A DNA stretch of 59,791 nt from an uncultured Blastocatellia bacterium (lineage in GTDB: Bacteria > Acidobacteriota > Blastocatellia > Pyrinomonadales > Pyrinomonadaceae), in contig CAMLLD010000040.1 of the NCBI GenBank assembly GCA_946480785.1, forward strand, positions 1-59,791, given 5' to 3'. Positions 1 through 59,791 of the stretch are shown piece by piece; the first letter of the stretch is position 1; every line of letters begins with the position of its first letter. Under the pieces are notes generated by a model that had not been told where the DNA came from, ran no database searches, and worked only from the letters and a program-made list of their open reading frames with translations. The translations under genes were made by a program, and so were the position numbers.

Positions 1-14
1 TCCCGTCAGTACCG

Positions 15-1091
15 TCATCCCTTCACCGCACCGGCGGTCAGGCCGGCCGAGATCCGGCTCTGGAACAGCACGAACAGCACCACCACCGGCAGCGCGGTGA
101 GGCCGGCCGCCGCCATCAGGCCGCCGTAGTCGGCACCGTGCGTGGGGCTGGACTGGAAGATGAGCAGGTAGATCATCGCGGTCTGCTTGCTGTTGTCGAG
201 CAGCAACGTGTTGACGTCGCCCGCGGCTTCCACGGCGCGGCCCGACATCGCGAGCACGTTGTGTTGAATGAGCCGGTCCATGCCGGCGATACCGATCGCG
301 GAGAGCAGTCCGCCGATAGTCGTGGGGATCAGACAAACGAGCAGCGAGACGAGCACGAAGATCGTCTGCGACGCATTTGAATAGATGGCGAACGGTTGCA
401 GCGTGACGACGGCGAGCAGGAAGATGATCGTCAATCCCGCAAGTAGGATGTTGAGCGCGATCTCGTTCGGTGTCTTTTGTCGCGAGGCGCCTTCGACGAG
501 AGCGATCATGCGATCGATGAACGTCTCACCCGGGTTCGACGTGATGCGCACTTTGATGCGATCCGACAGCACGCGCGTGCCGCCGGTCACCGCGGAACGA
601 TCGCCGCCGGCCTCACGAATCACCGGCGCGCTCTCGCCCGTGATCGCCGACTCATCAACCGAGGCCACACCCTCGACGATCTCGCCGTCGCCGGGAATGA
701 ACTCACCCGCCGAAACGATCACGAGATCGGTCTTGCGCAGTTCGGGCGCGGGCACATCTTCCGTTAACGCATCAGAAAGCACGCGATGCGCGATCGTTTC
801 CGTCTTCGCTTTACGCAGATTGTCGGCTTGCGCTTTGCCGCGGCCTTCAGCCATCGCTTCGGCGAAGTTGGCGAAGAGCACCGTGAACCAGAGCCAAAGC
901 GTGATCTGAATCTCAAACGCTGTATGCGGGCCTCGAATCATCTGTAGCGTCGTGAGCACGCTGCCGACCTCGACGACGAACATGACGGGATTCGCCATCA
1001 TCCTGCGCGGGTTAAGCTTCAGGAACGCGTCGATGATCGCGCGCCTGACGATCTGTCCGTTCCAAATCTGCTTCGATCTGTTTTTACTCAT
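15..1091 (-). CDS. kdpB: KdpB N-terminal half fused in frame to the C-terminus of a sugar ABC permease (chimeric)
   Basis: Residues 1 to about 299 are KdpB, the P-type ATPase subunit of the high-affinity potassium pump: TM segments, the actuator motif TGES at 151-154 and the approach VNTLLLD, whose Asp299 would be phosphorylated. Instead of DKTGT the chain reads DNSKQT and continues as the last 60 residues of a MalG-type sugar ABC permease ending LTAGAVKG. The P and N domains are missing (KdpB is normally near 680 residues), so no pump function is possible. Bases 1-195 are visibly richer in G+C than the rest. Just after the stop an overlapping ATG (MTVLTG) suggests another gene leaving the window. 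The start overlaps the kdpA end by 8 nt. Either an assembly chimera at the contig edge or a real rearrangement; I favour the former. Confidence 0.85.
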
Positions 1092-2826
1092 ATAGCAGCA
1101 AATGCTCGACGACTGGTCCCAGACTCAGCGCCGGAAAGAACGTCAACGCGCCGACGATCACGATCACGCTCACCAGCAACGTCGTGAACAACGGCGTCGT
1201 TACGGGAAACGTGCCCAGCGACGGCGGCACGATCTTTTTGCTCGCGAGACTTCCGGCGATCGCGAGCATTGGAATGATCATGAAGAAGCGGCCCACGAGC
1301 ATCGCGATGCCGATCGTCGTGTTGTACCAATAGGTGTTTGCCGAAATTCCCGCGAAAGCAGAACCGTTATTGCCTGCGCCGGATGTGAACGCGTAAAGAA
1401 TCTCGGATAGACCGTGTGGGCCGGGATTGTTGAGTTGCGAAGTGCCGAAGCCAGGAGAGACCGATGAAATCGCCGCGAGCACGAGGATCGTTAATGGAAA
1501 GACGAGCACGACGAGCATCGCCATCTTCACGTCGTAAGCTTCGATCTTCTTGCCGAGATACTCCGGCGTGCGCCCGACCATCAGGCCTGCGATAAAGACT
1601 GCCAGGACGATGTAGATCAGAATGCCGTACAGGCCCGCGCCGACACCGCCAAACACCACTTCGCCGAGCATGATGTTGGCGAGCAGGACGAGTCCGCCGA
1701 GCGGCGTGAAACTGTCGTGCATGCCGTTGACCGCGCCGCAGGAGGCGTCGGTGGTGACGGTGGCAAAGAGGGCGGAGTTGGCGATGCCGAAGCGGACCTC
1801 TTTGCCTTCCATGTTGCCGCCGGACTGTGTCGCGGTCGCGGCCTGGTCCACCTGCGCGCCCAGCAACGGATTGCCTTTGACTTCTGACCAGTAGGCAACG
1901 ATGACACCCGCGCAGAACAAGACGGACATCGCAGCAAACACTGCCCAACCATGCTCTTGCGCACGGGTCATGCGACCGAGCGTATAAGTCAGCCCGGCCG
2001 AGACCGCGAAGATCGCGATCATTTCGAGAAAGTTTGTGAAGGGCGTCGGGTTTTCGAAAGGATGGGCGCTGTTTGTGTTGAAGAAGCCGCCACCGTTTGT
2101 GCCCCACTCTTTTATGAACTCCTGCGACGCGACTGGTCCCTGGGCGATGGTCTGCTCGGTCGCGCTCGTGTTGCCTTTGTCGATCAACTGCGCTTTGTCG
2201 TAAGCGCGCAAATTTTGCGGCACGCCTGCGGCGACGAGCACCAGCGCGCCAACGACACAAAACGGCAGACAGACCCACAGCGCCGCGCGCGTCATATCGA
2301 CCCAGAAGTTTCCGATCGTCTTCATCTCGCGCCGCGCGATGCCGCGGATGAACGCGATCGCGAGGGCGATGCCGACCGCCGCGGAAACGAAGTTGTGATA
2401 CGCGAGCCCGGCCATCTGCGTGAGATAACTCATCGTCGTTTCGGGCACGTACGACTGCCAGTTTGTGTTCGTGGTGAATGACGCGGCCGTGTTGAATGCA
2501 GAAGCGACGAACCCGTTCGCATCAACACCCGGTAGCTGCTGCGGGTTCAATGGCAGGTGGCCTTGCACGCGTTGCAGCACGTACAACAACAGCATCGACA
2601 CACCGCTGAACAGCAGCATCGTCACCGCGTATTCCGTCCAGTGCATCTCGCGGTTTTCATCAACGCGCGTGAGCTTATAAATCACGCGCTCCACCGGACG
2701 CAGCACCGGATCGAGAAACGTCTTCTCGCGGTTGAAGACGTGGGCCATGAAGAGGCCGAGCGGCTTCGTGATCGCGAGAATCACGAGAAAGAAAACCAGG
2801 ATCTGTAACCAGCCATTGATCGTCAC
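1084..2826 (-). CDS. kdpA: Potassium-transporting ATPase subunit KdpA
   Basis: The potassium channel-like subunit of the KdpFABC pump in the inner membrane, 580 residues, normal family length. Selectivity-filter segments of all four repeats are visible: [27 protein letters not shown], the [10 protein letters not shown] region and [10 protein letters not shown]. The start is GTG at 2826 (complement of cac), one base after the kdpF stop, giving MTINGWLQ. About ten hydrophobic segments. Part of a leftward operon with kdpF upstream and kdpB overlapping downstream. Expression is probably governed by the riboswitch and RTAAAG boxes near 4.55-4.81 kb. Confidence 0.97.
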
Positions 2827-2827
2827 T

Positions 2828-2917
2828 TCAAAACTTCTCCGGCCGCAGCAACGCGTACGTCAGGTAAACAAGCAGCAACGCTGCAGCCACCAAACTCACG
2901 ATCGTCTCCAGGCTCAT
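2828..2917 (-). CDS. kdpF: KdpF, 29-residue pump-stabilising peptide
   Basis: A 29-codon gene reading MSLETIVSLVAAALLLVY then LTYALLRPEKF. One transmembrane helix with the typical KdpF ending (Y.LLRPE.F), placed directly before kdpA with a 1-nt gap. KdpF is a single-span lipid-like stabiliser of the KdpABC complex. Its ATG overlaps the TGA of the 28-residue gene upstream (ATGA), so translation is probably coupled. Confidence 0.9.
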   Translation of the reverse strand: MSLETIVSLVAAALLLVYLTYALLRPEKF

Positions 2918-3000
2918 CGCAACCTCTCGCACGCGCGCACGTAGCCAATCGCAATCAGAAAGAACCCAATCGTTACGGCTACAAACATCAGGTCCAGCAT
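2914..3000 (-). CDS. 28-residue single-TM peptide upstream of kdpF
   Basis: Encodes MLDLMFVAVTIGFFLIAIGY then VRACERLR: one hydrophobic helix followed by a short basic tail. A purine-rich stretch (gggag) precedes the ATG and its TGA overlaps the kdpF start. Similar micro-proteins with a Y-V-R-x-C-(D/E)-R-L ending occur before kdpF in other non-enteric bacteria, from memory and not checked. Function unknown; position and coupling suggest an accessory or assembly peptide of the Kdp complex. Confidence 0.75.
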   Translation of the reverse strand: MLDLMFVAVTIGFFLIAIGYVRACERLR

Positions 3001-3010
3001 CTCAACTCCC

Positions 3011-4171
3011 TCACTTCGGTACCGGTGAATCAAACGTAAATATCGTGGCGAAGATCAGCAGATGCTGACTCGGCGTTAAGCCGACCGCGCCTGACGGCAG
3101 CGCGGCACCGCGAAAGAAACCCCCATCCGGTCCGCGTGAATCGTCGAACCGATGTTCGAGACGAAAGATCGCGCTGGCCCAACGATACGGAACGCGATAT
3201 TCGACTGTTGACGTGAATGCTTTGACGGTTTGTCGCGCGAGGGTCCAACGCCCGTCGCGGTCCCAGAACACTTCCGGTCGAAACGACAAACTCCAGCGAT
3301 CGTTCAGCGCCCAATGAGTCGGCAGTTGCCACGACATCATCAGAGCGCGCGGCTTGCCCGGCGCATCGACACGCTCCGTTGCGAAGATGTATTCGGTGGC
3401 GAGAGTAAACTTTCCGGTCTTGCGTTCGACCATCGTATCGGTCAGATAACGCCAGAACTCGGACGCGGTGTTACGCTGATGTGGTCCAACAAAGCCTGTT
3501 TCTTTCAACGTGATCTTGGGCGTAACTTTGTACGCGATCTGGCCGCCCGCGCTCGGCGCGTTGTTCGCTCGCGCGAGATGCCAGTAACCGTTGACGACGA
3601 AGAACGTGCCGGTGAGTTTCTTCGTGAACGGATAACTCGCGTTCGCGCCCATCATCAGATACGGCGTGAAGTCGGCGCCCCACGGACGCGTGTAGTTGAA
3701 GTTGTCTTTGGCGTAAAGCGAGTCGTAGCCGATCAGACTCGTGAAGATGCCCGCTTGCAGCGTGAGTCCTTTGCCTACCGGTGCGCGATACGAAACGTTT
3801 GTTGGACCAAGATGGCGCAGAAACTTGTTGCCGGCGATGTTCGGCGCGGTCGCTGAGAAACCGAAGAGCTCGTCGTCTTTGCCCACGTGCGCAGTCAACT
3901 CCACACCCCAGCGCGACTTCTCGGTCGGCTTCTTTCGCGCATAAACGCCGGCCATGTTTAGCCACACGCTGTCGGTGCGAAACGCAGTCCCGCGGCTGCG
4001 AAAAAGATGGTTCGCGGGATGATTGAAGTTGAGCGGATAAGCTACGTCGGCGAACGCGCCGTACTGCCAGTCCGTATTCGACTGCTGTTCGCTTTCTTCC
4101 CCTGACTCCTGCGCGAAACCAACCCCGGCCACCGTCAGCAACAAAAGAAAAGTGATCGCGGCGCGCGTCAT
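3011..4171 (-). CDS. Outer-membrane beta-barrel porin (OmpL-like, BBP2 family) in the kdp operon
   Basis: 386 residues with a clear Sec signal peptide (MTRAAITFLLLLTVAGVGFAQ) and then alternating amphipathic strands rich in aromatic residues, without the plug or TonB-box features of a receptor. The DWQYGAFADVAYPLNFNHP start and the RPWGADFTPYLMMGAN region resemble the putative beta-barrel porin-2 (OmpL-like) family. Its start overlaps the stop of the upstream membrane gene by 4 nt (ATGA), and it lies just before the kdp peptide genes, so it is co-transcribed with the pump. A role in letting potassium or other ions cross the outer membrane is inference. Confidence 0.75.
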   Translation of the reverse strand: MTRAAITFLLLLTVAGVGFAQESGEESEQQSNTDWQYGAFADVAYPLNFNHPANHLFRSRGTAFRTDSVWLNMAGVYARKKPTEKSRWGVELTAHVGKDDELFGFSATAPNIAGNKFLRHLGPTNVSYRAPVGKGLTLQAGIFTSLIGYDSLYAKDNFNYTRPWGADFTPYLMMGANASYPFTKKLTGTFFVVNGYWHLARANNAPSAGGQIAYKVTPKITLKETGFVGPHQRNTASEFWRYLTDTMVERKTGKFTLATEYIFATERVDAPGKPRALMMSWQLPTHWALNDRWSLSFRPEVFWDRDGRWTLARQTVKAFTSTVEYRVPYRWASAIFRLEHRFDDSRGPDGGFFRGAALPSGAVGLTPSQHLLIFATIFTFDSPVPK

Positions 4172-4470
4172 CGTTGTTTCCTTTCATCCTGCGTTTCGAG
4201 CAGGTCGAGGCAATGCGCGCCGAGAACTAATAAAGGAATCGTCAGGAACAGAAGAATCGTGCCGGAGCGTTGCACCGAGTGGCCGTGCCAAACGGCGCCC
4301 GTGAACCACGCGATCGCTGTCAGAATCGATCCGAACACACCCGCGCAGACACCGCCGCAAAAGCCGAATGCAGCGGAGCACGTCTTCAACGTCCAACCGT
4401 GACAGCGCAATTCACTGATGATCGAACGTGGCGTCAATTCGTTTGCCGGCAACGTCTCTTCGCTGCTCAT
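4168..4470 (-). CDS. Small two-TM membrane protein, first gene of the kdp operon
   Basis: 100 residues from MSSEETLPANEL. I chose the ATG at 4470 because any longer frame would begin inside the intrinsic terminator at 4488-4522; an AGGTGG stretch lies a few bases upstream. Two hydrophobic segments (about 28-52 and 60-80) are separated by a short loop with several Cys (CSAAFGFCGGVC), followed by a charged tail (LLETQDERKQR). No family recognised. It is the first coding region after the c-di-AMP riboswitch and is translationally coupled to the porin. Confidence 0.7.
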   Translation of the reverse strand: MSSEETLPANELTPRSIISELRCHGWTLKTCSAAFGFCGGVCAGVFGSILTAIAWFTGAVWHGHSVQRSGTILLFLTIPLLVLGAHCLDLLETQDERKQR

Positions 4471-4487
4471 GCCGCGTCCACCTACCG

Positions 4488-4522
4488 AAAAAGAAAAGGC
4501 GCGAAGCACAACGCTCCGCGCC
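4488..4522 (-). terminator. Intrinsic terminator, expression platform of the kdp riboswitch
   Basis: On the minus strand a 10-bp stem GGCGCGGAGC / GCTTCGCGCC (one G-U pair), loop GTTGT, is followed directly by TTTTCTTTTT. It sits between the c-di-AMP aptamer and the first start codon, so it would stop transcription before the kdp operon. This fits an OFF switch. Confidence 0.85.
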
Positions 4523-4551
4523 AAGGCAGTAAGGCGTATGTTGTCCTTCCT

Positions 4552-4760
4552 CTAAAAGCCTGCGAGGTTAGCTGACGGGCTTGGACCAGGAAGTGTCCGA
4601 CGTTACGTCACACAGCGTCCACGATGCTGATCGTTTACGCGCGCGCTTTCACGATGCGCCCCATGTCCCGCACCTGCGAGACGTTTGGTTCCCCCGCGCT
4701 GCCCCTCTCGATCAATTGATCGGCGAGCAGCCTCGGCGACTGGTTATCAACCTTCATAGC
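4552..4760 (-). ncRNA. ydaO: c-di-AMP riboswitch (ydaO-yuaA class)
   Basis: The 5' leader of the kdp operon contains the hallmark 3' core CCCGTCAGCTAACCTCGCAG (minus strand, about 4562-4581) followed by GC and TTTTAG. Upstream are GGGGGAACCA near 4690 and a GGGGCGCATC segment near 4660, matching the conserved internal GGGGAACC and GGGTGAATC-like elements of this class. The family binds cyclic di-AMP and typically shuts off potassium uptake or osmolyte genes when the nucleotide is high. The exact 5' boundary is approximate. A strong terminator follows at 4488-4522. Confidence 0.88.
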
Positions 4761-4774
4761 TTACGCCGCGGCAG

Positions 4775-4813
4775 ATAAAGGGCGGGTAAAGAGTTTATAA
4801 AGAGTTCGTAAAG
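4775..4813 (-). promoter_or_regulatory. Four RTAAAG direct repeats at 11-bp pitch, candidate KdpE operator
   Basis: ATAAAG (4775), GTAAAG (4786), ATAAAG (4797) and GTAAAG (4808) recur with exactly 11 bp between starts; on the minus strand they read CTTTAY. OmpR/PhoB-family regulators bind as head-to-tail dimers to direct repeats of about 11 bp, and the E. coli KdpE site is TTTATA/TTTACA-like. The block is immediately upstream of the riboswitch, where the kdp promoter must lie. Confidence 0.7.
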
Positions 4814-5001
4814 ATCGGCGTATTATTTCTGCGCGTCTCAGGGCAACTGGCAAGGGGACTAGAATGGCAGAGCGGCGTATAAAGGTGGCACGTGAATGAG
4901 CGCCAGAATGGTCCAAGCAGCGATTTGTACGAGCACAATTTAACCGCGACTTTTTGCGACACTCGACTCGACATGGCACTGTCACTAATGATGACTAACC
5001 G

Positions 5002-5604
5002 ATGCCGAGTTATCGGACCTTTACATTGGATAAAGCCACAGATGGTACGGTAGAATCCGTTGACGAGATGATTATAAGATTGCGACAAGCTGGAAAAGCT
5101 AATGTACCCGAAGAATCGAAGGCCGTGGTGCGATTATCCTCGTGGCAATGTATTGTGGAGCCATACCAGCCGTATCACCGAAACTCAGTTTTTGACTTGC
5201 TAAGGGATTTACCTCGACTGTACCCAAACGGCTATAAGTGGCTGGATCGAAGGTTATCCGACGTTCTTGCGAAGAAGGCCCGATGCACATTGGCATTACT
5301 GGGCAATTTACCCGTGGGTTTGACAATCGAAACCCCAAAAGGTGCTCACGCAACCAAACTTTCGACTATTGTTGTGGATCCCCGTTATCGCAACCACGGT
5401 CTCGGGAATGTCCTAATGAATGCCTGCACACGGAGTTGGTTGAGGGATGGAATTTCGCAGGTCCATTTAACCGTCGATGTAAGCCTATCGGAAAAGGGCG
5501 TCGCTCCCTTGCTGCGGCGCTATGGTTTTTTCGATGGAGACATCGAGCGCCAACGCTACGGCTTGAACAGAAGCGAGTTAATTCTCATATGGCGTAACTC
5601 CTGA
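5002..5604 (+). CDS. GNAT-family N-acetyltransferase
   Basis: 200 residues. The acetyl-CoA pyrophosphate-binding motif A is visible as VVDPRYRNHGLGNVL at about 127-141 (R-x-H-G-x-G pattern), preceded by a beta strand (KLSTI) and followed by the usual late RRYGFF segment near 178. The substrate is unknown; GNATs acetylate small molecules, peptides or tRNA-bound amino acids. First gene of a three-gene rightward cassette with lower G+C than the flanks (one line counted at 43%, against about 62% in a backbone line). No obvious Shine-Dalgarno precedes this ATG, so the start is tentative. The cassette separates the kdp operon from kdpDE. Confidence 0.8.
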   Translation: MPSYRTFTLDKATDGTVESVDEMIIRLRQAGKANVPEESKAVVRLSSWQCIVEPYQPYHRNSVFDLLRDLPRLYPNGYKWLDRRLSDVLAKKARCTLALLGNLPVGLTIETPKGAHATKLSTIVVDPRYRNHGLGNVLMNACTRSWLRDGISQVHLTVDVSLSEKGVAPLLRRYGFFDGDIERQRYGLNRSELILIWRNS

Positions 5605-5651
5605 ATCAGTCTTCAGATATTAGCTCACAATCCTCAACAGGCGAGAAACAT

Positions 5652-6800
5652 ATGGCGTACTTTGCAGTAGTTCGGGATGCTTACGATGACGACTTCAATG
5701 TAGTTGCCTGTCACGTCAATCTATGGGCACTTTCAGCCTCACTAAAACGACGCATTTTCTGGTGTGATGTTGGCCTTCGGTTAAGAGGAGGCGCAAGAGA
5801 GATATCAAAGCTTTCATTGGCGTTGCCATTTAGAACTGAGGATAACGGCGTGGAAGACTTGTCAGACGTTATTCTCGAGCAGAAAGTGGCGGAATTGGTT
5901 TTTGGAAAACCTGTAAGGATCGATGGCTCAACGATCAACTACAGTTCCGCGGGCGCCGGCGGTCAAGATGTCACAACAAGTCTTAACGTTCTCTCAATAA
6001 TCCGTGGAGAAACGGAAATCAATCAGTCCCTAAGCGGAGACGACTTCTGCTACTGGACATTGAAATTCGCAAGACCTCTTCGCCACAACGGATTAGATTC
6101 ATACCTTCGCGTTAGATTTCACGTCAGAAACGCCGATAGAATCTGGAGTTGGAAGCGGACGTGTATGCTGAAAAACGGCGCACTTGTAGATTTACGCGTG
6201 ACTGATGTCCGAGGCTCGTTCGTGGCGGCCAGGGATTGGAATACGTTTAGAGAGCGAATCGTCACCATCCCACAGTTGAATATGTTCGTGATTGCACCCT
6301 CGTGGTTACAACCTAGGGCCGCAAGTCCTGAATACCATTACATGCGATTGTTTGAGGGTCGCGTGTGGGAACCATATCTACGAAGACTAGTAGATCTGAA
6401 ACGCAAGGAAAAGCTAACAGTATTTCAATGGCGAAATGACAAGGCAAAGGCAATCGATTCCAATAACTCTTATCACGTGATGCTGGACCTAAGTGATGAA
6501 TTTGGAGTTTTCGATCTTAAGAATCATCTGATAGCGGGAATTGTTTTAGTGATTTTTCTCGGGGCAGTGTTGCTCCTGCGACATTTCTACTATAGCTATG
6601 CTGTTTATATTCAGCCCAAACTTGAATCACTATGGACTTGGGCATTTGGGCTGAAGTTCGCCGGAGTAATAACCTTCATTTGGTTGCTGATCTGGCAATT
6701 GTATAGAAATTATGAGCGATTCGATCGCTCGACGCAGGCTATTAGAAATTGGCTTCGCGCAAAGGAAGAACGAAGATACCGCAAGAACCTGCTTAATTAG
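5652..6800 (+). CDS. Unknown membrane protein with beta-rich N-domain and two C-terminal TM helices
   Basis: 382 residues, no family recognised. Residues 1-290 are a mixed, probably soluble domain with hydrophobic/polar alternation suggesting beta strands; helices at about 292-315 and 334-352 form a hairpin that leaves a short, very basic tail (KEERRYRKNLLN). No signal peptide, so the large N-domain is predicted to be cytoplasmic. It starts 47 nt after the GNAT gene and ends 5 nt before the next gene, so an operon is likely. Membrane-tethered proteins of this layout are common among effectors of conflict systems, which is only a hint. Confidence 0.75.
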   Translation: MAYFAVVRDAYDDDFNVVACHVNLWALSASLKRRIFWCDVGLRLRGGAREISKLSLALPFRTEDNGVEDLSDVILEQKVAELVFGKPVRIDGSTINYSSAGAGGQDVTTSLNVLSIIRGETEINQSLSGDDFCYWTLKFARPLRHNGLDSYLRVRFHVRNADRIWSWKRTCMLKNGALVDLRVTDVRGSFVAARDWNTFRERIVTIPQLNMFVIAPSWLQPRAASPEYHYMRLFEGRVWEPYLRRLVDLKRKEKLTVFQWRNDKAKAIDSNNSYHVMLDLSDEFGVFDLKNHLIAGIVLVIFLGAVLLLRHFYYSYAVYIQPKLESLWTWAFGLKFAGVITFIWLLIWQLYRNYERFDRSTQAIRNWLRAKEERRYRKNLLN

Positions 6801-6805
6801 ACTAA

Positions 6806-7546
6806 ATGACTATTGAGAAGCACGCCAATCTCGTAACGAAGGGTGATTATGCAATTGACCTTGTTGTGAAATTTAGCCAACTTATACCTGCCATCCAACG
6901 CCTGCAGTTCAAAGCATATTCTTCCCTTCCGACATTAGACGAGCGGGTTGACGAATCTCCTGCTATTGGACTCATGGATCGGGTTTCGGAGTTGAGGAAG
7001 CTTACGGAAGATCTGATTCCCTACTGGGAATTGGTTTTCGCAGTGACTTGGCAAAGTGAGCTTAGCGAGCAATTCATTCGTGAGGCGCTTCGACATCGCC
7101 CCGCCGATGAAGCGATAGACATTTTTGAGACGAATGTTGATTCGGTAGCGGATACTCTTACGAAAAAAATAGAAACCCTACCGGATGATGCCGCCATTGC
7201 TATCTGTTCCCGATGTATCACTGTCGACGGCTCAATCAAGCACATACCCATGATGGACTTCCGGTGCAAACCGACAGAGTCCAATCTGAAGAAACTCAAG
7301 ATCGCATTGCACCAGATGGGACAAAAGCATGGAGCGCTCATACAGTCTGGTCGTTCCTTTCATTTTTATGGCTTTGACTTATTGACGGAAGACGGTTGGA
7401 GGAAGTACCTGGCTCAATCTTTGTTGATGGCTCCAATTGCGGATTCGCGTTATATCGCACATCGGTTGATTGAGGGGGTAGGATCTCTAAGAATAACGAA
7501 CTGTCGACCTAAACCCGATAAACCCTTTGTCGTCGACCTGCTGTGA
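6806..7546 (+). CDS. Primase-fold-like (AEP/primase 1D-like) protein
   Basis: 246 residues. The C-terminal half (about 125-246) has the order of an archaeo-eukaryotic primase core: strand HIPMMDFRC with Asp151, a helix, SGRSFHFYG with His186, then SRYIAHRLIEG and SLRIT with Arg215, His219 and Arg229. The usual metal-binding D-x-D/E is DFR, so catalysis may be lost or altered. The pattern matches what I remember of proteins called primase 1D-like; this could not be checked. Residues 1-120 look helical. No Shine-Dalgarno; the start is 5 nt past the preceding stop, which implies coupling. Confidence 0.55.
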   Translation: MTIEKHANLVTKGDYAIDLVVKFSQLIPAIQRLQFKAYSSLPTLDERVDESPAIGLMDRVSELRKLTEDLIPYWELVFAVTWQSELSEQFIREALRHRPADEAIDIFETNVDSVADTLTKKIETLPDDAAIAICSRCITVDGSIKHIPMMDFRCKPTESNLKKLKIALHQMGQKHGALIQSGRSFHFYGFDLLTEDGWRKYLAQSLLMAPIADSRYIAHRLIEGVGSLRITNCRPKPDKPFVVDLL

Positions 7547-7585
7547 TCCAATACTCCGAACAAATGTTTCCATGATGGACCGGAA

Positions 7586-8287
7586 TCAAGCTGGTTGCGG
7601 ATCAAACCGATAACCGATCCACGGTTCGGTGAGGATGTAGCGCGGGTGAGTGGGGTCGGGTTCGAGTTTTTTGCGGAGGTTGCCGACGAAGACGCGCAGG
7701 TATTCGTTCTGTTCGACGTAGTTGCCGCCCCAGATGGCAGCGAGGAGTGTGCGGTGCGTCAGGACTTTGCCGGAGTGTCTGACGAAGTAGACCAGGAGAT
7801 CAAACTCTTTTGGCGTTAAGTGAACTTCGCGATCCACAACAACAACTTTTCGGGTTTCGAGATCGATGTGGAAATCGCCGGCGGTCAAAACAGTGGATTC
7901 GGGTTCGGGGGTGACGGCACTCGAGCGGCGCAACGAGGCGCGAACGCGCGCGAGTAGTTCGTCGATGCCGAAGGGCTTGGTGACGTAGTCGTCCGCGCCG
8001 ATGTCGAGCGCTTCGACTTTCGTTTTTTCCTCACCCTTCGCGGAGAGCACGATGATGGGCACTTGCGAGATCGCGCGCAGGCGACGACACAGCTCAAGAC
8101 CATCCATCGCGGGCATCGCGAGATCCGTGATCACCAAATCAGGATGCCAGTCGGTGAACGTTTCGAAACCGGCGAGACCGTCGGCCGCGACGCGCACGTC
8201 GTAACCGCGCGACGTCAGACCGGTGCGCAGCACGCGCGTCAGTTGCGGCTCATCGTCTACCACGAGAATGCGCGGTTTGTCGGTCAT
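7586..8287 (-). CDS. kdpE: KdpE-like OmpR-family response regulator
   Basis: 233 residues: receiver domain (1-120) with acidic pair Asp11-Asp12, phospho-acceptor Asp55 in VITDLAMP and Lys104 in VTKPFG, then a winged-helix DNA-binding domain (LTPKEFDLLVYF, NEYLRVFVGNLRKKLEPDP, IGYRF). The VFVGNLRKKLEPDP segment is characteristic of KdpE. It lies 2 nt after a KdpD-like kinase. Probable target: the RTAAAG repeats at 4775-4813 before the kdp operon. It ends convergently with the cassette at 5.0-7.55 kb. Confidence 0.9.
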   Translation of the reverse strand: MTDKPRILVVDDEPQLTRVLRTGLTSRGYDVRVAADGLAGFETFTDWHPDLVITDLAMPAMDGLELCRRLRAISQVPIIVLSAKGEEKTKVEALDIGADDYVTKPFGIDELLARVRASLRRSSAVTPEPESTVLTAGDFHIDLETRKVVVVDREVHLTPKEFDLLVYFVRHSGKVLTHRTLLAAIWGGNYVEQNEYLRVFVGNLRKKLEPDPTHPRYILTEPWIGYRFDPQPA

Positions 8288-8289
8288 AG

Positions 8290-9447
8290 CTAGGCCACGG
8301 ATGACCCGGATTTTTCGTCGTCGCCAATCGGGAGGGTGAACACGACCCGAGTGCCGCGGCCCGAGGACGGGGATTCGATCCAGATCTTTCCGTCGTGTGC
8401 TTCCACGATGCCTTTCGCAATCGCGAGGCCCATGCCCGTGCCGGACGGTTGCTGCGTGCTGATATCACCGTCGCGCGTCGCGCGGAAGAACTTATCAAAC
8501 ACACGCTCGCGCAGACCAACGGGCACGCCCTCGCCCTGATCTTCGACCGCCATCTCAACCATGCCGTCACGCAATCCGGCGCTGATCCTGATCGTCGTAC
8601 CCGCTGGTGAGTACTTCGTGGCGTTGTCGACGAGCGTGTAAACCACTTCACTCACTGCTCGTTCGTCGACGCGCACGGCCGGCAGTTCTTCGGCGATCTT
8701 CACTTCAACTTTGTGATCCTTCGTCAGCGGTTGGGCGCGCGCGAGGGCGGTCGACACGATCTCGTCGATCGCGCCCCACTGCCGCCGTAGTTGTAACTCA
8801 CCCGCGTCGATGCGCGCCAATTCGATCAGCCCGCTGATGAAACGATTCAAGCGATCGCTCTCTTCGTCGATTACCTGCAGCATCTCGAAACGCGAGTCTT
8901 TGTCGAGTGCAAACTCCGGCGCGTGCGCTTCGTCGATCAGCGTCGTGATCGAGGCTTTGATGGAGCTTAACGGCGTGCGGAGATCGTGCGTGACCGCGTC
9001 GAGTAGCGCCGACTTTAATCGTTCGCTTTGCTTCAACGCTTCCGCCTGGCTCGCGCGTTCGAAGGCGCTGCGTAGTTCTTTGTAGAGACGTTCGATTTCG
9101 TGGCCGCTGCGTTCGGCTTCTTCGGCGCGGCGTTTTTCACGCGCGGAGAGTTGGCCCACGGCGAGGGCGGTGGTGAAGAAAGCGAAGAGCGCGATCCAGT
9201 TTTCGGAGTGGGCGATGCTTAGCGTGTAGAGTGGCGGGAGGAAGAAGAAGTTGAAACAGAGCACGCCGACGACGGAGGCGATGAGTGCCGGGCCGCTGCC
9301 CCAGAACAGTGCTACGAAAAGGACGTCTAAGAGATAAGCGAGCGCGGTGGTGGTGGAGTTGATGTGGTCGCGGAACGGTATAAGTACCGCCGTAACCGCA
9401 GCGGTGGCGAAAAGAGAAACAAGGTAACCAAGCCGTTTGTCACTCAC
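8290..9447 (-). CDS. kdpD: Short KdpD-like sensor histidine kinase (DUF4118 + HisKA + HATPase)
   Basis: 385 residues from a GTG start. Residues 8-100 hold the four-helix KdpD membrane module (DUF4118, with FNFFFLPPLYTLSI), then a coiled linker, HisKA with His154 in TDLRTPL context (VTHDLRTPLSS), and an HATPase with N and G boxes (DNATKYSP, GEGVP, GTGMGLAI). Full KdpD is near 890 residues with an N-terminal KdpD sensor plus USP domain; both are absent and a different gene lies immediately upstream. Paired with KdpE 2 nt downstream. Confidence 0.88.
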   Translation of the reverse strand: MSDKRLGYLVSLFATAAVTAVLIPFRDHINSTTTALAYLLDVLFVALFWGSGPALIASVVGVLCFNFFFLPPLYTLSIAHSENWIALFAFFTTALAVGQLSAREKRRAEEAERSGHEIERLYKELRSAFERASQAEALKQSERLKSALLDAVTHDLRTPLSSIKASITTLIDEAHAPEFALDKDSRFEMLQVIDEESDRLNRFISGLIELARIDAGELQLRRQWGAIDEIVSTALARAQPLTKDHKVEVKIAEELPAVRVDERAVSEVVYTLVDNATKYSPAGTTIRISAGLRDGMVEMAVEDQGEGVPVGLRERVFDKFFRATRDGDISTQQPSGTGMGLAIAKGIVEAHDGKIWIESPSSGRGTRVVFTLPIGDDEKSGSSVA

Positions 9448-9500
9448 TACGCAGAGCGTCCTTAGCGACGGCCGTAGGGGAAGGAAATCTAAAACGGATT

Positions 9501-10943
9501 TTAACGAATCCCGACCAGGCCCTGCACCGATTGGATCAGCTTCTCGGTGTCGTAGCCGACGCCGTCTTTGAAAACGATCTCGACCTTTTCGATGTCGCTG
9601 ATACTGGCTGCCGGATTTCCTTTCACCACCATCAGGTCCGCCTGCTTGCCGGGTGCGAGCGAGCCGATGCGCGCGTCCTCGCCGAGAAACTTCGCGCCGT
9701 TCAGCGTCGCAATCTTGATTGCCTCTAAAGGCGTGAAACCCGCTTCCACGAGCAACTCCACCTCACGCTGATCGCCAAAGCCCGCGACGATGCCGCCGTT
9801 GCCAGTCGGATCGAGCCCGGCCAGCAGCAAACCACCAGCCTTCACAAACGCGCGCTCGAAATCCATCGCCTTGCGCAACAGCGCGACATAATCAGAACCA
9901 CCCGGCACACGCGCGCGATTCTGTAGATAACGCACGCGCGCATCAGTCGACATCACATTCAACATCCGCGGATTCAACAACGCACTCGCCGCGCCGATCC
10001 CACTCTGCGTCAACGGCGCGCTGGCTGCTTCAAACACGGGCAACGTCGACGTCACGGCTACGTTCTTTTGCACCAAAACACGAATCGTCTCCTGCACCGG
10101 CGCACTGTTCAGATCCAGTTGCCGCAAGCTCGCATTCACGGCAGCGCCGGGACAAACATCCGGTTTCTTGTCCGCGACAAACTCCGAATCCGCAAACAAG
10201 CCGTGTTCGAGATCGTCAATCCCGATCTCCGCTGCTTCGCGATAACCGATCGAACACAGATGTCCCGTTACTTTCAGCCCGCGCTTGTGCGCTTCTTCAA
10301 CCGCGGCGCGCAGCTCGTCGCGCGTAATGTTCATGTAGGCCTTGAACGAGGTTGCGCCTTCATCCGCCCAATAAGCAACCGTGCGACGCGCGTCGTCCGC
10401 GTCTTTCAACTCGTGCATCACGGGCGTGAACGAGCCGCGGCCTTCAAGATACGGCGCGGTGACGTGCATCTTTGGTCCAATCATGCGCCCCGCGTCGATC
10501 AGGCGTTTGATCTCGAGGTCGGTATAAGGCGCGACGCTGCCGGTGGTACGAATGGTGGTCACGCCGAGCGCGAGGTAAAGACGCGGAAAACTGCTGCCCA
10601 TGTTCGAGTACATCGGCGGCGAACCGCCCATGGGAAAGAACATGTGGTTGTGCATGCCGACGAGCCCCGGCATGACCGTGTAGCCGTTGAGATCGAGCGT
10701 GCGCGCGTCAGCGGGATAGGTCGTGGCCGCGGTTGGACCAATCGACTGAATCTTGCCGCCAGAGATAAGGATGGTTTGATCGTCGAGAGGCGCCGCGCCC
10801 GTACCGTCGATAACGCGCACGTGCGTGAGCGCGATCAGTGGCGCTTCGACGCGAATGAATTGTTGACGATCAGAAGTTTGAGCGAATGCGGAAATTACAA
10901 ACAGAAACAGGCACAGGAGGACCAGTTTGGTTTTCATGCGCAC
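9501..10943 (-). CDS. Secreted imidazolonepropionase-like amidohydrolase
   Basis: 480 residues with a signal peptide (MRMKTKLVLLCLFLFVISAFAQ). The metal-dependent amidohydrolase fold is shown by VMPGLVGMHNH (first two metal His), GHLCSIG, DLEHGLFADS and the ending GSLAPGKQADLMVVKGNP. The closest general class is the imidazolonepropionase/Xaa-Pro dipeptidase-like amidohydrolases; the substrate cannot be told. It lies 5 nt from the hybrid kinase stop and 53 nt before the KdpD-like gene, so it may share a transcript with either. Confidence 0.85.
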   Translation of the reverse strand: MRMKTKLVLLCLFLFVISAFAQTSDRQQFIRVEAPLIALTHVRVIDGTGAAPLDDQTILISGGKIQSIGPTAATTYPADARTLDLNGYTVMPGLVGMHNHMFFPMGGSPPMYSNMGSSFPRLYLALGVTTIRTTGSVAPYTDLEIKRLIDAGRMIGPKMHVTAPYLEGRGSFTPVMHELKDADDARRTVAYWADEGATSFKAYMNITRDELRAAVEEAHKRGLKVTGHLCSIGYREAAEIGIDDLEHGLFADSEFVADKKPDVCPGAAVNASLRQLDLNSAPVQETIRVLVQKNVAVTSTLPVFEAASAPLTQSGIGAASALLNPRMLNVMSTDARVRYLQNRARVPGGSDYVALLRKAMDFERAFVKAGGLLLAGLDPTGNGGIVAGFGDQREVELLVEAGFTPLEAIKIATLNGAKFLGEDARIGSLAPGKQADLMVVKGNPAASISDIEKVEIVFKDGVGYDTEKLIQSVQGLVGIR

Positions 10944-10948
10944 GCATT

Positions 10949-13276
10949 TTACGTCAAAGCGCTCTGCTGTGCTGCACGCTGTCGCGGCATTTTTTGCAGG
11001 AGACAGGCGAGCGCCTGGATGTCGAACGGCTTGGTGAGGTGCGCGACGAATCCCTGGTCGTAAGCGCGTTGCACGTCTTCCGGCCGGCCAAAGCCGGTGA
11101 GCGCCACAGCCGGCAGCTCCTGGTAACCGGGCATCTGGCGCAGCCGATTGAGAAACTCAAACCCGTCCATGCCGGGCATGGAGATGTCGGAAAGGATCAC
11201 GTCAAACTGTTTCTTACCGGCGACTTTTAGTGCTTCAAACCCACTGGTCACCGCCGTCACGGTCGCGCCGCCGATTTCGAGCAGATGCTGGACCATCTCG
11301 GTCGTGTCCGCCGAGTCGTCGACCACGAGGACGTTCATTCCGTCCAGCGAGTTGATGCCATGATGGTCCATGACCGACCTGCTTCGCAGTTGCTTTTCCT
11401 GGCTGCGTGGCAGGTGAATGGTAAAGCTCGCGCCCTCGCCGACGCCGTCGGAATGAGCCGTGACAGAGCCGCCGTGCAGCTCGACGAGTTGCTGGACCAC
11501 CGCGAGGCCGATGCCCATGCCGGATTGGGAACGATTCGTGCTCGGATCGGCCTGGCGAAAGATCTCAAAGATGTGTGGCAGGAACGACTCGTCGATTCCC
11601 TGCCCGTCGTCCTGCACCGTCAACACGATGTGCTCGGGTTCGTTGTGCAGCCGGACGGCGATGTGCCCGTCACGCGGAGTGAACTTCACCGCGTTGTTCA
11701 GCAGGTTCCAGATCACCTGTTCGAGTCGCACCGGATCCGCTTCGACGAACACTACATCGGACGGAGCGTCTATTTCGATCGAGATGTTCTTCGCTTCCGC
11801 TTCCATACGCACGGTCTCGATCGCGTTTTCGATCGCCGCAACCGGCGAGACTGTCTCGCGGTTTAGTTCCAGTTTGCCGCTGCGCAACCGCGATAGGTCG
11901 AGCAAGTCGCGAATTAGTTTCGACTGGGCCACTGCATTTCGTTTGACTGCATCGGCCATGCGCTGCAAGGGCGGCGACTGCTTGATCTCATCACTGCGCA
12001 ACAACAACTCCGCGTAACCCAGAATCACATTCAACGGATTGCGCAGTTCATGTGACATGATCGCCAGAAACTCATCCTTCAAACGGTTGGCTTCTTCAGC
12101 GGTATGCCGCAACCCGTGCTCGCGCTGGAGCAATTCTTCTCGCTCTTCTTCGACGCGCTTGCGTTCGAGGTAATCGGCTGCCTGGCGCGCCAGCAGATCC
12201 ATCAACCGGATCTCCTGCTCCGTGGGCCGGCGCGGGTTCGTGAAGTGAGTTGAGATCACGCCGAGCACGTGGCCCGCGCTGCTGATCAACGGCATCGACT
12301 GCACCGCGCGCACGTTCGCGTCGAGCATAACGCGCAAAGAGGGCGTACCAACAAACAGCGCGCTCTGCCGCACGTCTTCGACGATCACGCGCTGCTGCGA
12401 TTCAATGGCGCTGCCGCACGCGGAAAACGGAGTTTCAGTTGCGAAGTAGTCGAGAAACATCGCATCGAAACCGGATTGCGCGATGAGAGTCAACCGGCCG
12501 GTATCGTGGTCCACTAACTGAATGTTTCCCTTGTCGGCGCCGCTGATCTCGATGGCGACATTGAGCATCTCCTGCAGGCAACCAGACACATCGTCTCCAT
12601 GGCGCGCGCAACGGGTACCGATGTCGTTCAGCCGCCGCATGGCTTTCAGGTCGGCGGCGCTGTGCTCGAGAATGCGAAACAGCCGGCGCTCGCTGTCGCG
12701 CAGCTCTTTGGTGCGTTCGGCCACCAACTCTTCGAGCCCGCTCTTCGCCTGCCGCAGTTCTTCTTCGAGTTTTTTCTGCGCCGTGAGATCCGTGACGACG
12801 ATGCTGATGGAATTGGTTTGCGGCTGGAGTCTTGCGAAAGAAATGAGGACCGGCACTTCTCGACCCGATTCATGCCTTAGGAAATATTCATGGCGGACAG
12901 GCTGCGTGCGCGCCTGATCCAGGTCTTGGTCAAACTGCTCGCGCCGATCGCCGATCACCAGATCGCCAAACGACCTGCCGCTGACGTTCGTACCGTTGAG
13001 CCCGAGCATGCCGGCGAAGTTGCGATTGCTGTAAAGGATCGTTGAATCAGGCGCCACACTCACGGCGCCCTGGTTCATCTCATCGATCATGAGACGATAC
13101 GGATAATCGGCCGTCGTCAGTGTGTAAATAACTTCGCCCTGTGGGTCATCGATCACCAGGGCATCGACTTCACCGCTTCTAATCGCGCGCAGCGTGTCTT
13201 CGGCTTCCTCCAGGCGCCGGCGCAGCTCGTCAATCTCGGTATCAGTTACGCGTTCGAATTTGTCTCCCATAGTCAT
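10949..13276 (-). CDS. Hybrid sensor kinase (PAS-GAF-HisKA-HATPase-REC) of the kai operon
   Basis: 775 residues, no TM segment, so cytoplasmic. Order: short coiled coil (DEIDELRRRLEEAEDTL-like), PAS (about 55-170), coiled linker, GAF (about 230-375), HisKA with MSHELRNPLN, HATPase (GIDESFLPHIF, GMGIGLAVV) and a C-terminal receiver with DVILSDISMP. Its ATG overlaps the second kaiB stop by 4 nt, so it is translationally coupled to the clock genes. In cyanobacteria KaiC output goes through a KaiB-like-domain kinase, SasA; this kinase lacks that domain, and an output role is inferred from position. Confidence 0.9.
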   Translation of the reverse strand: MTMGDKFERVTDTEIDELRRRLEEAEDTLRAIRSGEVDALVIDDPQGEVIYTLTTADYPYRLMIDEMNQGAVSVAPDSTILYSNRNFAGMLGLNGTNVSGRSFGDLVIGDRREQFDQDLDQARTQPVRHEYFLRHESGREVPVLISFARLQPQTNSISIVVTDLTAQKKLEEELRQAKSGLEELVAERTKELRDSERRLFRILEHSAADLKAMRRLNDIGTRCARHGDDVSGCLQEMLNVAIEISGADKGNIQLVDHDTGRLTLIAQSGFDAMFLDYFATETPFSACGSAIESQQRVIVEDVRQSALFVGTPSLRVMLDANVRAVQSMPLISSAGHVLGVISTHFTNPRRPTEQEIRLMDLLARQAADYLERKRVEEEREELLQREHGLRHTAEEANRLKDEFLAIMSHELRNPLNVILGYAELLLRSDEIKQSPPLQRMADAVKRNAVAQSKLIRDLLDLSRLRSGKLELNRETVSPVAAIENAIETVRMEAEAKNISIEIDAPSDVVFVEADPVRLEQVIWNLLNNAVKFTPRDGHIAVRLHNEPEHIVLTVQDDGQGIDESFLPHIFEIFRQADPSTNRSQSGMGIGLAVVQQLVELHGGSVTAHSDGVGEGASFTIHLPRSQEKQLRSRSVMDHHGINSLDGMNVLVVDDSADTTEMVQHLLEIGGATVTAVTSGFEALKVAGKKQFDVILSDISMPGMDGFEFLNRLRQMPGYQELPAVALTGFGRPEDVQRAYDQGFVAHLTKPFDIQALACLLQKMPRQRAAQQSALT

Positions 13277-13671
13277 TCATTAATGCCCAACCCGATCAAA
13301 AGCTTCTGCGTATTGGACAAGTCACCGACGAACCGCCGCAACGGGGCCGGTAACCTTTTAATCAATGTCGGAGCCGCGATAATTTGCTCTTCGCGCGCGG
13401 CCTCGGGGTTCTTATAAATATCGATCACTTGAAGGTCATAATCATCGTGCAAGTGCTCTTCACAAACACGCTTCAAGTTCGAAATCGCCTTCAAGGAACT
13501 AGGTGAAGAACCGGTCACGTACAATCGCAAAATGTATTCCGCACGACGTTTATCCTGCTGCTTCGCGGCTCGCTCGAAAGCAGCGCTGGCATCGTGCCCG
13601 TTGCCTTTCAGCGAGCCGTTACCGTCACCTCTGATGTCGCCGTTCGGCATTTTTTCGCCGGAATTGGCCAT
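13273..13671 (-). CDS. kaiB: KaiB-like protein (second copy)
   Basis: 132 residues. After a variable charged N-terminal tail (1-45) comes the thioredoxin-like KaiB fold: LRLYVTGSSPSS, NLKRVCEEHL, YDLQVIDIY, AAPTLIKRLP and GDLSN near the end. KaiB binds the KaiC hexamer after switching fold. This copy diverges from the neighbouring kaiB mainly in the N-tail. It ends with the ATGA overlap into the hybrid kinase and begins 8 nt after the first kaiB. Confidence 0.9.
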   Translation of the reverse strand: MANSGEKMPNGDIRGDGNGSLKGNGHDASAAFERAAKQQDKRRAEYILRLYVTGSSPSSLKAISNLKRVCEEHLHDDYDLQVIDIYKNPEAAREEQIIAAPTLIKRLPAPLRRFVGDLSNTQKLLIGLGINE

Positions 13672-13679
13672 GAAAACTC

Positions 13680-14036
13680 CTAACGTGGCTGAATATCAAG
13701 ACCCACCAGCACACGCTCGGTGTTTGAAAGATCGCCAATAATCTTTCTGATCGGTTGGGGCAGCTTCCGCACTAACGTCGGTACTGCCAGAATCTGATCG
13801 CCCCGCGCCAGTGTAGGATTTTCCATCAGGTCGATGACTTCAATGTGATACTTACCCTTCAGATACTCCTCACAAATGTTTTTAAGATTTTGAAACGCGG
13901 TGATCGATCGAGGGGTCTGGCCGGCGACGTATAGCCGCAGGTTCCAGTGATTCGCTGCCGCGCGGCCGTCGCCTTCGGCTCCGTGGCCGTTTTTGGCGGC
14001 GCGCGCGCGCCTGGTAGTGGTGGGGGTGGTCTTCAT
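13680..14036 (-). CDS. kaiB: KaiB clock-type protein (first copy)
   Basis: 118 residues with a basic N-terminal tail ([11 protein letters not shown]) and the KaiB core [44 protein letters not shown] and IGDLSN. The start overlaps the kaiC stop by 4 nt. KaiB-KaiC pairs without KaiA occur in many non-cyanobacteria, where they may act as hourglass or stress timers rather than self-sustained clocks. Confidence 0.93.
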
Positions 14037-15799
14037 CTGGCGCTTCCTTTCCGTGCTTTTCGAGCACCGTTTCCTTCTACCGGCGTTGGAACGTCGGCAC
14101 GACGCAAGCGGGCCATCTCTACACGTTGATCCGCTGCAACGTCTTCGCGTTTCAGATCTTCTTCCAGTTCTTTGAGGATTACGTCGCGCTCGGATTCAAA
14201 CTGGCTGCGCAGCGCGATCAACTGCGCTTCGTACAACTCCTGCTTGCGGTGCAACTCGCGCTCTTTGCGCTGTCGCGCGGTTTCGCGCTCGACCGTCAAC
14301 GCTTCCTCTCGCGCTGCCTGTGCCGCACGCGCCGAGCCCATCAGCACGCCTTCGGAACCAACGTACGCATCGATGATCTCCATCCCGTGAGCGGTAAGAC
14401 GAAATTCGCGCACCTGGTTTGAGTGGGCGATGCCGCGCGCTTTCAGAACGTAGAGACCGCGGTTGCGTTCGCCGTTCATCTCGACGTTCTTCACGAGCAA
14501 CCAGGCATCCATCAGGGACGAAACGCCGACTTCCGAGTCTTCGATCTCGCTCGTGGCGCCGGTGAGCGTGGTGAACATCGCGGTGATCTCCCTGGTCTTG
14601 AGAAAGTCGATCAAGCGCGTCAGCATCGACTTCGTTTCGACGGCGTCGCCGACAGCGAGGAAATTGGAGATCGGATCGATCACGACGACGCTAGGCTGAG
14701 ATTCGGCGATGGCTTTATGGATCAGCGCGAGATGTATTTCCAGACCGAAGTTTGACGGCCGCGAATTTTGGAATTTCAACAGGCCCTGCTTCACGTAAGG
14801 CTCGAGATCGATACCGATCGAGCGCATATTGCGAAGGATTTGATCCTGCGACTCTTCAAACGCGAAGAAGAGCGCCCGCTCGCCGCGTTTGCAGGCGGCA
14901 TCGACGAAGTGGGCGGCGATCGTGCTTTTGCCCGTCCCGGCGGTTCCCGAAACGAGAATCGAACTGCCGCGATAGAAGCCCTTGCCGTCGAGCATGTTGT
15001 CGAGGCGGTCATTGCCGCTCGAGACGCGCTCTGTCGAGGCTTTGTGATTCAAACCGATCGAGGTGATCGGCAAAACAGAGAAGCCTTTCTCGTCGATGAA
15101 AAAGGGATACTCGTTTGTTCCGTGCGACGTGCCGCGATATTTGACGATGCGCAGACGACGCGTGGAGATCTGGTTCTCGACGCGGTTGTCGAGCAGGATG
15201 ACGCAGTCCGCCACGTACTCTTCGAGACCGTAGCGCGTGAGCGTGCCTTCGCCGCGCTCGCAAGTGATGACTGCGGTAACTCCTTTTTCCTTCAGCCAGC
15301 GGAACAGACGTCGCAATTCGGCGCGAACAATGCCTTCGCTCGGCAACGCGGAGAAGAGCGCTTCGAGGGTGTCGAGCACGACGCGCTTCGCGCCGATCTG
15401 ATCGATGGCGTAACCGAGGCGGAGAAAGAGTCCTTCGAGATCGTACTCGCCGGTTTCTTCGATCTCGGAGCGTTCGATGAAGACGTAATCTATCAGCAGC
15501 TTCTTATCGTCGATGAGTTGCTGGAGATCGAAGCCGAGCGATGCGACGTTGGTCATCAGTTCCTCGCCGCTTTCCTCGAAAGACATGAAGACGCCGGGTT
15601 CGTTGTAGAAGCTGGCGCCGCGGTAGAGAAACTCCATGGCGAAGAGCGTCTTGCCGGCGCCGGCGCTGCCGCAGACGAGCGTGGGACGTCCGGCCGGGAG
15701 TCCGCCGCTCGTAATCTCATCGAAGCCGGAAATGCCGGTCAGTTCTTTTCGCAGACCGGCGGTGTTATTCGAACGGTTACGACGGTTCGTTTTGCTCAA
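14033..15799 (-). CDS. kaiC: KaiC ATPase/kinase with extended coiled-coil C-terminus
   Basis: 588 residues from a TTG start at 15799 (AGGAG lies 9 nt upstream). Two RecA-like domains: CI with Walker A GSAGAGKT (44-51) and catalytic FEE (Glu75-76); CII with GTAGTGKS (about 285-292) and FEE (Glu315-316). The phosphorylation pair equivalent to Ser431/Thr432 is Ser427-Ser428 (VSSLMD). Residues about 490-575 are a long charged, probably coiled-coil tail rich in Arg/Glu, absent from the 519-residue cyanobacterial protein. No kaiA is seen. An 18-bp palindrome lies 15 nt before the start. Confidence 0.95.
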
Positions 15800-15814
15800 T
15801 CAAAAGCGCTCCTG

Positions 15815-15832
15815 CTGGTACACGTGTACCAG
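15815..15832. promoter_or_regulatory. 18-bp perfect palindrome before kaiC
   Basis: CTGGTACACGTGTACCAG, a perfect inverted repeat centred on CACGTG, 15 nt from the kaiC TTG and just before its AGGAG. A TATA-like -10 candidate (TTATATAAAC on the minus strand) is at about 15871-15880. The palindrome is therefore in the leader and could be a repressor operator or an RNA hairpin next to the ribosome-binding site. Confidence 0.6.
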
Positions 15833-15922
15833 ACGTAAATTTTGGGGAACAAAAAGGCGGGGGTGCCGCCGTTTATATAACACACCTTGGGTTTTTGGCG
15901 GTAGAGCCAAGAGCGAGACAGA

Positions 15923-15955
15923 GCCACAAATAAACACGGATTACCACGGATCAGA
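15923..15955. repeat. Interspersed ATCYGTG-type repeat, copy 1
   Basis: Minus strand reads GATCCGTGGTAATCCGTGTT followed by TATTTGTGGC. It belongs to the same degenerate (T)AATC(C/T)GTG family seen at 16887, 22637 and 24124. It covers the 3' end of the YVTN propeller gene and the gap after it. Confidence 0.5.
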
Positions 15956-16931
15956 GCGCGATGCCCCACGGGCCGTCGCCCGCTTTCACCGTCGCGATTA
16001 CTTTGTTTGTGGCGGTGTCAACAACCGAGACGTCGTTCGAGAGACCGTTTGCGGTGTAGAGCTTTCGTCCGTCCGGCGTTAACGCGAGTCCCCACGGCCG
16101 CTGGCCGACGGGGATTAACGTGATGAGCGTCAGCGAGTCGCCATCGATCACGGCGACACTGTTTCCCCGCCCCGTCGCCACGTAAACACGTTTCCCATCC
16201 GGCGAAACAACCACGCCTTTCGGCTTCAACTGCGCTGCACCGTCGACATGCGGCAAGTCGATCGTCTTGATCACCCGATGTCCGTTCGTATCGATCACTG
16301 AAACAGCGTTGCCGTTTTCGGCAGTGACATAGGCCCGCGCACCATCCGCAGTGAAGACAGCTTCGCGCGGCCGTGCGCGGACGAGAAACGTGTTGACTAC
16401 CTGGTCCGTTTGCGTGTCGATTACCGAGACGCTGCTGCTGCTTTCGGAAGTAATGTAGACCCAGCGCCCGTCGGGACTGATCGCCGCGCCCTCGGGTTCG
16501 AGTCCGACCGGCATCTTCGCGATCACGCGGTTCGCTTTGACGTCTGTGATCGAAGCGGTGCCGGCGTCTTCGTTGGCGATGTAGAGCTTCGCGGAGGCTT
16601 TATCGATGGCGAAGTTTTCGGGATCGGTGCCGGCTTCGTACTTCGCGACGATGTTTCCGTTCGCGTCGATCTCGGCGATCTTGTCTTCGCCGTGAGCTTC
16701 GTTTGAGGGGTAGCTGATCGCGACCCAGATCTTTTTGCGATCGTCGCTGAGGCGAATGCCGCGCAGGCGTCCGCCGACTTTGATCGTCGAGTAGACGCGA
16801 TCTGTGCTCGTGTCGATCACGGTGATCGTGCCGTCTTTCTCGTTCGTGACGTAGGCGAACGGGCCGTTTGACCGTGAGCAAGACAGGCCACAGATTACAC
16901 AGATAACACAGATAAAACAGAGTGCTTTCAT
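15951..16931 (-). CDS. YVTN beta-propeller lipoprotein/secreted protein (PQQ-catabolism-type)
   Basis: 326 residues: signal peptide MKALCFICVICVICGLSCS with a Cys that may be lipidated, then about seven repeats of about 42 residues with the pattern YVTxExxxxVSVIDTxxxxVxxTIxVG (VTNEKDGTITVIDT, ITSESSSSVSVIDT, VTAENGNAVSVIDT, TANGLSNDVSVVDT). This builds a seven-bladed propeller outside the cytoplasm. A YVTN protein family is recurrently linked with PQQ-dependent alcohol catabolism, which fits its place as last gene of the xoxF operon. Its ATG overlaps the previous stop by 4 nt. The signal peptide is encoded by an interspersed repeat. Confidence 0.85.
   Translation of the reverse strand: MKALCFICVICVICGLSCSRSNGPFAYVTNEKDGTITVIDTSTDRVYSTIKVGGRLRGIRLSDDRKKIWVAISYPSNEAHGEDKIAEIDANGNIVAKYEAGTDPENFAIDKASAKLYIANEDAGTASITDVKANRVIAKMPVGLEPEGAAISPDGRWVYITSESSSSVSVIDTQTDQVVNTFLVRARPREAVFTADGARAYVTAENGNAVSVIDTNGHRVIKTIDLPHVDGAAQLKPKGVVVSPDGKRVYVATGRGNSVAVIDGDSLTLITLIPVGQRPWGLALTPDGRKLYTANGLSNDVSVVDTATNKVIATVKAGDGPWGIAL
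16887..16919. repeat. Interspersed ATCYGTG-type repeat, copy 2
   Basis: Minus strand carries ATCTGTGTTATCTGTGTAAT followed by CTGTGGC, three tandem ATCTGTG units. It lies inside the propeller gene and encodes the ICVICVICGLS core of its signal peptide. Confidence 0.55.
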
Positions 16932-17242
16932 GTCAGTGTCGCCAACTCGTCGACTTCACACTTGAGCTGTGGGTGGGTGGGATCGGAGAGGTCGAGCTGT
17001 TCCCAACGAATGCGATAGCCTTCTTTGCGTACGTGCAGCGTGCGCAGGATCGCGCGTCCGATGCGCCACACCGACAGACGTTCCAGGATCGCATAACTCC
17101 CGATCAAAAACTCCGTCACAAAACAGGAACCACGCTCGTTGAGTTGCGCGCGTACTTCCTCCAGTCGACCAACCGGCTGGCCGTTCAGCGCAAGCACGCG
17201 CTTCCCAATCAACAACTCCAGATGTACTTCCTGCCGTTTCAT
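16928..17242 (-). CDS. PRC-barrel-like small protein
   Basis: 104 residues. The N-terminus ELLIGKRVLALNGQPVGRLEEVRA has the pattern of a PRC-barrel strand set, then an alpha/beta tail with basic patches. No signal peptide or TM. It ends with ATGA coupling to the propeller gene and starts 14 nt after the other PRC-like gene. PRC barrels bind RNA, photosystem or protein partners; here two lie next to an NRAMP-like carrier and may be its cytoplasmic regulators (inference). Confidence 0.6.
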   Translation of the reverse strand: MKRQEVHLELLIGKRVLALNGQPVGRLEEVRAQLNERGSCFVTEFLIGSYAILERLSVWRIGRAILRTLHVRKEGYRIRWEQLDLSDPTHPQLKCEVDELATLT

Positions 17243-17256
17243 CTACGCTCTAAAGT

Positions 17257-17613
17257 CTAGGCGCCCGGGATCTTTCCGATCACTTTCTTACGCAGCCACA
17301 ACTCCCACTCCAACGCCGGTGTCTTCTCCGCCTCCACATCCGCACTCACCGTGTTCAGCCCAACCTTGATCTTCCCCCACGGAATGCGAAACGGATCGGG
17401 CGAGATGTTCCACTTCCGCATCCGACGCGCGAGCCACCGACCGAGCCGAACACTCAACCGGTTCATCAACGTCGTCACACCCATTTCAATGTACGCCACG
17501 CGCGGCGCGCGATCCGCTTCGAGCACGAGCACGATCCCATCCACACGCCCCATGCGCCGTTTCGAAGCATCATCAACCTGCTTGTCCAAACAATCCCTGA
17601 CGAGCTCCATCAA
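17257..17613 (-). CDS. PRC-barrel-like small protein
   Basis: 118 residues. VRDCLDKQVDDASKRRMGRV and DGIVLVLEAD form the typical PRC start (conserved MGRVDGIV), followed by a basic helix (RLGRWLARRMRKWN) and a final strand region. It overlaps the NRAMP-like stop by 4 nt, so translation is coupled to the transporter. Sequence differs clearly from the next PRC-like protein, so they are not a recent duplication. Confidence 0.65.
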   Translation of the reverse strand: MMELVRDCLDKQVDDASKRRMGRVDGIVLVLEADRAPRVAYIEMGVTTLMNRLSVRLGRWLARRMRKWNISPDPFRIPWGKIKVGLNTVSADVEAEKTPALEWELWLRKKVIGKIPGA

Positions 17614-18827
17614 CCGCCTCCAAATATTTGCAGCGGTATCGTCACCACCGCGAGCACAAACGCGATCCCGATAATCGTAAGCACCACCGCGTTCGAAAAC
17701 CAGCTATTGCGATAGACGCGCACATAACTATAGTCGTTCATCAAAAACAGAAACGGCACGATCGAAACGGGCAGCGTCGCCGCCGTCGCCGCCATCGAGA
17801 ACACCGTCATCGTCAATGGGTCGAGCCCCACGAGCACAGGCAACACAGCCAGCGCGATTATCACGGTGTAAGTAAAACTAAAACGCGCTTCATCAAGCGG
17901 CCGCTGGTTCTCACTCCAGTTCCAACCAAACCCCTGCGCCGTCAGATACGCGATCTGCAACGTGATTTCCAACGCCGCGCCAAAACACGCAATGCCGAGC
18001 GACGCAACGAGCAGCCAAAAACCTTTGTGGCCGAACACCGGAACCAGCAGCGTCGGCAATTCCGAGTAGTGCTGGACCTTCATCCCGCGCGGCATTAGCT
18101 GCGTCGCCGCGAGTATCAGCACCGCGACCGAGATCAATGTGCCGAAACTCATGCCGCCCGTCGCGATGATGCGATTGATCCCGACGTGCGTCTCTTTCCA
18201 TTCATCCTCGATCGCGCCTGCCGAGTAAAAGAAAAACAGGTACGGCGAGATCGACGCGCCGAGAATCGACACCGCGATGAACCAGTAACGCGCCGAGTCG
18301 TGTTGCGGCAACGATGGCGCTGCGCCTCTCAAGACCTGGTGCCACGGCGGATGCACGATGATCGCGCCAACAACGAAACACAGCGTGACCAGGCCGAGCA
18401 TCGAAACGCCCTTCTCGATCACGCCGAACGTGCCCTTCCACATCACCAGCCAAACAACGAAGGCGACCGGTATGGCCCACCACTGAAACCCGACTCCCGT
18501 CCCCAACTCCAACGCTACACAAACGCCGCCCAACTCCGCTGATAGGACCAGCAGACTCACGAGCCCCAGCACGACGTACATGAAAGCGAAGTAGTTGAAA
18601 CCGAATCGTTCGCGGATCGCATCGGGCAACGTGCGCCCGCTGACGGCCGCAAATCTTCCCGACTGTTCGACGAGAAAAATGATGCAGATACCGCCGAGCA
18701 CGATGGCCCAGATCAGTTGAAACGAAAACTCGGCGCCGGCCTGTGCCGCGGTGGCGATCGAACCGATCTCCAGAAAGCCACCGACGCTCGTCACGATGCC
18801 GAGGGCGATCTCCAGCAGCTTCTTCAT
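17610..18827 (-). CDS. Divergent NRAMP-family metal carrier
   Basis: 405 residues with 11 predicted TM segments. NRAMP fold shown by GIVTSVGGFLEIGSIATAAQAG in TM1 and SISPYLFFFYSAGA in TM6. Canonical NRAMPs carry D-P-G-N in TM1 and M-P-H-x in TM6 for Mn/Fe; here these are E-I-G-S and I-S-P-Y, so the substrate may be different (magnesium or another cation). It sits 6 nt after ctaG in the xoxF-cox operon and is coupled to two PRC-like genes. Confidence 0.8.
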   Translation of the reverse strand: MKKLLEIALGIVTSVGGFLEIGSIATAAQAGAEFSFQLIWAIVLGGICIIFLVEQSGRFAAVSGRTLPDAIRERFGFNYFAFMYVVLGLVSLLVLSAELGGVCVALELGTGVGFQWWAIPVAFVVWLVMWKGTFGVIEKGVSMLGLVTLCFVVGAIIVHPPWHQVLRGAAPSLPQHDSARYWFIAVSILGASISPYLFFFYSAGAIEDEWKETHVGINRIIATGGMSFGTLISVAVLILAATQLMPRGMKVQHYSELPTLLVPVFGHKGFWLLVASLGIACFGAALEITLQIAYLTAQGFGWNWSENQRPLDEARFSFTYTVIIALAVLPVLVGLDPLTMTVFSMAATAATLPVSIVPFLFLMNDYSYVRVYRNSWFSNAVVLTIIGIAFVLAVVTIPLQIFGGG

Positions 18828-18833
18828 GTATCT

Positions 18834-19703
18834 CTAGGCTAAGCGTGCGCGTTCGCGTCGCGCGGCGCGCACCTCTGCTTCACGCAACCAGCCGGCGAAT
18901 AAAGCGAGTCCGGCAATCACATAGACCAGCCCGGCGGGAATCCACATGATCAAGCCACCGAGTTGCTGGTCTTCGAGGGGCGTCAATCCCCAGGAATTCG
19001 TCAAGCCGATGTACGAGGGATACCAAACAGATCCGGCGATAGTGAGCAGCGCGCCGAGAGCTCCGCTGTGAATGGAAGTGGTGAAGAGATAGAGCACCGC
19101 GGCGCCGTAGCCCATCGCGCCTTGTGGTCCATGAATCAGTGCCCACCAAAACAATAAAGCGGAGATCAAAAACGAAAGGTGTTGCAGCGTGTGTACCCAC
19201 TCACTGTGCAGCACGGCCTCGAACAGCACCGGCACGTGCCAGGTCCACAAAGCAACCGCATGGACCAGCCATGCAACCAGCGGGATCGTGAGCCAATGCC
19301 ACGCGCGACTAACCACGCCGATTTTGCCGAGGTTGCCGAGGCGTCGCGACCATTCCACCGGAAAGGCCCAGAGAAAAACCACGAGCGGTCGCCCGAGCAC
19401 CAGCAGCGGCGCGGCAACAAGCATCAGCACTTCGTGTTGCGTCATGTGCGCCGAAAAAAGCACGCTGCCCCACGCGTGCAGCGGCGACACGAGTGCCACG
19501 AACAAAGCGAACCATCCGCCGGCGAAACAGATCCCTTCCCACGTCCGCGGAGATCTTCGTCCCGGGGCCTCACGCCTGAGACGCCACCAGCCAATCGCAA
19601 ACAAAAGCGCGAGCAGCGCCAGCGAAACAATCACGAGCGGCTCAAAACTCCACGCGTGCGCGAGCTCGTCCCAGTTATGCGGTTGTCCTTCGTGCAGGAT
19701 CAT
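18834..19703 (-). CDS. ctaG: CtaG/caa3-type cytochrome oxidase assembly factor
   Basis: 289 residues from ATG at 19703 (MILHEGQPHNWDEL); a longer frame would only overlap the neighbouring gene. Seven TM segments with HMTQHEVLMLVAAPLLVLGRP, WHWLTIP and HLSFLISALLFWW, typical of the Caa3_CtaG family that helps deliver copper to the CuB site. It overlaps the upstream gene by 4 nt and follows the oxidase subunits, as expected. Confidence 0.9.
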   Translation of the reverse strand: MILHEGQPHNWDELAHAWSFEPLVIVSLALLALLFAIGWWRLRREAPGRRSPRTWEGICFAGGWFALFVALVSPLHAWGSVLFSAHMTQHEVLMLVAAPLLVLGRPLVVFLWAFPVEWSRRLGNLGKIGVVSRAWHWLTIPLVAWLVHAVALWTWHVPVLFEAVLHSEWVHTLQHLSFLISALLFWWALIHGPQGAMGYGAAVLYLFTTSIHSGALGALLTIAGSVWYPSYIGLTNSWGLTPLEDQQLGGLIMWIPAGLVYVIAGLALFAGWLREAEVRAARRERARLA

Positions 19704-20050
19704 AATTGACACGGATCGTAGTAAACGGTCGCGATGCCTTGCGCGAGCGTTACCAAAAAGAAGATCACGCTGCCGAGCAGTCCGACCATCGCGATGAAAC
19801 GCGTGCGCGTCGCGACGTCCGCAGACTCGCCGGGCCATTGTGCGCCTTCTGCCCGCCACGTGAGATACGCGACCAACGCCACCAGCGCGATCAGCAACAG
19901 CGCTACGATCGACACGCCGTAAAGCATCACGCTGTGCTGCGCCGCACACGCCTGTCGCACGAGCACAAAGAGCGCTTCGTGTTGCGCCGCCGTGATCACC
20001 GCCGGCACGACCATCAGCATCCAGCTTGTTCTCGCGCTGCTCAGTACCAT
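19700..20050 (-). CDS. Small membrane protein of the oxidase operon
   Basis: 116 residues from MVLSSARTSW at 20050 (stop-start overlap TGATG with subunit III). Two clear TM helices (about 42-64 and 85-106) and a hydrophobic start; the C-terminus is IATVYYDPCQL. No family recognised. Small non-catalytic subunits are frequent between coxC and ctaG, so it may be an oxidase accessory subunit. Confidence 0.7.
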   Translation of the reverse strand: MVLSSARTSWMLMVVPAVITAAQHEALFVLVRQACAAQHSVMLYGVSIVALLLIALVALVAYLTWRAEGAQWPGESADVATRTRFIAMVGLLGSVIFFLVTLAQGIATVYYDPCQL

Positions 20051-20685
20051 CACGTCCTCAGATCGAGCCGCGGCGTGAAATAGACCACCGCGTAAACGAT
20101 CAGCCAAATGGTCGTTACCCAGTACCAGTAGACCGCGATCGTCACGATGTCCACTCGATGCTTCATGTCAAACTCGCGCGTGCGCAGCCAGATGAACAGC
20201 AACGTCGTCTCACCCGTGAGTATCAGCAGGTGCATCATGTGCATGCCGAGCAAAAACCAGACGACCGAACCGTACGCATTGCTGTCCCAACGGAAATGCA
20301 CTGCCGAAAACTCGAAGCCGCGCAGGATCATTGCGACCACGCCACACACGACACAGATCGCGAGACCGATCTGACACGTGTCTCGATCGCCTCGCCGCGC
20401 CGCGCGATCCGTCATGATCATCGGAATACAGCTCAGCACTAACAAAATCGCATTCGCAGTGCCGTATCCGAGATCCGGTAACGGTCGCAACGGCGCGGTG
20501 CCTTGCGCGAGCGGCGGCGGCCAAAGCGGAAAATTCTGGCGCAGGTAAAAATACGTCGCGATGAGAATCGCAAACATCGACGTCTCGATCGCGAGCAAAC
20601 CGTTGTTGCCCCACCACACCGGATCGTAGGTGTCGAAACCGTGGTGCTTCAGTTCGGAAACGTCGATGACTCTGCGCGTGCTCAT
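20050..20685 (-). CDS. coxC: Cytochrome c oxidase subunit III
   Basis: 211 residues, five TM segments. Subunit III features: GNNGLLAIETSMFAILIATY near the start, AVHFRWDSNAYGSVVW (typical H-F-x-W-x-x-N) and FLLGMHMMHLLI. The start overlaps the subunit I stop by 4 nt. It is part of the aa3-type heme-copper oxidase complex in the inner membrane. Confidence 0.93.
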   Translation of the reverse strand: MSTRRVIDVSELKHHGFDTYDPVWWGNNGLLAIETSMFAILIATYFYLRQNFPLWPPPLAQGTAPLRPLPDLGYGTANAILLVLSCIPMIMTDRAARRGDRDTCQIGLAICVVCGVVAMILRGFEFSAVHFRWDSNAYGSVVWFLLGMHMMHLLILTGETTLLFIWLRTREFDMKHRVDIVTIAVYWYWVTTIWLIVYAVVYFTPRLDLRT

Positions 20686-22679
20686 ACTTGCTTCGGTTGC
20701 AACTCCGCCGGCGGCGGAACATGTTTCGACTCACCCGGCGCTTCAATGGCCGGACGGTTCTCGTAATTCGGATCGCCGAAGAACCAACAGATCAACGCCG
20801 CGCCCGTCAGGAGCGCGCCGATGAGAATCGCCCAGGGGGTAAAAATGCCGACGATGAATGCTTCGGCTGTTCCCAACGCCACGAGGAACGGCCAGATCGA
20901 TGGACCAGGAATCTCGAAACGCAGCTCGGGTTCTGCGTCCAGCACACTACTGACCAGTCCTTCGCGTTTCGTCGTGCTCAAGCCACGGACCACCGGCGCA
21001 TCGGGAGTTGCTTCCCAGAGCGCGTAGCGACCCTGGACCACCGGCACGTTGTGAAAGTTATAAGAAGGCGGCGGTGACGAAACGCTCCATTCCAAACCGT
21101 CAGCCGCCCACGGATTGTCGCCGGCCTCCTCACCAGCGACCCGTGCTGCTATGAAATCGATAATGAACACCAGCACGCCCAGGGCGAGAATGAAGGCGCC
21201 GATCGATGAGATCAGGTTCGCCGTACCCCAACCACTTTCCGGGAGGTACGTGTAGACGCGCCGCGGCATGCCGTGCAGTCCCAGTATGTGCTGTGGGAAG
21301 AACACGAGGTTGAAGCCGATGAACATCAGCGCGAATACCCAGCGCCCGACTGTTTCGCTCATCATCCGCCCGGTCCATTTCGGAATCCAGTAATAGAACG
21401 CGCCGAACAGCGGAAACACCGAACCGCCAATCAACACGTAATGCAGATGGGCCACGACGAAGAACGTGTCGTGAATCTGCAAGTCGAGCGGCACTGACGC
21501 GAGCATCACGCCCGTCAGTCCACCAATGATGAAGTTCGCGAAAAAGCCGAAGACAAACAGCAGCGGCGTCTTGATATTCAACTTCCCGTGCCACAGCGTC
21601 GCGATCCAGCAGAAGATCTGCACGCCCGTCGGGATCGTGATGATCATGCTGGCGGCCGTGAAGAAACTCTGGCCCATCTGCGGGATCGGCGTGGCAAACA
21701 TGTGGTGTACCCACAAGCCGAAGCCGATGAATCCCGTTGCAATGAGCGACAACACCATCGCCGTGTAGCCGAAGATCTTCGTGCGCGCGAACGCCGTCAC
21801 GATCGCCGAAATAAAGCCGAGCGCGGGAATGAAGATGATGTAGACCTCCGGATGCCCGAAGAACCAGAACAGGTGCTGGTACAGGATCACGTCGCCGCCT
21901 TCCGCCGGATTGAAGAAGTGCGTATCGATCAAACGATCGCTGGCGAGTAGTCCGCTCGCGAGCATCACCGACGGCATCGCGAAGATGATCATGAAAGACG
22001 TGATGAGCTGCGCCCACACAAACAACGGCAGGCGATTGAGTGTCATTCCCGGCGCGCGCATCTTGAAGACCGTGCCGATGATCACGATCGCGCCGGCGAG
22101 TCCCGAGAGCTCGGTGAACGTGATCATCTGCGCCCAGATGTCCACGCGTTTGCCGGGCGAATATGCCGGGCCGGCGAGTGGCACGTACGAGAACCAACCC
22201 GCATCAGGCCCGGTGTTCAGCAGGAAGCCGACGTAGAGCAGAATCCCGCCGATCAAATACGTCCAGTAGCCGTAGAGATTCAGCCGCGGAAACGCGACGT
22301 CGCGCGAGCCCACCATCAAAGGCACGAGATAAATACCGAGCGCCGTCACGATCGGCACCGCAAACAAAAACATCATCGTGGTGCCGTGGACCGTGAAGAT
22401 CTGGTCGTACTTGTCAGGGCTGAGAAAGTGGTTGTCGGGACGCGCGAGTTGAATGCGCATCAGCGCGGCTTCAATGCCGCCGAAGAGAAAAAAGATAAAC
22501 GCCGTGACGATGTACCGCTTCGCGATGTGTTTGTGATCGGTGTCCGTCAACCAGCCGCGCAGCCCGCGCGGCGCCGCCCACGTGCGCTCAAGCTCCCCTC
22601 TCTCACGGTCCATCTGCGCGTTCAACTCATCGTCGCTGATCTGTGTTAATTCGGTTTTTGGTGTTAATCCGTGGCTCAT
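20682..22679 (-). CDS. coxA: Cytochrome c oxidase subunit I
   Basis: 665 residues. Catalytic subunit: low-spin heme His98 in TVHGTTMMF, CuB and cross-linked His-Tyr in GHPEVYI (with the proton-channel Glu, A1-type), the His pair in WVHHMF and heme ligands in VAHLHYV. The C-terminal extension (about 590-640) has two further hydrophobic segments and may be a fused subunit IV-like part. The start overlaps the subunit II stop by 4 nt. The first codons (MSHGLTPKTELTQISD) lie on an interspersed repeat. Confidence 0.96.
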   Translation of the reverse strand: MSHGLTPKTELTQISDDELNAQMDRERGELERTWAAPRGLRGWLTDTDHKHIAKRYIVTAFIFFLFGGIEAALMRIQLARPDNHFLSPDKYDQIFTVHGTTMMFLFAVPIVTALGIYLVPLMVGSRDVAFPRLNLYGYWTYLIGGILLYVGFLLNTGPDAGWFSYVPLAGPAYSPGKRVDIWAQMITFTELSGLAGAIVIIGTVFKMRAPGMTLNRLPLFVWAQLITSFMIIFAMPSVMLASGLLASDRLIDTHFFNPAEGGDVILYQHLFWFFGHPEVYIIFIPALGFISAIVTAFARTKIFGYTAMVLSLIATGFIGFGLWVHHMFATPIPQMGQSFFTAASMIITIPTGVQIFCWIATLWHGKLNIKTPLLFVFGFFANFIIGGLTGVMLASVPLDLQIHDTFFVVAHLHYVLIGGSVFPLFGAFYYWIPKWTGRMMSETVGRWVFALMFIGFNLVFFPQHILGLHGMPRRVYTYLPESGWGTANLISSIGAFILALGVLVFIIDFIAARVAGEEAGDNPWAADGLEWSVSSPPPSYNFHNVPVVQGRYALWEATPDAPVVRGLSTTKREGLVSSVLDAEPELRFEIPGPSIWPFLVALGTAEAFIVGIFTPWAILIGALLTGAALICWFFGDPNYENRPAIEAPGESKHVPPPAELQPKQV
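22637..22677. repeat. Interspersed ATCYGTG-type repeat, copy 3
   Basis: Plus strand shows GATCTGTGTTAAT, spacer, GTGTTAATCCGTGGC, i.e. two members of the (T)AATC(C/T)GTG family. It covers the first codons of coxA, so the repeat contributes the protein N-terminus. Confidence 0.5.
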
Positions 22680-23644
22680 TTCAAACTCTGCAAATAATCA
22701 GCGAGTGCTTCCAGTTCCTTTTGACCGAGATTGTTCTGCGGCATCTTGTTTCCGGGTTTGAACTGCTGCGAGTCAACGATCCAGCGCATCAGGTGCTCGC
22801 GCGTGTTGGACAATGTCGCAGCCGCGATCGTGTTGCGACTGCCGACGTGCGTCAGGTTTGGACCGAAGTTCGATCCCGCGGGCGTGCCGTTGATGGCGTG
22901 ACACATCACACACGTCGACGAGAGAAAGACCTGCTGCCCGTAACGCTGCGAGTCCGTCGCCGGCGGCACGGCGCCTTGCGTCGCGTTTTGTCGCCACGCG
23001 TTGAATTGGTCCTGCGGCTCGGCCACGATCCAGAAAGCCATGCGCGCGTGTTGCAGCCCGCAGTACTCCGCACACTGCCCGCGATACACGCCCGGCTTGT
23101 CTGCCTGCAGCCACATTGTCGAGCTCTTGCCGGGAATCAGATCCTTCTTGCCCGCGAGGTTCGGTACCCAGAAACTGTGAATGACGTCGCCGCCACGCAG
23201 CGTGAACAGCACCGGCACGCCCACCGGAATGTGAATCTCGTTTGCGGTCGTGAACATGTTGCTTGCGTCGACGTCGTTGTAACGAACCTCCCACCACCAT
23301 TGATGCCCGGTGACTTCGATCGAGAGCCCGTTCTTCTGCCCGAGATCGGCAGTCAACGCGCGTCCGGTCGAGTAGCTGTAGATCAAGAAGACGAAGAGAA
23401 TGACGACTGTGACGGCTGTCGCACTGAGCACAGCGTTGCGCTTGCTTGTCTCCGTTTGCTGAGACGGATTCAAAACCGGATTGAGATCGCGATTGCGCAT
23501 TCCTTTTCGAATCGCGATCGCGACAGCGATCATCACGAGCACGTAAACCGCCGTACAAACCCAGAACATCAGCCACCAAAGACGGCTCAGACTCTCAGCG
23601 TTTGGGCCTGCGGGATTGATGGAGTTTTGAATGCCACCTATCAA
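22676..23644 (-). CDS. coxB: Cytochrome c oxidase subunit II with fused cytochrome c
   Basis: 322 residues: two TM helices, the cupredoxin CuA domain with VIHSFWVPNL and CAEYCGLQHARM (Cys, Glu, Cys, His, Met ligands), then a C-terminal c-type heme domain with CVMCH and a Met ligand in NKMPQNN. This is the caa3 architecture, in which subunit II accepts electrons from soluble cytochrome c. ATGA overlaps occur on both sides. Confidence 0.95.
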   Translation of the reverse strand: MIGGIQNSINPAGPNAESLSRLWWLMFWVCTAVYVLVMIAVAIAIRKGMRNRDLNPVLNPSQQTETSKRNAVLSATAVTVVILFVFLIYSYSTGRALTADLGQKNGLSIEVTGHQWWWEVRYNDVDASNMFTTANEIHIPVGVPVLFTLRGGDVIHSFWVPNLAGKKDLIPGKSSTMWLQADKPGVYRGQCAEYCGLQHARMAFWIVAEPQDQFNAWRQNATQGAVPPATDSQRYGQQVFLSSTCVMCHAINGTPAGSNFGPNLTHVGSRNTIAAATLSNTREHLMRWIVDSQQFKPGNKMPQNNLGQKELEALADYLQSLK

Positions 23645-24177
23645 TGTATTTCACCCGGCGTGGAATTCTTCGGCGTCTCGCGCTTCGTGCGTTGCTCCGA
23701 ACGGCGTGCGTTCATGTCGTCGCTGCGCGTCGTTGCTACGTCTTTGCGCAACTGCCCGCTCATCGAGCGCACATAGGCGACGAGTTGCCAAACCTGGCTG
23801 TCGGGAATCTTGGCGCGAAACGAAGGCATCCCGTTCGGCCGGCCCTCGACGATCGTGCTGTAGATGTTTTCCGGGTTCGAGCCGTAGATCCACTGCGCGT
23901 CCATCAACGGTGGTCCAATCCCCCCGCCGCCATTGAAGTGGCAGCCGACGCAGTTGTATTGCATGAACAACTGCTTGCCCGTATTTACGTCGAACGCCTG
24001 TTGCGCGGCGTCATTCTGCAGTGGCGGCGGCGCGGTGGTGCCGGGAGTAATCTCGCTCATCGTCACCGAGTACGACTCATTGGTTGCGGGCGGCGCGGTG
24101 AATTGGCGCTTCTCTCGTTTGCAGGCCACGGATAGACACAGACAGACACAGACAAATCCGAGCACCGTGTTACGCAC
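23641..24177 (-). CDS. Cytochrome c lipoprotein, candidate XoxG-like electron acceptor
   Basis: 178 residues. Signal with lipobox LSVAC, then a linker rich in Thr/Pro, one heme site CVGCH and the class-I pattern GGGGIGPPLMD, GMPSFRAKI with the axial Met, and LVAYVRSMS. The charged C-tail is low-complexity. Placed between the xoxJ-like gene and the oxidase, it is the natural carrier from the PQQ dehydrogenase to the oxidase. The signal peptide overlaps an interspersed repeat. Confidence 0.88.
   Translation of the reverse strand: MRNTVLGFVCVCLCLSVACKREKRQFTAPPATNESYSVTMSEITPGTTAPPPLQNDAAQQAFDVNTGKQLFMQYNCVGCHFNGGGGIGPPLMDAQWIYGSNPENIYSTIVEGRPNGMPSFRAKIPDSQVWQLVAYVRSMSGQLRKDVATTRSDDMNARRSEQRTKRETPKNSTPGEIH
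24124..24160. repeat. Interspersed repeat, copy 4 (signal peptide of cytochrome c)
   Basis: Plus strand: GCCACGGATAGACACAGACA followed by GACACAGACAAATCCG, a diverged member of the same family. It encodes the GFVCVCLCLSVAC stretch of the cytochrome c signal peptide. Confidence 0.4.
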
Positions 24178-25045
24178 CGCTGCCTCCTTTCTCCTGGTCC
24201 ACGCGCGGAATCGCGTAGTCCTGAAGGATGCGATCGATGTCGCTGCGCCGCTTGTCCAGCACCTGTTCGACCTGGTCCTTTAGATCCTGATCGCCACGAC
24301 GCACGCCCATCGAGATGTCAAAGACAAACGGCAGAAACGGTTGATCGACCTGCGGCGACACGGGCACGACGTCGAGCGGCACACACGATTGCTTCGCGAA
24401 GTAACCGGCCAGCGGTCCCCACACGATCGCGACGTCGACGTCGCCTTTCGCGACTGCATCGACGATACGCGCGGGTGGATTCGGTTGGTTGTAATCGCCG
24501 TAGACCGTGAAGCCCTTGACGTTGTCGATGATGTTGCGACGGCTGAGTGCGTGCGCCGGCGGCGCGTTGCTGAAGTCGTCGCCGATCATCTGCACGCCGA
24601 TCTTCAACGTCTTCAGCGCGGGATCGTCAAATGATGCGAGCTTCAGGTGTCGATCTTTGCGCGTCAGAAAGACGTAGGTCGAACGGTAGTAAGGCCGCGT
24701 GGTAGCGGCCATCTCGAAACCGGCAGGCACGCCCATCACGATGTCGCACGCGCCGGCCTTTAATGTGTTGCGAAAAAAGCCGCGGCGCTGGGCCCACCAC
24801 GTGTACTCCACGCGCTCGCCCAGGTCGTGGGCCAACAGTTCGGCGATCTTGTTTTCAAAGCCTTCGCCGCGATTGTTTGAAAATGGAAGATTGTTTGGAT
24901 CGGCGCAGACGCGCAGCACGCCCGCAGGCCGCGTGATAAGAGGTTGAGCGATCGTTTGAGTCGGAGGTGGCGCCGGTCGAGTACAAGCAGAAAGAGATAT
25001 CAAACAGATCACGAACAGGATCAGCCTAAGGAAGCGCAAAGACAT
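24170..25045 (-). CDS. xoxJ: XoxJ-like periplasmic substrate-binding protein of the PQQ dehydrogenase
   Basis: 291 residues, lipoprotein signal with LSAC. Type-2 periplasmic-binding-protein fold: LRVCADPNNLPFSN, GFENKIAELLA, YTWWAQRRGFFRNTL, DIVMGVPAGFE and VDVAIVWGPLAGYF. This is the quinoprotein-dehydrogenase-associated family (XoxJ/MxaJ), thought to help activate the dehydrogenase. It overlaps xoxF by 20 nt and the cytochrome c gene by 8 nt. Confidence 0.88.
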   Translation of the reverse strand: MSLRFLRLILFVICLISLSACTRPAPPPTQTIAQPLITRPAGVLRVCADPNNLPFSNNRGEGFENKIAELLAHDLGERVEYTWWAQRRGFFRNTLKAGACDIVMGVPAGFEMAATTRPYYRSTYVFLTRKDRHLKLASFDDPALKTLKIGVQMIGDDFSNAPPAHALSRRNIIDNVKGFTVYGDYNQPNPPARIVDAVAKGDVDVAIVWGPLAGYFAKQSCVPLDVVPVSPQVDQPFLPFVFDISMGVRRGDQDLKDQVEQVLDKRRSDIDRILQDYAIPRVDQEKGGSGA

Positions 25046-26876
25046 AAAGCATGCCTCCCTTCGTCGTGTGGTCCGGCAAGTCCGTCATCGCGCCGACAAA
25101 CCCGAGCGCGCCGGTCGCGTCGCGTGGATCGAGTCCGCCGGCGACGATCGCTCCCGGCCAACCACCAACACCCGCGAGTATCGCGACGTACTGCTTGCCG
25201 TCCGGTCCGCGATAACTAACCGGCTGCCCGATAATTCCCGAACCGCATTTGAACTGCCACAACAACGTCCCGCTCTTTGCATCGAGGGCTTTGAACCAGC
25301 CGTCCATCGTGCCGTAAAAAACCACGTCGCCCGCAGTCACCAGCGCGCCGCTCCACACCGGAAAGTTTTCCGGCACGGCCCAAACCTTTTCGTTCTTCAC
25401 TGGATCCCACGCGAGAAACTCACCGCGATTGCCGCCCGGCCCGGCGTACATGCGCACATTCATGCCGACGTAAGGCGTGCCCGCGATGTAATTTGCTTCG
25501 AGACTCTCCACGTCTTCGCAAAGGTTTTGGTGCGGGATGTAGACCAGGCCAGTCCGCGGTGAAAACGCTGACGGCTGCCAGTCCTTAGCGCCCGGCGACG
25601 CAGGACAGATCTCACGAATTACTTTGCCGACTTCCGGCTTCGTCTCCGGGTTTTCGATCAAGCGTCCACTGTTGAGATCGACGCCTTTGCTCGTCGTGAT
25701 GTAACCGAATGGATTCGCCGACAACACCTGACCGTTCGTGCGATCGATGATGTAGACGTAGCCGTTACGTTCCGGCCGCATCAGAACTTTTCGCTGCTGG
25801 CCCTGAAACGGCACGGTCATCAGAATCTGTTCGTTGATGCCGTCGTAGTCGTGCAGATCGTGTGGGCTGAGCTGGTAGAACCAGCGCGCTTCACCGGTGT
25901 CTACGTCGCGCGCGAAAATCCCCGAGGTCCACTTGTTGTCGCCGGGTCTTTGATCGGGATTCCACGGTCCGGGATTCGCGGTGCCGTAGAAGATCAAGTT
26001 GGTTTCCGGATCGTAAGAGATCCAGCCCCACATCGTGCCGCCGCCGATCTTCCAGGCGTCCGGGGGCCAACTCGTGACGCCCAGATCCTTGCCCTGGTCT
26101 GATGGATAGTACGGATGAAAGTTTGGCCCAATCAGCACGTCGGCGTCGGGACCGGTGTGATAAGCGCGCCACGCGATCTTGCCGTCGCTCGTATTCAGCG
26201 CCGTCAGCCAGCCGCGCACGCCAAACTCGCCGCCGCTGTTGCCGACGAGCACTTTGCCTTTCACCACGAGCGGCGCCATCGTCATCGACTCGCCCATGTT
26301 GATGTCGCCGACTTTCGTGTTCCAGATCTCCTGCCCGGTGTTGGCGTCGACTGCGATGGTGTGGTTATCGAGCGTGTTGAAAAAGATGCGGCCATCCGAA
26401 TAGACCAGGCCGCGATTGACGAAGTCACAACAGGCAACACCCTGCGACGACGACGACGGGGCCGGGGCGTATTTCCACTTCACCGGCGCGCCCGGCTGCG
26501 TCAGGTCGAGGGCGTAGACGATATTCGGATACGGCGTGATCACGTACATCGTGTTGTTGGCGATGACGGGCGCCGACTCATGACCGCGCAACACGCCGGT
26601 CGAGAAGGACCACGCGAGTTTCAAGTTCGCGACGTTTGACGTGTTGATCTCTTCGAGGCCGCTAAAGCGCGTGCTGGCGTAGTTCTTCGCGGGCATCGTC
26701 CACTGTCCGTCTTCCTGTTCCACCGCGACACTCGCGCCGGTCGGCGCAGTCAAGACGCGGTTCTGAGTGGACCGTGGTGGTTCTGTGCGATTGGGTGTGC
26801 AGGTGGCGCTAACTAATACTGCGATACCGACGAGCGCCGCTCGCAGATATGTCAGTGATCGTACCGACGGGTTCAT
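25026..26876 (-). CDS. xoxF: XoxF-type lanthanide-dependent PQQ alcohol dehydrogenase
   Basis: 616 residues from ATG at 26876, chosen because it begins the export signal. Eight-bladed quinoprotein propeller. Visible active-site residues: vicinal Cys149-Cys150 (GVACCD), Glu217 in GGEFGV, Asn301 in GTANPGPW, and Asp343-x-Asp345 in LHDYDGINE. The second Asp is the lanthanide-coordinating residue of XoxF, which is Ala in calcium MxaF. The enzyme oxidises methanol or other alcohols in the periplasm. First gene of an operon reaching to the YVTN propeller at 15951. No PQQ synthesis genes in the window. Confidence 0.9.
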   Translation of the reverse strand: MNPSVRSLTYLRAALVGIAVLVSATCTPNRTEPPRSTQNRVLTAPTGASVAVEQEDGQWTMPAKNYASTRFSGLEEINTSNVANLKLAWSFSTGVLRGHESAPVIANNTMYVITPYPNIVYALDLTQPGAPVKWKYAPAPSSSSQGVACCDFVNRGLVYSDGRIFFNTLDNHTIAVDANTGQEIWNTKVGDINMGESMTMAPLVVKGKVLVGNSGGEFGVRGWLTALNTSDGKIAWRAYHTGPDADVLIGPNFHPYYPSDQGKDLGVTSWPPDAWKIGGGTMWGWISYDPETNLIFYGTANPGPWNPDQRPGDNKWTSGIFARDVDTGEARWFYQLSPHDLHDYDGINEQILMTVPFQGQQRKVLMRPERNGYVYIIDRTNGQVLSANPFGYITTSKGVDLNSGRLIENPETKPEVGKVIREICPASPGAKDWQPSAFSPRTGLVYIPHQNLCEDVESLEANYIAGTPYVGMNVRMYAGPGGNRGEFLAWDPVKNEKVWAVPENFPVWSGALVTAGDVVFYGTMDGWFKALDAKSGTLLWQFKCGSGIIGQPVSYRGPDGKQYVAILAGVGGWPGAIVAGGLDPRDATGALGFVGAMTDLPDHTTKGGMLYVFALP

Positions 26877-26992
26877 CTTCTGGTCCAAAGTTAGAAGTGA
26901 CAGACCGATGCGCGCTGAAGGTATGCAATTCAAGTAGCACGACAGTGATATGCTGTGCGCCAGCCAAAGCGCGATTTTTTATTTCTCGCAAC

Positions 26993-29233
26993 GTGAGATG
27001 TAGAACGACAACAATTCAGTCCTGTACAAAAAGACTACGCGCAAGTGTGATCTTGATCCTCGTGGTCTGTGCGGTTGCGCACAGTCAACAACCACAGACG
27101 AGGATCGCAGGTGTCGTTTCTGATCCAACCGGCGCAGTGATCGCGCAAGCGTCAGTCGAGTTTGAAACGAGTGAAGGAGTCGCGCGCACACGAACAGACG
27201 AGCGTGGCGAGTTTGCATTGTTGAGTGAGAGTGCGCAGGGAATGTTGATAGTGCAGGCCGCAGGTTTTAGTCCGGTGAGAATGAAGCTTGATGGGCCAGC
27301 ACCGAGTGAGCCGCTGCACATCCGGCTCGAGCCGGCGGCGATCATCGATCGCATCGTCGTCACTGCGGATGATGAACGTATTCCCGCAACGCCCATGAGT
27401 GAGTACGCGCTTGGTAAACGCGAGATCGCGTTGTCGGGAGCGTTGACGATTGACGATGTGTTGCGACAGGCGCCGGGGTTTTCGTTATTCCGGCGTTCGG
27501 GTGGTTTGACTGCCAATCCAACGTCGCAGGGTGTATCGCTGCGTGGTGTAGGCGCGAATGGCGCGAGCCGCGCGCTCGTTATGTACGACGGCGTACCGCT
27601 GAATAGTCCGTTCGGTGGTTGGGTGTACTGGAACCGCGTGCCTCGCGTGAGTGTGGAGAGCGCGGAGATCTTCAACGGTGCGACTTCGGATCTGTATGGC
27701 AGCGGCGCGCTCGGTGGTGTCATTAATATAAGGACACGGACCGAGCCGGAGAGTTTTTTGGATTTCGAAGCATCGGGTGGGAATGAAGCGACCGGCGCGG
27801 TGTCGTTGAACGCGGGTAAGGCGTGGGGCACCTGGGGGTTGGGATTGGGGCTGCAAGCGTTGCGCACGCGGGGATACATTTTGGTACCGGAGGATCAACG
27901 TGGGCGGGTTGATACGAAGGCGGGAACGTCGGATTTAAGTGGATCGCTGACGTTGTCGAAAAACTTCCGGCCGGGCGCGCACGGGTTTTTGCGGTTTGGA
28001 TCGTTTGGCGAGAGCCGGCGCAATGGTACGCCGCTACAGATCAACGACACGCGCATCACTTCGCTCGACCTCGGAACGGACTGGGCCACTGCTAAGTCCG
28101 GCGATTTTTCTCTGCGTGTTTACGGCTCGCACGAAAACTTCAATCAAAACTTTACCGCGATCGCTTTAAATCGAAACTCGGAGGTTTTGACTAACCGGCA
28201 ACGCAATCCGTCGCAGCAACTCGGGTTTGCGTTTCAGTGGCGGCGCGGGTTCGGCGCGCATCAATCGATCTCGGCGGGTGTTGAGGGACGCGATGTTCGC
28301 GGTCACAGCGCGGAACGGTTTGTTGATGCGGGCGGGCGGCAGGCGACGTTCGGGTTCTTTGCGAGTGACTCGATTCGGTTGGGTAGCTGGGTTGTTAATG
28401 TCGGCGGGCGCGTCGATCGCTGGCGCAATTACGACGGGTTCTCGAACCTTACGCATTTTGCGGATCGCTCCGAAACGGCGTTTAGTCCGCGTGTTTCGGT
28501 TTTGAAGAAGTTCGATAACGGGATTTCTTTTACCGGCGCTTTCTATCGTGGGTTTCGTGCGCCGACGCTGAACGAGCTTTATCGTAACTTCCGCGTTGGG
28601 AATGTTGTGACGAATGCGAACTCTGGTTTGACAGCCGAGCGTTTGACTGGCGGCGAAGTCGGGATCGGGTTTGAACCCGTGCGCCAGATTCTTTTCATCC
28701 GCGGAAATCTCTTTTGGAACGTGATTGACGACTCGATCGCGAACGTCACGCTTTCTACCACGCCCGCGCTCATCACGCGCCAACGGCAAAACCTCGGCGC
28801 GATACGCGCGCGCGGCGTCGAACTCTCTGCGTTATTGAAACCGAATCGTCATTGGGAACTGGCGGGTGAGTATTTGTTGACCGACTCGACCGTGCTGCGC
28901 TTCCCTGCGAATCACACGCTCGAAGGACTGCTCGTGCCGCAAGTGCCGCGCAATCAGTTCAACTTCCAGGTTAGCTACACGGACGGCAAATGGACCGCAG
29001 GCGGGCAAGGTCGTTTCGCAAGCAAACAGTTTGACGACGATTTGAACACGCTGCCGCTGCGGCGCTTCTTCACCCTCGACGCCGAGCTCTCGCGCTCCGT
29101 GTCCGAACAGGTGCGACTGTTCGTCGCCGTACAAAACCTGACCGGCGTACGCTATGACATCAGCAGTACGCCGGTCCTGACCGTCGGCCCACCCGCGCTT
29201 GTCCGCGCCGGTGTGCGCGTGTCGCTACGTTAA
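26993..29233 (+). CDS. TonB-dependent receptor with CarboxypepD-like N-domain, divergent from xoxF
   Basis: About 746 residues. Signal RLRASVILILVVCAVAHSQ, carboxypeptidase-regulatory-like domain (IAGVVSDPTGAVIAQASVEF), plug (IDDVLRQAPGFSLFRR, NPTSQGVSLRGVG, YDGVPLNSPFGG) and a 22-strand-type barrel. The reading frame stays open from 26849, but GTG at 26993 places the signal peptide correctly; the start is uncertain and no strong Shine-Dalgarno was found. Outer-membrane uptake of an unknown ligand. Its position back to back with xoxF makes a lanthanide-chelate ligand a plausible guess, as with LutH. It converges on the SDR gene with a 4-nt overlap. Confidence 0.88.
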   Translation: MRCRTTTIQSCTKRLRASVILILVVCAVAHSQQPQTRIAGVVSDPTGAVIAQASVEFETSEGVARTRTDERGEFALLSESAQGMLIVQAAGFSPVRMKLDGPAPSEPLHIRLEPAAIIDRIVVTADDERIPATPMSEYALGKREIALSGALTIDDVLRQAPGFSLFRRSGGLTANPTSQGVSLRGVGANGASRALVMYDGVPLNSPFGGWVYWNRVPRVSVESAEIFNGATSDLYGSGALGGVINIRTRTEPESFLDFEASGGNEATGAVSLNAGKAWGTWGLGLGLQALRTRGYILVPEDQRGRVDTKAGTSDLSGSLTLSKNFRPGAHGFLRFGSFGESRRNGTPLQINDTRITSLDLGTDWATAKSGDFSLRVYGSHENFNQNFTAIALNRNSEVLTNRQRNPSQQLGFAFQWRRGFGAHQSISAGVEGRDVRGHSAERFVDAGGRQATFGFFASDSIRLGSWVVNVGGRVDRWRNYDGFSNLTHFADRSETAFSPRVSVLKKFDNGISFTGAFYRGFRAPTLNELYRNFRVGNVVTNANSGLTAERLTGGEVGIGFEPVRQILFIRGNLFWNVIDDSIANVTLSTTPALITRQRQNLGAIRARGVELSALLKPNRHWELAGEYLLTDSTVLRFPANHTLEGLLVPQVPRNQFNFQVSYTDGKWTAGGQGRFASKQFDDDLNTLPLRRFFTLDAELSRSVSEQVRLFVAVQNLTGVRYDISSTPVLTVGPPALVRAGVRVSLR

Positions 29234-30030
29234 CTATTCCCTGACCCAGGCGCCGCTTTCTTCTTGTGCTGCTCAGCGAGCACGCCCGCGGGCGTGACGT
29301 TCGCCACCGTCGACAACACCTTGTTCTTGAAACCACTCACGACGTCGCCTTCGCCCTTCATCATCGCTTCAAACCCAACCTTCGCCACGTCAACCGGATC
29401 GTCTTTCGATCCCTGACCGATCGCCGTGTCTTCCATTCCTGCACGCTCGAAGAACTCCGTCTCAGTCGCGCCCGGCATCAGACACGTGACCGTCACGTTC
29501 GGCGCCGAATCCTTCAACTCAGACCTGAGCGCAAACGAAAACGAGTCAACGAACGCCTTCGTGCCGTTGTACACAGCGTTGTAAGTTCCCGGCGTGAAGC
29601 CGGCGATCGAACCGGTGATCAAAATCCGTCCGCAATCCTGCTGTTTCATGTCGCGGCCGACTTTCTGAATCAGATAAACCGTCCCCGTGACATTCGTATC
29701 GATCACGTGACGCACATCGTCAAAATCCTGATCGAGAAAAGCGCCGCCGAGCCCGTGACCCGCGTTCGCCAGCAACGCATCGATCCGCCGTCCGCGCGCC
29801 AACTCATAAAACTTATCAACGCCTTCGCGCGTCGCGAGATCCGCTTCAATCGCTTCGACCTCGACCCCGTAATTACGAAACTGCTCAGCCGCTTCGTTAA
29901 TCCGCGGATCATCAGCCACGACCAACAAATCAAAACCCTCTTTCGCGCAACAGATCGCGAGCTCGTAACCGATACCGGTTGACGCGCCCGTCACCATCGC
30001 AAGCCCTCGCTGCCGTTCATTAGCACTCAT
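29230..30030 (-). CDS. Short-chain dehydrogenase/reductase
   Basis: 266 residues from ATG at 30030 (GAGGGG 6 nt upstream). Classical SDR: cofactor motif TGASTGIG, NAGHG, catalytic Ser in ITGSIAG, and YNGTK with Tyr and Lys. The substrate cannot be deduced. The C-terminal tail is basic (EQHKKKAAPGSGNS). It follows the DUF72 gene and converges with the TonB receptor gene. Confidence 0.88.
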   Translation of the reverse strand: MSANERQRGLAMVTGASTGIGYELAICCAKEGFDLLVVADDPRINEAAEQFRNYGVEVEAIEADLATREGVDKFYELARGRRIDALLANAGHGLGGAFLDQDFDDVRHVIDTNVTGTVYLIQKVGRDMKQQDCGRILITGSIAGFTPGTYNAVYNGTKAFVDSFSFALRSELKDSAPNVTVTCLMPGATETEFFERAGMEDTAIGQGSKDDPVDVAKVGFEAMMKGEGDVVSGFKNKVLSTVANVTPAGVLAEQHKKKAAPGSGNS

Positions 30031-30083
30031 AATCATCCCCTCGTTCGTAAAATTCCGATACATCGCCCGGCGGGCAACGGCTC

Positions 30084-30818
30084 TCACTGCAATCCACTGA
30101 CCAAGCGCTTCAACTCGAGCGCATTCTCGATCGCTCTGCCTTCGGGATCATTGTTGAAGTAGACGTAGATACCCGCTAGCCGCGTGCTCCAGTCCTTGAT
30201 TCTCTCAGCCCACGCGCGCAGTTGTGCGGACGAATACGAACCCCAATACTTCGCGCTCGTCGGGCCGTGAAAACGAATGTAGGTGAAGTTCGCGGTGATC
30301 TCGATCGGCACGCGCATGTCAGCGAAGTCGTGAATGCAGTACGCGGCTTTGTAACGGCGCAACAGTTCGTAGACTTCCGGCACGAACCACGACTCATCGC
30401 GAAACTCAAACACGTACTTATGCTCGGCGGGTAACGCTTGCAGAAACTCTTCGAAGCGTTCGCGATTTAATTTCCAGCGCGGCGGCAGTTGAAACAGGAT
30501 TGGCCCGAGCTTGCGGCCGAGTCGATCCGCGACGAGAAAAAACTTCTCCGACGAGGGCTGCGGGTCTTTGAGCTTCTTCATGTGCGTGATGAAGCGGCTC
30601 GCTTTGACGGCGAAGATGAAACGGGTTGGTGAGTTGTCGCGCCAGTTGTCAAACGTCTTTGCGGACGGCAGATGATAGAAGCTGTTATTGATCTCGACCG
30701 TGTCGAAGTGTTTGGCGTAATAATCAAACATCTCCGCCGGCTTCGTCCCACTCGGATAAAACACGTCGTCCAGCCAGTGCTTGTAGTGCCAACCCGACGT
30801 GCCGATGTGGATTTTCAT
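30084..30818 (-). CDS. DUF72 family protein (YecE-like)
   Basis: 244 residues, beta/alpha barrel-like: IHIGTSGWHYKHW at the start, FYHLPSAKTFDNW, FAVKASRFITHMKKL, GPILFQLPPRW, FEFRDESWF, YIRFHGP and YVYFNND. All are hallmark DUF72 segments. Biochemical role unknown. It overlaps the upstream glycosylase-like gene by 4 nt. Confidence 0.93.
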   Translation of the reverse strand: MKIHIGTSGWHYKHWLDDVFYPSGTKPAEMFDYYAKHFDTVEINNSFYHLPSAKTFDNWRDNSPTRFIFAVKASRFITHMKKLKDPQPSSEKFFLVADRLGRKLGPILFQLPPRWKLNRERFEEFLQALPAEHKYVFEFRDESWFVPEVYELLRRYKAAYCIHDFADMRVPIEITANFTYIRFHGPTSAKYWGSYSSAQLRAWAERIKDWSTRLAGIYVYFNNDPEGRAIENALELKRLVSGLQ

Positions 30819-31894
30819 TCGAGCCCCAAAAACCTGCGGATCCGATCCAACTCTTCTTCTAACTCGCGGCCATAGGCCTTCTCCGTGGGCTTCGAGCCTA
30901 CATAACCAATGTCACATTCGAGTGCGCCATTCTTCACAGCGAGGTTGGCCCAACCAATCACCCGATCTTTCCAAAGCAGCGGCAACGCGTAGTAACCGAG
31001 CTTTCGTTTTGCCACCGGCGTGTACGCCTCGAACCGATACTGCCAGTTCCACAACAACTCGAACCGCGCCCGATCGTGGACCACCGGGTCGAACGGCGCC
31101 AGTAATCGCACAACATCCTGGTTGAAACCGGTGTCGATCTCCTCTTCAGCGGGGAAATACCAATCCACGCCCACGCGAATGTGATTGAGTCTTTTCCTGC
31201 TGCGCGCCAGCGCATCCGTTAAATCTGTGGCCCACTGCGGCGCCGCATACCGCAACCGCCGCACGTAATAACTCAAACTCGACGCCGGCAACGGCGCATA
31301 AATTCGCACTACCGTATCCACCAGCGCATCAACTCGCTCGCGCCGCTGAACTAAGCTCAACTTCAACGGCTCTAACTCGCGCACCGCATAGATCCGAATC
31401 CCCTTCTCACGCCGCAACACACGCAACAGCCCGCGATAATGCATCGCATCCATCAAGTGCGTCGTCGCATTCGACGACCCACCCCAGTAATTCGTCACCT
31501 TCCCATGCGCGAAATATTCATCAACTTCACGCGGATGCACCGACCCGCGCTCACGCACGAACTCGAGCAACATCCGCGCGCGCTTCCGATCGCGCGCCGC
31601 CAGCGTGTTCGCACGCGGATGCATCAACGAATAAAGCGCGCGCGAAACGTACCCGTAGTTGATGAAGAAATCTTCTTCGACGTCGAGCGATGCGTAACGC
31701 CGTTCGAGATCCCCGGCTTTATAGTTGTTGACGCGGTGACGAAGGATCAGGTCCTGCGCGCGGGCTGGCGCGCGAATGGGATCCGCTTGCACGAATCCCA
31801 TTTTGTGTAGCGCATTCTTGAGAGTGGTTGGCTGAAAGAAATTCCGCGCGACCGTAAAACGCCGCAGCTCGTCGAGCGTGATCGAATCAGCCAC
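30815..31894 (-). CDS. YcaQ/AlkX-type winged-helix DNA glycosylase
   Basis: 359 residues, HTH_42 family. The catalytic Q-x-D motif is Q36-A-D38 in GFVQADPIRAP. Further signatures are DLILRHRV, FINYGYVSRALY and the C-terminal GYYALPLLWKDRVIGW. Family members remove alkylated bases or unhook interstrand crosslinks. Coupled with DUF72 by a 4-nt overlap. Confidence 0.88.
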   Translation of the reverse strand: MADSITLDELRRFTVARNFFQPTTLKNALHKMGFVQADPIRAPARAQDLILRHRVNNYKAGDLERRYASLDVEEDFFINYGYVSRALYSLMHPRANTLAARDRKRARMLLEFVRERGSVHPREVDEYFAHGKVTNYWGGSSNATTHLMDAMHYRGLLRVLRREKGIRIYAVRELEPLKLSLVQRRERVDALVDTVVRIYAPLPASSLSYYVRRLRYAAPQWATDLTDALARSRKRLNHIRVGVDWYFPAEEEIDTGFNQDVVRLLAPFDPVVHDRARFELLWNWQYRFEAYTPVAKRKLGYYALPLLWKDRVIGWANLAVKNGALECDIGYVGSKPTEKAYGRELEEELDRIRRFLGLE

Positions 31895-31897
31895 AGA

Positions 31898-33892
31898 TCA
31901 ATTGCGCGACGTCTGCGACTTGGGCCCGATGTACTTATCGAACCACTCGAGGTTCGCGTTCATCGCCGCGAGCTGCATCTTCGGCTCGTTTGGACCATGC
32001 GGCTGGCGCGGCAACACGAGCATGCGCGTCGGCACGCCCTGCACTTTCAGCGCGTTGTAAAACTCGTAGCCCTGCGAGATCGGCACGCGCACGTCTGCAT
32101 CGCCCTGCTGGATCATCGTCGGCGTGGTCACGCCTTTCACGTTGAAGATCGGCGAGTGCTTTTGATAAAGGTCCATCGCTTCCCAAAACTGCCCGCCGAA
32201 GTAATCGGGAACAAACGCGGGAATGTCGGCCGTGCCGTTGAAGCTCATCAGGTTCGTCACCGGCGCGCCGGCTGACGCGGCTTTGAAACGCTTCGTTTGC
32301 GTCACGATCCACGTCGTCATGAAGCCGCCGTAGCTCCAACCCATCACGCCCAACTTCTCCGGATCGGCGACGCCCATCTCGATCACTTTATCGACGCCCG
32401 ACATCAAGTCCTGATAATCGCCGCCGCCCCAATCCTTCATATTCGCGCGGCGAAACTCAGTGCCGTAACCGGTCGAACCGCGCGGATTCGCGCGCAGGAT
32501 CGCATAACCACGCGCCGCTAACGTCGCGAGCGGATACACGCCGCGGCCGCCGATGAACGTTTGTTGATACACGCCCGTTGGTCCACCGTGAACGTTGAGA
32601 ATCAACGGCACGCGCTGGCCTTGTTGATAGCCCACCGGATAAGTCAACAGTCCTTCGATCTCTTTTCCGTCTTTCGACTTCCAGCGAATGACTTCGGTGC
32701 GGCCGAGCGCCGGCAGTTTTATATCTGCGTTCGCGTGACTGATCTGCACGGGCTTGAAGTCGGCCACAGACGACACGTACACATCGGCGGGCGTTTCAGG
32801 AGTTTGGCGCGTGAAGCCGAGCGTGGTGCCGGAACGATTGAGGCTTATCGCGCCGAGCACGGCCGTGTCGTGTTTGATTTCGTCGATGTGGTTCGTGGCG
32901 ACGTCGACGACATAGAGTTGAGTGCCGGTGCCTTTCGCTTCAAAGAAATAGATCTTTTTGCCGTCGGCGGACCAGCCGGCGAGAGTTGGTGTCCCGTCGT
33001 ACGAGGCGAGCAGGATTTTTGGTTGACCGCCGTTTGCGGGAAAGATCTGAATCGTCGAGGTGTCGGCCCAACGCGGCGGATTGTCAGTGACGATGAGCGC
33101 GATCGATTTCCCGTCCGGTGAATAACTCGGTTCGCCTTCCGCGGCGGGCGTGTTCGCGAGCACCGTCACGTTGGTGGTGGCAACATCGACGATCGAGACG
33201 TCCGCGGTGGTCCAATCGTTTGCGCCCGGCGCCTTGCTGTGAGTGAAAACGATGTGCGAACCATCGGCGGACCAATCGAAGTCGCTGACGTTGTAATTGC
33301 CGGTCGTAAGTTTGCGCGGCTCGCGTTTGCCGTTCGCGTCTTTCTCGACGGGAATGATGTAGAGGCGCGACATCTTCAGGTTTTCATCGACCCAATGAAA
33401 ATCGTTGCGGCCTTTGTCGTTCTTCTCTTCGTCTTCGGTTTTCGGATCGGTCATCGTGTAGGCGATGAAACGGCCGTCAGGCGACCAATCGAAGTCCGCA
33501 ATGTTCGTCTTGAGTTCGGTGAGCGGCTCAGCCTCCCCGCCGTCGACACTCAGCCGATAGAGATTGTTTCGGTTGTCTTTGCGATTCGAGATGAAGGCGA
33601 TCCACTTGCCGTCGGGCGACCATTTCGGGTTGGTCGAAGTCTTGTCGCCGAAGGTGAGTTGAATGTTCTGCTTCGTGGCGATGTTGCCCATCCAGATCTG
33701 GCTGACAAACTCGCTGCGGTCGGGAGTCATGACGGCATCGTTGACGGTGTAAACGACGCGGCTGCCGTCGGGCGAAACACGCGGGGCACCGACGGCTTTA
33801 ACTTTCAACTGAAGCTCCGGATCCCACGTTTGCGCTGACGCGGCGGAGACAAAAAGGACGACGAGAACGGAAGCGATAGCCAGGGGTTTCAT
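31898..33892 (-). CDS. Secreted S9 family prolyl oligopeptidase / acylaminoacyl peptidase
   Basis: 664 residues with a signal peptide (MKPLAIASVLVVLFVSAASAQ). An N-terminal WD40-like propeller with repeated SPDGxxIAY/F motifs (residues about 30-380) precedes an alpha/beta-hydrolase domain with the nucleophile in GWSYGG, Asp in GDADVRVPI and His in RQPHGP. It would degrade small peptides in the periplasm. It ends 3 nt from the YcaQ-like gene start. Confidence 0.93.
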   Translation of the reverse strand: MKPLAIASVLVVLFVSAASAQTWDPELQLKVKAVGAPRVSPDGSRVVYTVNDAVMTPDRSEFVSQIWMGNIATKQNIQLTFGDKTSTNPKWSPDGKWIAFISNRKDNRNNLYRLSVDGGEAEPLTELKTNIADFDWSPDGRFIAYTMTDPKTEDEEKNDKGRNDFHWVDENLKMSRLYIIPVEKDANGKREPRKLTTGNYNVSDFDWSADGSHIVFTHSKAPGANDWTTADVSIVDVATTNVTVLANTPAAEGEPSYSPDGKSIALIVTDNPPRWADTSTIQIFPANGGQPKILLASYDGTPTLAGWSADGKKIYFFEAKGTGTQLYVVDVATNHIDEIKHDTAVLGAISLNRSGTTLGFTRQTPETPADVYVSSVADFKPVQISHANADIKLPALGRTEVIRWKSKDGKEIEGLLTYPVGYQQGQRVPLILNVHGGPTGVYQQTFIGGRGVYPLATLAARGYAILRANPRGSTGYGTEFRRANMKDWGGGDYQDLMSGVDKVIEMGVADPEKLGVMGWSYGGFMTTWIVTQTKRFKAASAGAPVTNLMSFNGTADIPAFVPDYFGGQFWEAMDLYQKHSPIFNVKGVTTPTMIQQGDADVRVPISQGYEFYNALKVQGVPTRMLVLPRQPHGPNEPKMQLAAMNANLEWFDKYIGPKSQTSRN

Positions 33893-33974
33893 GTTGGGGT
33901 CTCCTGCAGTGATGTGCTGATTCTTTTACCACACTTCCACACATTACACACAGGTTTTCCCTACGTTGGCGCGC

Positions 33975-35207
33975 ATGAAACCGCTTATTCTTCTGCTACT
34001 GCTCACGTTTGCCTTCACTGACGCCGCCGCGCAGATCGCTTACATTCGCAACGGCACCGAAATTCGGTTGATCGAACCCGACGGCACGAACGATCGCCGG
34101 CTGTGGACGCATCCGGACGCAACACCGGCGCTCGGTATCAATGGTCTCGCCTGGCGGCCCGATCACAAAGAGCTCGCGTTCTCGAGTGGACACGCAGCGG
34201 TGACGTCGCTCTATCACGCAGACATCTATGCGATTCAGCCGGACGGTACGGGCTTTCGCAAACTCACAAATCCGCCGGATCGCAGTGAGTTCAAACGTTT
34301 TCCGAAAGGAAGCGTCAGCGTGACTGTGCGTAACGATCAGCCAACTTATCTACAGCAACAGGCGAGTAGCGGCGTCTTTATTATTTATGTTGCGGGCGCA
34401 GACGAACCGCAACAGATCACGCTTCCGCCGGGCTCGACGAAGACGCTAGTCTTCAACTCGGTCGCAGACTTCGGTAACAAAGCGCAGGCGATCGTCGCGA
34501 TGTTTGGCAACTATCGTTGGTTTATTCCGGGCGTTGATGTGCAAGCGGGACAAGTAACGAAAGCGCCGGTATTCAGTATCAGCGGCGACGGCTTTGAATA
34601 CTTCGGCGCTTATCGACCGGTGTGGCGCAGTGATGGTTCGCGCGTGAGTTTTCGTTCGGGCGTTTGCACGCTGGGCAGCGTGCCGGTGAATCCGCCGGTT
34701 GGTGAGTTTGTGTCAGAGCCTTTGTTTGGCGGGAAGAATCCGCTCGGCAGTTGCACGTGGGATTGGGGACCGACGCCGGCGCTCGCGAACCAGTTGATCT
34801 ACACGGAAAACGCGTCGAGCGATTCGAGTATCTATCGCATCAGCGAAGGCGGCACGCATCCGGGCACGAAGCTGATTGCGTTTTCCGACATTCAGTATCA
34901 GTTGTTGATTGACTTGCACTGGCTGCCGGATGGATCGGGTTTTCTGTTTTCGAACCAGACGTTGATGCGCGATTCGTCAAACATTTTTCACTACGACTTC
35001 GCGAGCCGGAAGGTGAATCAGGTGACGCATCTTGAGAACGAGTTTGCGCGCACGTTTACGATTTCTCCGGACGGGAAATCGATCGTGTTTGAGCGGGCGA
35101 AGACAGTGGATAAGGACCAAGAAGCGGATCTCTGGATTGCGAGCATTGATGGCAGTAAGATGAAGCTCCTCGTACGAAACGGGTTTGAGCCGTCATGGGC
35201 CAGGTGA
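33975..35207 (+). CDS. TolB-like WD40 propeller secreted protein
   Basis: 410 residues from ATG at 33975 with a signal peptide (MKPLILLLLLTFAFTDAAAQ). Repeated WD40/TolB motifs: IRLIEPDGTNDRRLW, YAIQPDGTGFRKLT, WLPDGSGFLFSN and ISPDGKSIVFERA. No catalytic domain, so a binding or scaffolding protein of unknown partner. Its 3' end overlaps the dehydratase start by 13 nt; it is divergent from the S9 peptidase gene. Confidence 0.82.
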   Translation: MKPLILLLLLTFAFTDAAAQIAYIRNGTEIRLIEPDGTNDRRLWTHPDATPALGINGLAWRPDHKELAFSSGHAAVTSLYHADIYAIQPDGTGFRKLTNPPDRSEFKRFPKGSVSVTVRNDQPTYLQQQASSGVFIIYVAGADEPQQITLPPGSTKTLVFNSVADFGNKAQAIVAMFGNYRWFIPGVDVQAGQVTKAPVFSISGDGFEYFGAYRPVWRSDGSRVSFRSGVCTLGSVPVNPPVGEFVSEPLFGGKNPLGSCTWDWGPTPALANQLIYTENASSDSSIYRISEGGTHPGTKLIAFSDIQYQLLIDLHWLPDGSGFLFSNQTLMRDSSNIFHYDFASRKVNQVTHLENEFARTFTISPDGKSIVFERAKTVDKDQEADLWIASIDGSKMKLLVRNGFEPSWAR

Positions 35208-36166
35208 TCTCTTTAGCTGCAATTGAGGAAGCGCGTCGCGTGATTGTCGGGTCCGCGATCCGCACGCCGTTGGTGCGTCTCAATGTCGACGCCGCGCCGG
35301 CGGAGATTTATCTCAAGCTCGAAAACCTGCAACCGATCGGGTCGTTCAAGATTCGTGGGGCGGCGAATGCGATCGCGCACTTGAGTCCTGAACAGTTGAA
35401 ACGCGGAGTGGTGACCGCGTCGGCGGGGAACATGGCCCAGGGTGTCGCGTGGTGTGCGCGCTCGCTTGGGATTTTGTGTACGGTGATCGCGCCGGACACT
35501 GCGCCTGACGCGAAGGTGCACGCGATCGAGCGGCTCGGTGGGCGTGTGATCAAGGTGCCGTTTGCTGATTGGTGGCGTGCGTTTGAGGAGCGGGCGTTTG
35601 CGGGTGTTGAAGGAACTTTCATTCACTCGTTCGACGATCCGCATGTGATGGCCGGCAACGGCACGATCGCGCTCGAGATACTGGAAGACTTGCCAGATCC
35701 GGATGCGATCGTGATTCCGTGGGGCGGCGGTGGGCTCACGTGTGGGATCGCGTCCGCAATCCGCGAACTCCACATGAAGGGTGAATTGAGATCTCGTTAC
35801 CGGATCTACGCGGCTGAAGCCGCGACTGCCGCGCCACTCGCCGCTTCTCTCGCCGCCGATGCGCCAACCGAAGTCGACTACCAACCATCATGGGTCGACG
35901 GCATCGGCGCGAAAGCAGTCTTCCCACAAATGTTCGAACGCGCCCGAAACTTAATCGACGGCTCGCTCGTCGCCGATCTCAATTCCGTCGCCGAAGCACT
36001 CCGCCTACTCATCACGCGCAACCACATCGTCGCCGAAGGCGCAGGCGCATGCTCCGTCGCGTGCGCCCTCGCCGGCCAGGCTGGCCCCGGCAAGATCGTC
36101 TGCATGGTCTCCGGCGGCAACCTCGACGCCGCGAAACTCGCACGCATTCTCAACGGCGAACTGTAG
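35195..36166 (+). CDS. Threonine/serine dehydratase-like PLP enzyme
   Basis: 323 residues, fold-type II PLP enzyme: Schiff-base Lys in GSFKIRGA, ASAGNMAQGVA (phosphate and carboxylate site), GGGGLTCGIA glycine loop and VSGGNLDA near the end. Similar to the catalytic domain of threonine dehydratase (TdcB/IlvA) without a regulatory ACT domain. Deamination of Thr/Ser to a 2-oxoacid is likely, but serine racemase is also possible. Confidence 0.88.
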   Translation: MGQVISLAAIEEARRVIVGSAIRTPLVRLNVDAAPAEIYLKLENLQPIGSFKIRGAANAIAHLSPEQLKRGVVTASAGNMAQGVAWCARSLGILCTVIAPDTAPDAKVHAIERLGGRVIKVPFADWWRAFEERAFAGVEGTFIHSFDDPHVMAGNGTIALEILEDLPDPDAIVIPWGGGGLTCGIASAIRELHMKGELRSRYRIYAAEAATAAPLAASLAADAPTEVDYQPSWVDGIGAKAVFPQMFERARNLIDGSLVADLNSVAEALRLLITRNHIVAEGAGACSVACALAGQAGPGKIVCMVSGGNLDAAKLARILNGEL

Positions 36167-36369
36167 TTCCAGCCACTGCGAAATGGACAACTCGGCACGC
36201 TTCTGTTCGCGGATTGAGGCGTGCGAACTACGTTGCACTTCGGAAATACGTTTGTGACGACCTGCTGCGAGCATCCCGTGCAGTATGTTCAGTAAGCCCC
36301 GCATTCTTACGTTAACTGAATTCAGCAGAGATTAGATCTAACCAGACGAGCAGGGGAAAGGAGACAGAC

Positions 36370-38250
36370 ATGTCAACGAAATACGACGATCGCGACAACG
36401 ACCGTGATTCCCAGAGTTACGGCCGTCGCTCGGAATCAGATTACGGTCGCTCCTGGGGCGGACGCGCCCAGGGCGGTTATCGCTCCGGCAGCCGCGATAG
36501 AGACAACGAACGCTACGGCCGCGAAGGTGGTTACGGTGGCGAGAGCAGCAGCCGAGGAAGCGAATACGGCCGCAGTGGCAGCAGCGATTACAGCAGCAGA
36601 GGCGGAAGCGGAAGCTACGGCAGAGAGAGCGAGTACGGGAGCAGAGGCAGCAGCGATTACGGCAGAAGCAGCAGCGACTACGGTCGCAGTAGTGAATACG
36701 GCGGTCGCGGTGGTGAATACGGTCGCAGCGGCGGTAGCGAGTACGGCGGTGGCAGCCGCTCGGGCTCGCGCGGTTATGAGGGCAGCTTCGACACGAGTCG
36801 TCGCGGTTATGGAAGTTCCGGACACGGCGGTTGGGAATCAGAACGAGACGACGACGATCGCGATGAGCGATACGGTGGCTCAATGGGTGGTTACGGCCAA
36901 TCGAGCCGCGGGTATGGTCAGAGTTATGGACGCGGCGGCAGCTACGGTCAATCGAGCGGTGGTTACGGTGGGTCGAGCGGCGGTTCGGGCGGTGGCTATG
37001 GTCAGTCGAGCGGCAGCTACGGTCAGTCGGGCGGCAGTTATGGCCAATCGAGCGGCGGCTATGGTCAGTCAAGCGGCTATGGCCAATCAAGTAGCGGCTA
37101 CGGTCAGTCGAGTGGCGGTTATGGTAAGTCGGGGAGTTCCGATCGCGAACGAAACTATGGTCAGAGTGATTATGGCCAGTCCGGTCGCTATGGTTCGTCC
37201 AGCAATTATGGCGAGGGCGGCAGCTACGGAAAGTCCGGCGGCTACATGGACCGTTACAACTATCCGTCGGGCTTCCGTTCGGATCGTTCGTACGGCGAAG
37301 GCGGCGGCAGCCAGGGCTACGGTCGTGGTGACTACGATCGCAGCCGGTACGGTCGCAGTGAAGAGCGTTGGGGACGTGGTGAAGAACGTGGTGGTTCCGG
37401 TGGTGGTGAAGAACGTGGCTGGTGGGACCGCGCCTCAGACGCAGTTGCTTCGTGGTTTGGCGATGAAGACGCCGAAAAACGACGGCAGATGGACGCCCAA
37501 CGTCGCGGACGTGGACCAAAGGACTATCGTCGATCCGACGAACGCATTCGCGAAGACATCAACGACCGGCTGGGCCAGGATTATTACCTCGACGCGTTTG
37601 AAGTCGTCGTGGCGGTTGATAACGGCGAGGTGACTCTGACAGGCAACGTCAACAGTCGCGACGACAAGCGCCGCGCGGAAGACATCGCGGAGTCAGTGTC
37701 CGGTGTGAACAACGTTGAGAACAGACTGCGCGTGCGACGCGGAACTGAGTCGTCAGGTAGTCAGAGCAGCGGAACTTACGGTACGCAAGGCACAAGCAGT
37801 TACGGTAGCCAAAGTACTGGCAGTCACAGCACTGGGACTTCCGGCTCTGGAAGCTATGGCGCCGGCACTGGAACTTCCGGCGCCGGAACTTACGGAACCG
37901 GTAGTGAAGGCATGGGGACGTCCGGCAGCAGCACAGGAACCTCCGGCACTAGCACAGGTACCTCGAGCAGCATGGGAACCTCCGGCACTAGCACCGGCGG
38001 ATCTTCAACTGGCTCCAGCACCGGCACAAGCGGCAGCGAAGGAACTTCAGGCCAAAGCACCAGCACGAGTTCACCAACGTCAACCTCCTCAGCCGCAGCG
38101 GGCGCAGGCACCGGCGGCTCGAGCACAGGCACGAGTGGTACAAGCGGAACAACGGGGACGAGCGGCGGCAAAGGCGGCAGGGGCAGCAGCTCCGGAAGCA
38201 GCAGCGGAACATCAAGCCGTTCGGGCAGCAGTGGAAGTTCCGAAACTTAA
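36370..38250 (+). CDS. BON-domain protein with FUS-like SYG/Q prion-like repeats
   Basis: 626 residues, no signal peptide or TM, so probably cytoplasmic. Residues 1-350: low complexity with some 40 Tyr, mostly in (S/G/D/E)YG, including tandem GYGQSSG units (about 170-260). Residues about 355-387: basic/acidic linker with WWDRASDAVASWFGDEDAEK. Residues 388-457: a BON domain (DERIREDINDRLGQDYYLDA, VTLTGNV, RRAEDIAESVSGVNNVENRL). Residues 458-626: Gly/Ser/Thr tail (SGTSTGTS-type). AAAGGAG lies 6 nt before the ATG. BON domains bind membranes or mediate oligomerisation. Long frames in the other five readings are by-products of the repeat. Confidence 0.92.
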   Translation: MSTKYDDRDNDRDSQSYGRRSESDYGRSWGGRAQGGYRSGSRDRDNERYGREGGYGGESSSRGSEYGRSGSSDYSSRGGSGSYGRESEYGSRGSSDYGRSSSDYGRSSEYGGRGGEYGRSGGSEYGGGSRSGSRGYEGSFDTSRRGYGSSGHGGWESERDDDDRDERYGGSMGGYGQSSRGYGQSYGRGGSYGQSSGGYGGSSGGSGGGYGQSSGSYGQSGGSYGQSSGGYGQSSGYGQSSSGYGQSSGGYGKSGSSDRERNYGQSDYGQSGRYGSSSNYGEGGSYGKSGGYMDRYNYPSGFRSDRSYGEGGGSQGYGRGDYDRSRYGRSEERWGRGEERGGSGGGEERGWWDRASDAVASWFGDEDAEKRRQMDAQRRGRGPKDYRRSDERIREDINDRLGQDYYLDAFEVVVAVDNGEVTLTGNVNSRDDKRRAEDIAESVSGVNNVENRLRVRRGTESSGSQSSGTYGTQGTSSYGSQSTGSHSTGTSGSGSYGAGTGTSGAGTYGTGSEGMGTSGSSTGTSGTSTGTSSSMGTSGTSTGGSSTGSSTGTSGSEGTSGQSTSTSSPTSTSSAAAGAGTGGSSTGTSGTSGTTGTSGGKGGRGSSSGSSSGTSSRSGSSGSSET

Positions 38251-38279
38251 ACTCCGACTACGCGAGTGCTCACTCTCTA

Positions 38280-38313
38280 TATGAGCGCGAGCAAGATATG
38301 AGCGCGAGCAAGC
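38280..38313. repeat. 17-bp tandem duplication
   Basis: TATGAGCGCGAGCAAGA is repeated directly twice (38280 and 38297), just after the BON gene. No clear function; likely slippage. Confidence 0.5.
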
Positions 38314-38332
38314 GCGCAACTCAGCACACAAC

Positions 38333-38368
38333 AAAAACGCCTCGCCTGAACCAAGGCGAGGCGTTTTT
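38333..38368. terminator. Bidirectional intrinsic terminator
   Basis: AAAAACGCCTCGCC, loop TGAACCAA, GGCGAGGCGTTTTT: perfect 14-bp symmetric stem with A-tract before and T-tract after. It ends the BON transcript. The rest of 38369-38589 shows no gene. Confidence 0.85.
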
Positions 38369-38589
38369 GCTCCCTCTATCGCGAGCCGATCGAGCGCTTC
38401 ACACAGTTACCGTTGCACCTCTGAAACGTTTTTCCACTTCCCGCCATTAGTGGTTGAAGTCACCTAGACCATACAAAAAGGCGACGGCTCTTTCCCCAAC
38501 GAGCACAACTAACAAAACAGATCTTCCGCCATCAACCTAACGTTGACCGGTCAATGCTCGGGTACGCGAGCCGTCCAAAGGAGAATGCC

Positions 38590-40692
38590 ATGTTCATAAA
38601 GAAGCTGGTTTCTATTTGTGCGTTGGTTGCGCTCCTGAGCGCCTGCGGAACGAAAACGCTGGTCACAAAAGTAGACCCAAGTCAGACCGGACGCCCTGCG
38701 GATGGCGTCTTGTTCTCGCTACCCGAAACACTAGTCGTCGCGGAGATCCCGGTATCGAGAGTTTCATCGAGTCCGGGAATGTTTAGTGAGTGGACGGAAT
38801 TCTTTTATCCGGAGCTTTCCAGTAATGAATACGTCACTGAAGAAGGAACCACGTTCAAGCTTGGTGCGCCAACCTTCACCACGCGCGGCCAAACCGATCC
38901 GAACAACGTTTACATGGCCCACATCAAGGCCGGGAAGTTTGAGACTAAGACGTTGCTGTTGGAATTCAACGACGACGGGATAATCGCGCGTACTGAAACG
39001 TCTTCAAAGAATGAATCGATTGACGTTATTACTTCCGGCATAAAAGCCGCCGCTGCGTTCGCGGCGCCATTGCTTCCTTTTGGCGCCGCTGCGGCGCCGC
39101 TCGGACGAGAGGGGTTGACTAGAGATTTGGCGGACGATGAGGAGTATTTCAAAAGTAAACTCACCCCGAGAGCACTCGCGCTTTACAACAGTCTCGACCA
39201 GGCTACTCGCGACAAGTTGCGTGATAACTTCGGTTATCAGTTCCTGTTGTATGTAGTCGAAGCAACATCGACAGAGAGCAACGACTCAGTCGGAATCGAA
39301 TTCTTCTTCACGCTCAACGACAACCAATGGGACATCGTCGAACAGATGCCGCACTCCGCCACGCCGTGTCCGCCGCTCCCGCCACCGAGTACACACGCGG
39401 CCGTTGTCATTGGTCGTAACGCTCCTCCTCCGAATCCTGGTCCTTGCCTGGCGCCTGATACATTACGCGAGCTTGCTCGTGCTCTAAAGGCCTATAACAA
39501 GATTCAGGAACTCAAGTTGAAACGACAGGATTATCTGAGCGAGAGCCAGCCGGCGCAGCCACCGACCAGCACGCTGCTTGAATTTCGGTTGAAACAGATA
39601 GACGACCAAATCAAGACCCTGGAGCAGACCTACTTTTTCGGAACAACTTCCGAGACTGCGTCCACCGCGAAATTCGAATTCAAACCGACCTTCGCGGGGA
39701 TGAACCAGGATCTGTTTACCTATTCAGCCGGTGGACGTAAGCCCGGCTTTTGTGTGGTAAGTCCCGAAGTTTCAGGTATCTTCAAAGCAACGTGGCCCAA
39801 GAGCCTTAAAGGTGACTGCCGCGAATCTTCACCGGATTTCATAGCCAGTGATTTTCGCGATCTGAAATCACTCGCAAAGAAACTCCTTGCGGGCGCCGGA
39901 GCTAACGGCGATCCGGTTTCCCAGTACCTTTATCCTCTATTGCATAACGCTGGTGGTCTCTTGAACCTGGTTGAAACCTCCCAACAAAGAGAACAGCTCC
40001 TTCGAGCTTTGATGTTGGACTTGAACAACGTCGTAAATAGCGGCGCTTCCATTTACACGGGAGCACGTTTCCGGAACGTCCAGTTGTCGGCTGACACGAT
40101 CAAGCTCATCAATACGCCTGGTCCCACACCCGCGCAACTCAATCGTCTACTCATCGAAGACGCTTACCAGAGTGAGATCTTCAGGTTAAGCGGCGCGACG
40201 CCGCTTCAAGTTACGCTGAACGTTGATACGCCGCCTGCCGGGTTCGCTAATACAGTCACAACAGCTCGACTTTCGCAATCTGGCGAGCGCGGTTTTCCAT
40301 ATCGCGTCCCGGCACTCACAATCGCTCGCTTAGTCGATAACAATGTCGAACGCGGTCGCAGCGAGGTGCGAATTGCGCAGTTTGGTCCGGTGGAGACTCT
40401 GCCGGCGTCGCTCGGCGGTCGCAGGTCCAGCTACAAGATCACCTACTACGACGCAAACGGCGCGATCAAAACTTTCGACATGTCAGCGGATGCTCTCATT
40501 CAGCAGTCGAACGTCACTGATCTAACCGACGCGGCGACCACCCTGCGCGACGCCGAAACAACACGCCTGAAGCGCGAAACGGACATCCTGAAGGCGAAGA
40601 AAGACAAGCTCGATGCGGAGAAGGCCTTGCGCGAAGCACAGGAAGCAGCGTCGCCATCGCCGTCTCCTTCGCCGTCACCCCAGCAGAATTAA
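38590..40692 (+). CDS. Large lipoprotein of unknown function
   Basis: 700 residues from ATG at 38590, 6 nt after AAGGAG, with lipobox LLSAC. Exported and lipid-anchored. The middle has no recognised domain; residues about 650-690 are a charged coiled coil (LRDAETTRLKRETDILKAKK-type), ending in Ser-Pro repeats (SPSPSPSP) that resemble a flexible spacer. It ends 15 nt before the M4 protease gene, so the two are probably co-transcribed and may act together. Confidence 0.82.
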   Translation: MFIKKLVSICALVALLSACGTKTLVTKVDPSQTGRPADGVLFSLPETLVVAEIPVSRVSSSPGMFSEWTEFFYPELSSNEYVTEEGTTFKLGAPTFTTRGQTDPNNVYMAHIKAGKFETKTLLLEFNDDGIIARTETSSKNESIDVITSGIKAAAAFAAPLLPFGAAAAPLGREGLTRDLADDEEYFKSKLTPRALALYNSLDQATRDKLRDNFGYQFLLYVVEATSTESNDSVGIEFFFTLNDNQWDIVEQMPHSATPCPPLPPPSTHAAVVIGRNAPPPNPGPCLAPDTLRELARALKAYNKIQELKLKRQDYLSESQPAQPPTSTLLEFRLKQIDDQIKTLEQTYFFGTTSETASTAKFEFKPTFAGMNQDLFTYSAGGRKPGFCVVSPEVSGIFKATWPKSLKGDCRESSPDFIASDFRDLKSLAKKLLAGAGANGDPVSQYLYPLLHNAGGLLNLVETSQQREQLLRALMLDLNNVVNSGASIYTGARFRNVQLSADTIKLINTPGPTPAQLNRLLIEDAYQSEIFRLSGATPLQVTLNVDTPPAGFANTVTTARLSQSGERGFPYRVPALTIARLVDNNVERGRSEVRIAQFGPVETLPASLGGRRSSYKITYYDANGAIKTFDMSADALIQQSNVTDLTDAATTLRDAETTRLKRETDILKAKKDKLDAEKALREAQEAASPSPSPSPSPQQN

Positions 40693-40707
40693 CGGAGGCC
40701 ACGATCA

Positions 40708-42339
40708 ATGCCACGCAAAGGATGGAGATCACACGGCTTTCACGTTGAGGAGCGGGCGGACGCACTCGCGTCCGTCCGCTCAGACGCAGCGCCAGCGGCT
40801 GAGGCGGCCGAAGTTGTTAGCGACGCAGACGTCGACGCGGATGTCAGCCCGGAAGGCGCTGCCCAACGTCATCTCTACGGAGTCTTCGCTAATGAAGCGC
40901 TACCTGAAATCACTAATCCAAACGTTGATGGTGAATCAAGCACCTTCGAGTTGGCGGCCTCAGACTATTCTGAAATAACGGGCACCAGAATCGTTCGCTT
41001 TAACCAACGCTTGAAGGGCGTGCGAATTCATGGTTCGTCTGTCACCGTCGAGTTGGATCAAAACAATGAACTGGTCGCACTGAATTCAGCGTTGGGTGAA
41101 CCTCAGGGTGTTTCTCCAACACCGGCTATCTCGTCTGCAGACGCGCAAACGATCGTTCGCAATTACGCCAATCCGCCGGCTGATTTTGCACTGCCGGAAC
41201 CCGAGCTGGTCTATTACCTGGAAACGGAAGCAGACGAGTGGCATTTAGCCTTCTTCATGCCGGAAATTGTTAGCTCGGCAACGGGCAGGGACGATGCGCC
41301 GCCCTTGTTGGCGGACTACGTCGTTGATGCTCATTCGGGAGAGATCATTGCCGTGCTCCCACGTATGTGCGCGGCCAATGGGGTTGATGAACTGAATCAG
41401 CAGCGGCAGTTCGAAACAAGCTTCGATCTAATTACCGCCGGTCAGGAATTACGAAATGCAACTCTCAATATCTTGACAAGGGATTTTCGGTTTCAGGACA
41501 TTGGCACGAGCACGGTTAATTTGCCGGGCCAGAACATAATCGCGCCGCCTTTGCCGTGGAGTCCGGCTGCGGTCAGTGCGCATGCGAATGCTGAAATCGT
41601 GGCGCGGTTTTTTGCCGAGATACTCCGTCGTCGCGGTCCGGACGGCAGGGGCGGACCGTTTGTTTCCAGCATCAATTGCGTTTGCGCGCAGTTGGGAAGT
41701 CACGGTCAGGAGTGGCTGAATAGTTTTTGGATCAACCAGCAGGTCGTCTTCGGCCAACGCCGGAATGGCGCGGGCTTTCGCTCGTTTGCCGCGGCGTTGG
41801 ATCTGGTGGCGCATGAGTTTTTTCATGGCGTAAGCGGAGCGAATCCGCCGCGACTCGCTTATCAAAACGAGACTGGCGCTCTGAATGAATCGTACTCAGA
41901 TATTTTTGGCGTGCTGGTAGCGAACGCACTGAATCCCGATTTCTCTGTCTGGCGCTGGCAAATCGGCGCGGATACCGGCAGTCCCCTGCGCGACCTGAGC
42001 GATCCCACTCGTTTTGGTCAACCGGATCACATGAGCAACTTTCGCCACCTGCCGGCTAATAACGACTTCGGAGGCGTCCACTTAAACTCCGGCATTCACA
42101 ACAAAGCGGCATTCAATATCATGACCGCACGCGATGCGCAGGGTCGTTTCCTGTTTTCGCCTCGTTTCATTGCCGAGCTCTTTTACTCCGCGCTGGGCCA
42201 TCTCAGCGCAACGGCGCTTTTCACAGACAGCCGGCGGGTCGTGGAGATCACCGCGCGGACACTGCTCCCCAACGATGCTTCGAAGGAAGCGCGACTCGCC
42301 GCGATCTCGCAGGGTTTTGCGACGGTTGGTATTGCCTGA
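40708..42339 (+). CDS. M4 (thermolysin-family) metalloprotease without signal peptide
   Basis: 543 residues. An N-terminal FTP/PepSY-type propeptide region (about 40-215) precedes the catalytic domain. Zinc ligands are His369 and His373 in HEFFHG and Glu394 in NESYSD, all present; the active-site His lies in HLNSGIHNK near 458. No signal peptide or TM precedes the propeptide (MPRKGWRSHGFHVEE start), which is unusual for thermolysins but known for protealysin-type enzymes. Downstream of a lipoprotein gene. Confidence 0.9.
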   Translation: MPRKGWRSHGFHVEERADALASVRSDAAPAAEAAEVVSDADVDADVSPEGAAQRHLYGVFANEALPEITNPNVDGESSTFELAASDYSEITGTRIVRFNQRLKGVRIHGSSVTVELDQNNELVALNSALGEPQGVSPTPAISSADAQTIVRNYANPPADFALPEPELVYYLETEADEWHLAFFMPEIVSSATGRDDAPPLLADYVVDAHSGEIIAVLPRMCAANGVDELNQQRQFETSFDLITAGQELRNATLNILTRDFRFQDIGTSTVNLPGQNIIAPPLPWSPAAVSAHANAEIVARFFAEILRRRGPDGRGGPFVSSINCVCAQLGSHGQEWLNSFWINQQVVFGQRRNGAGFRSFAAALDLVAHEFFHGVSGANPPRLAYQNETGALNESYSDIFGVLVANALNPDFSVWRWQIGADTGSPLRDLSDPTRFGQPDHMSNFRHLPANNDFGGVHLNSGIHNKAAFNIMTARDAQGRFLFSPRFIAELFYSALGHLSATALFTDSRRVVEITARTLLPNDASKEARLAAISQGFATVGIA

Positions 42340-42363
42340 GACTGTCGCCGCCGGAATAAAAAT

Positions 42364-42387
42364 AGAGGCCACGTCGCCGTGGCCTCT
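42364..42387 (+). terminator. Strong stem-loop after the M4 protease gene
   Basis: AGAGGCCACG, loop TCGC, CGTGGCCTCT: perfect 10-bp stem shortly after the M4 stop, but followed by CCGGAAATC rather than a T-run. Possibly Rho-assisted or an RNA stabiliser. The remainder of 42388-42661 holds no gene that I can support. Confidence 0.5.
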
Positions 42388-42661
42388 CCGGAAATCATTT
42401 AAGAAGTATTGCGCTCAACCGTGGATCCCGAACTCCCCTTCGAACCCCACGACAGAATGCTAGCTCCTCAAACAATCGGTGTAGAAGGTGTCCTCCCCGG
42501 TGGAATCACTTCTTGCGAAGTGTTCACTACACCACATTCTCAAGGACGGCTCAATGTAGTATCGGAGTTCTGCCGGCCGCATTAGAATTGTGATTTACGG
42601 CGAGTTTACGGGAACGGACTTGAGCCTCGTGGGATTAACGGCAGGAGTGCGACGTGAATGA

Positions 42662-43465
42662 TCAGATCGGTTTGCTCAGTTGCTCGTTCAAACGTTCTCG
42701 ATAACGCCGGCTCATGATGAGTCGCGTACCGTCGCGCATGATGACAACGTACTCACCCTTGGCCCACGGTTGCACTTCCTTGACGCGGTCGAGGTTGACG
42801 ATGGTCGAGCGATGTATCCGCATAAAACGGTCGGGATTAAGTTTCGCTTCCATGGCCGTCATCGTCTCGCGCATCAAGTGAGAATCGCGGCCCACTTGCA
42901 GGCGCACATAATTTCCCACCGTCCGCATCCAATCGATTTCTTCGACCCTGAGAAACACTACGCGGCCACCTGACTTGATAATGAAACGATCGGGTGTTCC
43001 CTGCTCCCGCCGCAAATCCGCTAACAACGACAGAAGCTGATGATTGACGTCTCCATTTTGCAACCGGCCAATCATTGTCCTGGCTCGTTCCAGAGTTTTT
43101 TGAAAGCGGCTGCGATCGAAAGGCTTCAGCAGATAGTCGAGCGCGTTAACTTCGAAGGCCTTCAACGCATACTGATCGTAAGCAGTCACGAAGATCACGG
43201 TGGGCATTCGTTCAGCGCCGATAGTCTTGATCACTTCAAAACCATCCATCGCCGGCATTTGTACGTCGAGGAAAACGAGGTCGGGAGTCAGCTCGCTAAT
43301 TGAACTAACCGCTTTGAATCCATCGGAGCATTCGCCAATCACTTCAACGCTCGAATCGTGCGCCAGCAGACTCCTGATTCTTCTGCGCGCGAGCGGTTCA
43401 TCATCGACGATCAAGGCGCGAATCTTCGTTAAGTCAGCGTCACGCATAAGCTTTTGAGTTGCCAT
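42662..43465 (-). CDS. LytTR-family response regulator
   Basis: 267 residues: receiver with Asp21-Asp22, phospho-acceptor Asp67 (VFLDVQMP) and Lys in LLKPFD, then a LytTR DNA-binding domain (IDWMRTVGNYVRL, FMRIHRSTIVNLDRVKEV, RRYRERLNEQL). An internal ATG at 43447 is an alternative start. The start overlaps the kinase gene by 26 nt; together they form a LytS/LytT-type pair, target unknown. Confidence 0.92.
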   Translation of the reverse strand: MATQKLMRDADLTKIRALIVDDEPLARRRIRSLLAHDSSVEVIGECSDGFKAVSSISELTPDLVFLDVQMPAMDGFEVIKTIGAERMPTVIFVTAYDQYALKAFEVNALDYLLKPFDRSRFQKTLERARTMIGRLQNGDVNHQLLSLLADLRREQGTPDRFIIKSGGRVVFLRVEEIDWMRTVGNYVRLQVGRDSHLMRETMTAMEAKLNPDRFMRIHRSTIVNLDRVKEVQPWAKGEYVVIMRDGTRLIMSRRYRERLNEQLSKPI

Positions 43466-44588
43466 TCACGGTCCTAAACGGGATGCTGAGGCTGACGACG
43501 AGTCCGCCGGCAGCAGCATGATGCAGGCTGAGGCCGTGTCCCTCACCGTAGAGATTACTAACGCGCGCACGTGTGTTGGTCAACCCCACTCGTTCCTTAA
43601 ATGGCGCGTGACCGGAGAGTCCGGGACCATCGTCTTCCACCTCGAGTCGCAACAGCGAATCGTCGCGCCACGCTTTGATCTTGATGCAGCCGCCTTCGGG
43701 TCGCGGCGCTACGCCGTGCCGCACCGAATTCTCAACGAGTGGTTGCAGGATCATACTCGGCACTAACCCGTCGAGCGTTTCCGGCTCGATTGCCATCTCG
43801 ACCTTGAGACGATCTTGAAAACGTGTTTGCTCGATGTCGAGATAGTGCTTCAGAAACTCGAGCTCTTTCTTGAAGGGCACTTCCTGGACACCAGCAGTCT
43901 CGAGCGTCATGCGCAAAAGATCGCCTAACCGCGAAACCATCTCGTCGGCTTCGTCGGGCGATTCGCGTATCAGGGCGGAGATGGCGTTCAGCGTGTTGAA
44001 GAGGAAATGAGGATGAAGCTGCATCTTCAAAACCTGAAGCTGTGATTGGGCCAACTGCGCTTCGAGTTGCGAAGCTCGCAGCTCACGCTCCTGAAGCTTT
44101 CGATAATAGTCGAGCGCATGTTCGATCACGACGACGCCCCAATAGAACATTATGTTCGAGGGAGTAAACGTGAGGATCAATACGAGATACCGATTCCAAA
44201 ATGGTGTTAGCTGTGCATACCAGCCAAACGGGATCGCGATCACTGTAAAGATGAGTACATGAAACAGCAGAAAGATCACGCTGGCCAGAGTATGAATACT
44301 CAGGCTTTTGAATCGCTGCCCACCCTCGATACGAAACGACCGGCTCAACCAGATCGCCAAAGGCGTCAAGCCAACCCACAGATAAGCAAAAATCAGTTCT
44401 CCGACAACGTTGTCCCAGCCTGCTGAGGTACGGTTCGTCCTGATGGCCTGGATCATTTGCGGGCCGCTGAACAGGAAGGCGAGAAACGTCCAGCAACCGC
44501 AGATCAGTGCCCACTTGCTGAGAGTCTGACGTCGGGTGGTAGTGGTTGGCATAGGAGGCTTGATGGCGGCGAAGGCCATCACGGGCAT
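43440..44588 (-). CDS. LytS/YehU-type membrane sensor histidine kinase
   Basis: 382 residues with four TM segments (about 25-160), a coiled linker, the His_kinase domain with LQLHPHFLFNTLNAISALI and an HATPase with PSMILQPLVENSVRHG and DDGPGL. No extracellular sensor domain, so it may sense membrane state or an intramembrane ligand. Overlaps the LytTR regulator. Confidence 0.92.
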   Translation of the reverse strand: MPVMAFAAIKPPMPTTTTRRQTLSKWALICGCWTFLAFLFSGPQMIQAIRTNRTSAGWDNVVGELIFAYLWVGLTPLAIWLSRSFRIEGGQRFKSLSIHTLASVIFLLFHVLIFTVIAIPFGWYAQLTPFWNRYLVLILTFTPSNIMFYWGVVVIEHALDYYRKLQERELRASQLEAQLAQSQLQVLKMQLHPHFLFNTLNAISALIRESPDEADEMVSRLGDLLRMTLETAGVQEVPFKKELEFLKHYLDIEQTRFQDRLKVEMAIEPETLDGLVPSMILQPLVENSVRHGVAPRPEGGCIKIKAWRDDSLLRLEVEDDGPGLSGHAPFKERVGLTNTRARVSNLYGEGHGLSLHHAAAGGLVVSLSIPFRTVNGNSKAYA

Positions 44589-44694
44589 CTTAAGTCAAAA
44601 GTGAGATTTTAGCTTTTGCGCAGAAGCGCCACAGCAGAATTGTGACGTTCAGTATTTCCCAGGGACGAAAAGACTAAATTGTGGGTTGGGGGCA

Positions 44695-44731
44695 GTGTGG
44701 CTTTTTTTCTCAAGATCCAAAAAAGCCACAC
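44695..44731. repeat. 13-bp perfect hairpin between divergent genes
   Basis: GTGTGGCTTTTTT, loop of 11 nt, AAAAAAGCCACAC. The A/T runs are on the loop side, so this is not an ordinary terminator. It lies between the LytS gene (start 44588) and the TonB receptor gene. Nothing else is visible in 44589-44931. Confidence 0.5.
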
Positions 44732-44931
44732 CCCCGGCTACCTTCAACTTACTTTATTCATCGCAAAACTCTGAACTTCCCTGCTCTCATGCTCCGCCCG
44801 GTGCTGGCATATCGGTTGCCACCAGCCACACCGGCTCCCCTTTCGCGTAAATCTGAACACTCACTTGCCGATCTCGCAAGGGTCGGCTTCGTCTGAACAC
44901 GTCAACCAATGGGGGAAAGGTGCGAAGCACT

Positions 44932-47900
44932 ATGGAAGTGAAATTCTGTGAGCAACGTCGCTGGCCGCATGTGGCGATGTTGCCTTTTGTACTTTGTTTG
45001 AGCGTCATAACTTTTGCGACGCTCGTTTATGGACAAGCAGCAACCGGCCGACTCCTGGGAACCGTTTCCGGGCCGGATGGTCTCATCGCTAATGCCACTG
45101 TGGTCGTAACCGATAACCAGACGAAGAAGTCACAGACCGTTACGACCAACAACCAGGGAGCCTTCAGCTTTCCGCAACTCGCAGTCGGCAGTTATACGGT
45201 CACGTTTTCGGCTCCCGGTTTCAAAACATTCACCGCTAACGACGTCAAGATCGACGTCGGCAAAGAATATGATTTGACGCCCACGCTCGAAGTCGGCGCG
45301 ATTGAAGAGAACGTAAATGTTTATGCGGGCGCCGATGTCGTTAACTCGACCAATGCCGAGCTCAGCAACACCGTCACTGAGACGCAGTTGCTTGGCTTGC
45401 CAATCAACGGACGCGATCCGTCGACCTTGATTCAACTTCAGCCGGGCGTGAGCCAGGGCGGTGAAGTTAACGGCCTCCGGACCTCTGCGCAAAACATCAC
45501 GCGCGATGGTTTGAACGTGCAGGACAACTTCATTCGCGAAGGCAATTTCAATCCGGATCGCCCGCGCATCGACGACGTTTCCGAATTCACGATCGTCACG
45601 CAAAACGCGAATCCTTCGTTGGGCAGTGGCGGCACGTCGCAAGTGCAGTACGTCACCGCACGCGGCGGCGTCAATTTTCACGGCGCGCTCTACGAATACA
45701 ATCAAAACGCCGCGCTCGCTTCCAACGGTTTCTTCAACAACCGCAACGGAGTCGAGAAACCTCCGTTCAATCAAAACCAGTTCGGCGGCAAAGTTAGTGG
45801 TCCGATTTGGGTTCCCGGTTTCGGCGAAGGCGGCCCGGTCGGAAGACAGTTGAAGAAGGCGTTCTTCTTCTTTGAGTACGAAGGACTGCGCTTGCCGCAA
45901 ACAGTCTCGACAACGCGCACGATCCTGACGCCGTCGGCGCGACAGGGCATCTTTACTTACGTCGATAACAACGGCGTTACGCGGCAGTTTGATGTGCTTG
46001 GCAGTCAGGGCTTAAACGTCAATTCGCTGATCGCGAGTCGTATTCTTGCCGGCATGCCTGCCGTCGGTAATAACAACCAGGTCGGCGATCAACTCAACAC
46101 CACCGGCTTCACTTTCAATCAGCGGGCCGACGTGCGGATAAATCTGGCCACGACGCGTCTCGACTACGATCTCAGTTCAACGAAGACCGTCAACTTTGTG
46201 TGGCACCGCACGGGCGATTTCTTCCTGCGACCTGATACTGACTTAGGCGGATTCAACACGACGCCGTTCGGATCGCAGACCGCAACTACGAATGAATTCA
46301 TTGGCGCGTACAACTGGTCGCTGAGCAGCAAGTTCAACAACGAGGTGCGCGGCGGATACCAGAAGAGTAATCCGTTTTTCAACACCGGCGGTCTGCCGTC
46401 TGATTTCTTCATCGGCTTGCCGCTCACAGACAGTCCGGAAAATAGTTTTCTACCGCAGGGCCGGACGACGAAGCTTTACAACATTCAGGACAACGCTGTT
46501 TACACGTGGGGCAATCACTCGTTCCGCTTCGGCGGTCAGGACAACATCTATCGCATCGTTTCGTTCGGCGGCGCAACACCGCCGACCTTCTTCCTGGACA
46601 ACTCCAACTTCCCGAATTTCGGTTTCGTGCCGGCGAACACTCCGGGAATCCCGTCATCGTTCACGATCCCGAATCTCAACGATCCCAATCAGGTTGCGAC
46701 TGCAAACGCGTTGCAATCCGAACTCGCCGGGCTCGTCGGCGAATCGCAAAACACATTCAACGTGACGAGCAAGACTTCCGGTTTCGTACCGGGCGCTCCG
46801 GTTATCAACACGCTGAACTACAACAACCTTTCGTTCTACGTGGCCGATCAGTGGCGCGTGCGGCCGAACCTGACTCTCAACTTTGGAGTACGTTACGAGC
46901 TGTTCTCCGGTATCAAGGATCCGAGTGGCTTGCGGCTCGAGGTTGTTACCGGCGGGCTTAATCCGAATGCGGCGTTGCTCAACCCGAATGGAACTTTTGA
47001 TTTTGTCGGGGCCAACGCTGGTTCACCGGGCCAGTTTTTCAAGACCGATAAAAACAACTTCGCTCCCAATTTCAGTTTTGCGTATGCGCCGAACTTCAAA
47101 TTGGGATTCGCACGCAAACTCTTTCCCGGCGATGGCGGCACAGTGATTCGCGGCGGCTTCAGCGAGAGTTATATCAACGATGAATTCGTCCGCTCGCCTG
47201 ACAACGCGTTGCAGAACCAGGGACTCTCGGTGACGCCGATCAACTTCGGACTTACGTCGGTCATTGATAACCCGCCGCCGGTGCCGGTCCCGCCGTTCGT
47301 GGCGCCGCCGTTGACGTTCGCGAGTATCAACGCGTTAGCGCCGGGCGCGAACGTCGCGTTTCTGATCGATCCGAACATGCAGTTGCCGCGCGTTGAGCAA
47401 TACAACTTCGGTATCCAGCGCGAAATCGGATTCAAGTCTGTGCTGGAAGTGCGCTACGTCGGCAATCGTAGTCACGAACTGATCAGGACGGTCGATCTCA
47501 ACCAGGTCGACATTCGTGGCAACGGTTTTCTTTCTGACTACATTCGCGCGCGCTCGAACTTGTTGTTGACGGGCGACGCGGCGTGTACTACCGCGCAGAA
47601 TGCTGGTTGCCAGACACTGACGGTCTTCCCGAACCTCGCAAACGGTGGTTCGTTGAATACCGCGGCCGTGAGAAACCTGCTGCTGAATGGTTCGGTGGCT
47701 GATCTGGCGCGACGCTATGTCACTCTAGGCCAAACCGGATCCGTGCAGATACTGCCGAACCCGAACATGGGAATTCTCGACTTGCTCGGTAATCTCGGCG
47801 AATCTAATTACAACGCGTTGCAGGTCGAGTTGCGGCGCCGGTTCTCGGGTGGTTTGTTACTGCAAGCCAACTACACTTTCCAGAAAACGCTCGACAATAT

Positions 47901-48687
47901 CAGCCCCGGCAATCCGGGCATCAACAGCGAGGACCAGACGCGGGTGGCGGCGTTCCTCGATAACCAGAACCAGCATCTCGACTACGGCCGCGCAGATTTC
48001 GATCAGACGCACGTGTTCAATCTCAACGCGGTTTACGATCTGCCGTTTGGTAAAGGCAGGTCGTTCTTGAACAACACGAGTGGGACGGTTGATCGACTAA
48101 TTGGCGGTTGGCAGTTGGGCGGGATCTTACGCATCAACACGGGTACACCGCTGACGATCGTCGATCCGCGCGGCACGCTGAATCGTGTCGGCAGATCGGC
48201 AAACCAGACGGCAGTCACGAGTCTGACTAACTCGCAGATCAGCGACTTGATCGGTATCTTCCAGCAAAACGGCAACGTCTACTACATCAATCCTTCGGTG
48301 ATTAACTCCGACGGCCGCGGTGCGGTGGCGTTTGGGCAGACACCGTTTTCGGGTGAAGTGTTCTTCGACAATGGTCCGGGTCAGTTCGGCACGTTAGCGC
48401 GGAGCACGATCAATGGTCCATTGTTCACGGAGCTGGATATGTCGTTGACGAAGAGCATCCGGTTAACGGAAAGGATGCGTTTCCAGATACGTGCGGACGC
48501 CTTCAACGTTCTCAATCACACGAACTTCCTGACGGGAGTTCTTACGCCGGGTCTGTTACTCAGTGGCACCAGCAACACGATCTTCAACGTCAACAGCCCA
48601 ACGTTCGGCCAGATCACTTCAGCGAACACGATCGGCGGCAGCGGACTGAACCGTGTGATTCAGGTTGCGGGGCGGTTTGAGTTCTAA
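44932..48687 (+). CDS. Oar-like TonB-dependent receptor with CarboxypepD regulatory domain
   Basis: 1,251 residues from ATG at 44932. Signal peptide (VAMLPFVLCLSVITFATLVYG), carboxypeptidase-regulatory-like domain (GTVSGPDGLIANATVVVTD, GAFSFPQLAVGSYTVTF), plug with LPINGRDPSTLIQLQPGV and a large barrel ending in FEF, the usual terminal aromatic. Typical of Acidobacteriota outer-membrane receptors for large substrates or adhesion. Followed by a strong terminator. The start is uncertain: a GGGGGAAAG stretch lies about 13 nt upstream. Confidence 0.9.
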   Translation: MEVKFCEQRRWPHVAMLPFVLCLSVITFATLVYGQAATGRLLGTVSGPDGLIANATVVVTDNQTKKSQTVTTNNQGAFSFPQLAVGSYTVTFSAPGFKTFTANDVKIDVGKEYDLTPTLEVGAIEENVNVYAGADVVNSTNAELSNTVTETQLLGLPINGRDPSTLIQLQPGVSQGGEVNGLRTSAQNITRDGLNVQDNFIREGNFNPDRPRIDDVSEFTIVTQNANPSLGSGGTSQVQYVTARGGVNFHGALYEYNQNAALASNGFFNNRNGVEKPPFNQNQFGGKVSGPIWVPGFGEGGPVGRQLKKAFFFFEYEGLRLPQTVSTTRTILTPSARQGIFTYVDNNGVTRQFDVLGSQGLNVNSLIASRILAGMPAVGNNNQVGDQLNTTGFTFNQRADVRINLATTRLDYDLSSTKTVNFVWHRTGDFFLRPDTDLGGFNTTPFGSQTATTNEFIGAYNWSLSSKFNNEVRGGYQKSNPFFNTGGLPSDFFIGLPLTDSPENSFLPQGRTTKLYNIQDNAVYTWGNHSFRFGGQDNIYRIVSFGGATPPTFFLDNSNFPNFGFVPANTPGIPSSFTIPNLNDPNQVATANALQSELAGLVGESQNTFNVTSKTSGFVPGAPVINTLNYNNLSFYVADQWRVRPNLTLNFGVRYELFSGIKDPSGLRLEVVTGGLNPNAALLNPNGTFDFVGANAGSPGQFFKTDKNNFAPNFSFAYAPNFKLGFARKLFPGDGGTVIRGGFSESYINDEFVRSPDNALQNQGLSVTPINFGLTSVIDNPPPVPVPPFVAPPLTFASINALAPGANVAFLIDPNMQLPRVEQYNFGIQREIGFKSVLEVRYVGNRSHELIRTVDLNQVDIRGNGFLSDYIRARSNLLLTGDAACTTAQNAGCQTLTVFPNLANGGSLNTAAVRNLLLNGSVADLARRYVTLGQTGSVQILPNPNMGILDLLGNLGESNYNALQVELRRRFSGGLLLQANYTFQKTLDNISPGNPGINSEDQTRVAAFLDNQNQHLDYGRADFDQTHVFNLNAVYDLPFGKGRSFLNNTSGTVDRLIGGWQLGGILRINTGTPLTIVDPRGTLNRVGRSANQTAVTSLTNSQISDLIGIFQQNGNVYYINPSVINSDGRGAVAFGQTPFSGEVFFDNGPGQFGTLARSTINGPLFTELDMSLTKSIRLTERMRFQIRADAFNVLNHTNFLTGVLTPGLLLSGTSNTIFNVNSPTFGQITSANTIGGSGLNRVIQVAGRFEF

Positions 48688-48708
48688 ACCACAACTTTAA
48701 GCAACGAG

Positions 48709-48739
48709 AAAGGCCGCGGGGATCGTTCTCGCGGCCTTT
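48709..48739 (+). terminator. Intrinsic terminator after the Oar-like receptor
   Basis: AAAGGCCGCG, loop of 11 nt, CGCGGCCTTT: perfect 10-bp stem ending in a short T-run. It also marks the change from backbone to the lower-G+C island. Confidence 0.75.
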
Positions 48740-48863
48740 GTCGATCGTGTCCTCAATTCCCAGCTTGGCGCTTTCTGGACTTCAACTCCTTCGCAAGCAC
48801 GGCCCCGGCGAATTGAAGTCTCAACAGAAGTCGCAGTGATGACTCCCTCATCCGTTATTTGGC

Positions 48864-50270
48864 TCACATACGCTGGTTAACAAACCTGAGATTTTGATCA
48901 TACCAAACCCAAATCTGATCATCGGGCCAGTCTAAGATTTTTAATAAGATCCGCTCCACGAGCGTCCTCACCCGCACAAGATGGCGATAGAGTTCATGAA
49001 GATTTTCAGCTAACGCGGAATGAAACAGATCGTTGCGCATTCCTGTAGCTGTTTTTAACCCAACTTCGAAGCCCTCGTGGGGCCATAAATCAGATGTAAT
49101 AACATTAAGTGCCTCACAAGCTTTAACAATTCGTTTGTCGCCTGATGACCGCCGGAGTTCAGGAAGCTTTCCTTTTAGTTCATCAAGTACGCCGATTAAT
49201 TGCTGCTCTTCCGCAATCATGGTCATGTTTTTTCGCAGAGCCTTTTCTAACTTCTTCCATTGTGACGCTGACACAAGATAGAGCGCTGTTGGATCATGAA
49301 TGGCGCTAACCAAATCCAATGCGGAGTACGCAAGGAAGTACGACGATTCCAATGTGACCATCTTGTAAGAACTTGCAAGAAAATCAATAACCCTTGAAAT
49401 CTCCTCTGCCCGTTCGGCGTTTTGAAAGGTGCGAAGGAGCCTTTGCAGTCCACCATCGATGAGGTTTCTATAATTGATCAATTCGTCCTGCTTAATGGTT
49501 GTGTTTGCAGCAGGAAGTCGCCTACGCGCTATACGCTTACGCGGATTGCGCATTCCGGGTAATATGCAAAAATATTCAATCTCATAATGTTGAACTGGTT
49601 GTCGGTAACACAATGAAAGAACTGTGCAGATGGCCTGTACCTCACGCACCATGAGTTCACTAGTCGAAGATAAATTGCTGCCACCGCGAAGGGAAATGTC
49701 AGCCGTAATTGACAGTCGTTGAACGGTATGTGTTATGTCATTACCATGCTGTTGGGAATGAAAATGTGCATATCGCTGTCCGACCTCTAAAGTTCCGACT
49801 TCGCTGGTGGTTTCGATCTTTCCTTGAACGGTAGGTGTAACTCTGGCATCCCCCGTATAAAAGAGTTCGTTTATCTTCGGCTGAACCAGTATCCCGCTCG
49901 GGGTTAACTCAGCCTTCACACGGAAAGGGGTTTCAGAACCGAAAGTCTCTGTTGATATACCGATCTCCACAGAGTCAGGGACATAGAGCGCAGCCATGTC
50001 TCCTATCTCGTAGCCCTTGATGCCTGATACTTTAACTGATTGAGCACTGTCTTCATCGTTTTTTAGGTCTAGGCAATCATAGGGAAAGTTTCGGAGGTAA
50101 GCAGACGCAGCTTGATTTTCGTTTCCAGTACCAATGAGGCGCAGTTCTACCTCTAGTGAGGTTGGATCGTGGCGTTCAAACTCCACTGTTGCCACTATGG
50201 GACAAAAATCATGCTTATCGATTTGCAGCGTTCCGCGAAACTGCAACCTGTATCCCGTGTTTCTATTCAT
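48864..50270 (-). CDS. HEPN-domain protein (ApeA-like candidate defence RNase)
   Basis: 468 residues. A beta-rich N-domain (about 1-260, no family identified) is followed by a helical C-terminal part with the HEPN RNase motif R-x4-H at Arg412-His417 (MRNDLFH) inside a helix pair. This two-part layout resembles ApeA-type abortive-infection proteins, in which HEPN cleaves RNA; that is by layout only. Lower G+C than the flanks, weak ribosome-binding site, no close neighbours on the same strand except the frameshifted gene upstream. Confidence 0.65.
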   Translation of the reverse strand: MNRNTGYRLQFRGTLQIDKHDFCPIVATVEFERHDPTSLEVELRLIGTGNENQAASAYLRNFPYDCLDLKNDEDSAQSVKVSGIKGYEIGDMAALYVPDSVEIGISTETFGSETPFRVKAELTPSGILVQPKINELFYTGDARVTPTVQGKIETTSEVGTLEVGQRYAHFHSQQHGNDITHTVQRLSITADISLRGGSNLSSTSELMVREVQAICTVLSLCYRQPVQHYEIEYFCILPGMRNPRKRIARRRLPAANTTIKQDELINYRNLIDGGLQRLLRTFQNAERAEEISRVIDFLASSYKMVTLESSYFLAYSALDLVSAIHDPTALYLVSASQWKKLEKALRKNMTMIAEEQQLIGVLDELKGKLPELRRSSGDKRIVKACEALNVITSDLWPHEGFEVGLKTATGMRNDLFHSALAENLHELYRHLVRVRTLVERILLKILDWPDDQIWVWYDQNLRFVNQRM

Positions 50271-50430
50271 GTCTGCTAAATCCGCGTTCTCGAGTTTGCG
50301 CCTACGACAAATAGCAGCACGGCAATCACGAGATCACTACGTTGCCGTTGTCCTCGATGCCATAGCGGTGACGAATACACTTGATCGCTGCGAAGATTGC
50401 CGTATCCATTTCGTCAATTTTTTCTTTGCG

Positions 50431-51082
50431 TCACATGTACGATTCGGGACGCAATTTTCCTCCGCCAGATTGGAGCGAATGCTTAAAATCTATCGCTTCA
50501 GCAAGGGAGAGCCGCCGTATGTTGGTAAACTGCATGTACAAAGAATGAGGCATGAATAACTTATGTTTTTCAATCACGTCAAGAAAGACATCGGAGCTTT
50601 CGGCCCATTTTTGGTAACGTCTATTATGCCTGTCTTCAGCAGGTTCGTCGGGAAAATAAACCTCGAACGAAGGTCTTAAGCCGGTGGTCGTCAATTGTAA
50701 CTCGTATAGTGCCTTCCCAATTTCTGCCAGAGCCGCAAATTCCTTTTCCGCCGCTAATCGATGAATAGTAGCTCTCTTGCTTAACTCCCATTTAAGGAGT
50801 TCGAGTCTGCTCGAAACGTCGCTTCTGACATCCTCAACTTTGCGCGTGATATCACCAAATGTCTTCTTTGGTAGCTAAGCCTTTGGCCTTTTCTGCTGAA
50901 TAGGCATTAGCTCCAACAAACTCACTCTTTATAGTTTCTAATTGTCTGTTGATTTTATCTAGGTCTTCATGTGTCGCACGATTCTCGCCCTTCTTACTCA
51001 GGTAAGAACCGAAGTAAGGTCGGGCAAACCAAGTAACTATGAAGGTGATGATTGAAGCGACGCTAATGTGTGTCCAATCCAT
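50431..51082 (-). pseudogene. Frameshifted single-TM coiled-coil protein
   Basis: From ATG at 51082 the protein begins MDWTHISVASIITFIVTWF (TM), then a coiled coil (EDLDKINRQLETIKSEF) to ATKEDIW and a TGA at 50852-50854. The adjacent frame carries on without loss as DITRKVEDVRS, LELLKWELSKR, LAAEKEFAALAEIGKAL and on to a stop at 50431. Removing one T in TGGTGAT near 50854 restores a single reading frame of about 217 codons. Either a real frameshift or a sequencing error. Function unknown. Confidence 0.7.
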
Positions 51083-51161
51083 ACCGCGCATTCTCAGCGA
51101 TCCTGCTACGTGATGGCAAAGATGGGAAGCAAGGGGCACGGAGCATCCCTAAAGGCGGGGG

Positions 51162-51350
51162 TTGTACCATCACCACTCGGAGGAGGGAGCGCCTGATTGG
51201 ATCATCATGGCGAATCTCGGCCATGTGTCGCCAGCGATGATGAAGACCGATAGTCACATCTGCCGACAAGCGTTGAGCCAAGCTGCGGCTATGCCTGACC
51301 TTCGTTGCGTACGAAGCAATCGGGAGACGAATGCAGAGTCCATCAACTAA
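51162..51350 (+). pseudogene. Tyrosine recombinase (phage integrase) C-terminal remnant
   Basis: The frame reads EEGAPDWIIMANLGHVSPAM then MKTDSHICRQALSQAAAM. This matches the integrase end (A)EAGxPxxxIxxxLGHVSPAMMKTYSHIRRQAL, where the Tyr before SHI is catalytic. Here that Tyr is Asp, and the N-terminal part with the Arg and Lys of the active site is gone. It marks a dead mobile element within the island. Confidence 0.7.
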
Positions 51351-51407
51351 GCGAGAATCACGTCCACAAACGAACCGTTACATCAAAAATCACGCCACAA
51401 AAAGTTT

Positions 51408-51438
51408 AAGGCCACCTTAGCCGGTGGCCTTTTCTTCA
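51408..51438 (+). terminator. Intrinsic terminator
   Basis: AAGGCCACC, loop TTAGCC, GGTGGCCTTTTCTTC: 9-bp stem followed by a T-rich run. It would end any rightward transcript of the integrase remnant. The rest of 51439-51677 shows no gene. Confidence 0.75.
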
Positions 51439-51677
51439 TTTTACTAAAAGACCATGGCTCCCCACAGTGGACAATCTTCGCAACTTGTCTAGGCGGCCAA
51501 CGGCAGAAATCTTACACGAGCTGTTTTAAATACTGCCGAAGCCCTTCTATGCCTTGACTATAGGCTCCTCCCGGAATAAAGTTCCCCCGTTTTATGCATC
51601 CTTAACCGACTCCTGCTAGCAAGGCACTTTCTTGTTGGCCTCACGTCTCCGTTGGTTTATCCATTTTCCCAGTAGGT

Positions 51678-53069
51678 ATGACCGGATACGTTCAAAGACT
51701 GTTTTGGTGGTGCACCGGAGCGGATAGCAGTCTACTTCCGAACTGTCCCTTGTCAGAACGAATTAAGCACGCGGGTTATGGAAGCCTGATCCTTATACCG
51801 GCTATCTTGGGTTTTTTCTCGATGAGCTACGCTGCATCCACTTTCATCGGTGAAAAGCGGCTGTATCTCGGAGCGGGAATCGTTTGGGCAACTATAGTAT
51901 TTCTGATTGATAGAGCCATTGTGTCCACGTTCCGAAAACGACAAACCATTGGTCAAGACGTAGTATCGATTCCATTTATCCTTCGGTTGGGGCTTGCAGT
52001 GCTTGTGGGATTCGTGGTCGCACACCCGCTAGTCATGTTCATATTTAGCAACAGTATCGAGGTACAGTTGGATGAGAGGAGACGTAACGATCTCCAACGG
52101 ATAAGTACTCCTTACAACAATCAGATTCACGATATAGAACAGAAGAAAGTTACGCTGGATCAGTCTATATCGAGTGTGCGAACAAAGAAGGACGACGAGT
52201 TAAAAGAGCGGGAGACCGCATTAATACAAACAATAGGAAGATGGCGGTGGTATGGTCGCAGGGCAAATGAGATAAGGAAGATACGGACACGACTCCTCGA
52301 TGAGCGAAAGCAGGCCATCCAACAACTTGATGACGAGAAAAAAGACCTCAACACGAAAGTTGGAGAAGTTGAAACGGCACGGAATCAAGCCTTGGACGGC
52401 TACAGACAATCGCGCGACTATCTTGCGCGCGAAAATGCATTCACAGATCTGACCGCAGCCAACGACCTCGTTCGGTGGACGCAGAGGCTCATAATCTTTC
52501 TCTTTGTGTTCGTGGATATATTGCCTATCAGCTTAAAAGTGGCCACAAAGAAAGAGGCATACGACTTCTTACTAGAAGATTTCAACAAAAGAGCAATCGA
52601 CGAGAGCCAAGCTGAGACGAAGGCCCATGCCGAAATGCTCAAAAACATAAGTGACCAACAGAAACCGAAGGTAGCTCAGATCATAGCGTCTAAGTTCGGA
52701 TCAGCTGAATTCACAGCAGCTTTGGAGGCTCAGGTTGATGCCTTTCTCAAGAGGTCAGTCGGCAGTTCAACCGTGGCAATTCCAACGAATCCGGTTAGTA
52801 CAACTGTAATGGAGCCGAGCGCCGGGAACGGTCACAATAAGGCGACCGGGCTATCTGGGAGATTGAAATCACGACTCGAAGATAAGGGACTTGATGCAAC
52901 AATCAGTTTAATCTGTATCCCACCCCAGGCCTTAGTATTGTTTGGCTTTTATATGTATTTTGGAAGTGATATTTGGCAATATGTATCTTGGAGCACAACC
53001 TTACAAATATTCCCACTCTTTTTCTTCAATTTCATCTCAAATAGGTTCCTGAAATTGTTCATTGACTAA
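51678..53069 (+). CDS. DUF4407-type membrane protein with coiled-coil loop
   Basis: 463 residues. TM helices at about 36-57, 63-80 and 99-122, then a long coiled-coil loop (about 145-255, e.g. KKDDELKERETAL and RLLDERKQAIQQLDDEKKDL), a fourth TM near 265-288 and a C-terminal hydrophobic pair (about 415-460). CTGADSSLLPNCP at the start and LIDRAIV are typical of DUF4407. Function unknown. A 14-nt gap to an OmpA-domain gene suggests the two work together at the envelope. Confidence 0.8.
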   Translation: MTGYVQRLFWWCTGADSSLLPNCPLSERIKHAGYGSLILIPAILGFFSMSYAASTFIGEKRLYLGAGIVWATIVFLIDRAIVSTFRKRQTIGQDVVSIPFILRLGLAVLVGFVVAHPLVMFIFSNSIEVQLDERRRNDLQRISTPYNNQIHDIEQKKVTLDQSISSVRTKKDDELKERETALIQTIGRWRWYGRRANEIRKIRTRLLDERKQAIQQLDDEKKDLNTKVGEVETARNQALDGYRQSRDYLARENAFTDLTAANDLVRWTQRLIIFLFVFVDILPISLKVATKKEAYDFLLEDFNKRAIDESQAETKAHAEMLKNISDQQKPKVAQIIASKFGSAEFTAALEAQVDAFLKRSVGSSTVAIPTNPVSTTVMEPSAGNGHNKATGLSGRLKSRLEDKGLDATISLICIPPQALVLFGFYMYFGSDIWQYVSWSTTLQIFPLFFFNFISNRFLKLFID

Positions 53070-53083
53070 TCGCGGAGGATACG

Positions 53084-53674
53084 ATGACGCGAGCCTTCTG
53101 GAAGAGAGCAATAATCATCACGATTAGCGGTGCAAACCTGCTGATTTTTTACTACAACTGTAATTACTTCAGAAGACCTGTAAACCAGCCTTCGGCGGGA
53201 CACTCAGCGGCTCAGTCTCGTACATCAAAAGAAGAGGCAATACCTAGTCCGACAATCGCAGCAGTACCTACTGCGACAATCGCAGCAGGACCAACTCCAG
53301 CAATAGCAGCGGGGCCAACTCCGGCAGCAGCAGGGCCGACTCCGAAAATAACAATCAAATTCGAATCGAACCGTCTTGATTTGTCACCAACATCGCAAGC
53401 AGACCTTCATCTTCTCGTTGTAACAATGTCTGGAGATCCAACCCTCAAGGTCGAGATCGGTGGACATACCGACAATGTAGGCAATGCAATGACGAACGTC
53501 GAAGTATCGGTTAAAAGAGCTACAACTGTAGGAAACTATTTAGTTAAGTTAGGCATTCCATCCGATAGAATAATCATTCAGGGATATGGAAGCGCAAAAC
53601 CAATTGCCGACAACAAGACCGAAGAGGGTCGGGCACAAAACAGAAGAGTCGAGATTGTTCTCTTGAAAGCCTAA
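53084..53674 (+). CDS. OmpA-domain peptidoglycan-binding protein
   Basis: 196 residues: an N-terminal signal anchor (IIITISGANLLIFYYNCNYF), a Pro/Thr/Ala repeat spacer (AGPTPAIAAGPTP) and an OmpA/MotB domain (about 85-196) with KITIKFESNRLDLSP, VEIGGHTDNVG, RATTVGNYL, IIQGYGSAKPIADN and AQNRRVEIV. The peptidoglycan-binding Asp and Arg positions are present. GGAGG lies before the ATG. Probably the wall anchor of the preceding DUF4407 protein. Confidence 0.9.
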   Translation: MTRAFWKRAIIITISGANLLIFYYNCNYFRRPVNQPSAGHSAAQSRTSKEEAIPSPTIAAVPTATIAAGPTPAIAAGPTPAAAGPTPKITIKFESNRLDLSPTSQADLHLLVVTMSGDPTLKVEIGGHTDNVGNAMTNVEVSVKRATTVGNYLVKLGIPSDRIIIQGYGSAKPIADNKTEEGRAQNRRVEIVLLKA

Positions 53675-53753
53675 ATACTTCAATCTACAGCAACTAAAAG
53701 CAGACAATGACTCTCAGCTATCGATCATTTTACGAGTTAGGGAAATAGGTTAG

Positions 53754-53903
53754 TCAAATCTTGATCCCAAGATTTCGGAGTTTTTCTTCCTGATTGGGTT
53801 TAAGCCTCCCCTCGATTGTTAAGTGATAAAACTTGCGGCCCATCCACGTCGCCTCAGTCCTAGGAGGACCAAAGAAACTGATCTCCCGAAGTATTGCCAG
53901 TGA
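53754..53903 (-). pseudogene. Possible 3' remnant of a gene
   Basis: An open stretch of 49 codons without a good start reads, in part, FFGPPRTEATWMGRKFYHLT and GRLKPNQEEKLRNLGIKI before a TGA at 53754-53756. The residue order looks like real protein rather than random frame. The family is not identified. It lies in the 305-nt gap between the OmpA and OmpA-like genes, on the opposite strand. Confidence 0.35.
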
Positions 53904-53980
53904 TCAATATACTTTGTAATCTACTTAGGCTCGAACCAGATCTTCTCGGTCAATCTTGCTCATGCTAATCCGGAGGGACC

Positions 53981-54835
53981 ATGCCTTACCTCACAACATT
54001 TCTTTTTGTTCTGGCCATCACCCTAAATATTTTCCTAATTATCCGACTTCGCAGAGAGGACGGAAAAAGAATCAAGCGAGAACAACCAAAGAAAAAAGGT
54101 CGAAAGCGCTATCTGCCTTTGATCCTTGTAAACCTAACTCTCGTAATCACAATCACCATCACTGTTAAGATCGAGTTTTCAAAGGATCGGAGTAATAACC
54201 AGAATAATAATGTGCCTGTCCCGAGTCCATCGGCTTCCGCTGATGACAACCAAGAATCGGCGAAGCTTAAGGAGAAGCTAAGGACTTCCTATGAAGGTGA
54301 TGGCTTCTCAATAAAGCCTTTGCTTGAGAGTGAATTGATAAAAGGACGCCAGTGTTGCTACTACGAACTCATAGTGAAGGGGCCGGCACTCTTTCCTATG
54401 GGTGAGTACATTATCAAAGATCAAGATAAGGAATACAGTCAGCCCCTCACAAATTTCTTCGATGAAGTCATCGCCGTGTTGAGGCGTGCTCACATCGAGC
54501 ACCAACTTTTCATTAAGGGCAGTGCAGATAAGACCGGTGATAAAACTTTCAGCAAGGATTTTGTGATTGAGAGATACACATATAGAGAGATTGCCTATTT
54601 GCCTTATGACCCTAAGCAGCAGCAATTTACGCCGAACTTTCAGTCTTGGGAAATCCCAGGAGCCTACGCAAATAGAGATCTTCCTAATCTACGCGCTCGT
54701 TACACGCAGGACACGCTAAAGAATAGTCCACGACAATTAGATTCCATAATTCTGGCGGGAGTGGTCACACCAAAGCTTGACGAGCCCAAAGACAGGAATA
54801 TTATGATTTTGCTCTATATCCAGTGGTCATCGTGA
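53981..54835 (+). CDS. Two-TM protein with diverged OmpA-like C-domain
   Basis: 284 residues. Two TM helices at about 2-21 and 45-62 are separated by a very basic loop (KRIKREQPKKKGRKR), then a Ser/Pro/Asn linker. The C-terminal part has the order of an OmpA domain (IEHQLFIKGSADKTGD, LPNLRARYTQDTL, IILAGVVTPKLDEPKDRNIM) with an altered wall-binding site. GGAGGG lies just before the ATG. Third member of the DUF4407-OmpA set. Confidence 0.7.
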   Translation: MPYLTTFLFVLAITLNIFLIIRLRREDGKRIKREQPKKKGRKRYLPLILVNLTLVITITITVKIEFSKDRSNNQNNNVPVPSPSASADDNQESAKLKEKLRTSYEGDGFSIKPLLESELIKGRQCCYYELIVKGPALFPMGEYIIKDQDKEYSQPLTNFFDEVIAVLRRAHIEHQLFIKGSADKTGDKTFSKDFVIERYTYREIAYLPYDPKQQQFTPNFQSWEIPGAYANRDLPNLRARYTQDTLKNSPRQLDSIILAGVVTPKLDEPKDRNIMILLYIQWSS

Positions 54836-54906
54836 ATGACGACAAATCACGTGACAAATTGACGCCACCCCTCGCGAGTGGCCTCTTGATCATCAAACAT
54901 ATAATT

Positions 54907-54935
54907 TCTCCGCAGGTAGGATTCGAACTAGCGGT
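54907..54935 (-). other. tRNA-like 3' fragment, candidate attachment-site remnant
   Basis: Minus strand reads AGTTCGAATCCTACCTGCGG followed by AGA: a T-loop TTCGAAT, its 3' stem and an acceptor-like end. The 5' T-stem (GCTAG) does not pair with CCTAC. Further upstream a TTCAGAT loop resembles an anticodon loop, but its flanks do not pair either. So this is no functional tRNA; it may be the footprint of integration at a tRNA 3' end, at the right edge of the island. Confidence 0.35.
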
Positions 54936-55125
54936 TCCCTGTCTCGGATCTGAAGCACTCTTGAGAACACAACTTGGACCACCCGTAGAAACTCATTTTT
55001 AATAACGCAAGCGAAAATATTTGTGCTATGGTCCTTTTACCCCTCAACAAATGAAGCGGGCCGACTCGTGTGCAACCACGAAATCGACCCTTGAACCTCA
55101 ACCTTCTGTCGAAAGGATGAAGCTC

Positions 55126-55704
55126 ATGGTTAAGGATAGTAGCGCAAGCGTGCGCGAAGAATCACCTCACGCAAACCAACACGTAACTAAAACAATTAAC
55201 CGCGCAAACAACGTCACCAGTTCTAGGCCGAGCGTCCTCAGCGATCTCAAACGAAGAGCGCTGGCAATCGTAAACGACAAATCGATCGATCCTGACAGCC
55301 GCAAGATCGTTAGTTATGCCTTGCTGATCGACGATCCGTGGCTGCCCGAGATCGTGCGAAACGTCGATGCCGGTGAAAACATCGCCGAGCCTATAGAGCA
55401 CCCGCGACTGGAGTATCCGCGAGCGGTCGCAGTCGTTGAAGACATTGCCAGGGCAGAAACGTGCAACGAAGAAAAGGTCGAAGCACTCGCAGAGATCATC
55501 TGTCGCGCGAACGATAGATGCGCAGCCGCCCTCGTCGTGCTGATGCGTACGCTGGAAAAATCTATCGACGCAAAACCACTCGTGAACAAAGCGAAGCACT
55601 TCGCCTTCGCATGCTGTGCTGAAGCAAACCTGTTAGGGTTGGTCGATACGCAGACCGCTGTGATCGAAGCCGAGTTGTTGGCGGGCAAGCTGCGGATGTG
55701 TTGA
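55126..55704 (+). CDS. Hypothetical soluble helical protein
   Basis: 192 residues from ATG at 55126; AAAGGA lies 8 nt upstream, better than the earlier in-frame starts. The first 50 residues are polar and probably disordered; residues 60-192 are a regular series of amphipathic helices (LSDLKRRALAIVND, SRKIVSYALLID, EEKVEALAEIICRA, AAALVVLMRTLE). No family recognised. High G+C, so it lies back in the chromosomal backbone. Confidence 0.65.
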   Translation: MVKDSSASVREESPHANQHVTKTINRANNVTSSRPSVLSDLKRRALAIVNDKSIDPDSRKIVSYALLIDDPWLPEIVRNVDAGENIAEPIEHPRLEYPRAVAVVEDIARAETCNEEKVEALAEIICRANDRCAAALVVLMRTLEKSIDAKPLVNKAKHFAFACCAEANLLGLVDTQTAVIEAELLAGKLRMC

Positions 55705-56138
55705 GGCCAATATAGTTGAGAGCCCCGAAATAGTTGAGAGTCCCAGTGAAAGCTTGGGCTCTCAGCCTTAGAGATGGCTGTTGGATGGGATAAAAGTGCT
55801 ATAGCAGGCGCGAAATCCTATTTGCTTTCGACCGGCCGATAACTAAGTAGCACCGGGGAATGTCGAGCTTCGAGCGGGCGATGTGTATCTTCCAGCAGAT
55901 GACGTCTGCGGTCCGGAAAAGTGCAACTGGATTCTGCGGCCCGATGAGTGAGATCCGCGAGAAGGCATCGAGGATTTAAGTCATACAAGTGATAGCCGCG
56001 AAGTTCAAGATGCAGCTTCCGAGATTCTATGTTGAATGTCAGCAACTGCAAGCATTCCCTCGCGGCGGATAAATAAGATCTCACTGCGCTTAATTAGTTC
56101 TCGCCGAACCTTAGATAGCAACTGCCAGAAATCAAATG
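55705..56138. other. Non-coding gap with short repeats and a hairpin
   Basis: No credible gene in 434 nt. ATAGTTGAGAGYCCC occurs twice 18 bp apart (55712 and 55730), and TGAGAGCCC at 55717-55725 pairs with GGGCTCTCA at 55756-55764. The T-run of an intrinsic terminator is lacking. The 88-codon minus-strand frame here looks random. Confidence 0.5.
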
Positions 56139-57743
56139 CTACCGCACGGGAATCGATTGCGGACCGTGGAAATAATTTTGCGGGTCCCAGTAGCGTTTGA
56201 CGTCGACGAGGTTGGGCGTGTTGTTGCGGAAGTTGTCGAGAAAATACAACCACATCGCCTGATCGATTCTGCCGTCCTCATTGGTGCCAAGCACACTGTC
56301 GCAGTAGTTGTAGTAACAACCGTCAACAGTGCCGCTCGGATCTTTCGCCGGATCGGGCGTGCCGCCCATGGCAGCGTACACGTCAGCATAGAACTTATTG
56401 ATCCAATCCAAATAGCCTCGTGCCATCTCACGATACGGTGATTTATCAGCCTGGCCCGGCTCGGCGGCATTGTTCCAATACGCCTGGTATTGCAGCTTCA
56501 TGATCGAACTGCGTTGCGGCACCGCCGTGGCGCTCGGCGAAACACGATTGATCGCTCCGCCATAACTATCAACTTGCAGCAGGCATTGCGACATATCCAA
56601 CGGCTGCTTATCGGGACCATTCGGCGTGAGATGCAGGTACTTGTAAATGGCCGCAATCTGGTCCGCGGGAAATCCTTTCTTCATATAGGCCGATTTGTAT
56701 TTCCCAAACTGATTCGGGCCGGAACTGTTCAAGGTCTGCACTGATTCGAGGTAGGTCAAATGCAGCTCTTTCAAGCTGCTGCTGGTGGAACTCATATAGC
56801 CCGGATGACCACCGAGTGGCCGTTTCAGGTGCACCGCCGGCAAGACGCGTTCGAGCTGCTGCTTCACGGTTTGTGCCCGGGCGGAAGCGTGTTGGCAATG
56901 CTGGTCGTACGACACGCCGGGTAGCGAGGCCACTTGCAGCGTCATGCCGAGTTGATTGGCCGCGACGTGATTTAGTTTCAATAATGTGAATTCGTTTTCG
57001 GGCAACTGCGGCACTAGATCGCCGTAGATTTCGAGCAAGGCGGCGAATAGGTCCTGAGTGACGTCGCTCCAATCCCATGCGAGAGTAAACTGCGTCGCGT
57101 AATCAGGCGCGTCTGGTAACTGCTGGAAGTAGTAGCGTACGATCACGCCGAAGTTGCCGCCGCCGGCGCCGGTCAAGGCCCAAAACAGATCGCGTTCAGA
57201 CTGGTCGGCACTATCGTTTGACACGTAGCGCAGTGTCGCCTGTTTGCTGCTCGCGTCCCACGTCACCAGATCCACTCCCGTCAAATGATCGATCGTCAGA
57301 CCGTGCATACGTGACAGCAGCCCATAGCCGCCGCCGGTTATGTGACCGCCGGCGCCAACCGAATAACATGAACCGGCAGGCAGCGTTTTGCCGTACGTGT
57401 TGAGCAGCGTGCGATAGACGGTCCAATTCTCACAACCGGCATCGACGAAGTAAGCATTGCGCGCGTTGTCGAAGCCAATCTGATTGACGGCCGACATGTC
57501 GATCACGGCGCGGGTGCTGTCGCTGTAGACAAAGTTTTCGTAGCAGTGACGGCCGGAGGTGATCTTCACGTCCTTGCCATAAGTAACGAGCGCATCAGTC
57601 ACGCAAGCCGCGACCTGGTCCGGCTGCGTTGGCACGTAGATAGCCTGCAAGGATGGCGCAAACCAACGCCGATCAAATCCCTGCTGGTCGCTTAACAAAA
57701 TCGGCTTGCCGCTGTTGCCGCCGCGAGTGGGAAATTGGCTCAT
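56139..57743 (-). CDS. Berberine-bridge-type FAD oxidoreductase with bicovalent flavin
   Basis: 534 residues from ATG at 57743 (MSQFPTRGG). PCMH FAD-binding domain with His66 in SGRHCYENF and Cys126 in PAGSCYSVGAGGHITGGGYG, the residues that attach FAD covalently at two points in this family, then a substrate domain and a BBE C-terminus ending YWDPQNYFHGPQS. Family members oxidise sugars, polyketides or alkaloids with oxygen. No signal peptide. Next upstream is a LecA-like lectin gene, hinting at a carbohydrate substrate (inference). Confidence 0.88.
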   Translation of the reverse strand: MSQFPTRGGNSGKPILLSDQQGFDRRWFAPSLQAIYVPTQPDQVAACVTDALVTYGKDVKITSGRHCYENFVYSDSTRAVIDMSAVNQIGFDNARNAYFVDAGCENWTVYRTLLNTYGKTLPAGSCYSVGAGGHITGGGYGLLSRMHGLTIDHLTGVDLVTWDASSKQATLRYVSNDSADQSERDLFWALTGAGGGNFGVIVRYYFQQLPDAPDYATQFTLAWDWSDVTQDLFAALLEIYGDLVPQLPENEFTLLKLNHVAANQLGMTLQVASLPGVSYDQHCQHASARAQTVKQQLERVLPAVHLKRPLGGHPGYMSSTSSSLKELHLTYLESVQTLNSSGPNQFGKYKSAYMKKGFPADQIAAIYKYLHLTPNGPDKQPLDMSQCLLQVDSYGGAINRVSPSATAVPQRSSIMKLQYQAYWNNAAEPGQADKSPYREMARGYLDWINKFYADVYAAMGGTPDPAKDPSGTVDGCYYNYCDSVLGTNEDGRIDQAMWLYFLDNFRNNTPNLVDVKRYWDPQNYFHGPQSIPVR

Positions 57744-57837
57744 AAGTTTTCTCAAGACTAAGTAATCGCAGAGCACACCCGATGCCGGATGTGCCCTGCG
57801 GTTCATTACTGTTCAACTTGCGTCTGTGCCCTCGTTA

Positions 57838-58245
57838 TTAAACGATAGGTCCTCGGTACACAGCGACGGTAGCGATCACTGATCCGCTATTGTCGCCGTT
57901 GTTGACGTCCCAATAATAGAGGGTCAGGCGTCCTTCGGGAATGAGAATCGACATTTCCATGCGCGTGCCGACGGCGAAAAAAGTCTTGCCGTTGTCGATA
58001 CTGCCGACGAGGGAACCGTAAAAGAAAGAAAACCCATTGTGCGTGAAGAGTCCGAAATTACCGCCGAACGGATTGCTGAGACCATTGGCGTTTGACTCAC
58101 GGTCGCCGGCCCCTGCGCTCCACTTGTCGTCCGGGGAAACGTTGATGGTGAGAAGTTCCCCTTTCGTTACATTGATTCCAGTGACCAGGGGCGTTCCGCC
58201 ACTCACACTATTTTCTTTTGCTTTTACTTCGAATTGGTTTGCCAT
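57838..58245 (-). CDS. LecA (PA-IL)-like galactose-binding lectin
   Basis: 135 residues, a single beta-sandwich lectin domain. It follows the LecA plan: VTKGELLTINVSPDDKWSAG, GDRESNANGL, GNFGLFTHNG, GSLVGSIDNGKTFFAVGTRM and YYWDVNNGDNSGSVIA, the last carrying the calcium/galactose-binding Asp and Asn residues. No signal peptide, as in LecA. AAGGAGA lies before the ATG. It may be secreted by a non-Sec route. Neighbour of a sugar-oxidase-type flavoenzyme. Confidence 0.82.
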   Translation of the reverse strand: MANQFEVKAKENSVSGGTPLVTGINVTKGELLTINVSPDDKWSAGAGDRESNANGLSNPFGGNFGLFTHNGFSFFYGSLVGSIDNGKTFFAVGTRMEMSILIPEGRLTLYYWDVNNGDNSGSVIATVAVYRGPIV

Positions 58246-58346
58246 GTTTGCAGTCTCCTTAAGGGGTTATGAGGGTTTACTTGAGGCCCTCGGAAGCTGA
58301 GTGCGAGGTGTTCAATGGTCCGTCGGGTGAGCATTTCCTGTTCCAC
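58224..58346 (-). CDS. Possible 40-residue upstream open frame
   Basis: GTG start at 58346 with AGGGGAGA 6 nt upstream; reads MEQEMLTRRTIEHLALSFRG then a Pro/Asn/Arg-rich tail. It overlaps the lectin start by 22 nt in another frame and the frame is open further upstream. Could be a leader peptide controlling the lectin, or chance. Confidence 0.25.
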   Translation of the reverse strand: MEQEMLTRRTIEHLALSFRGPQVNPHNPLRRLQTWQTNSK

Positions 58347-58686
58347 GCTGACTTCTCCCCTAAAGATGCTTTTCTGAATGCTGACGGACGGTAAGAGTGA
58401 CTTATGCAGGAGACTGATCAGACTTTCTCTGTCTTGTTTTGTAGACGGTCGCGCTTCGCATCAGGACCATATGGGCCAACGGCGGGAACGGATTTTACAC
58501 TAGCTTATTGACTTTCAGAATCAGCATGATATGGTTGCGATGCTCGCAGCCTACGCTGCACTCACGAGCACTATCCTCGCAACTCGCCCCGAGGTTAGCC
58601 AGTTAATCGCCCTTCATTACCAGAAGATCCGAGCTTCAGAGACGAAGCTTTGTGATGAACTGCGTCAACCACCCTACGGAGGATTA

Positions 58687-59791
58687 ATGACTTCAGACAA
58701 CGCCAACACCACTAGTACGCCCATAATCCAACCCCTAACCGACAAACAATTACTCGCGCCGCAACGTGCGGGTTATTACGAAACCGTCTGGCCCAGCGAA
58801 CATACCGATCTGTGGCGCTCTCACGCTGTGTCAAACGTCGGCCTGCCTGCGGATTTCGATCCAGCGAAACTGGCCGTCACAACTGCCAACCTCAATCTGC
58901 CTGTTTGGGGCTACACGCGCGCTAAAGATGAAGTGTTTGTCATCGGCGGCAGTCCGTTCATGCTGAACATCTTCACCCAAACGATCAAAAACGGAGATAC
59001 AACGGAAACCGCAACTGAATCTCTGAGCGAAGCGAACCTCAGCGCGGCGGCTGAAGAAAGCCGCAGCTCCGTGCCCTATGTCGCCAAAGTCAATCCGCTG
59101 ACGATGCAGGTGATGCAGTTGGACCTTACAGAAGGCAGGACCATCAACTACACGGGCGGACTGTTAATGCATGAGAATGGTTTCGTCTACGCCGTTTCAC
59201 GCTCTGTCCTCTACAAAGTCGATCCGGAAACAATGCAGATTGCTGCCAGCGTGCCGCTGCCGCTCGTTGGCGACAACAAGGAACAGAACTTCTGGACCAC
59301 TTACAACGGGCTACAGGTAATCGCCTCCGGTGAGCTCGTGATTAAGGGCTTCTATTTCGTTGATAGCGTCTCGGTCAACGGCTGGCTGTTACTCGTGGAC
59401 CCGGACACGTTGGAGATCGACGTGCAGCAATCCGAGGCACTCTCGTCGGCACGGCTGACAATCCAACAAGCGCCGGACGGCTCAGCGACGTTGTACCAGG
59501 TCAACGCCACGCAATCGCTGCGCTTCAAGATTACGGATGAAGGCTTCTTGTTGGACCAGGACTGGACGCGCGACTATCGCACCGCCGACGACGGCACTAC
59601 GCAAGCCAGTTCGCCACTACTCTTCGGTGAGATCGGGCAAGTCGTCTTTGCCGATAACACTGCGCCCGGCGCTACCACGCCCATCAATCTCTACGACCAG
59701 CCAGTGAACGTCGACGATGTACCGCCGCAGCTCGAAGGCGTCAACGCTTTCGACAGCGATCTCCCGGGTTTCAACTTCTTCATGGTCGCGG
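58687..59791 (+). CDS. Partial propeller-like protein running off the window
   Basis: 368 codons without a stop. GGAGGA precedes the ATG at 58687; the same frame is open back to an ATG at 58531 (MVAMLAAYAALTSTIL), an alternative start. Segments such as YVAKVNPLTMQVMQLDL, SVLYKVDPETMQIAA and WLLLVDPDTLEIDV are repeated blade-like units with a DPxTxxI motif, so a beta-propeller is likely. No signal peptide. Function unknown; near the lectin and flavin oxidase. Confidence 0.75.
   Translation, partial: MTSDNANTTSTPIIQPLTDKQLLAPQRAGYYETVWPSEHTDLWRSHAVSNVGLPADFDPAKLAVTTANLNLPVWGYTRAKDEVFVIGGSPFMLNIFTQTIKNGDTTETATESLSEANLSAAAEESRSSVPYVAKVNPLTMQVMQLDLTEGRTINYTGGLLMHENGFVYAVSRSVLYKVDPETMQIAASVPLPLVGDNKEQNFWTTYNGLQVIASGELVIKGFYFVDSVSVNGWLLLVDPDTLEIDVQQSEALSSARLTIQQAPDGSATLYQVNATQSLRFKITDEGFLLDQDWTRDYRTADDGTTQASSPLLFGEIGQVVFADNTAPGATTPINLYDQPVNVDDVPPQLEGVNAFDSDLPGFNFFMVA

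What the first reader, a model, noticed from the sequence alone, without database searches (positions are those of the whole stretch)
5002..7546. Three-gene lower-G+C cassette: GNAT, membrane protein, primase-fold-like protein
The genes are tightly spaced, unlike their flanks in composition, and inserted between kdp and its regulators. The last protein keeps primase-like motifs (MMDF, SGRSFHFYG, SRYIAHRL) but a D-F-R in place of D-x-D. An acetyltransferase, a membrane-anchored large domain and a possibly inactive nucleotide-binding fold make a plausible uncharacterised conflict or signalling system.
Basis: partly seen in the sequence, partly recalled or inferred. Interest (0 to 1): 0.72.

Follow-up and report, generated by a model that had tools for sequence, protein, structure and literature searches.

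The report
Pseudo-primase cassette, probable phage defence
A small foreign-looking gene cassette from a bacterium carries a primase-shaped protein that has lost a key catalytic residue; many of its relatives in other bacteria sit beside known or likely anti-phage genes, so it is probably part of a little-studied immune system, though this has not been tested.

Summary
The cassette is real: GNAT (5002-5604), membrane protein P2 (5652-6800) and P3 (6806-7546), 47% G+C against about 59% around it. P3 matches Pfam PF24387 "Archaeo-eukaryotic primase 1D-like", and its confident model has the primase (AEP) fold. The second acid of DxD is absent in 45 of 45 aligned relatives; the first Asp and the S-x-H motif are kept.

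New here: in 17 of 25 P3-family loci the neighbours fall into four sets: SIR2+DprA+phosphoribosyltransferase (5), patatin lipase (4), dGTPase (5), or a modification enzyme plus a protein with a C-terminal transmembrane hairpin (3). The first three resemble known anti-phage parts. The fourth mirrors this cassette's layout, not its families. P2 is an M1-aminopeptidase/ribophorin-type beta-sandwich plus two hydrophobic segments.

Weak points: P2 is in 0 of 25 P3 loci; P2-P3 linkage elsewhere rests on two coinciding contig lengths; the GNAT has no shown link; function untested; no empty site. Best reading: P3 is a non-catalytic sensor or regulator of exchangeable effectors, here P2. The family already has a name; I found no paper on it.

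The parts
5002..5604 (+). P1: GNAT N-acetyltransferase, 200 aa, with RNHGLG at residue 130
   Evidence: Pfam Acetyltransf_1 6.9e-7, over its cut-off; motif; one relative in the protein search, 49% over 68%
5652..6800 (+). P2: 382-aa membrane protein, N-terminal beta-sandwich (about 1-285) and two C-terminal hydrophobic segments
6806..7546 (+). P3: 246-aa AEP-like pseudo-primase (PF24387)
7256..7264 (+). codons for D151-F152-R153: AEP motif I with the second acid replaced by Arg
   Evidence: sequence; columns counted
7346..7372 (+). codons for residues 181-189 SGRSFHFYG: conserved S-x-H motif
   Evidence: S184 and H186 45 of 45
7442..7468 (+). codons for residues 213-221 DSRYIAHRL: conserved motif, D213 a candidate third acid
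   Evidence: D213 44 of 45, R215 Y216 A218 H219 45 of 45; its role as third acid was not tested
4525..5001 (.). upstream intergenic region, G+C between flank and cassette levels
   Evidence: 54.5% G+C; promoter-like sites not above shuffles in 4400-7700 (1 found, 4.2 expected)

Best explanation
The cassette is a mobile anti-phage (or anti-element) conflict system built around a pseudo-primase. P3 keeps an AEP fold and its conserved site motifs but lacks the second metal-binding acid, so it most likely binds a nucleotide or nucleic-acid end made during phage replication rather than extending a primer. Binding changes its interaction with a co-encoded effector and releases it. The effector is exchangeable between operons: SIR2/DprA/PRTase, patatin lipase or dGTPase elsewhere; here the membrane-anchored P2, whose beta-sandwich receives the signal and whose transmembrane hairpin damages or depolarises the membrane, giving abortive infection. 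P1, an intact-looking GNAT, probably acetylates a component (self-protection or tuning). Shown: the genes, the predicted folds, the missing acid, the neighbours of relatives. Inferred: mobility, ligand, switching, membrane damage, GNAT role.
Against: 8 of 25 P3 loci (six Patescibacteria-type, one archaeon, one Acidobacterium) have none of these partners. P2 is in 0 of 25 P3 loci (the window is the positive control) and in 0 of 7 and 0 of 396 whole genomes, without a positive control and, in the second, with at most 5 candidates scored a genome. A close P3 relative on a 123-kb contig (P0004) has no P2 hit on a contig of that length. The TM-hairpin partners of L001-L003 are not detectably related to P2; the modifier loci do not cluster on the tree, and the window's P3 groups with metagenome relatives whose neighbours are unknown, not with them. 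P1 has no shown link elsewhere. PADLOC has no model for P2 or P3. No functional data.
Confidence: 0.48

Rival explanations
1. P3 is an antitoxin-like regulator rather than a sensor: it holds a toxic partner (P2 here; lipase, SIR2 or dGTPase elsewhere) inactive, and the GNAT or loss of P3 releases it, as in a toxin-antitoxin module.
For: One small conserved protein beside unrelated, potentially toxic partners, with overlapping or near-touching genes; partners include ShosT/ShosA-like proteins, and the paper seen cites DprA homologues as antitoxins.
Against: The conserved S-x-H and D/R motifs point to a ligand site; the SIR2 set already has its own DprA, an antitoxin type. Toxin-antitoxin and sensing are not exclusive.
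Confidence: 0.2
2. P3 is still an enzyme. With D151, the S-x-H motif and possibly D213 it makes or transfers a nucleotide (a signal molecule or a protein adduct) by one-metal chemistry, activating effectors that sense nucleotides.
For: D151 and S184/H186 kept in 45 of 45 and D213 in 44 of 45; several partners are effector types used with nucleotide signals (ThsA-like SIR2, whose L005 copy has a sub-cut-off SLOG match; phospholipase).
Against: The second acid is lost in 45 of 45 and 24 of 25, most often to Arg and also to Ser, His, Lys, Asn or Ala, which argues against two-metal nucleotidyl transfer.
Confidence: 0.12
3. Chance neighbours: a lone GNAT and a P2-P3 pair (or three unrelated genes) landed in one low-G+C island.
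For: P1-P2 gap is 47 nt against 5 nt for P2-P3; P1 has no shown linkage elsewhere; P2 is in 0 of 25 P3 loci.
Against: Same strand and similar composition; the order GNAT, TM-hairpin protein, AEP is also that of L003 (Mom, TM-hairpin protein, AEP); two P2-P3 contig-length coincidences.
Confidence: 0.18

Closest known systems
Pfam PF24387 AEP-like, 'Archaeo-eukaryotic primase 1D-like'
   Same: P3 is a clear member by score (114.5 bits against a cut-off of 27)
   Different: The family is named, but none of the ten library searches gave a paper on it; the pairing with a GNAT and a membrane-anchored M1-like beta-sandwich was met in no source seen here
RepB' primase and PrimPol AEP domains
   Different: Second acid of DxD missing; a 246-aa protein with no other domain recognised
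ShosTA / DprA-PRTase, ThsA-like SIR2, dGTPase and phospholipase-effector defence parts
   Same: They match one representative of each partner of P3's relatives
   Different: None of them is in the window cassette
M1 aminopeptidase N-terminal domain; Ost1/ribophorin I
   Different: No peptidase domain, no HExxH; two C-terminal hydrophobic segments; Ost1 is a eukaryotic oligosaccharyltransferase subunit
Mom protein family (PF25680; GNAT fold by recall)
   Same: Mom-like proteins take the modification-enzyme place in L001 and L003
   Different: P1 matches ordinary GNAT models, not Mom

Membership tests
PF24387 AEP-like | Profile match above curated cut-off | tested here: met
   3.9e-33, 114.5 bits, cut-off 27
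AEP primase/PrimPol (catalytic) | AEP fold | tested here: met
AEP primase/PrimPol (catalytic) | D-x-D/E motif with both acids | tested here: not met
   Arg in the window; 0 of 45 with D/E at column 153; 1 of 25 in the wider set
AEP primase/PrimPol (catalytic) | Third catalytic acid | tested here: inconclusive
   D213 conserved in 44 of 45, but its structural equivalence was not checked (no coordinates available)
CBASS | CD-NTase gene in the operon | tested here: not met
   No such match in the three proteins
TOTE conflict system (name recalled) | AEP of the TOTE Pfam family | tested here: not met
   PF24387 was the only Pfam match of P3 up to E 1
GNAT toxin-antitoxin (TacT/AtaT type, recalled) | Adjacent small DNA-binding antitoxin | tested here: inconclusive
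   The neighbours P2 and the 118-aa ORF have no Pfam match over cut-off, but ORFs under 90 aa were not listed
M1 aminopeptidase | HExxH zinc peptidase domain | tested here: not met
   No HExxH in P2 and no peptidase match
Anti-phage defence system | Protection against phage | not testable with these tools
   Needs experiment; only neighbours of relatives support it

The most novel reading that the evidence does not exclude
PF24387 pseudo-primases are the shared sensor of a modular class of bacterial immune systems that I met in no paper searched: a dead primase reads phage replication and is plugged into at least four exchangeable outputs (membrane/GNAT, lipase, SIR2/DprA/PRTase, dNTP depletion). 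The window cassette would be its membrane branch, with an M1-saddle receptor domain that I met in no immunity source seen here.
Probability: 0.3. Interest if true: 0.82.

Novelty: new variant of a known kind. Interest (0 to 1): 0.62.

Why it matters
If true, a replication enzyme fold has been turned into a general infection detector that several unrelated killing modules share, which makes 'what does it sense?' a directly testable question with natural controls (the same sensor family on four outputs). It would also give a first role to a conserved membrane protein family (P2) that none of the four family libraries scanned here describes.

Tried and rejected
P2 as an enzyme of the M1 aminopeptidase family: rejected, no HExxH and no peptidase domain. 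P2 as a homologue of the TM-hairpin partners in L001-L003: not supported by profile comparison (hhalign probability 1%, from only three rows on one side), although they match in build. Empty-site test of the kdp locus: the three nearest porin relatives (54-65%; of 46 matching genomes among 199) have other gene orders, so it is undecided. Flanking repeats: 15-20 nt pairs only, judged chance. P2 in viral contigs, plasmids and genomes: none; no genome known to hold P2 was available as a control, so the genome searches show little. P3 in viral contigs and phages: none; plasmids: 2. E. coli: no DNA match to the Pantoea dGTPase-P3 pair. PDB by sequence: no real match for P3. Literature: searches gave no paper on PF24387; term look-ups in ten held papers found 'primase' only in unrelated senses, in reference lists, or once as an abbreviation AEP beside CRISPR adaptation modules (PMC10910872, figure legend); two likely papers are not held. 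No paper was read whole.

Rows dropped: 13 of 58 P3 hits (short, long or partly covered ones) were left out of A1, and 4 of 48 P2 hits out of A2. The fragmentary locus L010 was left out of the tree but counted among the 25 loci; its second fragment was left out of the wide alignment. One of the 48 P2 hits had no contig length. The contig-length test was made after seeing the coincidences.

Full report
What is there. Three ORFs lie on the + strand at the stated coordinates. They are poorer in G+C (47%) than both flanks (about 59%), and their third-position G+C is 0.48-0.51 against 0.65-0.80 in the six neighbouring kdp-region genes. On one side are a kdpB part (cut short near the window start), kdpA, a BBP2 porin and a 118-aa ORF; on the other a response regulator and a DUF4118 sensor kinase, all on the - strand. 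The cassette looks acquired, but no empty site, convincing repeats or tRNA was found. No whole genome is held for the window.

P1. An intact-looking GNAT with a single relative in the protein search.

Neighbours of P3's relatives. A scan of the collection of 84,980 species genomes gave 19 loci. Further genome searches with PF24387 matched 9 of 1375 genomes, five of the nine being the centres chosen because they hold it; four were new. Plasmids gave two more. Of these 25 loci, 5 have SIR2+DprA+PRTase (L004, L005, L007, L017, L056), 4 a patatin lipase (L008, L011, L013, L016), 5 a dGTPase (L046, L047, L054, L055, L057), 3 a modification enzyme plus a protein with a C-terminal TM hairpin (L001, L002, L003), and 8 none of these (L006, L009, L010, L012, L014, L015, L018, L019). 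Some of the 25 are short or cut by a contig end. Representatives were identified by Pfam, record annotation or PADLOC and the rest by phmmer against them. Of the TM-hairpin proteins, a simple hydropathy scan gave two segments in L001 and a pair of overlapping segments plus another in L002 and L003. In the patatin and dGTPase operons P3 follows the effector directly, with gaps of -10 to +13 nt in 9 of 9. In the SIR2 set P3 is convergent with the PRTase gene in 4 of 5, and co-directional in the fifth, on a plasmid. PADLOC models match one representative of each partner: ThsA (2.5e-63), ShosA (2.8e-51), ShosT (1.2e-5), phospholipase effector (2.6e-9) and dGTPase (1.4e-30); they do not match the Mom-like protein, the TM-hairpin protein of L003 or the three P3 relatives tried. 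A DprA-PRTase pair was shown to protect against T7 and lambda (PMC9122126; passages seen).

Tree. On a tree of 69 rows the dGTPase set forms one supported clade (100/99); the patatin set forms one weakly supported clade (90/36) spanning Pseudomonadota and Verrucomicrobiota; the SIR2 set needs two changes; the three modifier loci need three and do not cluster at all (as low in 500 of 500 shuffles). All labels together need 9 changes against a shuffled mean of 24.3. The window's P3 groups with metagenome relatives (P0002-P0005) whose neighbours are not known, not with the modifier loci. The bootstrap had not settled.

Does the window's trio recur? The layout does: L003 has Mom, TM-hairpin protein, AEP-like in the same order; L001 has AEP-like, Mom, TM-hairpin protein; L002 has methyltransferase, AEP-like, TM-hairpin protein. 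The families do not: the TM-hairpin proteins of L001-L003 are related to each other (E 1e-13 to 2e-5) but not detectably to P2. The P2 profile finds P2 in the window (7e-138) and in 0 of 25 P3 loci, and in 0 of 7 and 0 of 396 genomes (no positive control, few candidates scored). Among 57 P3 and 46 P2 relatives with a listed contig length, two lengths coincide (5809 and 4876); length jitter gives two or more in 2.3% of trials, and two above 4 kb in 0.1%. This is suggestive, was tested after the fact, and says nothing about adjacency. Long contigs with one family and no listed hit of the other also exist.

Mechanism. The economical reading is that the pseudo-primase is a shared switch whose output part is exchanged. 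What it senses is not known; intermediates of phage replication are the natural guess for a dead primase. In this cassette the output would be P2 at the membrane, with P1 as modifier. The main rivals are an antitoxin-like role for P3, residual enzymatic activity, and a chance neighbourhood.

Literature. Ten searches and term look-ups in ten held papers found no account of PF24387; two likely papers were not held, and preprints and most subscription journals are not in the library. The Pfam name and an NCBI protein name, 'primase 1D-like protein', show that others have recognised the family, so the AEP likeness itself is not new. The partner survey and the membrane/GNAT variant were not met in print in those searches.

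Noticed in passing
window 1-230: kdpB is cut in its middle: after the KdpB part the reading frame continues into a sequence that, by eye, looks like the C-terminus of an ABC-transporter permease, which suggests an assembly junction close to the window start.
   Followed up: partly
window 48864-54835: A second AT-rich stretch (44-47% G+C genes) with a 468-aa protein without a family, a DUF4407 membrane protein, an OmpA-family protein and a 284-aa protein without a family.
   Followed up: partly
whole window: The protein database lists the window's own P2 and P3 on a 48,512-base contig, while the window has 59,791 bases without N, so the assembly may exist in different versions or be joined.
   Followed up: no
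L047:7723-9891 and L054:9237-10859: The dGTPase-P3 pairs in these two loci lie near a gene that by eye looks like a DNA methylase, which would fit a defence island.
   Followed up: no
L005:6194-7897 and L017:6415-7299: On the side of P3 away from the SIR2 genes lie a protein with an Mrr restriction-endonuclease domain (L005, overlapping P3 by 13-14 nt) and, one ORF further off, a DUF2726 protein (L017).
   Followed up: no
L008, L013 (patatin partners): The patatin proteins beside P3 carry a second domain, iHKD (PF24402, 'Inactive HKD-Rease'), so a second apparently inactive enzyme fold occurs in the same operons.
   Followed up: no
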